A stretch of 64,000 nt of DNA, taken from NCBI GenBank assembly GCA_025056865.1, contig JANWVO010000048.1, positions 124,001-188,000 of the forward strand, in the 5' to 3' direction. The DNA comes from Bryobacteraceae bacterium (GTDB lineage: Bacteria > Acidobacteriota > Terriglobia > Bryobacterales > Bryobacteraceae). Below are positions 1-64,000 of the stretch, piece by piece. A program made the position numbers and the translations under genes. The notes beneath the pieces were generated by a model. That model ran no database searches, had not been told where the DNA came from, and saw only the letters and a list, made by a program, of their open reading frames with translations. Numbering within the stretch: position 1 is the first letter of the stretch; the number at the start of each line of letters is the position of its first letter.

Positions 1-1180
1 CCGCCGGGGCCACATAAGTGAGCACGCGCGGGTCGAAGGGCTTCGGAATGATGTACTCGGGCCCGAATTCGAGCGTCTCCACGCCATAGGCGCGGCGGAC
101 CGAATCCGGCACGTCCATGCGCGCCAGCTCGGCCAGCGCGTATGTGGCAGCCAGCTTCATTTCGTCGTTGATGGCCGTCGCGCTGACGTCGAGCGCGCCG
201 CGGAAGATGAACGGGAAGCCGAGCACGTTGTTCACCTGGTTGGGGTAATCGCTCCGCCCCGTCGCCATGATCAGATCGTCGCGCGTCGCCTTGGCCACGT
301 CGTACGGAATCTCCGGATCGGGGTTGGCCAGGGCGAACACGATGGGCCGCTCGGCCATGGAAAGCAGCATCTCCGGAGTGACGCAGTTGGCCACGGACAG
401 GCCCACGAACACATCGGCGCCTTTCATGGCATCGGCCAGGGTCCGCGCTTCTGTCTTCCGGGCAAACTCCGCCTTGTACTTGTTCATCCCCTCGGTGCGC
501 CCCTCGTAAATGACGCCCTTCGTGTCGCACATCAGGATGTTTTCCGGCTTCGCGCCCAGGCGGATGTAGTGCTTTGCGCAGGAAATGGCGCTGGCGCCTG
601 CGCCCGAAAAAACGATTTTCACTTCGTCGATCTTCTTGCCGACCAGCGCAAGCGCATTGATCAGAGCCGCGCCGGAGATGATCGCCGTGCCGTGCTGGTC
701 GTCATGAAACACGGGAATCTGAAGCGTGCGCTTCAGCTCTTCCTCGATTTCGAAGCACTCGGGGGCCTTGATGTCTTCCAGATTGATTCCGCCGAACGTG
801 GGCTCGAGAATCTGGCAGACGCGGATGACTTCCTTCGGGTCTTCCGTCGCCAGCTCGATATCGAATACGTCGATATCGGCGAAGCGCTTGAACAGGACTC
901 CCTTGCCCTCCATGACAGGCTTGCCCGCAAGCGGCCCGATGTTGCCGAGGCCTAGGACGGCAGTGCCGTTGGAAATCACCGCGACCAGATTGCCCTTGGC
1001 GGTGTACTTGTACACCAGCGAGGGATCGCGGTGGATTTCCTTGCAGGGAACCGCAACGCCCGGCGTGTAGGCAAGGCTGAGATCGCGCTGCGTGCGGCAG
1101 GGCTTGGTGGGGACGACGCTGACTTTGCCCGCGGGGGGAGTCGAGTGATATTCCAGTGCTTCCTGGTCCCGGATCGACAT
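1..1180 (-). CDS. maeB: NADP-dependent malic enzyme (partial, 3' end outside window)
   Basis: Oxidative decarboxylation of malate to pyruvate and CO2 in the cytoplasm. The gene reads leftward from an ATG at 1180 preceded by AAAGGAG at good spacing. The N-terminus shows the family signature [16 protein letters not shown] and then [13 protein letters not shown]. Further on are the NAD(P)-domain stretches ANCVTPEML and [11 protein letters not shown] and the late motif [15 protein letters not shown]. About 393 codons are visible and the frame is open to base 1, ending near the usual end of the malic domain ([10 protein letters not shown]). Bacterial MaeB proteins may continue into a phosphotransacetylase-like domain; whether this one does cannot be seen. 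It is divergent from the next gene across about 107 bases. Confidence 0.95.
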
Positions 1181-1287
1181 GGCCGGTCTCCTTTCCCCTC
1201 CATTCTTACACCGGAAAGCCGGAAAGTCTCCCGAGTTTCGCATCCGGTGATCCCGCCGGCGGCAGAGGGTATCCTGTGGTAGGAACC

Positions 1288-2094
1288 ATGAGCACGCCTC
1301 CGGCGCCGCCCCAGGCCGAGTTGTTCGACCGCCCGTTCTCTTTTTATCCGCCCATCCACGGCGTCGAGCACAACGAATGGCGGCTGAAAGAAGCCACGTG
1401 GAGCGAGATGGTGGTGCGCAACACGGCGCTCGATATCGAAGTCGCCATTCCGCGCCGCTATTTCGGCGAAGTGTCGGAGACCGACAAGCCGGTGATGATC
1501 GTCGGGCTGAAGCAGGAGCTCGAATACCGGATGGGCACGGTGTGGCCGGTGCGCAAGCCTGTGCTCGAAATGCCCGCGCCCGTGCTGGCCCCCTCCCCGG
1601 CGGCGGCTGCTTCTCCCGGAGAATCCAGCCGGGAGCTGCGCGGCATCGCCGCAGTGCTCGGCATCAGCCAGGACCGCACGGACACGCGGATCACGCGGCT
1701 GATCCTTGCAACCTTCTTCAGCCTCGCGGCGCTCCTGCTTGTGGTCTGGGCGGTGGTGCGCCTCACTCCGGAGACGAAGCCTTCCTTCGTCGCAAAGGAT
1801 CAGAGCTACCTCGAGCTGACGCGCGAAGACGACTACTTCGCCGTCGTACGCAAGCTCGGCCCTCCGGCCGAGGACCGCTGGCGCCCGAACTCCGGCGAAC
1901 TCCAGTACCGCGCGCTCTACTACCCGGACCGCGGCTACGCAGTCATCCTCATGGGCACGCGGCAGGAAGACGCCCGTTATATCGGCACGATGGGGCTTGG
2001 ACCCGACGGGAAGGGCTGGACGCCACTGCACTCGATCGAATTCGCCCGCGGCGCAGGCACAATGGGCATCCTCCGCACGCTGCCGCGCTTCTGA
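1288..2094 (+). CDS. Hypothetical single-pass membrane protein
   Basis: Unrecognised 268-residue protein. The start is the ATG at 1288 ([13 protein letters not shown]); no strong ribosome site is visible. The first 130 residues look soluble and end in a Pro/Ala/Ser-rich linker. One hydrophobic helix lies at about residues 138-159, followed by a folded-looking C-terminal domain of about 105 residues that begins near [16 protein letters not shown]. Orientation and role are unknown. It could be a small bitopic signalling or cell-envelope protein. It is divergent from the malic enzyme and 60 bases upstream of the TIM-barrel gene, so it may share a transcript with that gene. Confidence 0.7.
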
Positions 2095-2154
2095 CCGCCG
2101 GGCCTTCCTCCGCGGAGACGAGTTTTCTGTCATATTGTCTTGCGAGAGGTGCAC

Positions 2155-3204
2155 ATGCCGCAGATCAAAGGACCCGCCATCTTCCTTGCCCAGTTCATGG
2201 GCGACGAGCCGCCATTCAACTCGCTGGAGAACATTACCGCCTGGGCCAAGGACCTCGGCTACATCGGCGTGCAGCTTCCCAGTTGGGACAGCCGCATCAT
2301 CGATGTGAAGAAAGCCGCGGAATCGAAGGATTACTGCGACGACCTGCGGGCCAAGACCAACGGGCTCGCCATCACCGAGCTGGCTTCGCACCTGCAAGGG
2401 CAGCTCGTGGCCGTGCATCCGGCCTACGACGAGCTGTTCGACGCCTTCGCCGCGCCGGAGGTCCGGGGCAACCCGCAGGCCCGCACCGAATGGGCGGTGG
2501 AGCAGATGAAGCTGGTGATCAAGGCCTCCCGCAATCTGGGCCTGTCGGTGACGCCGTCGTTTTCCGGCGCGCTGCTGTGGCCGTTCGTTTACCCGTGGCC
2601 GCAGCGGCCGGCCGGCCTCGTGGAAGAAGGCTTCCGCGAGCTGGCCAGACGCTGGAAGCCGATCTTCGATGTCGCCGAGGAATACGGCGTCGACATCGCC
2701 TACGAGCTGCACCCCGGCGAGGATCTGCACGACGGCTACACCTTCGACATGTTCCTGGATGCGATGAACGGGCATCCGCGCGTGGCCATCAATTACGATC
2801 CGTCGCACTTCGTGCTGCAATGCCTGGACTACGTCGGCTTCATCGATGCCTACGGGCCGCGCATCAAGGCCTTCCATGTGAAGGACGCCGAGTTCCGCCC
2901 GTCGGCCAGGGCTGGCGTGTACGGCGGTTACGCCCCCTGGCAGAAGCGGCCGGGCCGGTTCCGCTCGCTCGGCGACGGGCAGGTGGATTTCAAGCAGGTT
3001 TTCACCCGCCTCACTGCCGTCGGCTACAGCGGCTGGGCGGTGCTCGAGTGGGAGTGCTGCTACAAGGACGCCTCGCAGGGCGCGGCCGAGGGAGCTCCGT
3101 TCATCGCCAGCATGCTGATCGAGGTGCCGAAGAAGGCCTTCGACGACTTCGCCGGCGCGGCCACCGACACCGAACGCAATCGCCGCATCCTCGGCATCCG
3201 CTGA
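2155..3204 (+). CDS. Sugar phosphate isomerase/epimerase (xylose-isomerase-like TIM barrel)
   Basis: AP-endonuclease-2 / xylose-isomerase-like TIM-barrel protein of 349 residues. The ATG at 2155 follows GAGAGGT at ideal spacing; an in-frame TTG 15 bases upstream is less likely. Metal-binding elements typical of the fold are visible: ELHPGED (Glu/His), NYDPSHFVLQ (Asp/His), FHVKDAEF (His/Asp) and the late Glu in AVLEWECCY. The family isomerises or epimerises keto-sugars or inositol derivatives, and the exact substrate cannot be read from the sequence. A strong hairpin terminator follows directly, so the transcript probably ends here. Confidence 0.85.
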   Translation: MPQIKGPAIFLAQFMGDEPPFNSLENITAWAKDLGYIGVQLPSWDSRIIDVKKAAESKDYCDDLRAKTNGLAITELASHLQGQLVAVHPAYDELFDAFAAPEVRGNPQARTEWAVEQMKLVIKASRNLGLSVTPSFSGALLWPFVYPWPQRPAGLVEEGFRELARRWKPIFDVAEEYGVDIAYELHPGEDLHDGYTFDMFLDAMNGHPRVAINYDPSHFVLQCLDYVGFIDAYGPRIKAFHVKDAEFRPSARAGVYGGYAPWQKRPGRFRSLGDGQVDFKQVFTRLTAVGYSGWAVLEWECCYKDASQGAAEGAPFIASMLIEVPKKAFDDFAGAATDTERNRRILGIR

Positions 3205-3216
3205 AGGAGGACAGGC

Positions 3217-3250
3217 ACGGGGCCGGCCTGCCAGGCCGGCCCCGTTCTGT
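3217..3250 (+). terminator. Intrinsic terminator after the TIM-barrel gene
   Basis: Perfect 12-bp stem (3217-3228 pairs with 3234-3245) around a 5-base TGCCA loop, all G/C except one closing A-T pair, followed by TCTGTTT. It starts 12 bases after the stop codon at 3204 and ends 15 bases before the next ATG. Confidence 0.75.
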
Positions 3251-3259
3251 TTGAAACAG

Positions 3260-4114
3260 ATGTCACGGCTTCTGGTTTTCCTTCTCTTCGGCGTGATTCC
3301 TCCCCCCGCCGGGCCGCAGGTGATCCCGCTGTATCCCGGCGCGGCGCCGGGCAGCGAAAGCTGGGACTGGACGGAGCAGTCGTCCATGGACCCTCAGACC
3401 GGCATTCTGCGGATCTCGAATGTCACCCGGCCGACAGTGAGCGTGTTCCTGCCGGAGCGGAGCCGCGCCACAGGCACGGGCGTGGTGATCGTGCCCGGGG
3501 GCGCGTTCCGCATCCTCGCCTTCAATCATGAAGGCACGGAAGTCGCCGAGTGGCTGAACTCGATGGGCGTGGCTGCTTTTCTCCTGAAATACCGCGTGAT
3601 GCGCACCGACGACCTGGCGGGCGTTCCGAAGGAAGTCCAGCAGGCGCGCGCGAAAGAGGCGATGAGCTTCGGCGTGGCCGATGCGCTGGAAGCGATGCGC
3701 ATGGTGAAGCGCCGGGCAGCGGAATGGGGCGTGGATCCGGCGCGCATCGGCATCCTCGGCTTTTCGGCCGGAGGTTATATCACCGCGCAGGTGGCGCTGA
3801 CGGAGGACGAATCCGCCCGCCCTGCCTTCGCCGTTCCTGTCTATGCCTACTTCCCGGAAGAACGCCCCGTTCCCGCTGCGGCGCCGCCGCTGTTTCTTGT
3901 GCATGCCGCCGACGACCGCACTGTTGCTCCCGAGCACAGCGTGCGGCTGTTCCAGTCCTGGCGCAAGGCCTCGCGGCCCGTCGAGATGCACATCTTCGAG
4001 GCTGGAGGGCATGGCTTCGGCATGCGCGCCAAAGGTCTGCCGGTGGATGGCTGGACGGCGCGGCTGCGCGAGTGGCTGGCTGCTCAGGGAATGCTGACCA
4101 CGGCGCGGCGGTAG
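3260..4114 (+). CDS. Secreted alpha/beta-hydrolase (BD-FAE / acetylxylan-esterase-like)
   Basis: Carboxylesterase of the alpha/beta-hydrolase fold, 284 residues, probably exported (MSRLLVFLLFGVIPPPAG). The oxyanion element is VIVPGGAFR, the nucleophile elbow is GILGFSAGG, the acid is in HAADDRTVAPE, and the catalytic His is in EAGGHGFGMR. This arrangement matches bacterial feruloyl/acetyl esterases acting on plant polysaccharide. The start is ATG 3260, with an in-frame TTG at 3251 as alternative; no clear ribosome site is seen. A 13-base palindrome (CTGTTTGAAACAG, 3247-3259) abuts the ATG. The 3' end overlaps the convergent DUF1593 gene by 31 bases. Confidence 0.85.
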   Translation: MSRLLVFLLFGVIPPPAGPQVIPLYPGAAPGSESWDWTEQSSMDPQTGILRISNVTRPTVSVFLPERSRATGTGVVIVPGGAFRILAFNHEGTEVAEWLNSMGVAAFLLKYRVMRTDDLAGVPKEVQQARAKEAMSFGVADALEAMRMVKRRAAEWGVDPARIGILGFSAGGYITAQVALTEDESARPAFAVPVYAYFPEERPVPAAAPPLFLVHAADDRTVAPEHSVRLFQSWRKASRPVEMHIFEAGGHGFGMRAKGLPVDGWTARLREWLAAQGMLTTARR

Positions 4115-5454
4115 CTGGTCAGCTCCGGCGAGCCATCGTCCGTGATTTCGAGGATGACATGCACCGTGCCGGGCTTCGCGCCTGGCTCCCATTCGAGGGA
4201 CGTTTCCGCACCCTCCGCCTGCGTCAGCCGCGCCTTGCCGCGGAAAGAGCCTGCCTCCGGGTAAATCCACCAGCGGATGCGCAGCCGGTGCCCGTCCGGG
4301 TCGGAGGAGCCGGCCGCGGAAAGCCGGACGGGCACGCCCGGCTGTGCCTGCATGGTCAGCACGGTTTTCGTTCTGTCTCCGTTCAGCACCGCGATGGGGT
4401 TGTGGTTGGCCTTGTCAAACGGCTGCACGCACCAGTCCATCCGCGCGGCGAAATCGTGCTGGAAGGCGCGGCGCCAGCGCCAGATGGTGGCGGTGTTGGA
4501 AGTGTGTTCGCGGCCGTCGCGGGTCCGCACGGTGTCGCGCGAGTTGGTCCAGATGGGGCGCGTCTCCGCGTAGGACTGGCGCAGTTCGTAGCGGCCGCCC
4601 CATCCGCCGCAGGACGGATCCACGTCGCCGCCGAGGCCATTCTGGATGAGGTTCAGAAACGACGGCGTGTCGCCCTCCATGATGTAGGCGAGCTTCGGGT
4701 ATCGCTCGCCCAGCGGCCCGTGGCCCCGGATGATGTTCGCTTCCAGCCAGGGGTTGTCGACCAGCTCGAAATCCTCCATCGGGCCGTTGCGATAGTGGCG
4801 GTCGCCGGAGATGCCGGTCCAGGTGGCGAGGTGGTACTCGTGATGGTCCACGCTGGACGGGCTGACGATGTAGAAGAGATCCGGAAACGTGATGCGCAGC
4901 CAGCGTCCGGCGTCGTCCTGATCGGAGATCGTGTAGACGCGCAGTTTCGCCACGAACCGCGCCAGCTCCTCCGGCGGCCGCGTGTATTTCACATCCCACA
5001 AGGCCTGCGCGAGCGTGTTCGCGCCGCCCCAGACGGCGATCCAGACAGGGCGCGGGTCGGGCCGGTCCACCACTTCGATGATCCACCTCGAGCCTTCCGT
5101 GGACCTGCCGAAGCCCACGCCGCGCATGCCGAATTCCGTGCTGCCGCTCCTGACCACGCGGAGAAGCTGTTCGGCCGGAGGAAAGCCGGGCGCGTGTTTC
5201 AGAAGGTTGGGCTGCACCTTGCCGTAAGCCTGGATGGTTTCGCGGATGATGTCGGGCCGGATGCGGTCGCGCAGCCAGACCGACGTCGTGGCGATGAGGC
5301 CCTCCACGTCGTATTCGTTCGAATAAACCAGCAGCCGTACGAGCGACTGCTCGTCGTCGGGCTCGTTGGAGATGTCGGTCAGCACGATGAGGCGGGGCTT
5401 CTGGGCCACGGCGGGAACGAGAAGCAGCAGAAGAATCGTGAGGCAGCGGAGCAT
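4084..5454 (-). CDS. Secreted DUF1593 (nucleoside-hydrolase-like) protein
   Basis: A 456-residue exported protein: signal peptide MLRCLTILLLLLVPAVAQ, then the DUF1593 domain related to ribonucleoside hydrolases. The N-terminal RLIVLTDISNEPDDEQSL resembles the calcium/ribose-binding Asp cluster of that fold, and SDQDDAGRW and DPSCGGWGGRY are also seen. The C-terminal ~100 residues (NGDRTKT to the end) look like an Ig/cadherin-type beta sandwich rich in SSDPDGH-type motifs. Members are found in polysaccharide-degrading bacteria and annotated as cellulose-binding or glycosidase-like; the substrate is unknown. It overlaps the esterase tail to tail (4084-4114). Confidence 0.85.
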   Translation of the reverse strand: MLRCLTILLLLLVPAVAQKPRLIVLTDISNEPDDEQSLVRLLVYSNEYDVEGLIATTSVWLRDRIRPDIIRETIQAYGKVQPNLLKHAPGFPPAEQLLRVVRSGSTEFGMRGVGFGRSTEGSRWIIEVVDRPDPRPVWIAVWGGANTLAQALWDVKYTRPPEELARFVAKLRVYTISDQDDAGRWLRITFPDLFYIVSPSSVDHHEYHLATWTGISGDRHYRNGPMEDFELVDNPWLEANIIRGHGPLGERYPKLAYIMEGDTPSFLNLIQNGLGGDVDPSCGGWGGRYELRQSYAETRPIWTNSRDTVRTRDGREHTSNTATIWRWRRAFQHDFAARMDWCVQPFDKANHNPIAVLNGDRTKTVLTMQAQPGVPVRLSAAGSSDPDGHRLRIRWWIYPEAGSFRGKARLTQAEGAETSLEWEPGAKPGTVHVILEITDDGSPELTSYRRAVVSIP

Positions 5455-5604
5455 CCTGTCTGAAATGCTACCCCACTGCGTTTCCGACAGTGCCGGTTGT
5501 CCCGGTCATGCGCTCGGGTTTCACGGTCCGTGGAAGCAATCCCTTTCGCCGCTGACAGGCGCGGGACGTTCCTGCGGCACGGGCCGAACGGCCGGATGCG
5601 CGCA

Positions 5605-5835
5605 TCAAGGCTCAGGCGACGATGAGCCGCCGCCGGGCGGAATGCGGCCGTGCCGCTCCTCCCACTCCAGCCGCCAGAGCGCGGCGCGCAGCGTGTCGAT
5701 GGTCGCCAGCAGCTCCTCGGCCCGCCCGAGGCATTCCGGGCATTCGAGCAGGTGCTCCTCAATTGGAGCGAGCTGCTCGTTGGTGGCACGCCCGAGGCAG
5801 TATAGCTCCAGATCTTCTTCCGAAACGTGTTCCAT
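5605..5835 (-). CDS. Small putative zinc-finger (anti-sigma type) protein
   Basis: A 76-residue acidic protein. Start MEHVSEEDLELYCLG at 5835 follows GAAGGG; an ATG at 5847 is possible. It has the H-x3-C-x2-C core of the zf-HC2 anti-sigma finger (EEHLLECPECLG), followed by a helical, Leu-rich segment. No membrane helix and no adjacent sigma factor are present, so partner and function are unknown. Soluble mini-ZAS proteins of this kind are common in acidobacterial genomes. It is divergent from the glycosyltransferase-like gene across 115 bases. Confidence 0.75.
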   Translation of the reverse strand: MEHVSEEDLELYCLGRATNEQLAPIEEHLLECPECLGRAEELLATIDTLRAALWRLEWEERHGRIPPGGGSSSPEP

Positions 5836-5950
5836 CACCCTTCGCATCGCCTGCTGACCATATCGGCATCGCCTGCACGATCCTTGGCGATTGTGGGCCC
5901 GGGCCGCTATACTGTGAGGCGCCGATTTCAAACGGGGAGGTCCGGCAGGG

Positions 5951-7267
5951 GTGAGCCGGCAGCAGAGCGGCGGCGCCGAGCCGCCCATGGGATTCCTGCG
6001 CGACGGGCCAGACTGGCGCGTGCCTGCGGCGACGGCGCTGGCCGTCCTTTTCGTCTATTGGCCGTATATCAACCTGCCTCCGCTGGTGGACGATTACGGC
6101 CACATCCGCCTGGCGCAGATTTACGGCGTGCCGGAAGGCTGGACGCAGCTCTTTGCGGATCCCCTCTACCGCTGCCGTGCGACCTCGCTGTGGCTGACGG
6201 CCGCGACGCTGAAGCTTTTCGGATTCTCGATTCCTGCTTTCCACGCCAGCGGGCTGCTGCTGCACATCCTGAACACGTGGCTCGTGTACGCGCTGGGCGC
6301 CTGCCGTTGGATCGGATGGCGGGCCTCGGCGATTGCGGCGCTTGTCTTCGCGGCCAACGAGCGCCCGCATGAAGCGGTCATCTGGTATGCGTCGTTGCAT
6401 GAGCTGCTCGTGTTCGCGTTCACGGCCGGGGCGGTGCTGGCCTGGGCGCGATGGCTGGAGCGCGGGCGCGCGCGTTGGCTGGCGGTGGTGGCGGCCTGCT
6501 GGCTGATGGCGCTGCTATCGAAGGAGTCTGGCGTTGTTCTCACGGCGCTGCTGCCGGCGATGGCGCTGCTCAGCCCGGGACGGCGGCGCGCGGCAGCAGC
6601 CGCATTTCTCCTCGGGGCCGTCTCCAGCGGAGCCTACTTCTGGCTGGCCTGGAGCGGGCAGGCGCAGCACCAGCATTTCCACGATGGCACCTTCCAGCTC
6701 GGGCTGCATTTCGCGCCGGTGCTGCTGAACAGCGCCGCGCGCGGGCTGGGCATCTGGGGCGGGCTGGCGGTGCTGGCGCTGTGGATCTGGCGCAGCGCCG
6801 CCCCGCGGCCATTGGCGGCGTTCGCATCGGTCTGGTATTTCGCGGCGCTTCTGCCTTACGCCTTCCTCACCTACATGCCGCGCATTCCCAGCCGCCATCA
6901 CTATCTCGCCTCGGCGGGCATGGCGCTGCTGGTGGCTGCGGCCGCCACGGCAGGGCTCGCGCGCTCCGGGCGGCCAAAGCTGGCCGCCGCCGCGGCGGCG
7001 TGCCTCTTCCTGATGCACAACGGCATCTACCTGTGGACCTACAAGCGCGCGCAGTTCGTCCAACGGGCGGAGGTTACGGAAGGACTCCTCCGCATGGCCG
7101 CGGAGAAGCCCGGCGAGCCGTTGCTGCTGCGCTGTCCGCTGCTGCCGCTGCACGAGGCGCGGATGGCCGTGCACTTCCGGCTGGGGATGGACATCTCACT
7201 GATCCGGGAGGAGCCTGAATCCGGCCGTGTGCTGCGCGTCTATGAATGCCCGCCCGCGCGGCGCTGA
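5951..7267 (+). CDS. Polytopic membrane protein, GT-C/PMT-like glycosyltransferase candidate
   Basis: A 438-residue integral membrane protein with about 9-11 predicted hydrophobic helices. Near the N-terminus is a short loop PLVDDYGHIR, whose Asp pair resembles the catalytic DD/DE loop of GT-C (lipid-linked sugar) glycosyltransferases. It starts at GTG 5951 about 10 bases after GGGGAGG. Substrate and acceptor are unknown, and no sugar-biosynthesis genes sit beside it. The C-terminal ~60 residues (VTEGLLRMAAEKPGEP onward) form a small soluble domain. The family call is moderate; helix count and the loop motif are the only evidence. Confidence 0.65.
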   Translation: MSRQQSGGAEPPMGFLRDGPDWRVPAATALAVLFVYWPYINLPPLVDDYGHIRLAQIYGVPEGWTQLFADPLYRCRATSLWLTAATLKLFGFSIPAFHASGLLLHILNTWLVYALGACRWIGWRASAIAALVFAANERPHEAVIWYASLHELLVFAFTAGAVLAWARWLERGRARWLAVVAACWLMALLSKESGVVLTALLPAMALLSPGRRRAAAAAFLLGAVSSGAYFWLAWSGQAQHQHFHDGTFQLGLHFAPVLLNSAARGLGIWGGLAVLALWIWRSAAPRPLAAFASVWYFAALLPYAFLTYMPRIPSRHHYLASAGMALLVAAAATAGLARSGRPKLAAAAAACLFLMHNGIYLWTYKRAQFVQRAEVTEGLLRMAAEKPGEPLLLRCPLLPLHEARMAVHFRLGMDISLIREEPESGRVLRVYECPPARR

Positions 7268-7278
7268 AGAAGGCTTCG

Positions 7279-8526
7279 TCAGCCGGCGCGACTTTCGAGC
7301 AGGCTGCGCCAGAGCTGATACAGCGCGTTCTGTACGGCCCAGCGCCGCACGCGCTCCCGGCCGGCCGGAAAGCGGTAGAGCCGGGCGGAGGCGCTGCCAG
7401 GCGTGGCCAGCCCGATCCACACAGTGCCCGGCTCGATGCCGGGCGTGGAAGGCTCGGGGCCTGCCTCGCCGGTGATGGACAGCGCGTAGGTGGCGCCCGT
7501 GCGGTCGCGCGCGGATTCGGCCATGGCGACGGCGACCGCCTCGCTGACGACGCCGTGTTGCGCGACAAGCGCCGGATCGACACCAAGAAGGCGGGTCTTC
7601 ATCGCCGTTCCGTACACGATGTAGCCGCCCGCAAACCAGGCGGACGAGCCGGGTACCTCGGTGATCCGCGCGCCGAGCATTCCGGCGGTACAGCTTTCGG
7701 CCACGGCGAGCGTTTCCCCGCGCGAGGCGAGTTCGCGCCCGATCACGGCCTCCAGCGGCGAGCCGTCCGTGGAATACACCCGGTCACCAAGCTCGGCAAG
7801 GATCTTTGCGCCCAGCTCTTCCACCAGCGCCTCGGCCTCCTGTTCGCTGGCGGCGCGCGCCCGCAGATGGATCTGGACGTCGCCTTCGGCAGCGAGGATG
7901 GTGGTCACCGGGTTCGAGTAGGCCCGGTAGATCGGAGCGATCCGGTTGTCGAGATCCGACTCGCCCATGCCGGCAACCCGGAAGAAGCGGGTGCGGATGA
8001 AAGCCTGCGGCAGCCGCTCGCGCAGCAGCGGCAGACAGTGGTTGGTGAACATCGGCTCGAGCTCGCGCGGCGGCCCCGGCAGCAGCATCACGATGCCCGA
8101 GGGCAGGTCGATCCACTGGCCCGGCGCGGTGCCATGCGGGTTGGGCAGGGGCATGGCCCCTTCCAAGAGGAACGCCTGACGCCGGTTGTTGGGCGCCATC
8201 GTGCGGCCGAGCCGGCGGAAGCGCTCCTCGATGCCGGCCAGGATCTCTTCGGAGAAGAGCAGCCGGCGGCGCAAAGCCTGCGCCACCGCCTCGCGCGTCA
8301 CGTCGTCTTCGGTGGGGCCGAGCCCGCCGGTGATCAACAGCAGCGGGACGCGGTCCAGCGCGGAAGCGACGGCCTGCGCCAGCAGGTTGCGGTCGTCGCC
8401 GACGATGGTCTTGCGCAGCACTTCAACGCCCAGCTCATTGAGCCGCGCGGTGAGCCAGAGCGAGTTGGTATCGATGCGGGCGGGCGTCAGCAGTTCGCTG
8501 CCGACGGCGATGATCTCGGCGTTCAT
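7279..8526 (-). CDS. cinA: CinA family nicotinamide-nucleotide amidohydrolase
   Basis: Full-length two-domain CinA of 415 residues. The N-terminal MoCF-like domain (about 1-170) starts MNAEIIAVGSELLTPARI and carries ITGGLGPTEDDVTREA. The C-terminal PncC-type amidase domain (about 255-415) has LAVAESCTAGMLGARIT with the catalytic Ser/Thr region and ALSITGEAGPE. The family deamidates NMN to NaMN in the pyridine-nucleotide cycle and is sometimes induced with competence. It is the last gene of the rimO operon, 3 bases after the propeller gene. Confidence 0.95.
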   Translation of the reverse strand: MNAEIIAVGSELLTPARIDTNSLWLTARLNELGVEVLRKTIVGDDRNLLAQAVASALDRVPLLLITGGLGPTEDDVTREAVAQALRRRLLFSEEILAGIEERFRRLGRTMAPNNRRQAFLLEGAMPLPNPHGTAPGQWIDLPSGIVMLLPGPPRELEPMFTNHCLPLLRERLPQAFIRTRFFRVAGMGESDLDNRIAPIYRAYSNPVTTILAAEGDVQIHLRARAASEQEAEALVEELGAKILAELGDRVYSTDGSPLEAVIGRELASRGETLAVAESCTAGMLGARITEVPGSSAWFAGGYIVYGTAMKTRLLGVDPALVAQHGVVSEAVAVAMAESARDRTGATYALSITGEAGPEPSTPGIEPGTVWIGLATPGSASARLYRFPAGRERVRRWAVQNALYQLWRSLLESRAG

Positions 8527-8529
8527 GGC

Positions 8530-9558
8530 TCAGAAGGGCCACCACGGACGGATGCCCACAGGCGCGCGGTAAAGCGCGCCGGTCGTTGTGATGTAGAGGT
8601 CGCCGTCCGGCGCAAAGGCGAGCCCGACGATGTTCGGACCAGAAAGGAACTGCGAAATCTCCGCCTGCGGCGTCAGCCGGACAATCCCTTTGCGGCCGCG
8701 CCAGGAGGCGGCCACATACAGGTTGCCCTCCGAGTCGAAGGCGAGCCCCTGCGGCCGGCCAAGCCCGCGGTAAAACGTCTCGACTTCGCCGGTCGGGGCG
8801 ATGCGGTAGATGCAATCGTAACTGGAAGTGGTGGGCCCGGTGACGTACAGGTATCGGTCCGGACCAAAGGCCAGATGATAGGCGGCGACAGAGGGTTCCA
8901 GCGTGGCGAAAACGTAGATCTGGCGGTTGGGGCTGATCTTGAAAATCGTGCCGGAGCGGTCGCCGACAAACAGGTTGCCCTCGCCATCGAACGCGATGCC
9001 CGTGGCCACGCCCATTCCCTCCACGAACATGGTCATGATGGCGGATTCCGACACCTGGTAGACGATGCCGTCGAAGCGGGAAGAAACGTAGAGAACGCCC
9101 TGCGGATCAAAGGCGAGGCCGGTGGCGTTGGTCAGGTCGGAAAGGAACGGCGTGACCTCTCCGCGCGGGTCGATCCGGTACACGCTCACCGGCGTCTTCT
9201 GGCCGCGCGAGCCGCTGAAGGTGGTGTAGATGTTGCCCTCGCTGTCGATGGCAGGATTGGCCACCGGGTGCAGGTTGTCGGCGACCAGCGTGGCGACGAC
9301 GACCTCCGCGGCTTCGCTCTCGGCGGAGCCGTTGCGCACGTGCACTTCGCCGAAGACCGCTTCGGCCGGCACGCGGGCCACAATGTAATGGCTGGAGGAA
9401 ACAGTGAGCGGAGCATTGCAGCCGCCGATCGTCACCACAGGCCGCGGGACGACAGGGAAATTCCTGCCGCGGATCTGGATCTCGCCCCCGGGCAGCGCCG
9501 CCTGCGGGGTGACCGATTCAATGACGGGCCGTGGGGTGGAATTGCGCATGGAAGGCAT
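8530..9558 (-). CDS. IPT/TIG plus NHL-type beta-propeller protein
   Basis: A 342-residue protein. The N-terminal ~80 residues form an IPT/TIG Ig-like module (VIESVTPQAALPGGEIQIRG). About 250 residues of NHL/SMP-30-like repeats follow, with recurring patterns such as GLAFDPQGVLYVSS, GIAFDGEGNLFVGD, GLAFDSEGNLYVAA and GLAFAPDGDLYIT. There is no signal peptide at the chosen start (MPSM at 9558; alternative MRNS at 9549), which is odd for this mostly secreted class. The role is unknown; it may bind a ligand or partner protein. It sits between pgpA and cinA with 17- and 3-base gaps, so it is co-transcribed with them. Confidence 0.8.
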   Translation of the reverse strand: MPSMRNSTPRPVIESVTPQAALPGGEIQIRGRNFPVVPRPVVTIGGCNAPLTVSSSHYIVARVPAEAVFGEVHVRNGSAESEAAEVVVATLVADNLHPVANPAIDSEGNIYTTFSGSRGQKTPVSVYRIDPRGEVTPFLSDLTNATGLAFDPQGVLYVSSRFDGIVYQVSESAIMTMFVEGMGVATGIAFDGEGNLFVGDRSGTIFKISPNRQIYVFATLEPSVAAYHLAFGPDRYLYVTGPTTSSYDCIYRIAPTGEVETFYRGLGRPQGLAFDSEGNLYVAASWRGRKGIVRLTPQAEISQFLSGPNIVGLAFAPDGDLYITTTGALYRAPVGIRPWWPF

Positions 9559-9575
9559 TCCGGCTCCAGTTTCTC

Positions 9576-10055
9576 CTACGATTGAACCATGTTTGCCACC
9601 GCCATACGAAGGACGGCCATCGCCGTGGCCGCATAGACGCCCGCGGCCGCGTCATCGGCGACGATGCCCCATCCTCCGGGCAGCCGCTCCAGGCTTCGCA
9701 CGGGCCACGGTTTCAGAATGTCGAACAGGCGGAAAAGAAAGAAAGCGGCGGCCGCCTGCCACGGCGTAAAGGAACCGGCTGCCGCCAGGGCGATCCATTG
9801 CCCGGCGACTTCATCCACGACGACGAGGCCCGGATCCTCGACGCCCCTGCTGCGGGCCACCGCGCCGGCGGCCCACACGGCCGGCAGCAGCAGCGCGAGG
9901 GCAAGGCCCGCGTAGATCCACATGGGCGGACGGATCCAGAGATGGAGGAGCCACGCCGCAGCAAGCGCGCCCAGAGAACCCGCCGTGCCCGGCGCCACCG
10001 GCGAGTATCCGCAACCGAACCAGGTGGCCAGCACAAGCGCCGCGCTATTCTTCAT
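9576..10055 (-). CDS. pgpA: Phosphatidylglycerophosphatase A
   Basis: Dephosphorylates phosphatidylglycerol phosphate to phosphatidylglycerol at the inner membrane. The protein has 159 residues, the family's usual length. Hallmarks are [14 protein letters not shown] near the N-terminus, [31 protein letters not shown], and [16 protein letters not shown], whose Asp pair is catalytic. Several membrane helices are present. It overlaps yacG by 11 bases and is followed by the propeller gene 17 bases later, in the rimO-cinA operon. Confidence 0.95.
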
Positions 10056-10227
10056 CGGCGTCCTCGGGCTCCGGCGCCGGCGGATGCACGGGCTCGGCGG
10101 GGATGCGGTATTCCTCGTTCGCCCAGCGGCCCAGGTCGATCAGGCGGCAGCGCTCGCTACAGAACGGCATTTCGGGGGAGTCGAGCGGCACCTCCTTGCG
10201 GCAGACGGGACACTTGATGGTTCTCAT
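10045..10227 (-). CDS. yacG: DNA gyrase inhibitor YacG-type zinc protein
   Basis: A 60-residue protein with the full YacG zinc site: CPVCRKEVP, then [23 protein letters not shown]. In E. coli YacG binds GyrB and blocks DNA binding by gyrase; the same role is inferred here from family membership. The C-terminus is acidic and Pro-rich. The ATG overlaps the rimO stop (ATGA at 10224-10227), and the 3' end overlaps pgpA by 11 bases, so it should be translationally coupled to both. Confidence 0.92.
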
Positions 10228-11636
10228 TGGTGCGCATGCGGCCGGCCCGCCGTGGAGTGGATGATGCGGAAGGGGCTGTGCGCCGGCGCCGCAGCCACGG
10301 GCGGCGGGTTGTCGACCAGGTCTCCCACCAGATCATAGTCGTGCGCGCGGCGGATGCGCATGCGGCGGAACTCGCCCTGCTGCGGGGCGCGCGGCCCGGG
10401 GTCGCTGATGTAGCAGACGCCGTCGATGTCCGGCGCCTGCGAAGCAAGCCTTGCCTGCCACAGCAGCTCGCTTTCCGGCGAAGGGCCTTCCACCAGCACC
10501 TCCATCTCGCGGCCGACCAGCTCGCGGTTCCGCCGGCGCGAGATCTTCCGCTGGATCGCCATCAGCCGGCGGCGCCGGTTGTAAATGGTCCGGCGGTCCA
10601 CCTTGCCGTCGAGATGGTAGCTCGCGCTCGTCTCCTCATCGGAATAGCCGAACACGCCCAGGCGGTCGAACTGCGCCGCTTCCACAAACTGGCAGAGCTC
10701 CTCGAAATCCTGCTCTGTCTCGCCGGGGAAGCCGACGATCATCGACGTGCGGATGGCCACGCCCGGCACGTGGCGGCGGATGCGCTCAAGCAGCCGCAAA
10801 AAGATTTCCCCCGACGAGCCGCGCTTCATCCGCTTCAGGATCCGCGCCGAGGCGTGCTGAAGCGGCATGTCGATGTATTTCACCAGCGGGTCGTGCGCGG
10901 CCAGCACGTCCAGCAGCCGCGTGCTGATCCGGTTCGGGTAGCAGTAGAGGAAGCGGATCCATTTGCGGTGCGGCGTGTCGATGCGGGCCAGATGCTCGAG
11001 CAGCGTGGCCAGCCCGTCCTTCATGCCGAGGTCGTCGCCGTACGCCGTCGTGTCCTGGCCGATGAGGTTGATCTCCCGCACTCCCTGTGCGAACAGCGCG
11101 CGCGCTTCCGCCAGCACCGATTCCGGCCGCCGGCTCCGGAAGCGGCCACGGAACTGCGGGATGACGCAGAACGAGCACGGATGGTCGCAGCCTTCGTTGA
11201 TCTTGATGTAGGCATAATGGCGCGGCGTGGCCAGCAGGCGCGGGGTGAGGTCGTGGTAAAGGTAAGGAGCCGCTTCCGGCTGCGGCTCGAGGCCGTGTTC
11301 GCAGGCCTCGGCGATGCGCTCGATCTCATTGGTGCCGATGACGGCGTCCACTTCCGGGATGGCGGCGCGGATGTCGCCGCGGAAGCGCTCCACCAGGCAG
11401 CCGGCGACGATCAGGCGGCGCGCCCGGCCGCGCCGCTTGTATTCGGCCATTTCAAGGATCGTGTCCACGGATTCCTGCTTGGCCGGATCGATGAAGGAGC
11501 ACGTGTTGACGACGATGGCGTCGGCCTCCTCCGGGTTGGCGGTGAGGACGTGCCCGCGCGCGGCGAGCGTGCCCATCATCACTTCCGTGTCCACCAGGTT
11601 CTTGGGACAGCCCAGACTGACGAATCCGATTTTCAA
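10224..11636 (-). CDS. rimO: Ribosomal protein S12 methylthiotransferase RimO
   Basis: Radical-SAM enzyme that adds a methylthio group to the conserved Asp of ribosomal protein S12. It has 470 residues. The N-terminal MTTase domain has [25 protein letters not shown] and VAGCLVER, supplying the auxiliary-cluster cysteines. The radical-SAM core is [19 protein letters not shown] (CxxxCxxC), and a C-terminal TRAM domain follows. The C-terminal ~40 residues ([14 protein letters not shown] onward) extend beyond TRAM. It is the first gene of a five-gene minus-strand operon and overlaps yacG by 4 bases. Confidence 0.97.
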
Positions 11637-11692
11637 GCGCGTTTTCCGGGAAATCGAACGGGGTTTTCTTTCAGCGTATCACGCGCGCCCGC

Positions 11693-12451
11693 TCACAGGT
11701 CTTCGGGGAAGACCGCGTAGCCCTCCGGTGGCGGGTACAGTTCCTTGAGAAGCTGGAGCCGCTTGCGCAGGTAATTCGACGGGATCTGCCGCGGGCCCGG
11801 CTCCACGTCGATGTCGCAGCAGATGCCGTGCAGATACAGCGTCAGCGTGTCGATGAAGCTCTGCCGGATGTAGCGCCGCAGCCGCTCGCTCGGCTTGGCG
11901 AAGTTGCGGTCGCGGCGGGTGAGTTCGTTCTTGAGCCGCCAGCTCGGGTCGTCGACTTCGCCGTGGACGCCCGCCTTGAGCTCGGCCTCGAGCAGGGCCT
12001 GATACTGCTTCGGGACGCCTTCCGGGAGCGAATCCGCCGCCAGTTCGGCGATGGCGCGGTAGAAGCGGTAGTGGTGGTCGGCGACTTCCGCATCCTTCAC
12101 CGCGAAGGCAAGCACGGCGCCGTCCCGGCCCACCAGCGTGCTGGAGGGCACCGATTCGGAGCTCTCCGGCGGCTCGGTGGCGATGAAGGTCTCCTCCGTG
12201 TCGCGCTTGCGATGGCCCCGCGCACGGCAGAGGTAGGGCACCAGCAGGATGCGCACCTCGGGCAGCAGGGCGGCCAAAGCAGGCGGAAGGGCGGCGATGG
12301 GCTCCTCCAGCAGCTCCCGCCGGTCTTCTTCGCTCAACGGCACCGCAGCGGCAAAGTAGCAGATGCGGTTGCCCAGAGGGACCATTTCGTTGCGGAAATG
12401 GTCTGCGAACTGAACCAGTTGGAGGCGGGAGGGAAGGCTGGGAGACGACAT
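11693..12451 (-). CDS. Hypothetical cytoplasmic protein
   Basis: Unrecognised 252-residue protein without signal peptide or membrane helix. Visible features are a central SSTLVGRDGAVLAFAVKDAE block and a charged C-terminal third (RRYIRQSFIDTLTLYLHG ... GPRQIPSNYLRKRLQLLK). Charge and helix pattern suggest a compact soluble fold. It starts at ATG 12451 (MSSPSLPSRLQ) and lies 56 bases upstream of rimO on the same strand, so it may head that operon. It is divergent from lpxB. No function is proposed. Confidence 0.7.
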   Translation of the reverse strand: MSSPSLPSRLQLVQFADHFRNEMVPLGNRICYFAAAVPLSEEDRRELLEEPIAALPPALAALLPEVRILLVPYLCRARGHRKRDTEETFIATEPPESSESVPSSTLVGRDGAVLAFAVKDAEVADHHYRFYRAIAELAADSLPEGVPKQYQALLEAELKAGVHGEVDDPSWRLKNELTRRDRNFAKPSERLRRYIRQSFIDTLTLYLHGICCDIDVEPGPRQIPSNYLRKRLQLLKELYPPPEGYAVFPEDL

Positions 12452-12535
12452 CTGTCCCTGTAATTTCAGGATAGCAGAGGGCCTGATTCCTGCTCATCCG
12501 CGCGCCGTGCAGCGCATGGCACACTGGAGTGTGCC

Positions 12536-13684
12536 GTGAAGATCCTGGCCAGCGCCGGAGAACCCTCGGGCGACCGCTATGCCGCGGGCGTGGTGCGGGC
12601 ACTGGCGAGGCTCTTCCCGGAGGCGGAGTTCTTCGGCTGCCCGGGGCCGGAGATGCGCGCGGCAGGCGTCCGGGCGGTGGCCGAACAGGGCAAGCTGGCC
12701 GTGGTCGGGCTGGTGGAAGTGGTGCGCCACATTCCGGCCATCTACGGCGAATTCCGCCGGCTGGCGGCGGCGGCTGAAAGGGAACGGCCGGCGGCGGCGC
12801 TGCTGGTGGACAGCGCCGCGTTCCACCTGCGGCTGGCTGCCCGGCTGCGGCGGCTGGGCGTGCCCGTGTTTCATCTGGTGGCGCCGCAGGCGTGGGCCTG
12901 GCGCGAGGGCAGGGTCCGGCAATTGCGCCGAAACGTGGCCGAGCTGCACTGCATCTTCCCATTCGAGGAGGATTTTTTCCGCGCGCGGGGCGTCAACGCG
13001 GTCTACATCGGCAACCCGGCGGCAAGGACGGTGCGGCCGTCGCTTGGCCGCGCGGAGTTCTTCTCGAAGCACCGCATCCCGCCCGACCGTCCGCTCATCA
13101 CCCTGTGCCCGGGCAGCCGGCGGGGCGAGATTGAGCGCCACCTGCCGGTCCTGCGCGGGGCGGTGGAGCGCGTGCTCGCGCAGCGGGCCTGCACGTTCCT
13201 GCTGGCCGCGCCCGCGGGCAGCCGCGAGCGGTTCGGTCCGTCATTCTTTGACACCCTGTGCGGCAGCGGAAGAGTCCGGTATTGTGAGGGAGAAACTTGG
13301 GACGCAATGGCGCACGCCGACCTGACTCTGGCTGCCAGCGGCACCGTGACCACCGAAGCGGCGCTGCTCGGCTCGCCCATGGTGATTTTTTACCGTGTGC
13401 ATCCGCTGACGTATCTGCTTGGCCGGCCGCTGGTGCGCACGCCGTATTTCTCGATCGTGAATCTGGTGGCGGGCGGGTGCGTGGCGCCGGAGCTGATCCA
13501 GAACGACATGACGCCGGAGAAGCTGGCCGGGGAAGCGCTGCGGCTGCTGGCCGATGAAGAAGCCCGCGCGCGGATGCGCGCCGCACTCGCCCGCGTGCGC
13601 GAGGCGCTCGCCACCGGCGCGGATCCCTACGAGAAATCCGCCGCGCGCATCGCCGCTTACCTGAGAAACGAGGTTCGCTCATGA
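12536..13684 (+). CDS. lpxB: Lipid-A-disaccharide synthase
   Basis: Glycosyltransferase joining UDP-2,3-diacylglucosamine and lipid X to the lipid A disaccharide; peripheral inner-membrane enzyme. It has 382 residues. Family motifs: ILASAGEPSGDRYAAG at the N-terminus, FHLVAPQAWAWREGR, IFPFEEDFF, YIGNPAARTV, LCPGSRRGEI, and LAASGTVTTEAALLGSPMV with FYRVHPLTYLLGRPLV. The start is GTG 12536. Its presence shows that the organism makes lipopolysaccharide. The stop overlaps the next gene's ATG (ATGA, 13681-13684). The other lipid A genes are not in this window. Confidence 0.95.
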   Translation: MKILASAGEPSGDRYAAGVVRALARLFPEAEFFGCPGPEMRAAGVRAVAEQGKLAVVGLVEVVRHIPAIYGEFRRLAAAAERERPAAALLVDSAAFHLRLAARLRRLGVPVFHLVAPQAWAWREGRVRQLRRNVAELHCIFPFEEDFFRARGVNAVYIGNPAARTVRPSLGRAEFFSKHRIPPDRPLITLCPGSRRGEIERHLPVLRGAVERVLAQRACTFLLAAPAGSRERFGPSFFDTLCGSGRVRYCEGETWDAMAHADLTLAASGTVTTEAALLGSPMVIFYRVHPLTYLLGRPLVRTPYFSIVNLVAGGCVAPELIQNDMTPEKLAGEALRLLADEEARARMRAALARVREALATGADPYEKSAARIAAYLRNEVRS

Positions 13685-15636
13685 GACGCGAGGTTCTGGC
13701 CCTTCCGATCTTCGCCGCCGCCTTCTGGCTGGCCGCGCCCGCCGCCGCGCAGCAGCGCCGCGGCGCCGTGGACGTCGAAAGCTACCGTATCGAGCTGCTC
13801 GTGGAGCCCTCGCAGCAGACCCTCAGCGAGCGCACGCAGGTGACGTTCACGCCGACGGAAGACCGGGTGCAGACGGTGGCCTTTGAGCTGCATAACTCGC
13901 TCAATGTCCTGTCTGTCACCGGCGACGGAGGGCAGCCGTTGCAGACCAACCGCCGTTTCAACGAGCACGTGGTGGAGCTGTTCTTCCCGCAGCCGCTCGA
14001 GCGCGGCAAGCCGGCGACGGTCACCTTCCAGATCAGCGGCGCGCTGCGCGGCGACGAGGAGTCTCCCGTCTACGGCATCACGTTTGCGGCCATCCGCAAC
14101 GACCATGCGTTCCTGCTCTACCCGGCGCGTTGGTTTCCGGTGAGCGGGTACACCACAGACCGTTACCAGATGGAGCTCACCGTGCGCGCGCCGGCTGCCT
14201 TCCGCGCGGTGTCGAGCGGAGTCGCCGTGCCGGCGGCTGACGGGCAGGGCGTGACGTTCCGCTCCACGTCGCCGGGCTTTTACGGCAGCCTTGCTCTCGT
14301 GCAGGGCGCCCCGCGGCGCGTGCAGGCCGAGGGCGCCGTGACCGAAGTGTGGTTCCGCGGGGAGCGGCAGGCTCAGGCGCAGGCATGGGGCGAGGAGACA
14401 GGCCGCGTGATCTCCTGGCTGACGGGCGTCTTCGGCGTGCCGCCCTACCGCAACCTGGCGCTGGTGGAGACGGGCGAGGGCGCTCCCAACGGCTATTCGG
14501 CTCCGGGCGTGATCTTCGTCTCGCCGGCGGCGGCGGGAGCGAAGCCCAATCCGCGGCTGCTGGCCAACCAGATTGCGCGGCAGTGGTACGGCGTGCTGTT
14601 CTCGCCCGCGCACCGCAACCACATCTGGATCACCAATGGCATGGCGCGCTATGCCGAGATCCTTTATCTCGAGCACCTCAACGGAGCGCAGGCGGTGGAG
14701 CCGGACATCCGCGACCTTTACGTCGACGCGCTGACGGTGACGGATGCGCCGGTGCGGCAGGCGGCGCGCTTCGAAGACTACAGCCCGGAGTTCTTCGCCG
14801 TCACCGGCAGCAAGGGCGCGGCCGTCTATCACATGCTGCGGTGGGTCATCGGCGACGAGGCCTTCGGCAAGCTGCTGAAAGCCGCCACCGACCAGTTCGC
14901 CAACCGCTCCATCACCACCGACGACCTGCGCAGGCTGGCCGAAAGCGTGAGCGGGGAAAATCTCCAGGGCTTCTTCATCCAGTGGCTAGAGTCGACCGAT
15001 GCGCCCGAGTTCCGCCTGAAGTACACCATTTACCGGACGCAGAAGGGCTTCCGCGTGATGGGTACCATCCAGCAGGACCTCGACACCTTCCGCATGCCGG
15101 TCGAGCTGAAGATTGAAACCGAAGGCAACCCGGAGTTCCAGCGGGTGATCGTCGTCGGGCCATCGACGGATTTTTCAGTGGACACGTTCGGCAAGCCGCG
15201 CAAGGTGATCGTGGACCCCAACGGGCGCGTGCTGCGGTTCAGCCGCGAGATGCGCGTGGCGGTGGCGATTCGCCGCGGCGAGCAGTTCGCCGAGATCGGC
15301 CAGTACAACGACGCGCTGAAGGAATACCAGCGGGCTCTGGAGGTGAACCCGATCAGCTCGCTGGCGCATTACCGCGTGGGCGAGGTCTTTTTCCTGATGG
15401 GCAACTACCAGAGCGCGGCCAACAGCTTCCGCGAGGCGCTGAACGGCGATCAGGAGCCGCAGTGGACGGTGGTGTGGAGCCACATCAACCTGGGCAAGAT
15501 CTTCGACATCACCCAGCAGCGGGAGCGCGCGCGCAACGAGTATCAGCAGGCGCTGCGCACCAAGGACAACACGCAGGGCGCGCTGGAGGAAGCGGCGAAA
15601 TACCTTCAGGAGCCTTACCAGCGGAAGGAGAATTAG
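13681..15636 (+). CDS. Secreted M1-peptidase-like protein with lost zinc site, fused to TPR repeats
   Basis: A 651-residue exported protein with signal peptide at residues 1-23 (AAPAAAQ cut). Residues ~30-230 match the M1 N-terminal beta domain, and ~230-450 match the gluzincin domain. The zinc motif HExxH is replaced by NQIAR (residues 296-300, in LLANQIARQWYG). The downstream NEG is TNG (318-320), and no GxMEN exopeptidase loop is present, so all three zinc ligands and the catalytic Glu are missing. A beta domain follows, then about three TPR-like repeats at ~520-640 (GQYNDALKEYQRALEVNP). It is probably a binding or scaffold protein in the periplasm and is translationally coupled to lpxB. 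Confidence 0.85.
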   Translation: MRREVLALPIFAAAFWLAAPAAAQQRRGAVDVESYRIELLVEPSQQTLSERTQVTFTPTEDRVQTVAFELHNSLNVLSVTGDGGQPLQTNRRFNEHVVELFFPQPLERGKPATVTFQISGALRGDEESPVYGITFAAIRNDHAFLLYPARWFPVSGYTTDRYQMELTVRAPAAFRAVSSGVAVPAADGQGVTFRSTSPGFYGSLALVQGAPRRVQAEGAVTEVWFRGERQAQAQAWGEETGRVISWLTGVFGVPPYRNLALVETGEGAPNGYSAPGVIFVSPAAAGAKPNPRLLANQIARQWYGVLFSPAHRNHIWITNGMARYAEILYLEHLNGAQAVEPDIRDLYVDALTVTDAPVRQAARFEDYSPEFFAVTGSKGAAVYHMLRWVIGDEAFGKLLKAATDQFANRSITTDDLRRLAESVSGENLQGFFIQWLESTDAPEFRLKYTIYRTQKGFRVMGTIQQDLDTFRMPVELKIETEGNPEFQRVIVVGPSTDFSVDTFGKPRKVIVDPNGRVLRFSREMRVAVAIRRGEQFAEIGQYNDALKEYQRALEVNPISSLAHYRVGEVFFLMGNYQSAANSFREALNGDQEPQWTVVWSHINLGKIFDITQQRERARNEYQQALRTKDNTQGALEEAAKYLQEPYQRKEN

Positions 15637-15691
15637 CGCATTCCACGGTGGTGCGGTTTCCGCGCCGCGCCCCCGCCCGCTGCGCAGCGCC

Positions 15692-16858
15692 TCACTTCAG
15701 CAGTTGCTGGGACATGCGCAGCAGCGACTCGCGCATTGCCGCCAGCTCGGGCGTCTCCGGCGGCAGTCCCGGCTCCGGCGGCAGCACGCCCAGCTTCCAT
15801 TGCAGCGAAGGCAGCCGCACCACCTCGCAGAAAACGCTCACCAGTTCGGGGTCGCGCCAGCCGAGTTCCGCCTCGCGGCGCAATTGCGCGATGGCTTCGT
15901 CCACGGTATAGGCGGCCTTGTAGCTGCGCTGGCTGGTCAGCGCATCGAAGATGTCCGCCAATTGGAGGATGCGCGCCAGCAGCGGAATGTCCTCGCCTTT
16001 CAGCCCGTCCGGATATCCGGAGCCGTCCCAGCGCTCGTGGTGGTTGCGGATGATCGGCAGCACCGGGCGCAACGACCGCATCGGGCGGCAGATCTCCTCG
16101 CCCTTCCACGTGTGGGACCGCATGATGACCCACTCTTCCTGCGTCAGCTCGCCCTGCTTGAACAGGATGGCGTCGGGCACGGCGATCTTGCCGATGTCGT
16201 GGAGGTAGCCGCCGCGGTGCAGGGCCAGCAGGTCTTCCTCTGGCAGCCCGAGGGCGGAACCCAGCGCGACGCTCAGCGCGGCCAGCCGCTGGCAGTGGTT
16301 GCCGGTCCATTTGTCCCGTTGTTCGATGGTCTGCGCCAGCGCGAACAGAATGGTCTCGGCCTCCTCGAGCGAGTCCACCACGCGCTTGTTGCGCAGCATC
16401 GTGCGGATGCGCGTGCGCAGCACGGCCGGCTGCAAGGGCTTCACCAGGAACTCGTCGGCGCCGGATTCGAGGCCGGCCACCTCGTTCTCGATGCCCTGCA
16501 CGCTGGTGACGATCAGGATCGGTATCAGGTGCGTGCGCCGGTTGGACTTGATCTTGCGGCAGAACTCCAGGCCGCTGTTGGGCCGCCCGCTCCAGTCGCT
16601 CACGATCCATTCGGAGATGATCAGGTCCACGGTTTCCTGATCCAGGATCCGGAAGGCCTCTTCCTGCGATCGGGCTTCCAGCAGCCGGTACGGTCCCGCT
16701 TTCAGGATCCCCTTGATAAGCTGCCGGTTCAGCTCGACATGGTCGACGAGCAGAATGGTGGCGCGCCCGAGCGAGTCGCGCCACGGAGCCGCGACAATGG
16801 CGGGCGGCGGCGGGCTGGCGGCTGCCGATTCCGTCCCGATCTGGACCTGCTCGTCCAT
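15692..16858 (-). CDS. HD-GYP domain response regulator with degenerate receiver
   Basis: A 388-residue putative cyclic-di-GMP phosphodiesterase. A Pro/Ala-rich leader (1-30) is followed by a receiver domain (33-155) and an HD-GYP domain (165-345). The HD-GYP part looks intact: HDIGK at 220-224, HHERWDGSGYP at 273-283 and ADIFDALTSQRSY. The receiver keeps Thr118 and Lys140 but has Glu83 at the phospho-acceptor position (SEWIVSDWSG) and VDH instead of VDD at 38-40, so ordinary Asp phosphorylation is unlikely. The C-terminal tail (~345-388) is Pro-rich then helical. No histidine kinase is adjacent. Confidence 0.9.
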   Translation of the reverse strand: MDEQVQIGTESAAASPPPPAIVAAPWRDSLGRATILLVDHVELNRQLIKGILKAGPYRLLEARSQEEAFRILDQETVDLIISEWIVSDWSGRPNSGLEFCRKIKSNRRTHLIPILIVTSVQGIENEVAGLESGADEFLVKPLQPAVLRTRIRTMLRNKRVVDSLEEAETILFALAQTIEQRDKWTGNHCQRLAALSVALGSALGLPEEDLLALHRGGYLHDIGKIAVPDAILFKQGELTQEEWVIMRSHTWKGEEICRPMRSLRPVLPIIRNHHERWDGSGYPDGLKGEDIPLLARILQLADIFDALTSQRSYKAAYTVDEAIAQLRREAELGWRDPELVSVFCEVVRLPSLQWKLGVLPPEPGLPPETPELAAMRESLLRMSQQLLK

Positions 16859-16928
16859 CTCTCACCCGATCGGCAGGAAGAGGCGGAATCTTTAGCGGCC
16901 GCAGGGCGGGCGGCGGGCACGCCCGCGC

Positions 16929-17660
16929 TCAGTAGCCCGCCGGAGGGGGCGCGGCGGGCGCGGACCGCGCAATCGGGGGCAGGCCCAGCCGGCGCCGGCA
17001 TTCGTCCAGCATCTCGGCCGTCCGGGTGGCGCCGCAGCGGGTGGCCCCGGTGGCGCGCACTTCCAGCAGCGCATCCAGCGTGCGCACGCCCCCGGCTGCC
17101 TTCACCTGCACGTGCGGCGCGGAGTGCCTGCGCATCAGCCGGAGATCGTCGAGCGTCGCCCCGCCGGGCGCATATCCGGTGCTGGTCTTCACCCAGTCCG
17201 CGCCGAGCTCGCTGCAAATGCCGCACAACCGGATCTTCTGCTCGTCGTTCAGGTAGCAGTTCTCGAAGATGACCTTCACCTTCTGCCCGGCGGCATGGGT
17301 GACCTCGATCACCGCCCCGATGTCCCGGCGGACGTATTCCCAGTCCCCGCTCAACACGGCGCTGATGTTGACCACCATGTCGAGCTCCTCGCCGCCGTCG
17401 GCCAGGGCTCTGCGCGCCTCGGCCACTTTCACTTCGGTCGTGTGGCAGCCGTGCGGGAAGCCGACCGTCGTGCTGGCCTTCACCCGGCTGCCGCGTAGCA
17501 TGGCGGCGCAAAGCGGCAACGCGTAGGGAAGGATGCAGACGCTGGCGACGCCGTAATCCAGCGCAAGCTGGATGCCCTCGATCAACTGCTGGCGCGTGAG
17601 CACCGGGTTCAGCAGCGAGTGATCGATCATGCCGGCGATGTCTTCGTATGTGTAATCCAT
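16929..17660 (-). CDS. deoC: Deoxyribose-phosphate aldolase
   Basis: Class I aldolase cleaving 2-deoxyribose-5-phosphate to glyceraldehyde-3-phosphate and acetaldehyde in nucleoside salvage. It has 243 residues. The ATG at 17660 (MDYTYEDIAGMIDHSLL) lies about 9 bases after GGAG; an upstream in-frame GTG/ATG extension has no site. Motifs: VGFPHGCHTTEVKVAEA, ELDMVVNISAVLSGDW, VKVIFENCYL, and the Schiff-base Lys in DWVKTSTGYAPGGAT with VKAAGGVRT following. The C-terminal 20 residues are Pro/Ala-rich beyond the core. It is transcribed toward the HD-GYP gene, 70 bases away. Confidence 0.95.
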   Translation of the reverse strand: MDYTYEDIAGMIDHSLLNPVLTRQQLIEGIQLALDYGVASVCILPYALPLCAAMLRGSRVKASTTVGFPHGCHTTEVKVAEARRALADGGEELDMVVNISAVLSGDWEYVRRDIGAVIEVTHAAGQKVKVIFENCYLNDEQKIRLCGICSELGADWVKTSTGYAPGGATLDDLRLMRRHSAPHVQVKAAGGVRTLDALLEVRATGATRCGATRTAEMLDECRRRLGLPPIARSAPAAPPPAGY

Positions 17661-17746
17661 GAAGGCGGCTCCGTCCCTCGATCCGTTCTCCCGCAGCCGT
17701 GCCGCGGCTGTCAACCCGGACCCGCGCGCCTGCTAGCCTTTCGGAT

Positions 17747-18640
17747 GTGGTGCTGTGCGCCGCCCTGTGGCTGCTGGCTGCCGAAACGGCGATCCTGCTT
17801 CCGCCGCGCGTTTCCGCCGTGAAATGGGCGCACGGACGCGCGGCTGCGCTCGCCGGCACGCCGGCGGAGCCCGAGTGGATCCTCTGGGCGGATAGCGGCC
17901 TCGAGCTGAGAAGGATCCGCGTTCGCACCGCCGTTGCCGATGTCCGGGCGCTCGAAGTGGCGGACTTCGCATTAGACGCCGGAGGGACCGTGCATGCGGT
18001 CCTCTACGCCGACCTTCCGCTGGGCCGCAGCGCGCGCCTGCTGTGCCACTATCCGGAGCAGGGCGAGCCGGATTGCGAAGATCTCGGTGAGCTCCGCTGC
18101 CGCCTTCTGGCCGCAGCCGCCCCGGATTCGCTCTGGTGCCTCAGCACCGCGCCCGGCGGCCCGGCGCTGCGGCGCGTTTCGATTCCGCGCGAGGGGCCGC
18201 GCCTGTGGCTGCCGGCGGAGATCGAAGGACCGCAGCCGCCCACGGCGGGCGCTGGCTGGCTGGCCGCGCCGCAGCGGGACCGGGCGTGGCTGTTCGTTGC
18301 ACAAAGGACGCGGCTCTATGGAGTGGACCTGCGGAGCGGGGCAGTGAACACCATCCCGATCCCCGTCACGCCGGGCAGGCATTCGCTGCCGGGCTTCGCC
18401 GCGCATGGCACGCGGCTCCTGGCCCTGTTTCCGCTGGACGCGGCCGGGACGGTAGAGCGGCTGGACGCGCCCTACGGCCTGTTTGAACTCACCGGGCGCG
18501 GCTGGCAGCGGGTGGCGGCCGGCCGGAGCTGGATGCGCGGCGCGGCTCCGGCAGGCATGGAGGAGCGCGCCGTCTGGATCTGGAACCGCGCGGCGCGGCG
18601 CCTGGAACGCGTGGAGCTGCCGGAACAGCCCGGGCCATAG
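17747..18640 (+). CDS. Hypothetical secreted protein, beta-rich
   Basis: Unrecognised 297-residue protein. The chosen start is GTG 17747, which gives a hydrophobic leader (VVLCAALWLLAAETAILL); an in-frame GTG at 17699 would extend it by 16 residues with no better ribosome site. The body consists of short beta-type segments with WILWADSGLELRRIRV, SLWCLSTAPGGPALRRV and LYGVDLRSGAVNTI, suggesting a degenerate beta-propeller, but no repeat is regular enough to name. It is divergent from deoC and convergent with the DUF1326 gene. Confidence 0.55.
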   Translation: MVLCAALWLLAAETAILLPPRVSAVKWAHGRAAALAGTPAEPEWILWADSGLELRRIRVRTAVADVRALEVADFALDAGGTVHAVLYADLPLGRSARLLCHYPEQGEPDCEDLGELRCRLLAAAAPDSLWCLSTAPGGPALRRVSIPREGPRLWLPAEIEGPQPPTAGAGWLAAPQRDRAWLFVAQRTRLYGVDLRSGAVNTIPIPVTPGRHSLPGFAAHGTRLLALFPLDAAGTVERLDAPYGLFELTGRGWQRVAAGRSWMRGAAPAGMEERAVWIWNRAARRLERVELPEQPGP

Positions 18641-18668
18641 CATTCAGCCGCGTGCCCGAAAACACGAC

Positions 18669-18698
18669 GGCCCGGGCGGCTGGCTGCCGCTCCGGGCC
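18669..18698 (-). terminator. Hairpin between convergent genes, probably terminating the DUF1326 transcript
   Basis: Stem of 12 pairs (18669-18680 with 18686-18698, one bulged T at 18691) around a TGGCT loop. Read on the minus strand the hairpin is followed by GTCGTGTTTTC, a weak T-run. The plus side has no T-run, so termination is more likely for the minus-strand gene. Confidence 0.5.
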
Positions 18699-18725
18699 GC
18701 GCAAAGCTTCTGGTTGTCTGTCCGC

Positions 18726-19418
18726 CTATTCGCTCACATGGAACGTGGCGACGAAGGCGTTGCGCTTGTAGGGCAGCGACCAGCGCACGCCGAGATCCTG
18801 TCGGGAATCGCCGTCGAAGCGGTTCTCCAGCGTGAAGGCCGCCATCGCATGGTCGGTCTTCGCCAGCGGCGGGTAAAAGGTCTCCTCGTGTCCGCACACC
18901 TTGTCGCCTGCTTCAATGGCGCGCGTGCGGATGGCCGCCAGCGTCCCGGCGGTGAAGGACACGCGCGTCTCGTGGATGCTTTCCCCTTCGATGCGGAACT
19001 CGATCGGCATCGTGTACTCGCGCACCACGCGCTCCAGCAGGTCGCCGGTCATCCGCTGCGCAAAGCGCCGCAGTGCGAACCGCTGCTCCGGCGTGGCCCG
19101 CTCGTCATAGATCAGCACGGAATAGACGGGGTAAGGCTCGCCGGTGAGATCGCCAAGCGTGGAACGCGCCTTCACCGCCGCGGCCACTTTCAGCCCGTCC
19201 AGCCGCACGCCATCCACCTGCCCGCGTTCAATCTGCCATCCGAAGACGGCGAGGTTGCCTACAAGCTGCACTTCGCTGTTGATGAAGCACGAGCCGGCGT
19301 TGACGTCCGCCGAGCGCGCCTCCACGTAAATGCCATTGGCTTCGATCGACGGCGCCGCGCCCCAGCCGATGGCCGCCGCGACCGCAAGGGACAGTCCCAG
19401 TCTCGTCCACGCAGTCAT
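18726..19418 (-). CDS. Secreted DUF1326 domain protein
   Basis: A 230-residue exported protein. Signal peptide MTAWTRLGLSLAVAAAIGWG is followed by the DUF1326-type core: YVEARSADVNAGSCFI, EVQLVGNLAVFGWQIERG, DGLKVAAAVKA and VLIYDERATPEQRFALRR. Two ATGs are adjacent (19421 and 19418). GGGAGG sits 4 bases before the first and 7 before the second, favouring 19418. The biochemical role of DUF1326 is not established. Three cysteines are present, one inside the conserved AGSCFI motif. The gene stands alone and ends at a hairpin. Confidence 0.85.
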   Translation of the reverse strand: MTAWTRLGLSLAVAAAIGWGAAPSIEANGIYVEARSADVNAGSCFINSEVQLVGNLAVFGWQIERGQVDGVRLDGLKVAAAVKARSTLGDLTGEPYPVYSVLIYDERATPEQRFALRRFAQRMTGDLLERVVREYTMPIEFRIEGESIHETRVSFTAGTLAAIRTRAIEAGDKVCGHEETFYPPLAKTDHAMAAFTLENRFDGDSRQDLGVRWSLPYKRNAFVATFHVSE

Positions 19419-19586
19419 CATCGAACCTCCCAGTTCCGGCCCTGCCCAGCGAGGGCCTGTTTGGTTTGATTCAATTATAGTGCGGAGAGATTCCCGGGAG
19501 CCGGACAACAAGAAGGCCGCGGCACCGGGCCGCGGCCTGTCCATGCACTGCCAGTGGGAAACTCGGCGCCGGGCAGCGAGGATCTG

Positions 19587-20069
19587 CTAGATGGGAGCAG
19601 GCGCGGGCGGGCGCTTCTGCTCCATGCGCTGTTTGCGGAACTCCTGGAACTCGCGCATGCGCGGACCCATCATTGGGCCGGGCTGCATGCGCGGTCGCCG
19701 CTTCTGCAACTCCTGGAACTGCTCCGGCGTGAGCACGGCGCGCAGGCGCAGCGTCATCTGGCCCATCGTCTTCGTCAGCTCGCTGCGCGCCGCGGCCAGC
19801 CGCTCGATGGCCTGGCTGGCCAGCGCCGGGTTGGGCGACTGTTCCGCGAACAGGTCCGCAAACTGCGCCTCCGCCTTCTGAAGCGCGGCGCGCTGATCGA
19901 TCAGACGGTCGCGGTACTCCTGGAGGATCGACCGGATCTGCTTCTTCTGGTCATCCGTCAGATTCAGATCCCGCGCGATCGGGGAATCCCACCAGTTGAA
20001 GAACTCGGGCGGCGCCTGCGCAAACAGCGCACCCGTAAACAACAGGGCAAACAGTATCCGGCGAATCAT
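19587..20069 (-). CDS. Spy/CpxP-like periplasmic protein
   Basis: A 160-residue exported helical protein. Signal peptide MIRRILFALLFTGALFAQ, then DLNLTDDQKKQIRSILQEY and later VLTPEQFQELQKRRP, the paired LTxxQ-type motifs of the Spy/CpxP/zinc-resistance family. The long helical middle is rich in charged residues, and the tail is Met/Pro/Arg-rich (RMQPGPMMGPRM). Family members are small chaperones or stress sensors in the periplasm. It is third in the sigma operon, and its ATG overlaps the anti-sigma stop by 4 bases, so it is likely controlled by that sigma factor. Confidence 0.85.
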   Translation of the reverse strand: MIRRILFALLFTGALFAQAPPEFFNWWDSPIARDLNLTDDQKKQIRSILQEYRDRLIDQRAALQKAEAQFADLFAEQSPNPALASQAIERLAAARSELTKTMGQMTLRLRAVLTPEQFQELQKRRPRMQPGPMMGPRMREFQEFRKQRMEQKRPPAPAPI

Positions 20070-20542
20070 TGCTTCTGAACCTCGTTGTCCGTGCCTGCCA
20101 CAAACAGCCCCATGAGCGGTTCGGCGGCCAGCGGCGTCTCCCGGGCCAGCATCGTGGCCAGGTCCTCGAACAGTTGCTCGTCGGAGAGGTGCGCGACATC
20201 ATGGGCCGCCGGCGGCGTCGAGGGCGGCTGGGCAGGGCGGTACAGCAGCACGCCTGCAAGCACCGCGCCGGCCAGCGCGCCTGCCTGCAAAGCCCGCCAT
20301 ACGGGCCGCCGGCGTCCGTTGCCGATCTGCGCCCACACGGCGGCGCGCTGTGCTCTCAGCCGTCCGGCGTCCGGCGGAGCGGGCTGCGCCGCCAGCAGCC
20401 GCGCCCGCTGCGCCTTCAGCTCCGCGAACCGCGCCGAGCAGGCGGGACAGGCGTGTAGGTGGCGGTTGTCGGCCTCGCTGCCAGCCCCATAGAGTTCCAG
20501 CAGGAGGCGCTCGTCGTCCAGGTGATCAATAGGCTGCGTCAT
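20066..20542 (-). CDS. Putative membrane-anchored anti-sigma factor
   Basis: A 158-residue protein with an N-terminal zinc-finger-like motif (RHLHACPACSARF; H-x3-C-x2-C), a positively charged linker, one membrane helix at about 82-103 (ALQAGALAGAVLAGVLLY) and a short periplasmic tail with DEQLFEDLATML. This is the ZAS layout for ECF anti-sigma factors: the cytoplasmic domain would hold the sigma factor and the outer tail would sense stress. Stop and start codons overlap by 4 bases with both neighbours, giving strict translational coupling of sigma, anti-sigma and CpxP-like protein. Confidence 0.85.
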   Translation of the reverse strand: MTQPIDHLDDERLLLELYGAGSEADNRHLHACPACSARFAELKAQRARLLAAQPAPPDAGRLRAQRAAVWAQIGNGRRRPVWRALQAGALAGAVLAGVLLYRPAQPPSTPPAAHDVAHLSDEQLFEDLATMLARETPLAAEPLMGLFVAGTDNEVQKQ

Positions 20543-21129
20543 GCGCGCCCTCCCCGGCTCATGCCGTACAACTCCTTCAATTCCTCCCTCAGTTTGGCCA
20601 CCGCCCGCGCCAGGTGGGCCTTCACCGTGCCCACGTCCAGCCCAAGCTGGGAGGCGATCTCTTCCAGCGGCAGATCCTCGAAATGCCGCAGGATGAAAAC
20701 GGCCCGCTGCCGTGCCGACAGCCGTTCCAGCGCAGCCGCCAGCCGCGCGCCGATCTCCTTCGCGAAGACCTGCGCCTCCCCGTCCGGCTCAGCCGAAGGA
20801 GCCATGGCGAGGATCAGCTCTTCGTCCTCGCCATCAGGCCGCTTGCGCCAGAACTGCCAGCGGCGCGACCGCAGCCGGTCCAGGCAGGTGTTGACCGCGA
20901 TGCGCGTCACCCACCGCGCCGGATCTTCCAGCTCCGCTGATGTCCGCCCCCAGGCCTGATAGGCCTTCAGGAACACGTCCTGCGTGGCCGAACCGGCCTC
21001 GTCGCTGTCGCCCAGCATCCGCTGGCACAGCCGGAAGATGCGCGCCTGCTCGGCCAGCATCCACGACGAAAAGTCCGACGGCGCGGAAGCGGCCCGCGCG
21101 GCGGCGACGGAATCGGCCATCGAACTCAT
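20539..21129 (-). CDS. ECF-type RNA polymerase sigma factor
   Basis: A 196-residue sigma-70 family ECF factor. Region 2 is AEQARIFRLCQRMLGDSDEAGSATQDVFLKAYQ with a WVTRIAVNTCLDRLR block. Region 4 is LSARQRAVFILRHFEDLPLEEIASQLGLDVGTVKAHLARA, a clear helix-turn-helix. The start is ATG 21129 after AGGGA; ATG 21120 is possible. It is first of three overlapping genes, followed by its probable anti-sigma factor. An ECF-like promoter is visible just upstream, suggesting autoregulation. Confidence 0.93.
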   Translation of the reverse strand: MSSMADSVAAARAASAPSDFSSWMLAEQARIFRLCQRMLGDSDEAGSATQDVFLKAYQAWGRTSAELEDPARWVTRIAVNTCLDRLRSRRWQFWRKRPDGEDEELILAMAPSAEPDGEAQVFAKEIGARLAAALERLSARQRAVFILRHFEDLPLEEIASQLGLDVGTVKAHLARAVAKLREELKELYGMSRGGRA

Positions 21130-21141
21130 CCTATTCCCTGT

Positions 21142-21168
21142 GACGGGCTTTCCGCCGCGGGGTTTACA
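21142..21168 (-). promoter_or_regulatory. Candidate ECF-type promoter of the sigma operon
   Basis: On the minus strand TGTAAAC (21168-21162) is followed after exactly 16 bases by CGTC (21145-21142). Many autoregulated ECF promoters have an AAC element and a CGTC/CGTA element at this spacing. The implied transcript start leaves only a short leader before the sigma ATG at 21129. The fit is by eye only. Confidence 0.4.
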
Positions 21169-21248
21169 GCGCATCCGGATTCTCAGCACCACCGGGCGCC
21201 CCCGCCTGCCTGCGCGCCCGGCGGCGGATTCAGTACACTGGCGGCAGC

Positions 21249-21614
21249 ATGTCTCCCTACCTTGTGCTTCTTGCCATTGGCGTGGTGGCCGGGATTCTGG
21301 GCGGGATGTTCGGCATTGGCGGCGGGCTGGTGATCGTGCCCGCCCTCATCCTGCTGCTCAAGATGCCGCACTTCGACGCCGTAGGCACTTCGCTGGCGGC
21401 GCTCATTCCGCCGGTGGGGCTGCTGGGCGCCATCGAGTACTACCGCAACGGCCACATGAACCTTCTTTACGCTGCTCTCGTGGCCGCGGGTCTCTTCGTC
21501 GGCTTCTATTTCGGCGCCCGCATCACGCTCGGAATGCCCCCGGAGACGGCCCGGCGCATCTACGCCGTGTTCCTGCTCGTCGTGTCCCTGCGGATGCTGG
21601 TGGCGGGCAAGTGA
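21249..21614 (+). CDS. Half-size TauE/SafE family permease
   Basis: A 121-residue membrane protein with four predicted helices. It begins with the TauE/SafE motif GVVAGILGGMFGIGGGLVIVPAL, followed by GTSLAALIPPVGLLGA. Full TauE/SafE exporters are about 250 residues with two such repeats; this protein contains only one, so a dimer would be needed to rebuild the usual fold. The family moves sulfite, sulfoacetate or other organosulfur anions; the substrate here is unknown. The gene is complete, with start MSPYLVLLAIG and stop before the tRNA. Confidence 0.85.
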   Translation: MSPYLVLLAIGVVAGILGGMFGIGGGLVIVPALILLLKMPHFDAVGTSLAALIPPVGLLGAIEYYRNGHMNLLYAALVAAGLFVGFYFGARITLGMPPETARRIYAVFLLVVSLRMLVAGK

Positions 21615-21663
21615 GGCCCGCGGACGAAATGTGCCGCGCGGCTGCGCGGGACTGTGCGCTATA

Positions 21664-21683
21664 GTGGTGAATGAAGTCACCAC
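21664..21683 (+). other. Inverted repeat in the tRNA-Cys 5' leader
   Basis: Perfect 7-bp inverted repeat GTGGTGA-N6-TCACCAC ending 5 bases before the mature tRNA 5' end. A TATAGT at 21660-21665 could be the tRNA -10 box, in which case the repeat would straddle or follow the transcription start. It could be a processing hairpin, a weak terminator for tauE, or chance. Confidence 0.35.
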
Positions 21684-21688
21684 CAGGC

Positions 21689-21763
<75 letters not shown>

Positions 21764-21837
21764 GCCTCCTTCGCGGAATCCCTCACCCTGCGGCCATGCT
21801 TCCGTCCCTCACGGACAGCCGGCGCTGAAAGGAACGC

Positions 21838-22770
21838 ATGCAAACCGCGCCCCTGCCCGCCGAGCTGCTCGACGCCATCCTGGAAACGGCCTCCCGGTAT
21901 TCCACCGCTGAACTGGCCGCCGCCGCTGCGCGCCTCTCGGAGGCCTACCGCAAGGGGCTGCCGCCCCGGCTGAACTCCGCCGTGGACAGGGCGGCTTATC
22001 TGGTCACCCGCCTGCCTGCCACCTACGCGGCGCTGCGCCGTGCCGCGGCGGAGCTGCCGTTTCAGCCCGGGTCGTGGCTGGATCTGGGCGCGGGCGCCGG
22101 TGCGGCAGCCTGGGTGGCCCCGTGCCCGGTGACCCTGGTGGACCAGAACCCCGGCTGGCCGGACTTCCGCCCCGCGACGCGCGTGCACGCCGACCTGACG
22201 AAGCTGCCGGATCTCGAGCCGCATGACGTGGTCAGCATCGCCTATGCGCTCAACGAGCTCACGCCCACGCCACGGCGCTGGCTGATCGACGAAGCCTGGC
22301 GCCTCGCGCGCCGCGCGCTCGTCCTCGTGGAACCGGGCACTCCCGAAGGCTTCCGCCATGTCGTCGAGGCGCGGAAGCAGTTGATCGAGGCAGGGGCGGA
22401 AATCCACGCGCCCTGCCCGCACTCCGCACCATGCCCGCTGGAGGGGACGGACTGGTGCCACTTCGCCGTGCGGGTGGAGCGCACGCGCCTCCATCGGCAA
22501 CTGAAGGGCGGCACGCTCGGCTACGAGGACGAGAAATTCTCCTACGTGGTGGCGCTCCGCGGAGGCGCCCGGCCCGCCGAAGGCCGCGTGCTCCGCCACC
22601 CGGAAGTGCAACGGAATCTGATCCGGCTGACGGTCTGCGCCCCGGAACGGATCGAGGTGCAGACCGTGACGCGCCGCGACCCCCGCTGGCGGGCCGCCAG
22701 AAAGGTCTCCTGGGGCGACCGCTGGCCTGTCCTCCCGCCGCCGGAAACCAGCGTGCCTGACGAGGATTGA
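21838..22770 (+). CDS. Rsm22-type small ribosomal subunit methyltransferase
   Basis: A 310-residue class I methyltransferase of the Rsm22/METTL17 family, thought to act in small-subunit assembly. The SAM site is WLDLGAGAGAAAW. Later come LTKLPDLEPHDVVSIAYALNEL and LVLVEPGTPEGFR. The cysteine cluster CPHSAPCPLEGTDWCHF is the conserved metal or Fe-S binding block of the family. The C-terminal domain has RVLRHPEVQRNLIRLTVC. The ATG at 21838 follows AAAGGAA. It is 10 bases upstream of the LolA gene and probably co-transcribed with it. Confidence 0.88.
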   Translation: MQTAPLPAELLDAILETASRYSTAELAAAAARLSEAYRKGLPPRLNSAVDRAAYLVTRLPATYAALRRAAAELPFQPGSWLDLGAGAGAAAWVAPCPVTLVDQNPGWPDFRPATRVHADLTKLPDLEPHDVVSIAYALNELTPTPRRWLIDEAWRLARRALVLVEPGTPEGFRHVVEARKQLIEAGAEIHAPCPHSAPCPLEGTDWCHFAVRVERTRLHRQLKGGTLGYEDEKFSYVVALRGGARPAEGRVLRHPEVQRNLIRLTVCAPERIEVQTVTRRDPRWRAARKVSWGDRWPVLPPPETSVPDED

Positions 22771-22780
22771 GGAGCCGCCG

Positions 22781-23407
22781 ATGCGCGTTGCCAGCCTGCT
22801 GCTGCCGTTGCTGGCGGCCACCGCGTGCGGGGCGGATCTCGCCGCCGTGCTGCGCGCCGTAGAGCAGCGCTACAACCGGGCCGCCACGCTGGAAGCCGAC
22901 TTCGAGCAGCGGCACCTCGTCGGCGGCCGCCCTCGCCGGATTGAGGCCGGCCGCCTCGTGCTGCGCAAGCCCGGCCGCATGCGCTGGCAGTATTCCCAGC
23001 CCCCGGGCAAGCTCTTCGTGTGTGACGGCAGGTGGGTGTGGCTGTACTCGCCAGAGGCCCGGGAGGTGGAAAAGGCGCGTCTGAAAGAGACCGAGGATTT
23101 CCGTGCGCCGCTCGCCTTCCTTCTGGGGCGGCTCGATTTCCGGCGCGCGTTCGGAACCTTCGAGGTGTCGGAGGCGGACGGGGCGCTCGTCCTCCGGGCG
23201 TGGCCGAAGTCGGACCGGGCGCCTTTTGACCGCGTGGATTTCACTCTCGGCGCGGACTTCGCCATCCGGCGGCTGCTTGTGCAGGCGCCCGATGGCACGG
23301 CAATGGAGTTCCTGTTTTCCAATGAGCGGCTGAACGTGGCCGTGCCGGAGTCTGCCTTCCGCTTTGCGCCCCCTGCCGGCGTTCCAGTGATCGAGTCCGA
23401 ACCGTAG
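22781..23407 (+). CDS. lolA: LolA-type outer-membrane lipoprotein carrier
   Basis: A 208-residue periplasmic protein. Signal peptide MRVASLLLPLLAATACGA, then EQRYNRAATLEADFEQRHL, LVLRKPGRMRWQYSQPPGKLF, DGRWVWLYSPEAREVE and FRAPLAFLLGRLDF, all standard LolA positions. LolA ferries lipoproteins from the LolCDE complex to the outer membrane, which fits the Gram-negative envelope implied by lpxB. Some LolA-family proteins serve other lipids, so the symbol is assigned by family. It is in a likely operon with the Rsm22-type gene. Confidence 0.88.
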   Translation: MRVASLLLPLLAATACGADLAAVLRAVEQRYNRAATLEADFEQRHLVGGRPRRIEAGRLVLRKPGRMRWQYSQPPGKLFVCDGRWVWLYSPEAREVEKARLKETEDFRAPLAFLLGRLDFRRAFGTFEVSEADGALVLRAWPKSDRAPFDRVDFTLGADFAIRRLLVQAPDGTAMEFLFSNERLNVAVPESAFRFAPPAGVPVIESEP

Positions 23408-23488
23408 GGTTTGCGCACCGCGAATCAGGGGAGTGCAACTTCAGCGCGGCTCTGCGGGGATCCTCTGCTGCAACCGCCCGGAAATGCA

Positions 23489-23519
23489 GGCAGACGTGCT
23501 TTGGAGGCAGATCTGCTTT
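23489..23519 (+). repeat. Two-copy direct repeat upstream of the small secreted ORF
   Basis: GGCAGA-N2-TGCTTT occurs at 23489-23502 and again at 23506-23519, a 17-base period with 12 of 14 positions identical. The second copy contains the 10-base palindrome GCAGATCTGC (23507-23516). The repeat ends 35 bases before the ATG at 23555 and could be a regulator-binding site. Confidence 0.5.
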
Positions 23520-23554
23520 CAGGGAAGGCGAGACGCGAAAGGAGGGTTCAAACG

Positions 23555-23866
23555 ATGAAAAAGCGGATGGCAATGCTGATTCTCGCGATGTTCACGCTCG
23601 GGTCATCGGCAGCTCAGCCGGCGCGGAACTAGAACCCGGGCCTTGGATCTGGCCAGATGCATGGCAAACGGCAAGGTGAGAAGACGGGGCCACAAGATGG
23701 TTCTGGCCCCGTCCACAACCCCGGTACCGGCAGCGGTGCCGGAAGAGGCCCGAAGGGTCCGCGTAGAGAGCCAGCTTCTTTTCCCGGCGGCGGGTGCATG
23801 GCGATGCACGCTCGTCCGCCGCTCCACAGCCGGCCCGATCATGGTACTTTCAGACGGACTCCGTAG
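23555..23866 (+). pseudogene. Small secreted Gly-rich protein interrupted by an in-frame amber codon
   Basis: A strong ribosome site (AAAGGAGGG) precedes ATG 23555. The first 25 codons encode a signal peptide (MKKRMAMLILAMFTLGSSAA, then QPARN) and end at TAG 23630-23632. The same frame stays open for 77 further codons to TAG 23864-23866 and reads as low-complexity Gly/Pro/Arg sequence (KTGPQDGSGPVHNPGTGS, GAGRGPKGPRREP), typical of small secreted acidobacterial proteins as I recall them. A 25-residue product would be a bare signal peptide. I read this as a gene broken by a nonsense mutation; a sequencing error, stop readthrough or chance open frame remain possible. Confidence 0.5.
23683..23713 (+). 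other. Ten-bp perfect stem-loop downstream of the amber codon
   Basis: GACGGGGCCA (23683-23692) pairs completely with TGGCCCCGTC (23704-23713) around an 11-base loop. It lies 50 bases after the in-frame TAG. No T-run follows, so it is not an ordinary terminator. Confidence 0.5.
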
Positions 23867-23904
23867 TCCGCCGGTCGGTGTTCTTCCATTGACCACCCCC
23901 GGCA

Positions 23905-23925
23905 AAAGTACTTAGATGGTACTTT
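23905..23925 (+). promoter_or_regulatory. Inverted repeat before the PilZ gene (operator candidate)
   Basis: AAAGTAC-TTAGATG-GTACTTT, a perfect 7-bp inverted repeat with 7-base spacer. One extra half-site in the longer context ATGGTACTTT lies at 23841-23850. The right arm ends 10 bases before the GTG at 23936 and covers most of the in-frame TTG at 23924. Confidence 0.4.
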
Positions 23926-23935
23926 GGACAAAGCG

Positions 23936-24268
23936 GTGAGCGAAAAGCGCCGAACGAAAAGGTACGAACTGCAACTGCCTGTCGAAGTCATCCGGGTATC
24001 CGGCCAGCCCGCCAGATGGTCTCTCGTCAGCATCAACATCAGCTCCAGGGGCGTGCTCGTGATGGATCCGGAAGAACGGCTCCGGCGCGGGCAGGCTGTT
24101 GAGTTCCTCATCCGCCTGCCCACCGGGAGCAACGGCATCGAAGTGCTCGTCCACTGCCTTGGCAACGTGGTCCGCTGTGATGCCGCGCGCAAGGCGGCCG
24201 CGCTCACCCTCCAGCGATACGAATTCTTAAGGTCTCCCGCCTCGGCCGCGGCTGCGGCCGGACGATGA
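23936..24268 (+). CDS. PilZ domain protein
   Basis: A 110-residue single-domain PilZ protein, a probable cyclic-di-GMP receptor. The RxxxR element lies in SEKRRTKRYELQLPVEV, and the second motif is NISSRGVLV (an N/D-x-S-x-x-G form). The start is GTG 23936; a TTG at 23924 would add four residues but lies inside an inverted repeat. The Ala-rich tail (RSPASAAAAAGR) is probably disordered. The HD-GYP phosphodiesterase at 15.7-16.9 kb degrades the same messenger but is not linked. It may act on motility, exopolysaccharide or transcription; the partner is unknown. Confidence 0.88.
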   Translation: MSEKRRTKRYELQLPVEVIRVSGQPARWSLVSINISSRGVLVMDPEERLRRGQAVEFLIRLPTGSNGIEVLVHCLGNVVRCDAARKAAALTLQRYEFLRSPASAAAAAGR

Positions 24269-24422
24269 GCCTCCGGCCCTGCCCGATATCTCTTCACAGG
24301 CGCGCCTCGGGGCAGGCCACCTGACCCGCCCGGACAAACCGTTACAATTCAGCTCAGGCGTTGCCGGTTGACGCCGGAGTGCGGCTGCGCTACCTTTGCA
24401 AAGAAAAGGCGAAAATCGTCCG

Positions 24423-26807
24423 ATGAACCTGAGTCTGGACTTCCCGGATCCCCGGCGGGAGGAAGCGCTCGGCCTGGCCCGCCGCGCCGACCTCGACGCT
24501 GCCATCGCCCGCCTGCGGGCGTGGATGGAAGAGCCGAATTCGCCCATCCGCGCCGTGCGTCATCAGCCGGCGCAGCCCGGACGGTTCGAGCCCATTCCCG
24601 AGGAAGTGGCGCCCGTGGTGCGCAAGGTTCTCGAGGAACGCGGTATCCGCCAGCTCTACACGCACCAGGCGGCGGCCTTCCGCGCGCTGGCCGCAGGCGG
24701 CCACATCGCCGTGGTCACGCCGACGGCGAGCGGCAAGACGCTCTGCTACAACCTGCCTGTGCTGAACCGGCTGGTGCACGATCCGGAAACCCGCGCCATC
24801 TATCTGTTCCCCACCAAGGCGCTCTCCGAGGATCAGCTCCACGAGTTCCACTCCACGGTGGAGGCGATGGGTTCCGGCATCCGCGCCTTCACCTACGACG
24901 GCGACACGCCCCAGGATGCGCGCCGCCAGATCCGGGAGCGGGCCAACGTCGTGCTGACCAATCCGGACATGCTCCATGCGGGCATCCTGCCGCACCACAC
25001 GAAGTGGGCGAAGCTGTTCGAGAACCTCCGCTATGTGGTCATCGACGAGCTGCACACCTACCGCGGCGTCTTCGGCAGCCATCTGGCGAACGTGATCCGG
25101 CGGCTGAAGCGCATCTGCGCCTTCTATGGCTCCTCGCCGCAGTTCATCTGCTGCTCGGCGACCATCGCCAATCCGGCGGAGCTTGCCGCCGCGCTCACCG
25201 GCGAGCGCTTCGTGCTCATCGACGACAACGGCGCGCCCAGCGGCGAGAAGTATTTCGTCTTTTACAACCCGCCGGTGGTCAACCGCCAGCTCGGCATCCG
25301 CCGCAGCTATCTGAACGAGACGCGCCGGCTGGCAGCGGAATTCGTGCAGCGCGGCCAGCAGACGCTCGTCTTCGCCAACAACCGGCTGGCGATGGAGGTG
25401 CTCGTCAAGTACCTCAAGGACAGTTGCGCCCGCCCGCCTGCCCCGCCGGACATCGTGCGCGGCTACCGCGGCGGCTACCTGCCCCGGGAGCGCCGCGAGA
25501 TCGAGCGCGGCCTGCGCGACGGCGACATCCGATGCGTGGTGGCGACCAACGCGCTCGAGCTGGGCGTCGACATCGGCTCGCTTGATGTCGTCGTGCTGGC
25601 CGGCTACCCGGGCTCCATTGCCAGCACCTGGCAGCGCGCCGGCCGCGCCGGACGCAGGCTGGGCGTATCGCTGGCGCTGATGATCGCCTCCAGCGCGCCG
25701 CTCGACCAGTACATCGTCGAGCATCCGGAGTTCTTCTTCGAAAGCTCGCCCGAGCACGCGCAGGTCAACCCGGACAACCTCGAGATCCTCATCAGCCACC
25801 TCAAGTGCGCCGCCTTCGAGCTGCCCATCCGCGACGGCGAACGCTTCGGCCCGCACGAGACCGGCGAGCTGTGCCAGTATCTGGCCGAACTCGGCGTCGT
25901 GCATCATTCGGCCGGAGCGTGGCACTGGGTGGCGGATTCCTACCCCGCCGACGCGATCAGCCTGCGCTCGGTCACCAGCGACAACTTCGTTGTCATCGAC
26001 ATCACCGGCGAGGAGCGCGTCATCGGCGAAGTGGCCTTTCCGGCCGCGCTCACCGAGCTGCACGAAAAGGCCATCTACCTGCACGAGGCGAGGCAGTACC
26101 AGGTGGAGCGCATGGACTACGACGGGCGCAAGGCCTATGTGCGGCAGGTCGAGTGCGACTACTACACCGATGCGATCGACTACACGCAGGTGAAGGTGCT
26201 CGAGGAGGCCGCCTCGCGCCCGCTCGAGGCCGCCCGGGCCAGCCACGGCGACGTGCGCGTCAACCGCCAGATCGTCGGCTTCAAGAAGATCAAGTTTTAC
26301 ACGAACGAGAACGTCGGCAGCGGCGCCCTTTCGCTGCCCGAGCAGGAGATGCACACGACGAGCTTCTGGATCCACTTCCCGGCCGCCTTCTGGCAGCCCT
26401 TCCCGCATCTGTCGCCCGCCGAAAGGCTGAACGGGCTCACCGGGCTGGGGCACGCCTTCCGCACCGTGGCGTCGCTGCTGCTGATGTGCGATCCGCGCGA
26501 CCTCGGCGTCGCCATCACCGAGGAGATCGCGCCTCCGGTCACCTGCTTCGAGCCGAACCTCCATCTCTACGACAACTACCCCGGCGGCATCGGGCAGAGC
26601 GCTCCGCTGTTTGAAATGGCGCCACAGCTCCTGGCCGGCGCGCGCGAGCTCATCAGCCGGTGCGCCTGCGAGCACGGCTGTCCGGCCTGCACCGGTCCGG
26701 CTGGCGAAACGGGCGCGCGGGCCAAGGAGGCGGCTCTCGAGATTCTTGCGGCCCTCGGCGCGGGCGCCGCAGGCGCGGGGCTGGAAGCGCGCGGAGCAAA
26801 TCCCTGA
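24423..26807 (+). CDS. mrfA: DEAD/DEAH helicase with DUF1998 domain (MrfA/Hrq1-like)
   Basis: A 794-residue superfamily 2 helicase. Walker A is VTPTASGKTLCYNLP, the DEAH-type box is VVIDELHTYRG, motif III is FICCSATIANP, and motif VI is STWQRAGRAGRR. The C-terminal DUF1998 domain carries the zinc-binding cysteines RCACEHGCPACTGP. This layout is that of Bacillus MrfA/YprA and fungal Hrq1, helicases that repair mitomycin-type DNA damage. The partner nuclease MrfB is not adjacent. ATG 24423 is chosen over an in-frame TTG nine codons upstream, matching the family N-terminus. TerC follows after 144 bases. Confidence 0.88.
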   Translation: MNLSLDFPDPRREEALGLARRADLDAAIARLRAWMEEPNSPIRAVRHQPAQPGRFEPIPEEVAPVVRKVLEERGIRQLYTHQAAAFRALAAGGHIAVVTPTASGKTLCYNLPVLNRLVHDPETRAIYLFPTKALSEDQLHEFHSTVEAMGSGIRAFTYDGDTPQDARRQIRERANVVLTNPDMLHAGILPHHTKWAKLFENLRYVVIDELHTYRGVFGSHLANVIRRLKRICAFYGSSPQFICCSATIANPAELAAALTGERFVLIDDNGAPSGEKYFVFYNPPVVNRQLGIRRSYLNETRRLAAEFVQRGQQTLVFANNRLAMEVLVKYLKDSCARPPAPPDIVRGYRGGYLPRERREIERGLRDGDIRCVVATNALELGVDIGSLDVVVLAGYPGSIASTWQRAGRAGRRLGVSLALMIASSAPLDQYIVEHPEFFFESSPEHAQVNPDNLEILISHLKCAAFELPIRDGERFGPHETGELCQYLAELGVVHHSAGAWHWVADSYPADAISLRSVTSDNFVVIDITGEERVIGEVAFPAALTELHEKAIYLHEARQYQVERMDYDGRKAYVRQVECDYYTDAIDYTQVKVLEEAASRPLEAARASHGDVRVNRQIVGFKKIKFYTNENVGSGALSLPEQEMHTTSFWIHFPAAFWQPFPHLSPAERLNGLTGLGHAFRTVASLLLMCDPRDLGVAITEEIAPPVTCFEPNLHLYDNYPGGIGQSAPLFEMAPQLLAGARELISRCACEHGCPACTGPAGETGARAKEAALEILAALGAGAAGAGLEARGANP

Positions 26808-26951
26808 GCCGCCGCGCCGGTGCGCTATCCTGTGTTCGATCCCGATGTCCGCCAGATCCATGCGGGACCCCAGCGTCCTCCAGACCCGCAGCCATAGGCA
26901 GGGCGAGTCCTCTTTCTGCGTCCGCGGGCGCGTCGAGGGAGGCGCGCGTTG

Positions 26952-27920
26952 ATGGATGCTTCCATCGGAACGCCGCTGCTGTGGGCCGGCTTCACGCTGC
27001 TGATCTTCCTGCTGCTGGCGCTCGACCTCGGCGTCTTCCACCGCCGCGTCCACGTCATCCATCCGCGGGAGGCGTTCCTCTGGTCGGTCTTCTGGATCTG
27101 CCTCGCGCTCGTCTTCAATGCCGGCGTCTGGTACTGGTTCGGCAGGCAGCACGCGCTGGAATTCTTCACCGGCTACCTGATCGAGAAAGCCCTCTCGGTC
27201 GATAACATTTTCGTTTTCATCGTCATTTTCACGTATTTCGCCGTGCCGCAAGAGCTCCACCACCGAGTTCTTTTCTGGGGCATTTTGGGCGCTCTTGTCC
27301 TCCGCGGCATTTTCATCCTGGCAGGCGCGGCGCTCATCCAGAAGTTCCACTGGGTCATTTATGTGTTCGGAGCGTTCCTTATTTTCACGGGCGTGAAGCT
27401 GTTCCTCGACCGCGGCTCCGAAGTGCACCCTGAACAGAATCCCGTCTACCGGCTGTTCCGGCGTTTCGTCCGCAGCACGGCCGGCTACCGCGGCCCGCGC
27501 TTCTTCGTCACCGAAAACGGCGTCCGCCATGCGACGCCGCTGCTGCTCGTGCTGGTCTGCATCGAGGCGACTGATGTCGTCTTTGCGCTGGACTCGATCC
27601 CCGCGATTTTCGCCATAACGCGCGATCCGTTCATCGTTTACACGTCGAATATTTTCGCGATTCTCGGACTGCGCGCGCTTTATTTCCTGCTGGCGGGTAT
27701 CATTCCGAAATTCCGCTTCTTGCGCATCGGGCTGGCCGCGGTGCTGGTCTTCGTCGGCATCAAGATGGTCATCGAAGGGATCGTCGAGATCCCGATCCTC
27801 GTCTCCCTCTCGGTGATCGCCACCCTGCTGACGGTGTCGATTCTCGCCTCCTGGTGGATTCCGGCGCCGGCAGCCGCCGCTCCGCCCGCCCCGGCCCCGC
27901 CCGGCGACGAGCCCCGCTGA
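26952..27920 (+). CDS. TerC/Alx family membrane protein
   Basis: A 322-residue membrane protein with about nine helices. Family motifs with membrane acids: LLALDLGVFHRR, EKALSVDNIFVFIVIF, LGALVLRGIFI and IEATDVVFALDSIPAIFAI. TerC/Alx proteins export manganese or other metals, in some species to load secreted metalloproteins. The ATG at 26952 follows GAGGGAGG; a TTG directly before it is in frame. The Pro/Ala-rich C-terminus is extra. The upstream 140 bases do not show the yybP-ykoY manganese riboswitch core seen before E. coli alx. Confidence 0.93.
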   Translation: MDASIGTPLLWAGFTLLIFLLLALDLGVFHRRVHVIHPREAFLWSVFWICLALVFNAGVWYWFGRQHALEFFTGYLIEKALSVDNIFVFIVIFTYFAVPQELHHRVLFWGILGALVLRGIFILAGAALIQKFHWVIYVFGAFLIFTGVKLFLDRGSEVHPEQNPVYRLFRRFVRSTAGYRGPRFFVTENGVRHATPLLLVLVCIEATDVVFALDSIPAIFAITRDPFIVYTSNIFAILGLRALYFLLAGIIPKFRFLRIGLAAVLVFVGIKMVIEGIVEIPILVSLSVIATLLTVSILASWWIPAPAAAAPPAPAPPGDEPR

Positions 27921-27957
27921 CCGCCCGCCGCGCGGTGTAGGATGTGGGGCACGAGCC

Positions 27958-29166
27958 ATGCGCGCCCTGATGCTTCTTGCCCTGTTCTGCGCCTCCCTGA
28001 CGGCGCAATCCTGGACGCCCCTGTTCAACGGCAAAACGCTCGACGGCTGGGAGGTCTGCAACGGCTACGCCACCTACACGGTGGAAGACGGCGCCATTGT
28101 CGGCACCACGGCCGAAGGCAGCCCGAACAGCTTCCTTTGCACGAAGCGCGAGTTCGGCGACTTCATTCTCGAGTTCGAAACGAAGACCGATCCGGCGCTC
28201 AATTCGGGCGTCCAGATCCGCTCCCACCGCTACCCGGACGAGGGGCCCATCCTCGTGTTCGAGAACGGCCGATGGGTCTCCCGGAAAGTCCCGAAGGGGC
28301 GCGTGTACGGCTACCAGGTGGAGATCGCCAACGAGAAATCCGGCTCCTCCGGCGGCATCTATGACGAGGCGCGCCGCGGCTGGCTCCACAACATCGCCAC
28401 GGACCCGGTGGCTTCGAAAGCGTTCCGGGACAATCAGTGGAACCACTACCGCGTGGAAGCGCGCGGAGACACCATCCGCGTCTGGGTCAATGGCGTGCCC
28501 TGCGCGCATCTGACGGATCCGCTCGACCAGAGCGGCTTCATCGCGCTCCAGGTGCACGCTTACAAAGGCGAGAGGCCGGCGCAGGTCCGCTGGCGCAACA
28601 TCCGCATCCAGGATCTCGGCCGCCACCAATGGCGCCGCATCTGGGACGGCAGCACGTGGACCGGGTGGCGCCACAATGGCGCGGGTCTGGCGGAAATCGT
28701 CGATGGCGCGTTCCGCCTGCGGTCGAAAGAGGACGACCCGCGCATCGCCATGGTACTGAGCGAGCGCAGCTTCCGCGACCTGACGCTGCGGCTGAAATTC
28801 AGAATCCTGAAGGGAAATTCCGGCGTCTTTGTGCGCACAGACCCGGAGAATTACGCGGCCTACGAAGTGGAAGTGGACGCCGAGGCCCGCACGGGCGGCT
28901 TCTGGGAAACAGGGCCGAACGGGCGCAGGTGGGTGACCGGTCCTGAGGACAATGCCGTGGTGCATGCCGGCGAGTGGAACGAGCTGACGGCGTCGCTTCA
29001 CGGCCATCGCATTGTCTTCCACATCAACGGCGTGAAGACGATGGAGCTGCCGAACGACACGCAGGGCCGGCTGGAGGGCGTCATCGGCCTTCAGGCGCAC
29101 GGTGCGAAGCGCCCCACCGAAGTCTGGTTCCGGGACATCGAAATCCTCGAACCCACAAGACATTAA
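27958..29166 (+). CDS. Secreted protein with two DUF1080 (3-keto-disaccharide hydrolase) domains
   Basis: A 402-residue exported protein. Signal peptide MRALMLLALFCASLTAQS, then two concanavalin-like DUF1080 units, residues ~18-220 and ~221-400. The first opens WTPLFNGKTLDGWEVC and contains ILEFETKTDPALNSGVQIRS; the second has LTLRLKFRILKGNSGVFVRT and WNELTASLHGHRIVFHINGV. DUF1080 proteins cleave 3-keto-glycosides or bind glycans. No 3-keto-forming dehydrogenase of the glucose-fructose type is next to it. It is alone on the plus strand and followed by paired terminators. Confidence 0.88.
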   Translation: MRALMLLALFCASLTAQSWTPLFNGKTLDGWEVCNGYATYTVEDGAIVGTTAEGSPNSFLCTKREFGDFILEFETKTDPALNSGVQIRSHRYPDEGPILVFENGRWVSRKVPKGRVYGYQVEIANEKSGSSGGIYDEARRGWLHNIATDPVASKAFRDNQWNHYRVEARGDTIRVWVNGVPCAHLTDPLDQSGFIALQVHAYKGERPAQVRWRNIRIQDLGRHQWRRIWDGSTWTGWRHNGAGLAEIVDGAFRLRSKEDDPRIAMVLSERSFRDLTLRLKFRILKGNSGVFVRTDPENYAAYEVEVDAEARTGGFWETGPNGRRWVTGPEDNAVVHAGEWNELTASLHGHRIVFHINGVKTMELPNDTQGRLEGVIGLQAHGAKRPTEVWFRDIEILEPTRH

Positions 29167-29205
29167 ATGGGGACAGGCCCGCCCGGGCGCGATTTTTTCT
29201 CCACC

Positions 29206-29240
29206 GCAAGAAAAATGGGGTCAGGCGGACCTGACCCCAT
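29206..29240 (-). terminator. Intrinsic terminator of ahcY
   Basis: Perfect 11-bp stem ATGGGGTCAGG / CCTGACCCCAT (29215-29225, 29230-29240) with a CGGA loop. On the minus strand it is followed by TTTTTCTTG. It lies 55 bases downstream of the ahcY stop codon. Confidence 0.8.
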
Positions 29241-29263
29241 TCATGACTCCTGACGGAACGCGG

Positions 29264-29290
29264 AAGGGGCAGAGCGGCCTGCCCCCTTTT
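29264..29290 (+). terminator. Intrinsic terminator facing the DUF1080 transcript
   Basis: Stem GGGGCAG / CTGCCCC (29266-29272 with 29279-29285), extendable past a bulged C, followed by CTTTTC. It ends 4 bases before the ahcY stop codon at 29295, so the two convergent units are separated by back-to-back terminators. Confidence 0.6.
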
Positions 29291-29294
29291 CAGA

Positions 29295-30725
<1,431 letters not shown>

Positions 30726-30745
30726 TGCCTGTCTCTCCTGGATGA

Positions 30746-30779
30746 ATTGTATCGTCCCATCACGATACGTTGATATAAT
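30746..30779. promoter_or_regulatory. Divergent promoter/operator region between ahcY and the ArsR-methyltransferase gene
   Basis: A perfect 7-bp inverted repeat GTATCGT-CCCATC-ACGATAC occupies 30749-30768. Just right of it is a consensus -10 box TATAAT (30774-30779) for the plus-strand gene, whose ATG follows 15 bases later. On the minus strand TACAAT (30751-30746) is a good -10 box for ahcY and overlaps the left arm. A protein bound here would cover both promoters, as expected for an autoregulated ArsR repressor. Confidence 0.65.
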
Positions 30780-30794
30780 ACCAGACGGGCTCGC

Positions 30795-31751
30795 ATGGCG
30801 TCCATCCTCCGCGCAATGAAAATCCTGGCGGATCCAACGCGCATCCGCATCGTCCGCCTTCTGGCGCGCGAGGAGCTGGCGGTGGCGGAGTTGCAGGACA
30901 TCCTGCTGATCGGGCAAAGCACGCTCAGCTCGCATCTGGCGCAGCTTCGGCAGGCGGGCCTGGTGGAAGACCGCAAGTCCGGCAAGCATGTGCGGTACAG
31001 CCTGCGCCGCCCTGCGCCGGGGCCGCTGGAAGCGCTGATGGAAGCCGCGGCGGGCGAGCTGCCGGAGACGCAGCGCGACGAAGAGGCGCTGGCGCTGGTT
31101 CTCGAACGGAGGCGCGAGAAGACGCGCGCGTTCTTCGATGAACTGGCGGGCAAGTTCGGCCGGCAGTGGATGCCTGGCCGCTCGTGGCGGGCGGTCGCGG
31201 AGGCGCTGCTCGCGCTGCTGCCGCCGCTCGACGTGGCCGACCTCGGAGCCGGCGAGGGAGCCGTCGCGTTCCTGCTGGCGAAACGGGTACGGCATGTGAT
31301 CGCCGTGGACAGCTCGCCGCAGATGGTCGACTACGGCCGTCGGCTGGCCGCCGAGCGCGGAGTGGAGAACGTTGAATACCGGCTGGGGGATCTGGAATCG
31401 CTGCCCCTGAAAGCGCACTGCGTGGACGCCGCGGTTTTCTCGCAGTCGCTGCACCACGCGCAGCATCCGGAGAGGGCCATTGCCGAGGCGCACCGCATTC
31501 TCAGGCCCGGCGGTCGCGTCGTGGTGCTGGATCTGAACCGGCACGGCCGCGAGGAAGCGCGCGAGCTCTATGCGGACGAGTGGCTGGGCTTTTCGGAGGT
31601 GGAGCTGCGCGGGTTCCTGCGCGGAGCTGGCTTCGAAGGGATCGAGACCTCGGTGGTCTGGCGCGACGAGCAGCCGCCGCACTTCGAAACCATCTTCGCC
31701 ACGGGGGTGAAAGCGGAGCCGGCGCGGGGCGGCGCGCGGGCGTTCCTGTAG
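30795..31751 (+). CDS. ArsR-type HTH regulator fused to a SAM-dependent methyltransferase
   Basis: A 318-residue two-domain protein. Residues 1-75 form an ArsR winged helix ([40 protein letters not shown]); no cysteines lie in the metal-sensing helix, so it is not a metal sensor. Residues ~105-305 form a class I methyltransferase: [16 protein letters not shown] (motif I at 149-155), [16 protein letters not shown], and [17 protein letters not shown]. Fusions of this type are known near methionine-cycle genes. Position opposite ahcY suggests that SAM or SAH bound by the methyltransferase domain is the effector. It ends 2 bases from the convergent LacI gene. Confidence 0.88.
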
Positions 31752-31753
31752 GC

Positions 31754-32758
31754 CTAGCGCAGCGGCGGCGTCGATTCGCCCGGCCGCAGCTCGCACTTCA
31801 GCACGATGTGGCGCGGCGCGGGCGAGGTGATCTTGCCTTCCATCCGGTCGATGAGCAGGTTGGCCGCCTCGGCGCCGATCTGGTAGGTGGGCTGGGCGAC
31901 GCAGGTAAGCCGCAGGCCGAACGATTGCAGCAGCTCGACGCAGTCGAACGTGGCCAGGGCGACATCCTGCGGACATCGCAGCCCCAGTTCGCGCATCGCC
32001 TGAAGCACGCCCGCGGCGGTGAGATTGTTGGCAGCGAAGACGGCCTCCGGGCGCGGCTCGGCACGGAGGGCGCGCAGAGCGGCCTGCCGTGCCCCGGCCA
32101 CGCGGAAATCGCCAGGATAATCCACAGGCTCCAGCCCCAGGCGTTTCATGGCGCGCCGGTAGCCGCGCAGGCGGTCTGCGGCGACGTACATACCCGGCGT
32201 GCCGCCGACGAAGGCGATGCGGCGGTAGCCGAGCGATGCGAGGTAAGAGATGGCTTCTTCCACTGCCTCGGCGTTGTTCACCGTCACCGAGTCCACGCGC
32301 ACGCCGCTGGGCCGGCGGTCCAGGCAGACGATCGGCCTGCCTTCTTTCAGCGCCCGCTCCAGATGCGGGCGGCGCCCGCGCTCGGCGGCGGTGACCACCA
32401 TCATGCCTTCCGCGCGCCAGGATTCGAACAGCTCGAAGAGCCGCTGCTCCCGCTCGAGTTCATCGTCCGTGTTGTAGGTGGCCAGGAAGTAGCCGCGCTG
32501 AAGCACCGCCGCCTCGGCGCCGCGGACGACCTCGGAGAAGAACGGGTTGGTGATGTCGCTGATCACCATCCCGATCATCCGCGAGCGGCGCGACTTCAGG
32601 CTGCGCGCGATCGGATTGGGCCTGTAGCCGAGCCGCCGGATGGCGTCCTCCACGCGCGCCCGCGTGGCATCGCTCACCCGGGCCGTGCCGGCGATGACAT
32701 GGCTCACGGTGCCGACGCTGACTCCGGCCAGCTCGGCGACATCCTTGATCGTGGGCAT
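31754..32758 (-). CDS. LacI family transcriptional regulator
   Basis: A 334-residue LacI/GalR repressor. The HTH is [22 protein letters not shown] with hinge [19 protein letters not shown]. The periplasmic-binding-protein-like core has [38 protein letters not shown] and [17 protein letters not shown]. It starts at ATG 32758. The ligand is presumably a sugar but is not readable. It lies 59 bases downstream of the alpha/beta-hydrolase on the same strand, which may be its target or operon partner. Confidence 0.93.
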
Positions 32759-32817
32759 TCGACTGCCGCGCGGTTCACTGCCGCGCTTGCGCGAAAGAAT
32801 ACCACAGCGGCGTCCTG

Positions 32818-33747
32818 TCAGAGGATTTCTTCCAGAAACCTCCATGCCTTCTCCCGCACCTCCGCCGGGAAATCGTGTCCGCAGTCGGGAAACTCCGCAA
32901 CAAGCCTCCCGCGGGGGAACCGTACGCGCACCGCGTCCAGCGTCTCCCGCACGCCGCGCACGTCGAAGTTGGCATCCCGCAGCGGCGCATTGACAAACAC
33001 TGCGCGCGGGGCGATCAGCTCCAGCACGTCGGTGAAATCGAACGGCATCTTTGCAGGGTCGCATCCGAACTGCGAGCAGATGCGCGGCATGTAGCCGCTA
33101 TGGCTCCAGCCGCGCAGGTCGCCGCCCATGTAGCGGCGGAAACTGGTGAACCCGCAACTGGTGACCACCGCCGCGACGCGCGGCTCGAACGCGGCAAGAA
33201 ACAGCGCGTTGTGCCCGCCCAGCGAGTGGCCCACGGCGGCGATCCTGCCGTCGACGCCCGGCAGCGAGGCCAGCAGCCGCACGGCCTGCGCGTGGTTCAC
33301 GATGCCTTTCATCGTGGCGCTGGCATATCCGCGGGCATAGGGGTCGCAGCGGTACTCGCCGAAGTTCGGGTAGTCCGGCGCCAGCGCGGCCCATCCGCGC
33401 AGGGCGAGCTCCTTCGCGGAGTGCAGCTCCGCGCGGCCTCCGAGGCCGGCCGGTTCGTCCTTGCCGATCTTCGTCGTCTGGTGCAGGCACAGCGCCGCGG
33501 GCCTTTTCGGATGCGGACGGTCCGGCAGCAGCAGCCAGGCCGGAACAGAATCACCGGGTTCTGATTCAAACAGAATGCGCTGCCTCGTGTAGCCCGTTTC
33601 GCGCCATTCCCCGTCCTGCCGCCACCGTGCAGGGCCCCCGAGCCGGGGCATGGGGCCCATCACGCGCTCGAGCGCCGCCAGCCGCGCGCGCCGGGACGCA
33701 CCGGCCAGTTCGAGCAGAAACGCGCGCCGCGAAGCGTCCATTGCCAT
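32818..33747 (-). CDS. Alpha/beta-hydrolase (dienelactone-hydrolase / AXE1-like)
   Basis: A 309-residue esterase/peptidase-fold protein. The nucleophile is in AAVGHSLGGHNALFLAAF, the acid in VFVNAPLRDANFDV, and the His in EFPDCGHDFPAEVRE. The N-terminal 30 residues (MAMDASRRAFLLELAGASRR) are not a typical signal peptide, so it is probably cytoplasmic. KRPAALCLHQTTKIGKDEP forms the oxyanion strand. It starts at ATG 33747, 11 bases after GGAGG; ATG 33741 is an alternative. It is upstream of the LacI gene on the same strand and divergent from the propeller gene. Confidence 0.82.
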   Translation of the reverse strand: MAMDASRRAFLLELAGASRRARLAALERVMGPMPRLGGPARWRQDGEWRETGYTRQRILFESEPGDSVPAWLLLPDRPHPKRPAALCLHQTTKIGKDEPAGLGGRAELHSAKELALRGWAALAPDYPNFGEYRCDPYARGYASATMKGIVNHAQAVRLLASLPGVDGRIAAVGHSLGGHNALFLAAFEPRVAAVVTSCGFTSFRRYMGGDLRGWSHSGYMPRICSQFGCDPAKMPFDFTDVLELIAPRAVFVNAPLRDANFDVRGVRETLDAVRVRFPRGRLVAEFPDCGHDFPAEVREKAWRFLEEIL

Positions 33748-33844
33748 CACACTAGCCGCCTCCCTGCGCTCCTGCAAGCAGGCCCGCGGCCGCCCGCGGA
33801 GCCGGGGCCTTACGCCCGCGCGCCGGCGGGTGCAGAATGAGGCT

Positions 33845-34825
33845 ATGCAGCGCCGGCTTCTCCTCCTCAGCCTTGCGGCGGCTTTCCTGCCTGCCGCCGC
33901 GCAGGTGCTCATCCTCCACAAGGGCGACGACTCGCTCGGCGTCTACGATCCCGGCACCGGCAGGCTGGTGGCGAAGATCCCCACGGGCGCGAAGCCGCAC
34001 GAGTTCACGGTCACGCCGGACGAGCGCCTCGCCTTCGTCAGCAACTACGGCGTCGACTCCTACACCGAAGACCGGCAGGGCGGCAACACGCTCACGGTGA
34101 TCGACCTCGCGCAGCGCAGGCCGGCCGGGGAGATCGCGCTCGGCCAGTACCACCGCCCGCATGGCATCCGGCTGGGCCGCTCCGGCCGTCTGTACGTCAC
34201 CTGCGACTTTCCGCCCGCGCTCGCCGTCGTCGACAGCCGCAGGCAGCGCCTGCTGCATGCGATCCCCGTCAGCGGGAAACTCCCCCACATGGTGGCCGTC
34301 ACGGCCGATGAGCGGCAGGCGTGGACCGCGGACTCGGGCTCGGGCACGGTGAGCGTCGTCGACCTGCGCAACCGGCGGCAGCGCGGGTCCATTGCCGTTG
34401 GCGGGGTGCCCATGGGCATTGCGCTCTCGCCGGACGAGAAGACGCTCTACGTCGGCACGCGCACCGACAACGCCGTGGTCGTGGTCGACGCCGTCACCAA
34501 CACGGTGAAGCGCAGGATCGGAGTGCCCGGCCAGCCCTCGCGCGTGATCGTCTCGCCCGACGGCCGTTGGGTCTACGTGTCGCTGATCGAGTCCGGTGAA
34601 GTCGCCATCGTGGACGCCTCCACGCTGCTCGAGGTCCGGCGCGCCCGCGTGGGTTCGCACGCCGAGGGCATCCAGTTGGATCCGGAAGGAAGCACGCTGT
34701 TCGTTTCCGCGCAGGGCGACAACCGGACGGTGCGCTTCCGGCTGCCGTCGCTTGAGGTGATGACGGTGTTCGAGACCGCGGCACGGCCGGACCCCGTCTA
34801 TCTGCTGCGCGGAGCGCGGCGGTAG
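33845..34825 (+). CDS. Secreted YncE-like seven-bladed beta-propeller
   Basis: A 326-residue exported protein: signal peptide MQRRLLLLSLAAAFLPAAAQ, then about seven YncE/YVTN-type blades, e.g. GDDSLGVYDPGTGRLVAKI, SGSGTVSVVDLRNRRQRGSI, GVPMGIALSPDEKTLYVG and GQPSRVIVSPDGRWVYVS. Family members are periplasmic or extracellular binding proteins of mostly unknown ligand. It has no obvious operon partner: a small membrane-protein gene converges on it 5 bases downstream, and the hydrolase is divergent upstream. Confidence 0.85.
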   Translation: MQRRLLLLSLAAAFLPAAAQVLILHKGDDSLGVYDPGTGRLVAKIPTGAKPHEFTVTPDERLAFVSNYGVDSYTEDRQGGNTLTVIDLAQRRPAGEIALGQYHRPHGIRLGRSGRLYVTCDFPPALAVVDSRRQRLLHAIPVSGKLPHMVAVTADERQAWTADSGSGTVSVVDLRNRRQRGSIAVGGVPMGIALSPDEKTLYVGTRTDNAVVVVDAVTNTVKRRIGVPGQPSRVIVSPDGRWVYVSLIESGEVAIVDASTLLEVRRARVGSHAEGIQLDPEGSTLFVSAQGDNRTVRFRLPSLEVMTVFETAARPDPVYLLRGARR

Positions 34826-34830
34826 GCCTT

Positions 34831-35127
34831 TCAGAGAGCCGTTCCGGTCCAGATTCCGGCCGCGAAAGCGGCCAGAGCGGCGGTGAGGACGCCCAGCCAG
34901 AACAGCACGTAGCCCCGGCTGCCGATGCGGACCCCTTCTTCGCTGAGGAGATCCCCCGCGGCAGGCGCGGGTGGTGGAGAAGCGAGTTCGGCCAGCCTCT
35001 TCTCCAGCGCGTCCGCCGCCTCGTCAAAAGCGCGCCGCGAAGGCTCCATCTGGCAAAGGGCCGCAGTGACTGACTCGTGGAACGCCCCCTCCAGCAAGCG
35101 GACGGCTTCGAGCGGCGACGCCTTCAT
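34831..35127 (-). CDS. Small tail-anchored-type membrane protein, hypothetical
   Basis: A 98-residue protein starting MKASPLEAVRLLEGAFHES at 35127; an in-frame start at 35205 adds 26 unlikely residues. The N-terminal ~70 residues are helical and acidic, with a Pro/Ala linker. One hydrophobic helix at the C-terminus (GYVLFWLGVLTAALAAFAAG) would leave the bulk in the cytoplasm. No family is recognised. It is divergent from the sugar dehydrogenase gene. Confidence 0.6.
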   Translation of the reverse strand: MKASPLEAVRLLEGAFHESVTAALCQMEPSRRAFDEAADALEKRLAELASPPPAPAAGDLLSEEGVRIGSRGYVLFWLGVLTAALAAFAAGIWTGTAL

Positions 35128-35219
35128 TCCGAAAAGAAAGTGCCCGGACGCCGGAGAAATTCTCGCGGCAGGAGGGAATGAAGCGGTCTTCACGTGCCCT
35201 GGCACGGCCGGACGGTAGA

Positions 35220-36422
35220 ATGACGGTTACGATGACGATTGCCAGATTCCTCTCCGCCGCGGCCATGCTGGGCCTTGCCGCGGCCAATGCGCAGCCGGTG
35301 AAGCTGCCGCCGCCCTTCCACACGCCTTCGGCTTCGAACCCGCCGCGGGTGATCCAGCGTCCGGACGGAGCGCGCCTCCAGGTGCCCGCGGGATTCGATG
35401 TGCAGGAGTTCGCCGCGGGCTTCGAGCGGCCGCGCTACATGATCTACGGTCCGGGCGGTGAAATCCTGCTCTCGGATTCGATGCGCCCGGGCAAGGTCTA
35501 CGCGCTGGTGGACCGCAACCGCGACAACCGGATCTCGGACGAGGAGAAGAAGGTCGTGCTGGAGGGCCTGGACCGCCCCTTCGGCCTCGCCATCTGGAAG
35601 GATTTCCTTTACGTCGCCGAGACGACTTCGGTCAAGCGCTACAGGTACGATCCGAAGAAACTGGAGGCCTCGCAGCCGGAGGAGATCGTCCCTTTGAAGG
35701 AGGCCGCCACCGGCCACTGGACGCGGACCATCCTGTTTGACCGGAAGGGCGAAAAGTTCTATCTGGCCGTCGGCTCGCAATCGAACGTCAGCCCTGGCGA
35801 GCCGGAGATCCGCGCCGCCATCCTCCGCTTCAACCCCGATGGCACGGGCCGCGAATTCGTCGCCACCGGAACCCGCAATCCGATCGGGCTGGACTGGTAC
35901 CCCGGCACCGACACGCTCTGGGCAGCGGTGCAGGAGCGCGACGGGCTGGGCGACGACCTTGTGCCGGACTACTTCACCTCCATCCGCTTCGGAGGCTTCT
36001 ACGGCTGGCCTTATGCCTACATCGGCCCGAACGAGGATCCGCGCAACAAGGGGCAGAGGCCGGATCTCGTCGCGAAAACCATCGTGCCCGACGTGATCCT
36101 CCCGGCGCACGTCGCGGTGCTCGACGCCCGCTTTTACACGGGCACCATGTTCCCCGAACGCTACCGGGGAGGCGCCTTCCTGGCTTTTCACGGATCCTGG
36201 AACCGCGCGCAGCGGATCGGTTATTCGGTTGCATTCATTCCGTTCAGGGACGGCAAGCCCGCCGGGCCGCTGGAAGATTTTCTCACCGGTTTCATGCTGG
36301 ATCCTTCGAAAAAAGAAGTCTGGGGCCGGCCTGTGGGCCTGCTCCAGATGAAGGACGGCAGCCTCCTCGTGTCCGATGACGGAGGCAACCGCATATGGCG
36401 CATCACCTACTCAAAGCCCTGA
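35220..36422 (+). CDS. PQQ-dependent sugar (sorbosone-type) dehydrogenase
   Basis: A 400-residue periplasmic six-bladed quinoprotein of the soluble glucose / L-sorbosone dehydrogenase family. Signal peptide MTIARFLSAAAMLGLAAANA lies downstream of ATG 35220 (ATG 35232 equally possible). Landmarks: VQEFAAGFERPRYMIYGP, TGTRNPIGLDWYPGTDTLW, ERDGLGDDLVPDYFTSIR, YGWPYAYIGPNEDPR, LPAHVAVLDARFYTGTMF and FLAFHGSWNRAQRIGY. Oxidation of an aldose or aldehyde would pass electrons to a cytochrome. The gene overlaps the seven-heme cytochrome gene by 28 bases, so that protein is the likely acceptor. Confidence 0.85.
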   Translation: MTVTMTIARFLSAAAMLGLAAANAQPVKLPPPFHTPSASNPPRVIQRPDGARLQVPAGFDVQEFAAGFERPRYMIYGPGGEILLSDSMRPGKVYALVDRNRDNRISDEEKKVVLEGLDRPFGLAIWKDFLYVAETTSVKRYRYDPKKLEASQPEEIVPLKEAATGHWTRTILFDRKGEKFYLAVGSQSNVSPGEPEIRAAILRFNPDGTGREFVATGTRNPIGLDWYPGTDTLWAAVQERDGLGDDLVPDYFTSIRFGGFYGWPYAYIGPNEDPRNKGQRPDLVAKTIVPDVILPAHVAVLDARFYTGTMFPERYRGGAFLAFHGSWNRAQRIGYSVAFIPFRDGKPAGPLEDFLTGFMLDPSKKEVWGRPVGLLQMKDGSLLVSDDGGNRIWRITYSKP

Positions 36423-37048
36423 TTCCCGCCCTGATCCTCGGGGGAGCGGCCGCGGCCTTGTCCGCTCCCCGCAAGCCCTTCTCGCACAAATACCATCTGA
36501 AGCAGGTGACCTCCTGCGAGAACTGCCACAAGGACGCCGCCGCATCCACAAAGGCCGGAGACAACCTCCTTCCGGACAGCATGGCCTGCGTCACCTGCCA
36601 TGACGAGGTGGAAATCGGCCAGCCCAACCGGAGCGGCGTGGACAAATTCAACCACTCGATTCACGTGGAAATGGGCAACCTTGCCGCGGTCCTTTCCGCA
36701 GCCGTGAAGGCGAAAACCTATCTGGGCAGCGACCCGCCCTCGGCCGAGGAGCTGGCGAAGATCCAGGATCCCTGCACCGCCTGCCACCGCGGCATTCCAT
36801 CGAGCGACAGCGTCCCCCACGGCCAGAAAACGGCCGCCCATTTCCCGCACATGGCGGACTGCCTGGTCTGCCACGCCGAAATCAGGCCGCCGGACTCCTG
36901 CGGCAAGTGCCACGTGGAGTCCACGCCGAACTTCCGTCCCGCCACGCATACGCAGGAATTTGTCGACAGGCACGGCGACAAGGACTTCCCGCGGCAGGGC
37001 TGCGCCGTCTGCCACGGCCGGAAGTTCACCTGCAAGGGCTGCCACTGA
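36395..37048 (+). CDS. Periplasmic heptaheme cytochrome c
   Basis: A 217-residue exported protein with seven CxxCH heme motifs: CENCH, CVTCH, CTACH, CLVCH, CGKCH, CAVCH and CKGCH. Extra histidines in FSHKYHLKQ, FNHSIHVEM and HFPHMADC can serve as sixth ligands, as in class III (c3/c7) cytochromes. The start ATG 36395 (MAHHLLKALIPALILGGAAA) lies inside the dehydrogenase gene, giving a 28-base overlap and probable translational coupling. The likely role is electron transfer from the sugar dehydrogenase to the respiratory chain or an external acceptor. Confidence 0.9.
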   Translation: MAHHLLKALIPALILGGAAAALSAPRKPFSHKYHLKQVTSCENCHKDAAASTKAGDNLLPDSMACVTCHDEVEIGQPNRSGVDKFNHSIHVEMGNLAAVLSAAVKAKTYLGSDPPSAEELAKIQDPCTACHRGIPSSDSVPHGQKTAAHFPHMADCLVCHAEIRPPDSCGKCHVESTPNFRPATHTQEFVDRHGDKDFPRQGCAVCHGRKFTCKGCH

Positions 37049-37078
37049 CGGGCGCGCGCCGCTGGTATCATCGGACGC

Positions 37079-38467
37079 ATGACCCGGCGTGAATGGGCGC
37101 GTTTCGCCGCGGGCGCCGCGGCTGCCTTCCCCTTTGCTTCCTGCCGGTCCGGCGCGGACCAGCGCCTGGCAGGCGCGCGGCGCTCGCCGATGGTGAACGG
37201 CTGGATCCCGGTGCGCCTGTCTGGCAGCCCGGAGCAGATCGGCTACCAGCACGGCTACCTGCTGGCTCGGGAGATTGAAGACGCGCTGGCCGTGACCCGG
37301 CTCAACCTGAAGCACGACACCGGGCGCGACTGGCCTTTCTTCCGCGAAGCCGCGGAGCGCATCCTCTGGCCGAAGGTGCCCTCCGAGTATCAGCGCGAGA
37401 TCCGGGGCATGAGCGAAGGGCTCGGGCAGGCTGGCGTGAAAGCGGACGTCTACGACCTGACCGTCCTGAACGCGAGCATCGAGCTCGGCTACTACACGGC
37501 ATGGCTGGACGGACAGGCGAGGTCCGGCGCGCAGGACCGTTGCAGCGCTTTCGTCGCCACCGGAAGCTGGACCCGCGGCCGCGAGCCGGTGATCGCGCAC
37601 AACAACTGGTCCGGCTATCTCGAGGGCGCGCGCTGGAACATCATCTTCGACATCCGCCCGGAGCGCGGCCACCGCATCCTGATGGACGGCTTCCCGGGCT
37701 TCATCCACTCCGGCGACGATTTCGGCATCAACTCGGCCGGCCTCGCCATCACCGAAACGACGATCACCGCCTTCCGGGGCTTCGACCCGGAAGGCGTGCC
37801 CGAGTTCGCCCGGGCGCGGCTGGCGATGCAGTACGCGTCATCCATCGACGAGTTCGCTGCCTTCATGATCCGCGGCAACAACGGCGGCTACGCCAACGCG
37901 TGGCTGGTGGCCGACACGCGCCGCAACGAGATCGGCCGGCTCGAGCTGGGTCTGAAGAACGTCGTGCTCGAAAAGACCAGCGACGGCTGCTTCCCCGGCG
38001 CCAACTTCCCGGTGAATCCGAAGCTCGCCGCGGAAGAGACCACGTTCCCGGTCAACGACCCCTCGGTGAGCGCCAATGCGCGCCGCCTGCGCTGGGAGCA
38101 GTTGCTGGCGGAGCACAAGGGCCGCATCGGGCTGGAGGAAGCCAAGCGCTTCGTCTCGGACCATTACGACACGTTCGAGAAGAAGCCGGACTCGCCCAAC
38201 GAGCGCACCCTGTGCGGGCACGTCGATCTCAGCCCGCGCGGCATGAAGCCGTGGCAGGACGAGTTCGGCCCCGCCGGCGCCGTGCAGGCCAAGGCCGCCG
38301 ACGCGCGGATGATCCGCAACATGGAGCTCGAGGCCGCCATGGGCCATCCCTGCGGCATCGGCTTCCGCGCGGAAGAGCACCTGAAGAAATACCCGCAGTT
38401 CGGTTGGATGCGGCCGCTGCTGCGGGATCTCCCCTCGCATCCGTGGACGCGCTTCCGCGCCGAATGA
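37079..38467 (+). CDS. C45 / phospholipase-B-like Ntn hydrolase
   Basis: A 462-residue protein with an N-terminal export signal of mixed Tat/lipoprotein look (MTRREWARFAAGAAAAFPFASCRSG: Arg-Arg plus Cys after a hydrophobic run). The core matches the C45/acyl-transferase and PLB-like Ntn-hydrolase superfamily: GSPEQIGYQHGYLLA, then DRCSAFVATGSW, where Cys is the candidate autocatalytic nucleophile, IAHNNWSGY, and GFPGFIHSGDDFGINSAGLAITET. Such enzymes cleave amides such as N-acyl amino acids, lipids or penicillins. It lies 30 bases after the cytochrome gene and may be co-transcribed. Confidence 0.8.
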   Translation: MTRREWARFAAGAAAAFPFASCRSGADQRLAGARRSPMVNGWIPVRLSGSPEQIGYQHGYLLAREIEDALAVTRLNLKHDTGRDWPFFREAAERILWPKVPSEYQREIRGMSEGLGQAGVKADVYDLTVLNASIELGYYTAWLDGQARSGAQDRCSAFVATGSWTRGREPVIAHNNWSGYLEGARWNIIFDIRPERGHRILMDGFPGFIHSGDDFGINSAGLAITETTITAFRGFDPEGVPEFARARLAMQYASSIDEFAAFMIRGNNGGYANAWLVADTRRNEIGRLELGLKNVVLEKTSDGCFPGANFPVNPKLAAEETTFPVNDPSVSANARRLRWEQLLAEHKGRIGLEEAKRFVSDHYDTFEKKPDSPNERTLCGHVDLSPRGMKPWQDEFGPAGAVQAKAADARMIRNMELEAAMGHPCGIGFRAEEHLKKYPQFGWMRPLLRDLPSHPWTRFRAE

Positions 38468-38471
38468 CGGC

Positions 38472-40432
<1,961 letters not shown>

Positions 40433-40603
40433 GGCCGGATGCGGGCCGTTTGCGGGGAAGCGCACGGACGGCGGGCAGGGCGCCGTCACACGAGTTCGCA
40501 GGAAATTTGTGCAGCGGCAACTTGCGGTTTCCCAGCAGGTTGCAGGCGGAGCCGGCGGCGCAGGCGGGCGCCGGTGCGCCATGCCCGGGCGAAAATGCCG
40601 GCC

Positions 40604-41302
40604 ATGACGAACCCGCGCATCGAAACCCCCGCCTGGATTGACCCGAAAACCTTCCGGCTGTCGGAGGCCTGTTACTGGTCCCAGCGCGTGCCGAAAAGCC
40701 TCATCGTGCTGCATGCCACCGCCAGTGCGAGCGCCCGCAGCGTGTTCGAGGCCTGGAAGAGCCCTTCCAGCGGCCGGGTGGCCACCGCCTATGTGGTGGA
40801 GCGGGACGGGCGCATCTTCGAGATGTTTCCGCCGGACTGCTGGGCCTATCATCTCGGCATGAAAGACCGCAATCCTGGCCACTACAACGACCGCCGCTCG
40901 ATCGGCATCGAGATCGTGAATCCCGGGCCGCTGCGGCCGGACCCCGACGGAGGCGACTCGCTCAACTGGTGGCCGAAGAATTTCCGCGAGCCGTGGTGCC
41001 GCCTCTCCGAACCGGAGAAGTTCGTGCGCCGCGACTACCGCGGCTACGGCTACTGGGCCGCCTTCACGCCCGAACAGGAGGAGGCCGTGCGCCGGCTGAC
41101 GGAGCACCTCTGCCGGAGGTTCGGCATCCCGCGCGTGCTGCCTCCAGTATCGAAGCGCATGATGTGCGATCCGGACTTCTTCTGCCGCTTCGCCGGGATC
41201 GCCGCCCACCAGAACTTCCGCGCCGACAAGCTGGATGTGGGCCCGGCCTGGAACTGGGATTCGCTGCTCGATGCAGCGCAGCCTGGCGCGAAGGCGGCCT
41301 GA
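40604..41302 (+). CDS. N-acetylmuramoyl-L-alanine amidase (PGRP/amidase_2 type)
   Basis: A 232-residue zinc amidase cutting the MurNAc-L-Ala bond. Zinc ligands: His in SLIVLHATASAS, His in WAYHLGMKDRN, and the terminal AHQNFRADKLDVGPAWNW (His, Lys and Asp as in the classical H...K-x-D-P-G motif, here DVG). RSIGIEIVNPG is the central strand. No signal peptide is visible at ATG 40604 (MTNPRIETPAW), so it may be cytoplasmic and act on recycled muropeptides (AmpD-like). The large insertion RPDPDGGDSLNWWPKNF is also typical of AmpD-like proteins. Confidence 0.85.
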   Translation: MTNPRIETPAWIDPKTFRLSEACYWSQRVPKSLIVLHATASASARSVFEAWKSPSSGRVATAYVVERDGRIFEMFPPDCWAYHLGMKDRNPGHYNDRRSIGIEIVNPGPLRPDPDGGDSLNWWPKNFREPWCRLSEPEKFVRRDYRGYGYWAAFTPEQEEAVRRLTEHLCRRFGIPRVLPPVSKRMMCDPDFFCRFAGIAAHQNFRADKLDVGPAWNWDSLLDAAQPGAKAA

Positions 41303-41314
41303 GCCGCGTGCGCG

Positions 41315-41355
41315 AAAAAACAAAACCGGGCAGCGCCGTTTCCGGCGCCGCCCGG
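41315..41355 (-). terminator. Intrinsic terminator of the nifJ operon
   Basis: Stem 41326-41338 with 41343-41355: 12 of 13 positions pair (one A-C mismatch), with a TTTC loop. On the minus strand it is followed by TTTTGTTTTTT (41325-41315). It lies about 42 bases after the DHOD-like stop codon. The plus-strand amidase gene ends 13 bases before it. Confidence 0.8.
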
Positions 41356-41396
41356 GAGATCCCCGCCGGGAAATGGCAAGGGGCGAGGAAGCCGCC

Positions 41397-42410
41397 TCAG
41401 CGGGAGGCGGGCTTCAACGTATAGCTCGAAAGGACCTTCATGTAATTGGCGCGCTCGAAGGCGGCAGGCTCGGCCACCGACTGGGCGCTCATCGAGCCCC
41501 GCATCTGGCTGATGGATTCATACTCGTGCTCTTCCATCCAGTCGATCAGGTCCTCTTCGACCTTCTCCAGATACGGAATGCCGTGGCGCAGCAGCGCCGA
41601 GGTCATCATCGTGCAGCGCGCGCCGGCCATGATCCCCTTGATGACATCTTCGGCCGTGTGCACGCCGCCGGTGATGGCCAGATCCGGCCGGATGCGGTTA
41701 TACAGCAGCGCCACCCAGTGCAGGCGCAGCCGCAGCTCGTCGCTGTCGCTCAGCACCAGGTTGGGCACCACCTCGAGGTTCTCGATGTCGAAGTCCGGCT
41801 GGTAGAAGCGGTTGAACAGCACCAGGCCGTCGGCGCCGGCCGAATCCAGCCGCATGGCGAAGTTGCCGAATGCGGTGAAGAACGGGCCGAGCTTCACCGA
41901 GACCGGGATCCGCACGCTCGCCTTGATGTGGCTGACAAGGTCGCAGTAGGTGTCTTCGATCTTCTGCGCCGTCAGTTCGAGGTCCGTGGGGAGGAAGTAG
42001 ATGTTCAGCTCGAGCGCGTCGGCGCCGGCCTGCTCCATCATCTGCGCATAGCGGATCCAGCCGCCGGTGGAGATGCCGTTCAGGCTGCCGATCACCGGAA
42101 TGTCGACGCTTTCCTTGGCCTTGCGCAGGTGTTCGAGATACGGTTCCGGGCCGAGGTTGTACGAAGAAAGCTCAGGGAAGTAGCTGGAGGCCTCGACGTA
42201 AGACTCGGCCGTTTCCGAAAGGAAGCGGTCCAGCTCGCCGCTTTCGAGCTGGATCTGCTCCTCGAACAGCGAGTGCAGCACGACCGCGCTGGCGCCGGCG
42301 TCTTCCAGCCGCAGGATGTTGCCGATGTCCTTGCACAGCGGCGAGGAAGACGCCACGAGCGGGGAACGGAGCTGGAGCCCGAGGTAAGTGGTGGTGAGAT
42401 CAATGGCCAT
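41397..42410 (-). CDS. Dihydroorotate-dehydrogenase-like flavoprotein
   Basis: A 337-residue FMN TIM-barrel protein close to class 1 dihydroorotate dehydrogenases ([25 protein letters not shown]). It keeps the [42 protein letters not shown] and [18 protein letters not shown] segments. The usual catalytic Ser/Cys loop is less clear, and such paralogues are annotated DHOD-like. It is 3 bases downstream of nifJ, so the two form an operon. The flavoprotein may exchange electrons with ferredoxin rather than make pyrimidines. It ends before a strong terminator. Confidence 0.87.
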
Positions 42411-42413
42411 GGA

Positions 42414-46013
<3,600 letters not shown>

Positions 46014-46137
46014 AGGGATCTCGCCTTCGGGCGTTGCACGCCGCGTGCCAACCGTCAGTTTCGGCTCATCAACTCCCTATGTACTGATTCAGGGCAGGTT
46101 CCGATCCGTGGGTCTTTTTATTAGCTACGCTTATGAT

Positions 46138-46153
46138 TGGGGCATCTGCCCCA
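46138..46153. promoter_or_regulatory. Palindrome between nifJ and the HEAT gene
   Basis: TGGGGCA-TC-TGCCCCA, a perfect 7-bp inverted repeat in the 294-base divergent spacer. A/T-rich sequence (CTTTTTATTAGC) lies just to its left, where a nifJ promoter could be. It is an operator candidate; no known regulator motif is recognised. Confidence 0.35.
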
Positions 46154-46307
46154 GCCCCGGCTGAAATCGCAGTTCTGCCGCGCCAGCCTGAAGGATTTCA
46201 CCCACTCCCACGGGCGCGCCCCTTCCCAAGACAGGTCGTCCGTGCCGGACGGCCCCGGCGGGGGAGAATGGAAGAGGGCGTGCGAGCCCCGGAACGGGAC
46301 AGCACCG

Positions 46308-47327
46308 GTGAAGATTTTCTCCGCCACGGTTGTGATTTGGGCCTGCCTGACAACTGCCGCCGCGCAGCCGCGCATTGGGGCCATTGAGATCTACGGTGCG
46401 CGTCGAACGCCGGTTGAGCGGATCCGCAAGGCGCTTGGGGCGGCCGTCGGCGATCCGCTACCCAAGTCGAAGGCGGAAGCCGAGGAACGCATCGAGGCGG
46501 TCGACGGCGTGCTCCGGGCGCGGCTGGAGGCGTGGTGTTGCGAGCTGGGGCAGGCGATCCTCTACGTCGGCATTGAAGAACGGGGCGGGCCGCGGTTTGA
46601 GACGCGCGAGCTGCCGGGAGACGAATCGGTCGGGCTGCCGGAAGACGTGATGGAAGCGTACTCGGATTTCGCCGCCGCGCTTGGCCGCGCCACGGCGGAA
46701 GGCGACCTGCGCGAGGATCTTTCGCGCGGCCATTCGCTGATGGAAAACATCGCCTGCCGCGTGGCGCAGCAGCGGCTGGAGGCGCTGGCCGAGATCCATG
46801 CGCAGGTGCTGCTGCGCGCCGTGGCGGAGGCTGCCGATCCGGATGTGCGCGCCGTGGCCGCCTACGTTGCCGGATACGTCCCGGACAAGGCCGCGGCGGC
46901 CGGTCCGCTCCAGCTTGCGCTGCGCGACCCCGACCCCGCCGTGCGCCGCAATGCGGCCCGGGCGCTGAAGGCGATTGCCTACCTGGCCCTGACCAACCGG
47001 GAAAGCGGCCTGCGAGTGCAGCCCACCTGGTTTGTCGAGATGCTCAATTCGACGGCGCTCAGCGACCGGCTGGAAGCGGCGGAGGTTCTGCTGATGTACG
47101 TGGAGCGCGGCGACGAGGGGGCGGCGGCGCAGATCCGCGAGCGCGCGCTCGATTCGCTCGCCGAAATGGCGCGCTGGCGGCATCTGGCGCACGCGCTGCC
47201 TGCCTATCTGTTGCTGGGCGCAGTGGCGGGCGTGCCTGCCGAAGAGATTGAGCGCGCGTGGGAGGCGGGCGAACGCGAAAAAATGCTGGAGCGCATCAGC
47301 CGGCAGCTCCGGTCGAGGCGGAGATGA
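46308..47327 (+). CDS. Secreted POTRA-like plus HEAT-repeat protein
   Basis: A 339-residue exported protein starting GTG 46308 (VKIFSATVVIWACLTTAAAQ). Residues ~22-95 resemble a POTRA module (IGAIEIYGARRTPVERIRKA, GDPLPKSKAEAEERIEAV, ILYVGIEERGG). After a linker come HEAT-like helical repeats from ~165 on: AVAEAADPDVRAVAAYVAGY, ALRDPDPAVRRNAARALKAI and ALSDRLEAAEVLLMYVERGD. POTRA modules mostly occur in Omp85 or two-partner transporters; here no barrel follows. It is probably a periplasmic adaptor. pdxA starts 25 bases after the stop, so an operon with it is likely. Confidence 0.75.
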   Translation: MKIFSATVVIWACLTTAAAQPRIGAIEIYGARRTPVERIRKALGAAVGDPLPKSKAEAEERIEAVDGVLRARLEAWCCELGQAILYVGIEERGGPRFETRELPGDESVGLPEDVMEAYSDFAAALGRATAEGDLREDLSRGHSLMENIACRVAQQRLEALAEIHAQVLLRAVAEAADPDVRAVAAYVAGYVPDKAAAAGPLQLALRDPDPAVRRNAARALKAIAYLALTNRESGLRVQPTWFVEMLNSTALSDRLEAAEVLLMYVERGDEGAAAQIRERALDSLAEMARWRHLAHALPAYLLLGAVAGVPAEEIERAWEAGEREKMLERISRQLRSRRR

Positions 47328-47352
47328 CGATGGAGGGAGGGGCGCGGAAGCC

Positions 47353-48330
47353 ATGATCGGCGTGACCCTGGGCGATGCCAACGGCGTGGGGCCGGAGATT
47401 CTGCTGAAGGCGTGGCGGGAGAGGCTGGTGCCGCGCGAAGTTGTCGTCTACGGCGAAGCGGCGGCGCTTCGCTACTACAGCGAGCGGCTCGGCTACGGGG
47501 TGCCGTTGCAGGAAGTGGCGTCGCCCGGCGAGGCGCGCGGCGGCGCGCTGGCGGTCATCGACACCGGCATGCTCGCGCCCGGGGACGTGCAGCCGGGCCG
47601 CCTGAGCGCTGCTGCCGGACGCGCCGCCCGCGAGGCGGTGGTGCGCGCGGCGCAGGCGGCGCTGGCCGGCGAGATCGAAGCCGTCGTCACGCTGCCGGTG
47701 AACAAACAGGCCATCCAGATGAGCGACCCGCATTTCACTGGCCACACGGAGCTGCTTGGCGAGGTCTGCGGCGCGCCGGACACGACCATTCTGCTGGCCA
47801 GCGAACAGTTGATGGTGACGCACGTCAGCACGCACTGTTCGCTGCGCGAGGCGATCGGGCGGGTGACGGCGGAGCGGCTGGACCGCATCCTCGAACTGAC
47901 TTGCGACGCGGTGCTGCGGCTGAAGCCCGGCGCGCGCATCGCCGTGGCCGGGCTGAACCCGCACGCGGGCGAGGGCGGCGCTTTCGGCGATGAGGAGATC
48001 CGCGTGATCGCGCCGGCAGTGGAGCGTGCGCGGGCACGCGGCTGGCCAGTGGAGGGGCCGCTGCCGCCGGACACCGTGTTTCATCTCGCGGTAAGACGCG
48101 GCCGCTTCGACGCGGTCGTGTGCATGTATCACGACCAGGGGCACATTCCGCTGAAGCTGCTCGATTTCGAAGGCGGCGTGAACGTGACCCTCGGCCTGCC
48201 CATCATTCGCACCAGCGTCGACCACGGCACGGCGTTTGATATTGCGGGCCGGGGCGTGGCTTCGCCGGCGAGCTTCGCCGCTGCCTGCCGCATGGCGGAG
48301 CGGCTTGTGGCAGCGCAGCGGCGCGGGTGA
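47353..48330 (+). CDS. pdxA: 4-hydroxythreonine-4-phosphate dehydrogenase (PdxA)
   Basis: NAD-dependent enzyme of pyridoxal-phosphate synthesis, 325 residues. It begins MIGVTLGDANGVGPEILLKA. Metal-binding His residues lie in HFTGHTELLGEVC, AGLNPHAGEGGAFGDEE and VVCMYHDQGHIPLKLLDF. THVSTHCSLREAI and GLPIIRTSVDHGTAFDIAGRG complete the family pattern. Related enzymes act on erythronate or threonate phosphates, so B6 function is likely but not certain. The stop is one base from the convergent acyltransferase gene. Confidence 0.92.
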   Translation: MIGVTLGDANGVGPEILLKAWRERLVPREVVVYGEAAALRYYSERLGYGVPLQEVASPGEARGGALAVIDTGMLAPGDVQPGRLSAAAGRAAREAVVRAAQAALAGEIEAVVTLPVNKQAIQMSDPHFTGHTELLGEVCGAPDTTILLASEQLMVTHVSTHCSLREAIGRVTAERLDRILELTCDAVLRLKPGARIAVAGLNPHAGEGGAFGDEEIRVIAPAVERARARGWPVEGPLPPDTVFHLAVRRGRFDAVVCMYHDQGHIPLKLLDFEGGVNVTLGLPIIRTSVDHGTAFDIAGRGVASPASFAAACRMAERLVAAQRRG

Positions 48331-48331
48331 C

Positions 48332-49423
48332 TCAGAACTTCACGAACCAGCGCCTGCGCCACAGGGCCCAGGCAAGCAGCCACAGCAGGAAGACGTGCGT
48401 CAGCGCGTACAGCACGCTGGCGTTTCTGGGCGCCGGAGCCAGCGCGAGGCAGACGTTGTCATACCACCACCGGTGCAGGCCGGTGCGGTCGAACACGTCC
48501 CCAAGCAGGCCCGACAGCACGTAGACGAGGATCGCGTTGGAGCCGTAGATTTCGAAGAAACGGAACCAGCCGCCCAGGCCGCGCACTTCCACCAGCCAGT
48601 AAGCCAGCGCGAAGCCGAGCATGGCGAGGCCCGCCATCAGGAAGGCGAACGACGTCGTCCAGAGGTTCTTGTTGATGGGGATCCAGATGGACATCACCTG
48701 CCCGGCGGCCACGAGCGCCGAGCCGCCGAAAACGAACGCCTGAAGCCGCGCCGCATGCCACGGGAAGTGGCGCAGGACGTGGCCCGCCAGCGCGCCGAAC
48801 AGCACCGTGGAGATGGCGGGCAGGGTGCTGACGATTCCTTCGGGATCCCAGTCGCGCGTCTGCTTCCACATATGGCCCTTGAGCAGCAGCGAGTCGACGT
48901 AGCGGGCGAGGTTGCAGTCCATCGACCACGAGCCCGCGCCGCAGCCGGGCGTCGGGTAGAACCACATCAGCAGAAGGTAGGCCGCATTCAGCCCCAGCAG
49001 CCAGAGGATCTGCCCGCGCACCTTCGTGTGGAGGAAGATGACGAAGGCGATCAGGTAGCAGACGGCGATCCGTTGCAGCACGCCGGGAATGCGGATGGTG
49101 GCCAGGTCGATGTCCGGCAGCGGCATGATGAAGACGCCGATGAGAAACAGGATGGCGGCGCGCTGAAGGGCGTGGCGCAGCAGTCCGGCGCGGGACTGGC
49201 CGCACTCTATGCGCCGCGCGGTGGAAAGCGTCATCGCCACGCCGACGATCCAGAGGAAAAACGGGAACACGGTGTCGGTGAACGTCCATCCATGCCATTC
49301 GGCGTGCATGAGCGGCCCGTAGGCCGGCCACGAACCCGGGTTGTTGACGAGGATCATCGCGGCAATGGTGAAGCCGCGGAAGACGTCCAGCGACTTGAGC
49401 CTTCCGGTCACGGTCTGCTGCAT
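48332..49423 (-). CDS. HGSNAT/NagX-like membrane acyltransferase (DUF5009/DUF1624)
   Basis: A 363-residue membrane protein with about ten helices. The N-terminus RLKSLDVFRGFTIAAMILVN and WHGWTFTDTVFPFFLWIVGV are signature stretches of bacterial relatives of heparan-alpha-glucosaminide N-acetyltransferase. The conserved first-loop His is in PLMHAEWHGW. IYGSNAILVYVLSGLLGDVF lies near the end. The family probably acetylates amino sugars across the membrane, which would fit glycan recycling in the neighbourhood. It stands alone on the minus strand between convergent pdxA and the divergent M1 peptidase. Confidence 0.88.
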   Translation of the reverse strand: MQQTVTGRLKSLDVFRGFTIAAMILVNNPGSWPAYGPLMHAEWHGWTFTDTVFPFFLWIVGVAMTLSTARRIECGQSRAGLLRHALQRAAILFLIGVFIMPLPDIDLATIRIPGVLQRIAVCYLIAFVIFLHTKVRGQILWLLGLNAAYLLLMWFYPTPGCGAGSWSMDCNLARYVDSLLLKGHMWKQTRDWDPEGIVSTLPAISTVLFGALAGHVLRHFPWHAARLQAFVFGGSALVAAGQVMSIWIPINKNLWTTSFAFLMAGLAMLGFALAYWLVEVRGLGGWFRFFEIYGSNAILVYVLSGLLGDVFDRTGLHRWWYDNVCLALAPAPRNASVLYALTHVFLLWLLAWALWRRRWFVKF

Positions 49424-49478
49424 GAAAGGACGAAACTAACACAGCCGCGGCGGCGCGCGGGAGCCGGCACCGGGTACG

Positions 49479-51146
49479 ATGGCGTTTGTGGCCGTGACCG
49501 ACGTCCATTCGTTTGCCAACTTCCACGAATCGCGCGTGCGGCACCTGGAGCTGGATCTCGCCGTGTCGTTTGCCGAAAGGAAGCTGCGCGGCGCGGCGAC
49601 GCTCGCGCTGGAGCCGGCCGGACGGCGCCTGGTGCTTGACACGCGCGGGCTGAAGATCCATCGCGTGAACGGCCGCGAGGACAATTTCCGGCTGGGGCCG
49701 GAAGATCCGATCCTGGGCTCGCCGCTGGAGATCGCTCTGGAGCCGGGCGTGCGCAGCGTGCGCATCGAATACGAAACGTCGCCGGAGGCGAGCGGGCTGC
49801 AATGGCTGGAGCCGGCGCAGACGGCGGGCAATCGTCACCCGTTCCTTTATTCGCAGTCGCAGGCGATCCACGCCCGGAGCTGGATTCCATTGCAGGACTC
49901 GCCGGCCGTACGCATCACCTTTTCGGCGCGGATCCACGCGCCGGTGCCGTTGCGCGCGCTGGTGGCGGCGCACCGCGTGCGGGACGGGCATTTCCACATG
50001 CCGTTCCCGGTGCCGCCCTATCTGTTGGCGCTGGCAGTGGGCGATGTCGAATTCCGCGCGCTGGGGCCGCGCACAGGGGTGTGGGCCGAGCCGGCGGTGC
50101 TCGAGCGGGCGGCCTGGGAGTTCGCCGACGTCGAGCGCATGGTGGAAGCGGCCGAGGCGCTTTATGGGCCTTACCGCTGGGGCCGCTACGACCTGCTGGT
50201 GCTGCCGCCGTCGTTCCCGTTCGGCGGCATGGAGAATCCGTGCCTGACGTTCGCCACGCCCACAGTGATCGCCGGCGACCGCAGCCTCGTTTCGCTGGTG
50301 GCGCACGAGCTGGCGCACTCCTGGTCCGGCAATCTCGTCACCAACGCCACGTGGAACGACTTCTGGCTGAACGAGGGATTCACGACCTACATCGAGCGGC
50401 GCATTCAGGAGGCGCTGTACGGGCGCGCGCGCAGCGAGATGGAGATGGCGGTGGAGCTGGGCGAGCTGGAAGAAGAGCTGAAGCATCTGCGGCCTGAGGA
50501 CCAACGGCTCGTGCTGGATCTGAAGGGGCGCGATCCGGACGAGGGCATGACGCAGGTGGCGTATGTGAAGGGCGCGCTGCTGCTGCGCCATCTCGAGGAG
50601 AAGCTGGGGCGCGCGCGCTGGGATGCGTGGCTGCGGGGCTACTTTGGGAAGTTTGCCTTCCAGTCGATCACCACGGACGATTTCGCCGCCGAGCTGCGGC
50701 GCGCGTTTCCCGACGCCGATGTGAGCGCCTGGCTCCACGAGCCGGGGCTGCCCGCCGATGCGCCGCGGCCCCGGTACGAGTTTGAAAAGACGCCGCGCGA
50801 CGGCTGGGTGACGCAGGAATGGCTCCACTGGCTGCGCTCGCAGCCCGCCCGGATGAGCCGCGAGGAGATGGCGGCGATCGACCGTGCGTGGAAGCTGACC
50901 GCCACCGGCAACAGCGAGATTGCAGCGCAGTGGCTGCTGATGGCGGTGCGGAACGGCTACGAGCCGGCCTACGGGCGGCTGGAGCGGTTCCTGATCGAGG
51001 TGGGGCGGCGCAAGTATGTGAAGCCGCTTTACGCGGAGCTGGTGAAAACGCCGGAAGGACGGGAGCGGGCGCGGCGGATCTACGAAAAAGCGCGTCCCGG
51101 CTATCACCCGATCACGCGGGCCGCCGTGGACGCGCTTCTCAAGTAG
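49479..51146 (+). CDS. M1 family metallopeptidase (LTA4-hydrolase-like aminopeptidase)
   Basis: A 555-residue zinc aminopeptidase with intact active site: GGMEN at 249-253, HELAH at 276-280 and NEG with the third zinc ligand Glu299 (WLNEGFTTYIERR). The overall order (N-terminal beta domain, catalytic domain, C-terminal helical domain with RPRYEFEKTPRDGW) matches leukotriene-A4-hydrolase-like aminopeptidases. No convincing signal peptide is present from ATG 49479 (MAFVAVTDVHSFANFHES). It contrasts with the dead M1 homologue at 13.7 kb. It is convergent with the M28 peptidase 7 bases away. Confidence 0.92.
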   Translation: MAFVAVTDVHSFANFHESRVRHLELDLAVSFAERKLRGAATLALEPAGRRLVLDTRGLKIHRVNGREDNFRLGPEDPILGSPLEIALEPGVRSVRIEYETSPEASGLQWLEPAQTAGNRHPFLYSQSQAIHARSWIPLQDSPAVRITFSARIHAPVPLRALVAAHRVRDGHFHMPFPVPPYLLALAVGDVEFRALGPRTGVWAEPAVLERAAWEFADVERMVEAAEALYGPYRWGRYDLLVLPPSFPFGGMENPCLTFATPTVIAGDRSLVSLVAHELAHSWSGNLVTNATWNDFWLNEGFTTYIERRIQEALYGRARSEMEMAVELGELEEELKHLRPEDQRLVLDLKGRDPDEGMTQVAYVKGALLLRHLEEKLGRARWDAWLRGYFGKFAFQSITTDDFAAELRRAFPDADVSAWLHEPGLPADAPRPRYEFEKTPRDGWVTQEWLHWLRSQPARMSREEMAAIDRAWKLTATGNSEIAAQWLLMAVRNGYEPAYGRLERFLIEVGRRKYVKPLYAELVKTPEGRERARRIYEKARPGYHPITRAAVDALLK

Positions 51147-51153
51147 AACCGCG

Positions 51154-52722
51154 TCAGAACGTGGAGGGCGGCCCCTGCTGCGGGCGCGGCTCGGGGCGCG
51201 GCTTGCGCGGCAGCTTCTCTTCGCGGTTGGCGGTGTGATAGACGAGCGTGGCCACCACGGCCGACATCTGCATCATGTCCTCCCGCGGGATGCGGTCGTA
51301 GACGTCCATGTTGGTGTGGTGGGTGCGCGTGTCGTACTCGAGCGGATCCTGGATGAACTGGAAGCCGGGCAGCCCGACGGCGTCGAAGCTGAGATGGTCG
51401 GTGCCGCCGGTGTTGCGGATGGAGATGGTGGCGACGCCCAGATCGCGCAGCGCGTTGAACCAGGCCTCGAAGATGGGCCGGCACATTTCGTTGCCCTGGA
51501 GGTAGATGCCGCGGATGCGGCCGCCGCCGTTGTCGACGTTGTAGTAGGCGCTGAAGCGGTCATATTCCGGCAGCGTCTTCATGGTGGCGCGGTCGGCGAA
51601 GTGCTTCGTCACATAAGCGCGCGAGCCGAGCAGGCCCTGCTCTTCGGCGTCCCACAGGGCCAGGCGCACGGTGCGGTCCAGCCGGAGGTCGAGCTTCTTG
51701 AGGATCCGCATCACCTCGAGCATGACGGCCGAGCCCGCGCCGTTGTCGGTGGCGCCGGTGCCGGCGTGCCACGTGTCGAAATGGCCTCCGAGCATCACGA
51801 TCTCGTCCTTGTGCTTGCCCTGGCCGGGCAGCTCGGCGATGACGTTGAAATTGTGCTGGTCGGCATCGAACCATTCGTTGCGGATTTCGGCCTCGATGCG
51901 CACGGGAATCTTGCGGTCCAGCAGGCGCCAGATGCGGTTGTAATGCTCGGCGGTGAGCACGATGGTGGGGGGCGCAGGCTGGTCCTTGGGGTTGCGCGAG
52001 CCGCCGCCGGAGGTGAAGAAGGTGCCGAGATCGCCGCGGCCATTCTGGATCAGGAGCGCGATCTTTTCCTCGCGGAGGAAGTCGTTCAGCTTGCGGCGGA
52101 ACGCCATCTGCTGCATGAAATTCGGCTGAGGCTGGCCCGGCGCCTGCGGGCGGCGGCCGAAGGGCAGGATCTGCGCCTGCATCAGCTCCTCGAGCTCCTG
52201 CGCGGTGTAGCGGCGCGAGTCCGGGCGGTCATGGAGAGTGATCTCGCGGGGCTGGTCGATGAGCACGATCCTGCCGGCCAGCTTGCCTTTCCATTTCGCG
52301 AGGTCGCCCTCCTCGCGGATGGCGGCCAAAACGGGCTCGCCCGTAATGAGCCCATCGGTGGAGGAGGTCCACGCCTGCGGCGCGCCGATCAGCGGCATGT
52401 AGGCGGGCTCGGTCATGGCGGCATAAAACTTCCTGTTTTCCCAACCACGGCCGAATTCGCCCCACGGCTCCAGCCGGACTTCATTGATGCCCCACTCCTT
52501 GAGCTGTTTGACGACCCACTCGGCTCCCGCGCGGTAACGCGGCGAGCCGGCCAGCCGCGGGCCATGGACATCGGTGAGGTAAAAGAGCGTGTCCATGACG
52601 CGGGAGTTCTGGAACGCCTCCTGCTTGATGCGGTAAACGGCCTCGAGGTCGACCTTCTCCTGAGCCGGCAGGAGGAACGTGATGGCAAGCAGACAGAAAG
52701 AGATGTGGATGGTGCGTTTCAT
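51154..52722 (-). CDS. Secreted M28-family metallopeptidase
   Basis: A 522-residue exported zinc peptidase. Signal peptide MKRTIHISFCLLAITFLLPA, a PA-domain-like insert (AGRIVLIDQPREIT), and the di-zinc site MLGGHFDTWHAG, ATDNGAGSAVMLE, ALWDAEEQGLLGSRAY, YYNVDNGGGRIRG and YDTRTHHTNMDVYD. The pattern matches carboxypeptidase Q / aminopeptidase-like M28 proteins. The C-terminus is Pro/Arg-rich. It starts at ATG 52722; upstream in-frame codons encode implausible residues. With the neighbouring M1 enzyme it suggests extracytoplasmic peptide use. Confidence 0.92.
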   Translation of the reverse strand: MKRTIHISFCLLAITFLLPAQEKVDLEAVYRIKQEAFQNSRVMDTLFYLTDVHGPRLAGSPRYRAGAEWVVKQLKEWGINEVRLEPWGEFGRGWENRKFYAAMTEPAYMPLIGAPQAWTSSTDGLITGEPVLAAIREEGDLAKWKGKLAGRIVLIDQPREITLHDRPDSRRYTAQELEELMQAQILPFGRRPQAPGQPQPNFMQQMAFRRKLNDFLREEKIALLIQNGRGDLGTFFTSGGGSRNPKDQPAPPTIVLTAEHYNRIWRLLDRKIPVRIEAEIRNEWFDADQHNFNVIAELPGQGKHKDEIVMLGGHFDTWHAGTGATDNGAGSAVMLEVMRILKKLDLRLDRTVRLALWDAEEQGLLGSRAYVTKHFADRATMKTLPEYDRFSAYYNVDNGGGRIRGIYLQGNEMCRPIFEAWFNALRDLGVATISIRNTGGTDHLSFDAVGLPGFQFIQDPLEYDTRTHHTNMDVYDRIPREDMMQMSAVVATLVYHTANREEKLPRKPRPEPRPQQGPPSTF

Positions 52723-52872
52723 GGGCGAAGTACCTTGAGCATAACGGAGGCTGGAAGGAGCCGACAACCGGCCGCGCGGGCGCGAACCGTGGGCGCGGCC
52801 GTATGTGGCGCGCATCCAATGGGTTGCGCGCTTCTTCGGTTCGTTTTGTCATTTTGGCCGTGGAGCGCGCGA

Positions 52873-52894
52873 AGGCGGGCCGGTTTGCCCGCCT
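52873..52894. promoter_or_regulatory. Inverted repeat in the M28 / ABC-exporter divergent spacer
   Basis: AGGCGGGC-CGGTTT-GCCCGCCT, a perfect 8-bp inverted repeat 60 bases before the exporter permease start and about 150 bases before the M28 start. It is a candidate operator or hairpin; high GC makes chance plausible. Confidence 0.3.
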
Positions 52895-52953
52895 GCCCGC
52901 CTGTCGCTTAAGATGAAAAAGTTCTCCGGGGGCGCGCCGAGGGATGGCAGCAG

Positions 52954-53745
52954 ATGGCCCGCCCGGGCGCCCGGCAGCCCGCCATGAGGCGTTCCAACCT
53001 TGGTTTCGTGGTCAGCGAGCTGGTCCTGAAGGACTTCAAGGTCCGCTACAGGAACATGTCGCTGGGCGTGTTCTGGTCGCTGCTGAACCCGCTGACGATG
53101 GTCGCGCTGCTGACTTTCGTCTTCACGAAGATCTTCCGCAGCCAGATTCCCTACTATCCGTTGTATGTATTGTGCGGCCTGATTCCCTACAACTTCTTTA
53201 CCCTGGCGTGGCTGACGGCGACGACTTCCGTGAGCGAGAACCCGGCGCTGGTGAAGAAGGTCAGAATGCCGACGGCGCTGCTGCCCCTCGTGTCGGTGCT
53301 GTCCAACACGATCCACCTGTTCATTCAGCTTCTGCTGATCCTTGCCCTGGTGGCCTGGTACGGAATCCCGGTGACCTGGCACTACGCATGGCTGCCGCTG
53401 ATCTGGGGGCTCGAGCTGGTCTTCATCTACGGGCTCGGGCTGGCGACGAGCAGCCTGCACGTGGTGGTGCGCGACGTGCGCTATGTGGTGGAATCGGTGA
53501 ACCTGGTGCTGTTCTGGCTGGTGCCGATTTTCTACAGCTTTGCGATGGTTCCGCCAGAATTCCGCAGCCTGTATGAGTTCAATCCGGTGGCGGCGCTGGT
53601 GCTGGCGACACAGAATGTGATTCTCGAACACCGGTCGCCGCGGCCGGTGCTCGTGTGGAAAATGACGCTCGTGGCGGGCGTCTTCCTGCTGGCCGGGGGA
53701 TGGATTTTCGCCCGGCTGAGGAAGAGATTTTACAGGTATCTCTGA
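52954..53745 (+). CDS. ABC-2 type polysaccharide exporter permease
   Basis: A 263-residue (or 253 from ATG 52984) inner-membrane permease of the KpsM/TagG/Wzm class, with about six helices. The N-terminus ELVLKDFKVRYRNMSLGVFWSLLNPL is characteristic, as is SLHVVVRDVRYVVESVNLVLFW. ATG 52954 is preceded by GAGGGA at 9 bases, whereas the ATG at 52984 has no site but a more typical N-terminus. It forms the exporter with the ATPase gene, which starts one base after its stop. Confidence 0.9.
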   Translation: MARPGARQPAMRRSNLGFVVSELVLKDFKVRYRNMSLGVFWSLLNPLTMVALLTFVFTKIFRSQIPYYPLYVLCGLIPYNFFTLAWLTATTSVSENPALVKKVRMPTALLPLVSVLSNTIHLFIQLLLILALVAWYGIPVTWHYAWLPLIWGLELVFIYGLGLATSSLHVVVRDVRYVVESVNLVLFWLVPIFYSFAMVPPEFRSLYEFNPVAALVLATQNVILEHRSPRPVLVWKMTLVAGVFLLAGGWIFARLRKRFYRYL

Positions 53746-53746
53746 G

Positions 53747-54535
53747 ATGCAGGAAGCGATCCGGATCGAAAATGTGAGCGTCATTTACCGTCCGAAGGGC
53801 AGCCGCAAGCTGCTGCGGCAGTATCTTCAGGACCGGCTCACCGGCAGGCGGGACGAGGGATTCTATGCGCTGCATGAAGTGACGCTGCGCGTCGGGCGGG
53901 GCGAAGGGCTGGCCGTCGTGGGAGCCAACGGCGCGGGCAAGAGCACGCTGCTGGCCGTGCTCGCCGGGCTGCTGGAGCCGGACGAGGGAGCGGTTCAAGT
54001 CGATGGAAGGCTGAGCACGCTGATGGAGCTTGGCTCCGGCTTCCACCCGGATCTGAACGGCTGGGAGAACCTGCGGCTGTATGCGGCCATTCTTGGGATG
54101 GCACGGGCGGAAGTAAAGCAGCGCGCCGAAGCGATTGTCGATTTCGCCGAGCTGCATGGGTATATGGAGCAGCCGCTGCGGACCTTTTCGAGCGGCATGG
54201 TGCTGCGCCTGGCATTCGCGGTGGCGGTGCACGCCGATTGCGACGTGCTGCTGATCGACGAGATTCTTGCCGTGGGCGACGCCGCGTTCCAGAAGAAGTG
54301 CCACCGGCGCCTGATGGAGCTGCGCGACCGCGGATGCACGCTGGTGTGCGTGTCCCATATTTCGGCCATGCTCGAGTCGCTTTGCGGCCGGGGGCTCTGG
54401 CTGCACCACGGGCGGGCGGTGATGGATGCGTCTTACCAGGAGGTGGCGGCGGCCTACACGTCGTTCATGAACGGCACGGACCGCCACCTGTGGGACGCGC
54501 TGCCGGCGGCTCCGGTGCGGACGGCGGGCGCCTGA
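53747..54535 (+). CDS. ABC-2 type polysaccharide exporter ATPase
   Basis: A 262-residue ATP-binding subunit of the KpsT/TagH/Wzt class. Walker A is VVGANGAGKSTLL, the signature region is LRTFSSGMVLRLAFA (SSGM form typical of this class), and Walker B is DVLLIDEILAVGD. The family insert LMELGSGFHPDLNGWENLRL is present. The C-terminal Wzt carbohydrate-binding domain is absent, so substrate tail recognition is unlikely. The gene ends directly against the convergent GH2 gene, with no spacer (54535/54536). Confidence 0.93.
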   Translation: MQEAIRIENVSVIYRPKGSRKLLRQYLQDRLTGRRDEGFYALHEVTLRVGRGEGLAVVGANGAGKSTLLAVLAGLLEPDEGAVQVDGRLSTLMELGSGFHPDLNGWENLRLYAAILGMARAEVKQRAEAIVDFAELHGYMEQPLRTFSSGMVLRLAFAVAVHADCDVLLIDEILAVGDAAFQKKCHRRLMELRDRGCTLVCVSHISAMLESLCGRGLWLHHGRAVMDASYQEVAAAYTSFMNGTDRHLWDALPAAPVRTAGA

Positions 54536-57500
54536 TCAGCGAGCCGGCGCTGCGTTGAATCCTTCGATACGGATGGACGGCTCCTCGCCGCGGCAATCGG
54601 CTTCCTGGACTTCCGTGATCACCGTGACGGACTCGCCCGGCATCAGCGGGAAGTAGTTGTCCGAGTAAATCGCGGGCAGGATCCGGTCGCCCGAGCGCGC
54701 GCGCACGGCAGCGAGGCGGATCATCAGCGCCGGAGTTTCCGCGGGGTTTCGCAGCGAAGTCTCGAGCAGCCAGCGGCCGCCCTCGCGCCAGGTGCGGGTG
54801 GCGGCTTCCAGCCTGACCTGCGGCAGCCGCCGAAGAGCAGTGAAATCCTCGCCCGAAGCGGAGCGCATGTAGAAATTGGAGGACACAAGGTCATTCCCGC
54901 GCCGCAATTCGAGCCGGATGAAGTAAACGGGCGGCAGATTCTTTGGCAGTTCGAGCGCGATCGGGCTGGAAACGGAGTCTTCCCTGCTGTCGAGCGACGC
55001 GTTGAATTCCCGCAGAATTTCTCCTTTCAGGCCCAGAATTCTGGCGGTTGCCGAAAGGCCGCGGACATCGCCGGCGTGATAATTCACCACCTCGACGGCG
55101 CCTGTGGCCGGATTCCACTGGATGTGCAGCGGCTCGTTGGCCTTGCGGGCGCCGAAATAGGCAGCAGTGGGCTCGAGGTAGTAGTCGTAGGTCTGCCAGA
55201 CGAAGGAGGGCCAGGCGGGGTGGCTCATCCAGATGAGGAGTCCCATGCGGTTGCGGCTCTGGGCTTCGAACATGGCGCGGTACCCGTCGTAGTTGAGGAA
55301 CTGCGCCAGTTGCACCCATTCGCGGGCGCCGCTCGCGGGGCCGAAGCGCTTCTCGATGAGCTCGCGGAAGCTCGCGCCGCCCTGCGCCCCGGTGAGGCAG
55401 AAGTCGTGCAGCCCCCAGAGGCGGCCCTGCGGCCAGGCCTGCTCTTCCGGGATGAACTCGCGCAGGCTGTCCCAGTGGACGATGTTGGGCATGCCCATCT
55501 CGCTGTGGAATTTCGGCGTGGCTCGCTCGCGGAAGTAGTATTCGAGCGGCATGGCGCGGTAGGGGCCGTGGCCGCTCACCACCTCGTCGGCGGAGCTGCT
55601 GATGTAGTGCATTCCGGGATGGAGTTCGGCCGTGAGGCGGCGCAGTTCGCGGTCGATGGGCGGCGGCGGGAACCCCTCGTTGCGCCCGCAATAGAGGCCG
55701 ACGGAGGCGTGATGGCGGATGCGGAGCAGGAGGTCGCGGGCGTTGTCGAGAAACATGCGGTGGTCGTCGGGGTCAGGGCCGTCCCATGGGTTGGCGAGCC
55801 AGAAGTCCTGCCAGACGACGATGCCATAGCGGTCGCAGGCCTCGTAGAAGGCGTCTTCGCCGATCATGCCTACCCAGTTGCGGATCATCGTGAAGTTCTG
55901 GTGGCGGTGGTAGCGGACAGCGGCATCGTATTCGCGGCTCCGGTACCGGAGCAGGGATTCGCTGAAGCCCCAGTTGCCGCCGCGGGGGATGAAGCGGCGT
56001 CCGTTGATCCACATGCGCAGCGCGCCGCCTTCTTCGCTGTACGTGAATTCCCGGACGCCCGCCTGGAAGGACAGGCGGCTGGAGACTGCGCCGCCGGATT
56101 CGAAGCGTGCTTCCACGGGGTAGAGATAAGGCTCGCCGTAGCCGTTGGGCCACCATAGACGCGGACTGTCCAGCTTCAGAAAAACGGGAACGGAGCGGGT
56201 CTCGCCGGCTTCGAGCGCGACATCCTGAGAGAAAGCGCGGTCTCCGAACGCGCCGCGCAACACGCCCCAGACCGCGCGCGGGGCGTGGTTCTCAACGACA
56301 AACTCCAGCCGCACGTCCGCCGAGCGCGCATCGCTGCCGACGCGGCTGGCCACGAGCGGATCGCGCAGGGTCACCGGTCCGCCGGATTCGATCCAGACCT
56401 CGTTCCAGATGCCGGTATTGCGGCCGCGGATGGTGGGGATCCAGTCCCAGCCGATGGAGGCGTGGAAGGTGGGGTTGTCCGCGCCGAGCGCGCCGCCGTT
56501 CTTGTCGGGGTTGTCGAAGGTCTTCTCTTTCACGCTCCCCGGCGTGGCGTTTTTCAGGATTTTCACCGCGAGGGCGTTCCTTTCTCCCAACCGGATCCTG
56601 CCGGAAAGGTCGAAGCGGCCGCGGCGGAAGGCGCCTTCCACGAGGCCGAGGAATTCGCCGTTGAGCCACACCTCGGCTTTCCAGTTGATGCCGGCGAAAT
56701 GGAGCCAGATTTTCTCGCTTTTCAAAGAAGAAGGTGCGGTGAATTCATTGCGGTACCAGAAGTCAGAATGAAAGAAGGAGTCGGAAATCATCAACTGGTT
56801 GTCGGCGAAATTCGGGTCGGGAATGGCGCCGATATTGAGGTAAGAGACAAGGACCGTGCCCGGGACCGTGGCAGGGATCCATCCTTCCGCGGGGAACCCC
56901 GGGCGGCTGATTTCCGCCGCCGGCGCGGCGACGAGACTGGCGCGCTGAAGGCTCCAGCCGCCGGAGAGGCGGAGCCGGCCGCCTGCCACGGAAGGCAGCG
57001 GGCGCGCGGACCAGACCGGGCCGCCGCGTCCCCAGGCTTCGAGTTCAGAAAGAATGTAGCCTTCGGGGTTGGCAGGCTTTGTCATCAGAACGCGCACGTG
57101 GCGCGCCCGCAGCGGCGCGGGGAGCTTCAATTCGTCGACTAGCGCGGAATGGGCCGGCAGCGGCGCCGCATCGCGCCACTGCGTGCCGTCCTGCGAAATC
57201 TGGATGCGGCCTTCGGCGGGACGCCAGACCCAGTGGAGCACGAAGCGGTCGACGGCGCAGTCCGCGCCAAGATCGACGCGGACCCACTCCTCGCCCGCGC
57301 CCGCGCTCTTCCACGCGCTCGCGAACGGGTGCGGACCGCTCAGCCGGAGCGGCTCGCCGAGGAAGAAGGGGGCAATGCCGCCGATGCGCCACATGGCCAC
57401 CGCGGGCGCTTCGAAGGAGACACGGAACCAGCGGGCGCGCACGGGCGGCGCGAGCGGGATGCTGGCGAAGAACTCGCGTTTCGGCGCGTCGCGGCTTTCG

Positions 57501-58009
57501 AGGCGGGCAGCCTCCGTCCAGGAGGCGCCGTCATCGGAGACGGAGACGGTGAGCGCATAGCCGGGCTGGGCGTTGTTGCGGAGGTCGAGCCGGGCGTCAA
57601 GGTCGATGCGGTCCACGGCCACCGGCCCGTCCCCGCCGAGGAAGCCCGCCTGCACCCAGCCTTTCGGGCCGGCGACGTCGACGCTGGTGACCCAATTGGA
57701 ATCGAGCAGCCATTCGCGCTCGTTCCTGTCGAGAACGGGCTTCTGGCTGCTGCCGACAGAAAGCCACCGGGGCGGGCGCTGCTCGCGGATGCCGTCGGTG
57801 ACGAGCTGCGCCGTCAGGTTGTAGTCATAGCTGGAGGAGTGCCAGGCGGCGCGATGCAGGGCAAGGTTGCGATAAGTGGTGTTGTCGATGCGCGAGACCG
57901 GCGAGAAATCCTCGCGCGGATCGCCGGGATAGACGCCCACGCCGCGGGTGTGAATCTGGGCCATGGCGGAAACGGAAATCAGAGACAGAAGGAGTGCGGA
58001 AGCGCGCAT
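54536..58009 (-). CDS. Secreted multidomain GH2-type glycoside hydrolase
   Basis: A 1157-residue exported enzyme. ATG 58009 (MRASALLLSLISVSAMAQ) follows AGGAG. The first ~330 residues are two F5/8-type discoidin or CBM32-like units (e.g. NLALHRAAWHSSSYDYN, RIQISQDGTQWRD). The GH2 sugar-binding domain, Ig domain and TIM barrel follow. The candidate acid/base is Glu778 in YCGRNEG and the nucleophile Glu837 in KFHSEMGMP, as in exo-beta-glucosaminidase / beta-mannosidase relatives. A C-terminal Ig-like domain ends the protein. It is last in the four-gene minus operon; the exact sugar is unknown. Confidence 0.9.
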   Translation of the reverse strand: MRASALLLSLISVSAMAQIHTRGVGVYPGDPREDFSPVSRIDNTTYRNLALHRAAWHSSSYDYNLTAQLVTDGIREQRPPRWLSVGSSQKPVLDRNEREWLLDSNWVTSVDVAGPKGWVQAGFLGGDGPVAVDRIDLDARLDLRNNAQPGYALTVSVSDDGASWTEAARLESRDAPKREFFASIPLAPPVRARWFRVSFEAPAVAMWRIGGIAPFFLGEPLRLSGPHPFASAWKSAGAGEEWVRVDLGADCAVDRFVLHWVWRPAEGRIQISQDGTQWRDAAPLPAHSALVDELKLPAPLRARHVRVLMTKPANPEGYILSELEAWGRGGPVWSARPLPSVAGGRLRLSGGWSLQRASLVAAPAAEISRPGFPAEGWIPATVPGTVLVSYLNIGAIPDPNFADNQLMISDSFFHSDFWYRNEFTAPSSLKSEKIWLHFAGINWKAEVWLNGEFLGLVEGAFRRGRFDLSGRIRLGERNALAVKILKNATPGSVKEKTFDNPDKNGGALGADNPTFHASIGWDWIPTIRGRNTGIWNEVWIESGGPVTLRDPLVASRVGSDARSADVRLEFVVENHAPRAVWGVLRGAFGDRAFSQDVALEAGETRSVPVFLKLDSPRLWWPNGYGEPYLYPVEARFESGGAVSSRLSFQAGVREFTYSEEGGALRMWINGRRFIPRGGNWGFSESLLRYRSREYDAAVRYHRHQNFTMIRNWVGMIGEDAFYEACDRYGIVVWQDFWLANPWDGPDPDDHRMFLDNARDLLLRIRHHASVGLYCGRNEGFPPPPIDRELRRLTAELHPGMHYISSSADEVVSGHGPYRAMPLEYYFRERATPKFHSEMGMPNIVHWDSLREFIPEEQAWPQGRLWGLHDFCLTGAQGGASFRELIEKRFGPASGAREWVQLAQFLNYDGYRAMFEAQSRNRMGLLIWMSHPAWPSFVWQTYDYYLEPTAAYFGARKANEPLHIQWNPATGAVEVVNYHAGDVRGLSATARILGLKGEILREFNASLDSREDSVSSPIALELPKNLPPVYFIRLELRRGNDLVSSNFYMRSASGEDFTALRRLPQVRLEAATRTWREGGRWLLETSLRNPAETPALMIRLAAVRARSGDRILPAIYSDNYFPLMPGESVTVITEVQEADCRGEEPSIRIEGFNAAPAR

Positions 58010-58068
58010 GAAGGGCTCCTGGAAACCGCGATGATACACCGCCGCCTTCCGGGCGGGAAGCGGCGGCG

Positions 58069-59253
58069 CTATTTCGGATCGCCCTCCTCCACCCAGGTGA
58101 GGTTGAAGCGCGCGTACCGGATGGTCTTGCGCGGCTGGCCCTCGGGGATGTGGTTGAGGAAGACGCTGTAGGTGAGGTGGATGGCGCCGTCGGGGCCCTG
58201 GAGGACGGACGGGTAGTGGAAGGAGCCGGGGCGGTCGGCGCGGGTGTCCAGCTCAATGTGGCGCTGCCATTTCCAGGTGGCGCCCTCGTCGTCCGAGATG
58301 GTGATGGCGAGCGAGTGGCGGCCCTTCTCGGTGTCGTTGTTGACCATGAGCCATCGGCCGTCGCGGAGGTTGATGACCTCGAGGCCTGTGCCGGAGTTCG
58401 GGATGGAGGTGTCCTCGGCCATGGTCCATGTTTCGCCCTGGTCTCTGGAAAAGCTGACCTGCACGCGCTTGGGCGGGGGGCCGTTGTCGCGGAGGTAGGC
58501 CACGAGGGTTCCGTCTTTCTTCAGGGCGAAGGTGGGCTGGATGCCAGCGACGCTGGCAATGGGCTGCGAGCCGCGCCAGGTGAGGCCGCCGTCATCGCTG
58601 ATGGCGACGAGAGCGAAGTCGAAGCCGTCCGAGTACATGGGCAGGAGAATGCGGCCGGAAGGAAGCTGAACGGGGTGGGCGCGGGTCATCCAGCCGAGGC
58701 GGGTGGCGAGCCGGTCCTTCGCCATGGCGGCAATCTTTTCCGCCATCGGCTCCCACGGGGTGCCGCGGGCCCGGAGGGCGAGCGCGGCGGCGGCTTCTTC
58801 GATGCGCACCGGCTTCGGCAGGATCAGCCCGGCGCGGTCCCAGCGGGGGACGCCGCGGCCGTGATATCTCTCCGCCATGCGGAAGTTCGTAATGGCGCTT
58901 TCCCAGGTGTTGGCGAGGATGGTCTGCCAGAAGAGCCAGAGGCGGGCCCCGCGGTCGACGAAGAGCACGGGGTTGGTGTCCGGGTAGCCGGGCTCGTCAG
59001 CCAAAACAAAAGGCGGCGACCATGTTTTGGAGCCGCGCGGCCGGACGGCCGCCATCACCTGCACGTCGTCCGCGGTGCGCTCGCCGGAGCCGCGGTACCA
59101 GCAGGCCATCAGGCCGCCATCGGGCAGCAGGACGAGCGAGGAGGCGTGGTTGTGCTTCGCGTCGAGCGGAAAAATGTCCTCCTTGTGGAGGAAAGGCTTT
59201 TCGGCGGCGGGCAACAGCAGGGACAGAAGCAGGAGGAGTGCAGGCAGCCGCAT
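58069..59253 (-). CDS. Secreted sialidase-like BNR-repeat protein
   Basis: A 394-residue exported protein. Signal peptide MRLPALLLLLSLLLPAAEKP, then a six-bladed propeller with three Asp boxes (SDDGGLTW, SRDQGETW, SDDEGATW). YRGSGERTADDVQVM and TRAHPVQLPSGRILLPMYSD are the usual exo-alpha-sialidase-like stretches. The family includes true sialidases and other glycosidases or lyases; the full arginine triad cannot be confirmed by eye. It lies between the YwaF-like and GH2 genes (8 and 59 bases), so it probably shares their transcript. Confidence 0.87.
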   Translation of the reverse strand: MRLPALLLLLSLLLPAAEKPFLHKEDIFPLDAKHNHASSLVLLPDGGLMACWYRGSGERTADDVQVMAAVRPRGSKTWSPPFVLADEPGYPDTNPVLFVDRGARLWLFWQTILANTWESAITNFRMAERYHGRGVPRWDRAGLILPKPVRIEEAAAALALRARGTPWEPMAEKIAAMAKDRLATRLGWMTRAHPVQLPSGRILLPMYSDGFDFALVAISDDGGLTWRGSQPIASVAGIQPTFALKKDGTLVAYLRDNGPPPKRVQVSFSRDQGETWTMAEDTSIPNSGTGLEVINLRDGRWLMVNNDTEKGRHSLAITISDDEGATWKWQRHIELDTRADRPGSFHYPSVLQGPDGAIHLTYSVFLNHIPEGQPRKTIRYARFNLTWVEEGDPK

Positions 59254-59261
59254 GGCAGCGA

Positions 59262-59948
59262 CTATTGTTTCACGTCTTTACCGCGCCGGAAGGGCAGGGC
59301 CAGCACGCCGAAGACGGCCCAGGCGACGAGCTCGCCCGAGACGATGTACCAGGGCCAGGGGCCCATGTAGTCGAGCAGCGAGGGCGTGGAAGGCTTCTCG
59401 CAGAGATACATGTAATTCGTATGGAAGACCAGGTTGAAGGCAGCGACGAAGGCGGCCCAGGCGTGCAGGACCAGCATGGCGCGCAGGATGGCGCGTGGCC
59501 GGGGACGCGCCATGCCGGACCAGGCGAGGAAGAGGAGCGTGGCGATGACGCCGCCGTGCGCGGTAAAGAAATACATGGTGGGGTAGGACCAGAACGGCGC
59601 CCAGAGCTCGGGGGTGAGCACGGCCATCGAGGCACCTCCGATGCCGATGAACCAGGTGGCGTCAAAGAGCCAGCGGTTGAGGGTGAGCAGCGTGCAGACG
59701 GTGAGCCAGAGGGACAGGTCGCACAGGTTGAGCGGCAGCGCTTCCGGGAAGCGGACGCCCTCGGTGTAAAGCCGGTAGGCGTACCACACGAGTTCGTTGA
59801 CGGCGAGGAAGACGCCGGCGGCGAGCCGCACCGCGCGGCCGCGGCGCGCCTGCGGCCCGGCGGCGAGGCGCAGGAGCGCGGCGGCGGCGGGGATGGCCAG
59901 GATCACGCCCCAATGGCGGGCGCCGAACAGGACGAAGTCGGGCTGCAC
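59262..59948 (-). CDS. YwaF / TIGR02206 family membrane protein
   Basis: A 228-residue integral membrane protein with about six to seven helices. It matches the TIGR02206 family through LFGARHWGVILAIP, LPLNLCDLSLWLTVC and YFFTAHGGVIATLLF. The function of the family is not established. It sits in the middle of the glycan operon, 4 bases after the Gfo/Idh gene and 8 before the sialidase-like gene. Transport or signalling linked to glycan use is possible but not shown. Confidence 0.85.
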   Translation of the reverse strand: MQPDFVLFGARHWGVILAIPAAAALLRLAAGPQARRGRAVRLAAGVFLAVNELVWYAYRLYTEGVRFPEALPLNLCDLSLWLTVCTLLTLNRWLFDATWFIGIGGASMAVLTPELWAPFWSYPTMYFFTAHGGVIATLLFLAWSGMARPRPRAILRAMLVLHAWAAFVAAFNLVFHTNYMYLCEKPSTPSLLDYMGPWPWYIVSGELVAWAVFGVLALPFRRGKDVKQ

Positions 59949-59952
59949 GGCT

Positions 59953-60888
59953 TCAGCGGAGCTTCACGGGGGCGCCGGCGGCGGCGCGGCTGCGCTGGGC
60001 GGCGTCCATGAAGGAAAACATTTCCAGCGTTTCCTGTTCCGGCACCGGCGGCACGCGGGTCCGGAAGAATTCGACAATCCGTTCGACCAGGCCGCGGTAG
60101 CCGGTGTAGAGGTCCTGCGGCGCCTGGCGGATTTCCTTCCCTGCAAAGACGACGGCGCCATAGCCCGAGTACGGGCGGGCGAGGCGAATGGCGGCGACGC
60201 GGCCGTCCTTCCAGCGCGCCGAGACGACTTCAGCATCCTCTGCAAAGAGGCGGGACACTTCTTCGCAGCCCGGGCCCATGAGCGCATAGAGGATCTCGAC
60301 GGCATGGATGCCGTACCAGGAAAGGTCGAGCTGGTGCGTGGGCTCGAGCGGGCCCGGACCCCAGACGAGAGCGCCATCCACGCGGTCTCCCTTGAGGCCG
60401 GGGAGCAGCGAAGAGTAGCGGAGCGCGGAGGAGCTGAACCAGGGCACGCCGAATCTGCGGGCGAGCGCGGCGATCTCGCGCGCGTCTTCCAGCGTGGAGG
60501 CAAGCGGCTTGTCGATGAAAACAGGCTTGCCGGCGCGGGCGATTTCGCGGAACTGCGCGAGATGCACGCGTCCGTCCACGCTTTCGAGCAGCACCGCATC
60601 CACCTTGCCGAGCAGCGTGGGAATATCGGGCACGATCTCGACGCCGAACTTTGCCTGGAGTTCCGAGGCGTACTTGTCGACACGGTCCCGGCTGGCGGGA
60701 AGATCCGGGCTGCCGCCGCGGAAAGCGGCGACCACGCGCGCGCCGGGGACATGGTCGCGGTGGCTGGGGTCGTTCAGAATAGTGGTAAATGCGATGACGT
60801 GCGAGGTGTCCGTGCCGACGATGCCGAGGCGGAGATCCGCCGCGGCCAGCGGAAGCGCGGACAGGGCCACGAGGGCCGGGATTCTCAT
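59953..60888 (-). CDS. Gfo/Idh/MocA-type oxidoreductase with export signal
   Basis: A 311-residue NAD(P)-binding oxidoreductase. The N-terminus MRIPALVALSALPLAAADL looks like a signal peptide directly ahead of the Rossmann strand LRLGIVGTDTSHVIAF, where the usual GxGxxG is altered to GTDTSH. VFIDKPLASTLEDARE is the conserved EKP-type loop (DKP here), and WYGIHAVEILYAL carries the conserved His. An exported Rossmann oxidoreductase is unusual unless it carries its cofactor through the Tat path, and no twin-Arg is seen. It is first gene of the glycan operon. Confidence 0.83.
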   Translation of the reverse strand: MRIPALVALSALPLAAADLRLGIVGTDTSHVIAFTTILNDPSHRDHVPGARVVAAFRGGSPDLPASRDRVDKYASELQAKFGVEIVPDIPTLLGKVDAVLLESVDGRVHLAQFREIARAGKPVFIDKPLASTLEDAREIAALARRFGVPWFSSSALRYSSLLPGLKGDRVDGALVWGPGPLEPTHQLDLSWYGIHAVEILYALMGPGCEEVSRLFAEDAEVVSARWKDGRVAAIRLARPYSGYGAVVFAGKEIRQAPQDLYTGYRGLVERIVEFFRTRVPPVPEQETLEMFSFMDAAQRSRAAAGAPVKLR

Positions 60889-60935
60889 GCGCGCATTCTA
60901 CCCGGAACGCGCGCGGGCGTGAACGAGGGGCGCTG

Positions 60936-61541
60936 GTGCTGGATATTGTCAGGGTGACGTTCACGGTGACGCCGGAGTCGCTGGAAGAGGGCTATCGGCG
61001 GGGGATCTTCCCGATGGGGCACGAAGGGGAGCGCGCGTTCACCTGGCACGAGCCGGATCCACGCGGGATCATCCCCCTGGATGCGATCCACGTGCCAACG
61101 TCGCTGCGGCGGCGGATGCGGCGCGGCGGGTATGAAGTGAGCGTGGATAGGGCTTTCGGCGAGGTCGTCCGCCAATGCGCGGCGAGGCCAGGCGTGTGGC
61201 TGACGCCGAAGCTGATCGCGGTGTATGAGGAGATGCACCGGCGCGGGCAGGCGCATTCGCTGGAGGTGTGGGTGGAAGAGCAACTGGCGGGCGGGATCTT
61301 CGGCGTGCATCTGGGGGCGGCGTTCTTCGCGGAATCGAAGTTCCACCGCGTGACGGACATGTCGAAGGTGGCGCTGGTGGAGCTGCTCGTGCGGCTGCGG
61401 GATGCGGGGTTCCTGCTGTTCGACGTGCAATACTGGACGCCGCATCTGGGACAATTCGGCGCGCTGGAGATTCCGAAGAGGAGATACCTGGAGATGCTTG
61501 CCGCAGCGCTTGGCGAACAGCGGACTTTCCCGCGCGGATGA
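60936..61541 (+). CDS. aat: Leucyl/phenylalanyl-tRNA-protein transferase
   Basis: Adds Leu or Phe from aminoacyl-tRNA to proteins with N-terminal Arg or Lys, marking them for ClpAP degradation. It has 201 residues. Motifs: YRRGIFPMGHEG, WHEPDPRGIIPLDAIHVP, TWLTPKLIAVYEEMH-type stretch, WVEEQLAGGIFGVHLGAAFF and FDVQYWTPHLGQFGALEIPK. GTG 60936 is preceded by GAGGGG. It is divergent from the Gfo/Idh gene across 47 bases. Confidence 0.95.
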   Translation: MLDIVRVTFTVTPESLEEGYRRGIFPMGHEGERAFTWHEPDPRGIIPLDAIHVPTSLRRRMRRGGYEVSVDRAFGEVVRQCAARPGVWLTPKLIAVYEEMHRRGQAHSLEVWVEEQLAGGIFGVHLGAAFFAESKFHRVTDMSKVALVELLVRLRDAGFLLFDVQYWTPHLGQFGALEIPKRRYLEMLAAALGEQRTFPRG

Positions 61542-61573
61542 CGGGGCGGTCTCCTGCCGCGGCTATCGGATAT

Positions 61574-61589
61574 TCATGTGATAACATGA
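61574..61589. promoter_or_regulatory. Palindrome upstream of the TolC/adaptor operon
   Basis: TCATGT-GATA-ACATGA, a perfect 6-bp inverted repeat in an A/T-rich island. It is flanked by the direct repeat CGGATA at 61567-61572 and 61597-61602. It lies about 75 bases before the TolC-like start and is an operator candidate for an efflux regulator. Confidence 0.45.
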
Positions 61590-61662
61590 GATTTTTCGGA
61601 TACCAGCCGTCTTTGATTTGACCCCGCAACAGGGCGATCTGTCCGTCCGCGATTCTGCCGCG

Positions 61663-62943
61663 ATGACAGAGAGACAAGGCACAGAACCTCCCGGGCGCAT
61701 GGCCGTCGCCGCAACGGCGCTGCCGGCGCTCCTGCTGTTCGCTCTGCTGCCCGCTGCGGGCCAGACGAAGATGAGCCTTGCGGAAGCGCTCGAGCTGGCC
61801 GAGCGCGAAAATCCGGCGCTGAAGGCTGCCGAAGCCGCGATCGCCGGGGCTGCGGCCGGGGTGGTGGGAGCGCGGGCCTATCCGAATCCGTCGACGAGTT
61901 CGCAAACCGGCCGCCAGATGGTGCGCGTGCCCGGCAACGTGACGGGGCTCGTTCAGATTCTGAGCTTCCTTCAGCCGCTGGAGCTGGGGCCGCTGCGTCC
62001 GACGCGGATCGCGCTGGCCGAGAAGGGGCGCGAAGTAGCCGAGACACAGCGGCTGGCGCGGCGCGTGGCGGTGCTGAGCCAGGTTCGGCGGACGTTTTTT
62101 GAGGTGCTGCGGCGCGACGGCGAGATTGAAATTCTCACCGAGAATCTGGCACTGGTGGAAGCGCTGCGAAAACGGGTGGCGGTGCGTGTGGAGGTGGGCG
62201 AGGCGGCGCGTCTGGAGCTGGTGCGGGCCGACGCCGAAGTGGCGAGCGCCCGGGCGCAGGTGAATGCGGCGCGAATCCGCCGCGTGGCAGCGCTGGCGGC
62301 ATTCCGCGCGGCAGTGGGCGCGCCGCTGCCGGAGACCGTGTCGCTGGCGGGCGGGCTGGAATCCTCGGTGAAGCCGCCGGCGCTGGCGGAGCTTGAGAAA
62401 CAGGTGGTGGAAGAGCACCCGGCGTTGCGGCTGGCGCGCGGCGAGAAGGAGCGGGCGCGCTCGCGCATCGCCTTCGAGAAGGCGCAGCGCATTCCGCAGC
62501 CGGTGCTGCGCACGGACTACGAGCGGTATCCAGACGTGCCGAATTTCCGCGTGGGCATCGACATTCCGCTGCCGCTGTGGAACCGGCGCGAGGGGCCCAT
62601 CGCGGAGGCTGAGGCGGCCTACCGGGAGGCGGAAGCGAATGAGCAGTTGCGGCGGGTGGAGCTGCTGGCCGCCCTGGAAGGCGCTTACCGGCGGCTGGAA
62701 GAGGCCGAGGAACAGATCCGGGCTTACGAAAAGGGAGTGCTGCCAGAGGCCGAGGCGGCGTTGCGCGCGGCGCAAACGGCGTTTCAGCTTGGCGAGCGCG
62801 GCATCCTGGAGGTTCTGGACGCGCAGCGGCTGCTGCGCAGCGCGCGCATCGAGTACCTGAATGCGCAGTTTGACCGGCAGGCGGCGCTGGTGGATCTGGA
62901 CGAGTTGCGGGGCGTGGATCCGCTGACCCTGTACCGGCGCTGA
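61663..62943 (+). CDS. TolC-family outer-membrane efflux protein (CusC/CzcC-like)
   Basis: A 426-residue outer-membrane factor. The start is taken at ATG 61663; ATG 61699 would begin the signal peptide directly (MAVAATALPALLLFALLPA). Two OEP repeats are visible: MSLAEALELAERENPALKAA with ARAYPNPSTSS, and the second half FRVGIDIPLPLWNRREGPI ... LGERGILEVLDAQRLL. It provides the exit duct of an RND or HlyD-type pump. The adaptor gene starts 10 bases after its stop. The pattern fits metal-type efflux (CzcC-like), but the substrate cannot be inferred from this part alone. Confidence 0.9.
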   Translation: MTERQGTEPPGRMAVAATALPALLLFALLPAAGQTKMSLAEALELAERENPALKAAEAAIAGAAAGVVGARAYPNPSTSSQTGRQMVRVPGNVTGLVQILSFLQPLELGPLRPTRIALAEKGREVAETQRLARRVAVLSQVRRTFFEVLRRDGEIEILTENLALVEALRKRVAVRVEVGEAARLELVRADAEVASARAQVNAARIRRVAALAAFRAAVGAPLPETVSLAGGLESSVKPPALAELEKQVVEEHPALRLARGEKERARSRIAFEKAQRIPQPVLRTDYERYPDVPNFRVGIDIPLPLWNRREGPIAEAEAAYREAEANEQLRRVELLAALEGAYRRLEEAEEQIRAYEKGVLPEAEAALRAAQTAFQLGERGILEVLDAQRLLRSARIEYLNAQFDRQAALVDLDELRGVDPLTLYRR

Positions 62944-62953
62944 GCGAGTTGCC

Positions 62954-64000
62954 ATGCGAGTGACTTTGCCCATCCTTGTGCTGAGCGTGCTGGCGCTGGC
63001 CGGCTGCTCGAAGAAGCCGGAAGCAGCAGGAGCGCCTGCGAAGGCCGAGGCCGCAGCGCCGGCGGATCCATCCCTGATCACCGTGGATGCCGGGCTGGCG
63101 CAGCGGATCCGCATCGGCAAGCCGGAATGGCGGCAGATTGCCAGCGAGCTGGAGGTGAGCGCGCGCGTGGAGGTGGATGTGACGCGCACGAGCCGGATCG
63201 GGTCGCCGGTACTCGGGCGCGTGACCGAGGTGCGGGTGGAAGAAGGGCAGGACGTGCAGGAAGGCCAATTGCTGGCGGTGCTTTACAGCACGGGTCTGAA
63301 TGAGGCGCAGCTCGATTTTCTGAAGGCGCTCTCGCAGCGCATGGTGGCCGAGCGAGCGGTGGCGCGGGCGAAGACGCTGCTGGCGGCGGACGTCATTGGC
63401 GCGGCGGAGCTGCAACGGCGCGAGGCGGAGCTGGCGCAGGCGACGGCGGAGCTGGAAGCGGCGCGCGAGGAGCTGGCGCTGCTGGGCATGCCGCCGCAGG
63501 CAATTGCGGAGCTGGAAAAGACGCGCGTGCTGAAATCCGTGGCCTGGGTGACGGCGAACCGCGACGGCACGCTGCTGAGCCGGCGCGCCTCGGTGGGGCA
63601 GGTGGTGCAGCCGGCCGACACGCTGTTCGAGATCACCGACCTGCGGCAGGTGTGGGTGGTGGCGGACGTGCCGGAGAAGGAAGTGTCGCATGTGCAGCCG
63701 GGGCGGCCGGTGACGATCCGGTTTGATGCGCTGCCGGGGCGGGAGTTCCGCGGCCAGGTTTCGTTTGTCAGCCCGCTCGTCAACCCCGAGACACGCACGG
63801 TGACCGTGCGCGTGGTGCTGCCGAATCCGCAGAGGGTGCTCAAGCCGGCGATGCTGGCGACGCTGACGATCCACGGGCATCCGCAGGAGCGGCTGTGCCT
63901 GCCGCAGAGCGCGTTCGTGCGGGAAGGCGACCGCGAGTATGTGTTTGTCCGGCGGCAGGGAGACGTGTTCGCGCTGACGCCGGTGAGAACCGTGGCCGCG
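62954..64000 (+). CDS. Efflux RND periplasmic adaptor (CzcB/CusB-like), partial
   Basis: 349 codons of a membrane-fusion lipoprotein, open at the right edge. The lipobox is LSVLALAGC (lipidated Cys at residue 18). The lipoyl-like half is SRIGSPVLGRVTEVRVEEGQ, then a coiled-coil hairpin (LSQRMVAERAVARAKTLLA ... ELAQATAELEAAREELALL), and the second lipoyl half RRASVGQVVQPADTLFEITD. The beta-barrel domain has VPEKEVSHVQPGRPVTIRF and VSPLVNPETRTVTVRV. An RND or ABC pump gene is expected downstream, outside the window. Confidence 0.92.
   Translation, partial: MRVTLPILVLSVLALAGCSKKPEAAGAPAKAEAAAPADPSLITVDAGLAQRIRIGKPEWRQIASELEVSARVEVDVTRTSRIGSPVLGRVTEVRVEEGQDVQEGQLLAVLYSTGLNEAQLDFLKALSQRMVAERAVARAKTLLAADVIGAAELQRREAELAQATAELEAAREELALLGMPPQAIAELEKTRVLKSVAWVTANRDGTLLSRRASVGQVVQPADTLFEITDLRQVWVVADVPEKEVSHVQPGRPVTIRFDALPGREFRGQVSFVSPLVNPETRTVTVRVVLPNPQRVLKPAMLATLTIHGHPQERLCLPQSAFVREGDREYVFVRRQGDVFALTPVRTVAA

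Follow-up and report, generated by a model that had tools for sequence, protein, structure and literature searches.

The closest described proteins are the active M1 metallopeptidases, among them IRAP, ERAP1, LTA4 hydrolase, the tricorn factor F3 and the Deinococcus radiodurans enzyme 6a8z, whose fold is predicted for the protein described here as well. Four-domain M1 enzymes carry an ARM/HEAT-like domain in the place where this protein has a TPR domain. Among TPR proteins, LapB/YciM controls LPS synthesis through LpxC; it acts on the cytoplasmic side and lacks an M1 domain. As far as the sources covered go, eukaryotes already provide M1 proteins with non-enzymatic roles, TAF2 and Tma108 being examples. 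TAF2 uses an M1-like domain inside the TFIID complex, and we take this aminopeptidase domain to be inactive. The presence of an aminopeptidase domain in TAF150 proteins is stated in the covered part of one paper (PMC1199594). Tma108, a yeast M1 homologue, binds nascent chains and probably serves to bind proteins rather than as an enzyme, according to the parts covered of a review of such pseudo-peptidases (PMC11266112), which hold no bacterial M1 example.

Here we describe a bacterial M1 pseudo-peptidase with a TPR domain, encoded directly behind lpxB in a stretch of 64,000 nucleotides (the window) from a Bryobacteraceae genome (Table 1). The genome (G000) comprises 4.18 Mb in 61 contigs, and the window lies in contig C3. 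Unlike the active M1 metallopeptidases, the protein is without HExxH, the catalytic Tyr and the Glu of GxMEN. Its proposed non-catalytic use resembles that of the M1-like domain of TAF2, although TAF2 is eukaryotic and nuclear and has no relation to the envelope. Tma108, in turn, is eukaryotic and ribosome-associated, and no TPR or lpxB link is described for it in the covered parts of the review (PMC11266112). With LapB/YciM the protein shares TPRs and, through the pairing of its gene with lpxB, a tie to lipid A synthesis. The NCBIfam LapB model was tried as an identity and rejected, covering the TPR region only (E=0.075, 12.1 bits against a cut-off of 474). Among the matches listed from Pfam, NCBIfam and the sequences of the PDB, those to M1 and TPR were generic, and no specific family model was found. 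A literature search, with a coverage that leaves out most subscription journals, found no account of such a protein in Acidobacteriota.

Table 1. Features of the lpxB–pseudo-peptidase locus, in window coordinates; the domain borders of the pseudo-peptidase were drawn by us.
Feature	Position	Strand	Basis
lpxB, lipid-A-disaccharide synthase	12536..13684	+	PF02684 E=3.3e-79; TIGR00215 231.9 bits against a cut-off of 190.25
ATGA overlap of lpxB stop (TGA 13682-13684) and pseudo-peptidase start (ATG 13681-13683)	13681..13684	+	Sequence
Pseudo-M1-peptidase gene with TPR domain, 651 aa	13681..15636	+	ORF, Pfam, structure model
Likely signal peptide, approximately residues 1-23	13681..13749	+	Hydrophobic N-terminus judged by eye
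N-terminal beta domain of the M1 fold, residues 24-200	13750..14280	+	Model and structural matches to M1 enzymes
M1 catalytic-fold domain without its zinc site, residues 201-440	14281..15000	+	Pfam and alignment
Beta-sandwich domain, residues 441-520, strongly conserved	15001..15240	+	Alignment and model
TPR domain, residues 521-645, best conserved part of the protein	15241..15615	+	Pfam, dN/dS, alignment, model

A preliminary description of the locus had proposed a full-length gene for a dead M1 fold with a C-terminal TPR array, and both halves of this architecture were recovered. Pfam assigns residues 294-435 to Peptidase_M1 (PF01433; E=2.3e-15, 57.3 bits against a cut-off of 27.7) and matches TPR families at approximately residues 530-640; TPR_2 reaches 48.7 bits against a cut-off of 27 in three stretches, and the protein therefore counts as a TPR protein. 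Structure prediction, which had been suggested as a check, was done with AlphaFold2 on an alignment of 65 sequences and gave a model with a mean pLDDT of 94.1 and a pTM of 0.89, with low confidence in the signal region and at the extreme C-terminus. The best PDB match of the model in Foldseek is IRAP (7zyf, E 3.5e-30). In VIA-align the model superimposes on tricorn factor F3 (1z1w; Z 38.9, rmsd 6.1 over 527), LTA4 hydrolase (4gaa; Z 38.5, rmsd 3.2 over 415) and the two-domain Deinococcus M1 enzyme (6a8z_B; Z 38.0, rmsd 3.7 over 399), and the Z scores range from 36.6 to 38.9 across the 50 PDB entries listed. The sequence profile of the family also matches 6a8z (E 5.4e-35). On the strength of the structural matches to M1 enzymes in the PDB, the protein is predicted to have the M1 fold, with an N-terminal beta domain, a catalytic domain and a beta-sandwich, followed by seven TPR helices. 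These helices span residues 522-643 in the model and form three TPRs and a cap.

Relatives were collected by six-frame protein searches, which gave matches in 108 of 297 genomes of the phylum at E 1e-30 and found the gene in 146 of the 150 genomes of the window's family, and by a scan of named genomes. At E 1e-120, a full-length family member is present in 97 of the 297 phylum genomes, and the E-values show a gap between 1.8e-128 and 1.2e-90. After removal of the window's second copy, two paralogues and identical rows, 139 distinct proteins were aligned. In the tree of relatives 127 of them fall into one Acidobacteriota clade with three lineages, a (18 rows), b (29) and c (80); lineage c corresponds to the window's class and holds 52 rows from its own family and 28 from a second family. 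The scan of named genomes yielded six loci of acidobacterial type, one of them titled Arcobacter, and one TPR-only match. Distant matches occur in 27 plasmid records, none of which has a single place covering 80% of the query. The family has so far been met in Acidobacteriota only, with other phyla hardly covered.

The active site of the M1 fold has been dismantled. In the window protein N296-Q-I-A-R300 stands where HExxH is expected, the third zinc-ligand column holds N319 (in TNG), the column of the GxMEN Glu holds S273 (in NGYSA), and that of the catalytic Tyr holds G376; the roles of these positions are assumed from the M1 literature. The NQIAR and TNG motifs are those read in the preliminary description. 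The window also encodes an intact M1 protein of the LTA4H type (49479-51146; HELAH, GGMEN, WLNEG), an internal contrast to the pseudo-peptidase. The loss extends to the relatives: HExxH, its first zinc His and the GxMEN Glu are each found in 0/127 clade rows, and the catalytic Tyr in 5/127. Remnants of the site comprise the general-base Glu (18/127), the third-ligand Glu (10/127) and the second zinc His, which is kept in 26/127 rows, all of lineage c (26/80). The 11 rows scored as active all lie outside the clade; every one has the H, E and H of the motif and the third Glu, ten have the Tyr, and in eight the GxMEN Glu is aligned. An intact HExxH beside lpxB, one of the two cases that would have spoken against the preliminary description, was sought and occurs in none of the 139 aligned rows. 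Judged by its residues, the pseudo-peptidase lacks what marks an active M1 zinc aminopeptidase (HExxH with its Glu, the Tyr and GxMEN), and it is presumably devoid of peptidase activity.

The gene nevertheless appears to be maintained. Compared with four neighbours from the same genus, the dN/dS of the whole gene (Nei-Gojobori, own script) is 0.099, 0.129, 0.142 and 0.153; by part, the ratio is 0.036-0.063 in the TPR domain, 0.095-0.204 in the M1 core and 0.66-0.93 in the signal region. Two more distant genomes give 0.297 and 0.287 for the whole gene. These ratios indicate that the gene is under purifying selection. A decaying gene or an assembly artefact, for which the missing zinc motif is the sole argument, is refuted by this conservation and has next to no probability: nearly all of the matches listed are long open frames without inner stops, from many separate assemblies, dN/dS within the genus is 0.10-0.15, and TPR columns are fixed across lineages. 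Because HExxH is missing from the whole clade while dN/dS stays at 0.099-0.153, the loss of the motif is neither chance nor a sequencing error. Within the gene, short two-copy repeat pairs look like chance, and promoter and terminator scans of the locus gave nothing useful.

Conservation is distributed unevenly over the protein. Columns with at least 90% of one residue in lineages b and c number 35 of 125 in the TPR domain and 17 of 80 in the beta-sandwich; the M1 core has 19 such columns out of 240, and the N-terminal domain 10 out of 176. W595, D609 and R614 are examples of conserved positions in the TPR domain. On the alignment, the conserved surface is thus the C-terminal part (TPR and beta domains) rather than the old pocket. 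This distribution bears on the idea that the protein is a changed enzyme, in which the pocket would have taken on different chemistry or would accommodate some other ligand or metal. Each lineage does have its own commonest set of residues at the old site (R, E, Y and Q in lineage a; R, R, a mixed position and D or E in b; N, Q or T, R or H, and N in c), N296 is kept in 79/80 rows of lineage c and K378 in 126/127 rows of the clade. However, the sets differ among lineages, fixed columns are scarcer in the M1 core than in the TPR and beta domains, and no shared new acidic or His cluster was seen at the alignment columns listed. We consider a changed enzyme improbable.

Two trees bear on the history of the loss. 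A first tree, from a short search under LG+G4, gave the dead clade a support of 95, disturbed by long branches. A second tree of 63 rows chosen by us recovered the three lineages (SH-aLRT 100 for a, 99 for b and 100 for c) with no settled order among them and no settled placement of L193, a very distant relative; therefore neither a single loss of the zinc site nor several losses can be claimed. L193 (genome G060) has HEIAH, WLREG and a Tyr in the column of the catalytic one, and its C-terminal stretch matches the family profile up to position 628 and contains candidate repeats. In L125 (G280), HEIGH is accompanied by TPR matches under the Pfam cut-offs, and the Tyr is absent. L126 (G101), also outside the clade, has TPRs and lacks the zinc motif. 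In the flanking DNA examined, lpxB was not found near any of these three genes, the contig of L125 being short. There is a hint in these sequences that the combination of M1 fold and TPRs may be older than the loss of the zinc site.

The pseudo-peptidase is probably exported, as judged from its N-terminus: 124 of the 127 clade rows pass a simple hydrophobicity test there. A lipobox-like match occurs in 7/127.

The overlap of the start codon with the lpxB stop codon, already seen in the preliminary description, belongs to an arrangement that is widespread in two lineages. In 104 of the 109 rows of lineages b and c (27/29 in b and 77/80 in c), lpxB immediately precedes the gene in the same orientation, with gaps of -41 to 206 bp between start codons chosen by our script and lpxB. 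The window's own family has a median gap of -4, an overlap in 30/52 rows and a gap within 25 bp in 50/52; the median in lineage b is 9 (27 rows), and the second family has gaps of 43-206 bp (25 rows). Of the five rows without an lpxB call, only two are clearly unlinked: L029 (G249), with the gene at C5:1459281 and lpxB at C5:2407429, and L110 (G016), with the two genes on different contigs. L095 and L037 end at a contig edge, and the flank of L041 is too short, its longer copy L175 having lpxB approximately 1.5 kb further upstream. Lineage a, dead and TPR-bearing as well, has lpxB in 0/18 of the fetched flanks. The pairing noted in the preliminary description is thus conserved in lineages b and c, though not in a, and the function of the pseudo-peptidase therefore does not need it.

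The reverse dependence is also absent. lpxB is matched in 272 of the 297 phylum genomes, of which 95 have a full-length member of the family at E 1e-120, and therefore lpxB does not need the pseudo-peptidase. Those 95 are nearly all of the 97 genomes with a full-length member; the other two are G157 and G211, and in G211 the gene stands at a contig start. Among the four genomes of the window's family without the gene, G348 and G417 have no lpxB match, and G343 and G396 have only a piece of lpxB that stops at a contig end. In G273, a genome of the second family that is 100% complete, the lpxB frame is matched in two pieces and there is no full-length member.

lpxB is by far the commonest neighbour of the gene; the next cluster comprises 22 loci in a crude clustering that lost some genes. 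The lpx genes often cluster in other phyla, according to the part of one study that was covered (PMC3087551). The surroundings in lineage b give a mixed answer to the idea of an lpx operon, with one representative typed in each case. The fullest loci (L081, L082, L086, L091, L093, L099) have one common gene order of a sigma-54 response regulator, a sigma-70-like factor, an unnamed protein, MnmA and lpxB (Pfam on L093), so that the upstream genes are non-lpx, and three loci (L078, L082, L086; Pfam on L086 alone) carry an LpxD-like gene three genes downstream. A PEMT-type gene is found downstream in some lineage b loci. In the window's own genome, lpxC, lpxK and an LptD are on contigs other than that of lpxB.

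From its position, the pseudo-peptidase gene is likely co-transcribed with lpxB. LpxB is a cytoplasmic protein that works on the cytoplasmic side. Since the pseudo-peptidase is apparently exported, direct contact between the two is unlikely, and a coupling of expression is the more likely link.

Taken together, we propose that the protein is a non-catalytic, probably exported TPR adaptor of the periplasm, expressed together with lipid A synthesis, which we regard as probable. The M1 fold would have been turned into a scaffold, with the zinc site, the catalytic Tyr and the GxMEN anchor gone. The TPR and beta-sandwich domains may form the working surface, and we infer that they bind a partner, which would be a conserved periplasmic one. 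The amount of the protein would follow the synthesis of lipid A disaccharide, owing to co-transcription with lpxB and, in Bryobacteraceae, also to the translational overlap. Of the overall interpretation offered in the preliminary description, the dead M1-TPR protein, probably exported and in one unit with lpxB, stands, and the scaffold for envelope assembly may be kept as a suggestion.

The weakest step is a role in LPS or outer-membrane assembly, which we put forward tentatively; a general role in the envelope without LPS fits almost as well. The most specific form of the idea, a periplasmic biogenesis factor for LPS or the outer membrane that is Acidobacteriota's own, docking with its TPRs on the assembly machinery and set in amount by translational coupling, is a rather doubtful possibility. 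Alternatively, the protein could be a factor for the envelope or for secreted proteins that has no link to LPS, the lpxB promoter merely supplying a suitable growth-linked expression and the pair being kept by that supply and by translational overlap. The persistence of the protein in lineage a away from lpxB agrees with this alternative, as do the non-lpx genes upstream of lpxB in the fullest lineage b loci and the placement of LpxB and an exported protein on what would be opposite faces of the inner membrane. Yet lineage b and the two families of the window's class retain the pair while most of the other neighbours vary, the second family keeps the gene order at gaps of 43-206 bp, so that overlap alone is not what holds the pair, and some lineage b loci have the LpxD-like gene downstream. 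We consider such a factor without an LPS link unlikely.

The protein with its TPR domain offers a clear example of a bacterial M1 pseudo-peptidase that purifying selection maintains. Should it prove to be the biogenesis factor for LPS or the outer membrane outlined above, no bacterial M1 pseudo-peptidase before it would have had a known cellular role, within the literature searched. Acidobacteriota are a major soil phylum, and the same literature yielded little about the way in which their outer membrane is built. A protein that is conserved, has no specific family model and is tied to lipid A synthesis in two lineages offers a concrete entry point to this process.

In the window, a gene upstream of lpxB on the opposite strand encodes an unnamed protein without any Pfam match. 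Its neighbour cluster comprises 22 loci, and at most of them the gene is immediately upstream of lpxB and oppositely oriented. In the lineage b operon, another unnamed protein, listed for L093 and L086, gave no Pfam match above the cut-off and is flanked by the genes for a sigma-70-like factor and MnmA.

In G273, a genome of the second family within lineage c, lpxB is matched in two pieces inside a single 463-aa frame (contig C93; L189, L192). A full-length dead M1-TPR protein was not found in this genome, which is 100% complete. Two lpxB pieces likewise occur in genomes G130, G241 and G281. The LpxK match of the window's own genome lies within a 795-aa open frame, which exceeds the 328 positions of the model and is possibly a fusion.

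The organism name of record DYJN01000007.1 (L043), ‘Arcobacter sp.’, looks wrong; the record is as long (88603) as contig C41 of G339, and G339 belongs to the same genus as the window.

An intact M1 peptidase of the LTA4-hydrolase type shares the window with the dead one, and has the motifs HELAH, GGMEN and WLNEG and a C-terminal PF09127 domain (Pfam). The C-terminus of the M1 protein L193, from genome G060, resembles that of the dead family, and its zinc-site motif is intact. No lpxB was found around it in the 13.7 kb of contig C3 examined. L193 is a possible active relative.

Locations of the features discussed
Feature	Location	Strand	Remark
252-aa protein	window 11693-12451	-	recurrent neighbour cluster
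about-300-aa protein	L093 2612-3532; L086 2771-3649		lineage b operon
LpxK match (L199)	G000 C31:2707-3636		
LTA4-hydrolase-type M1 peptidase	window 49479-51146	+	
M1 protein L193	within G060 C3:66588-80327	-	intact HEIAH
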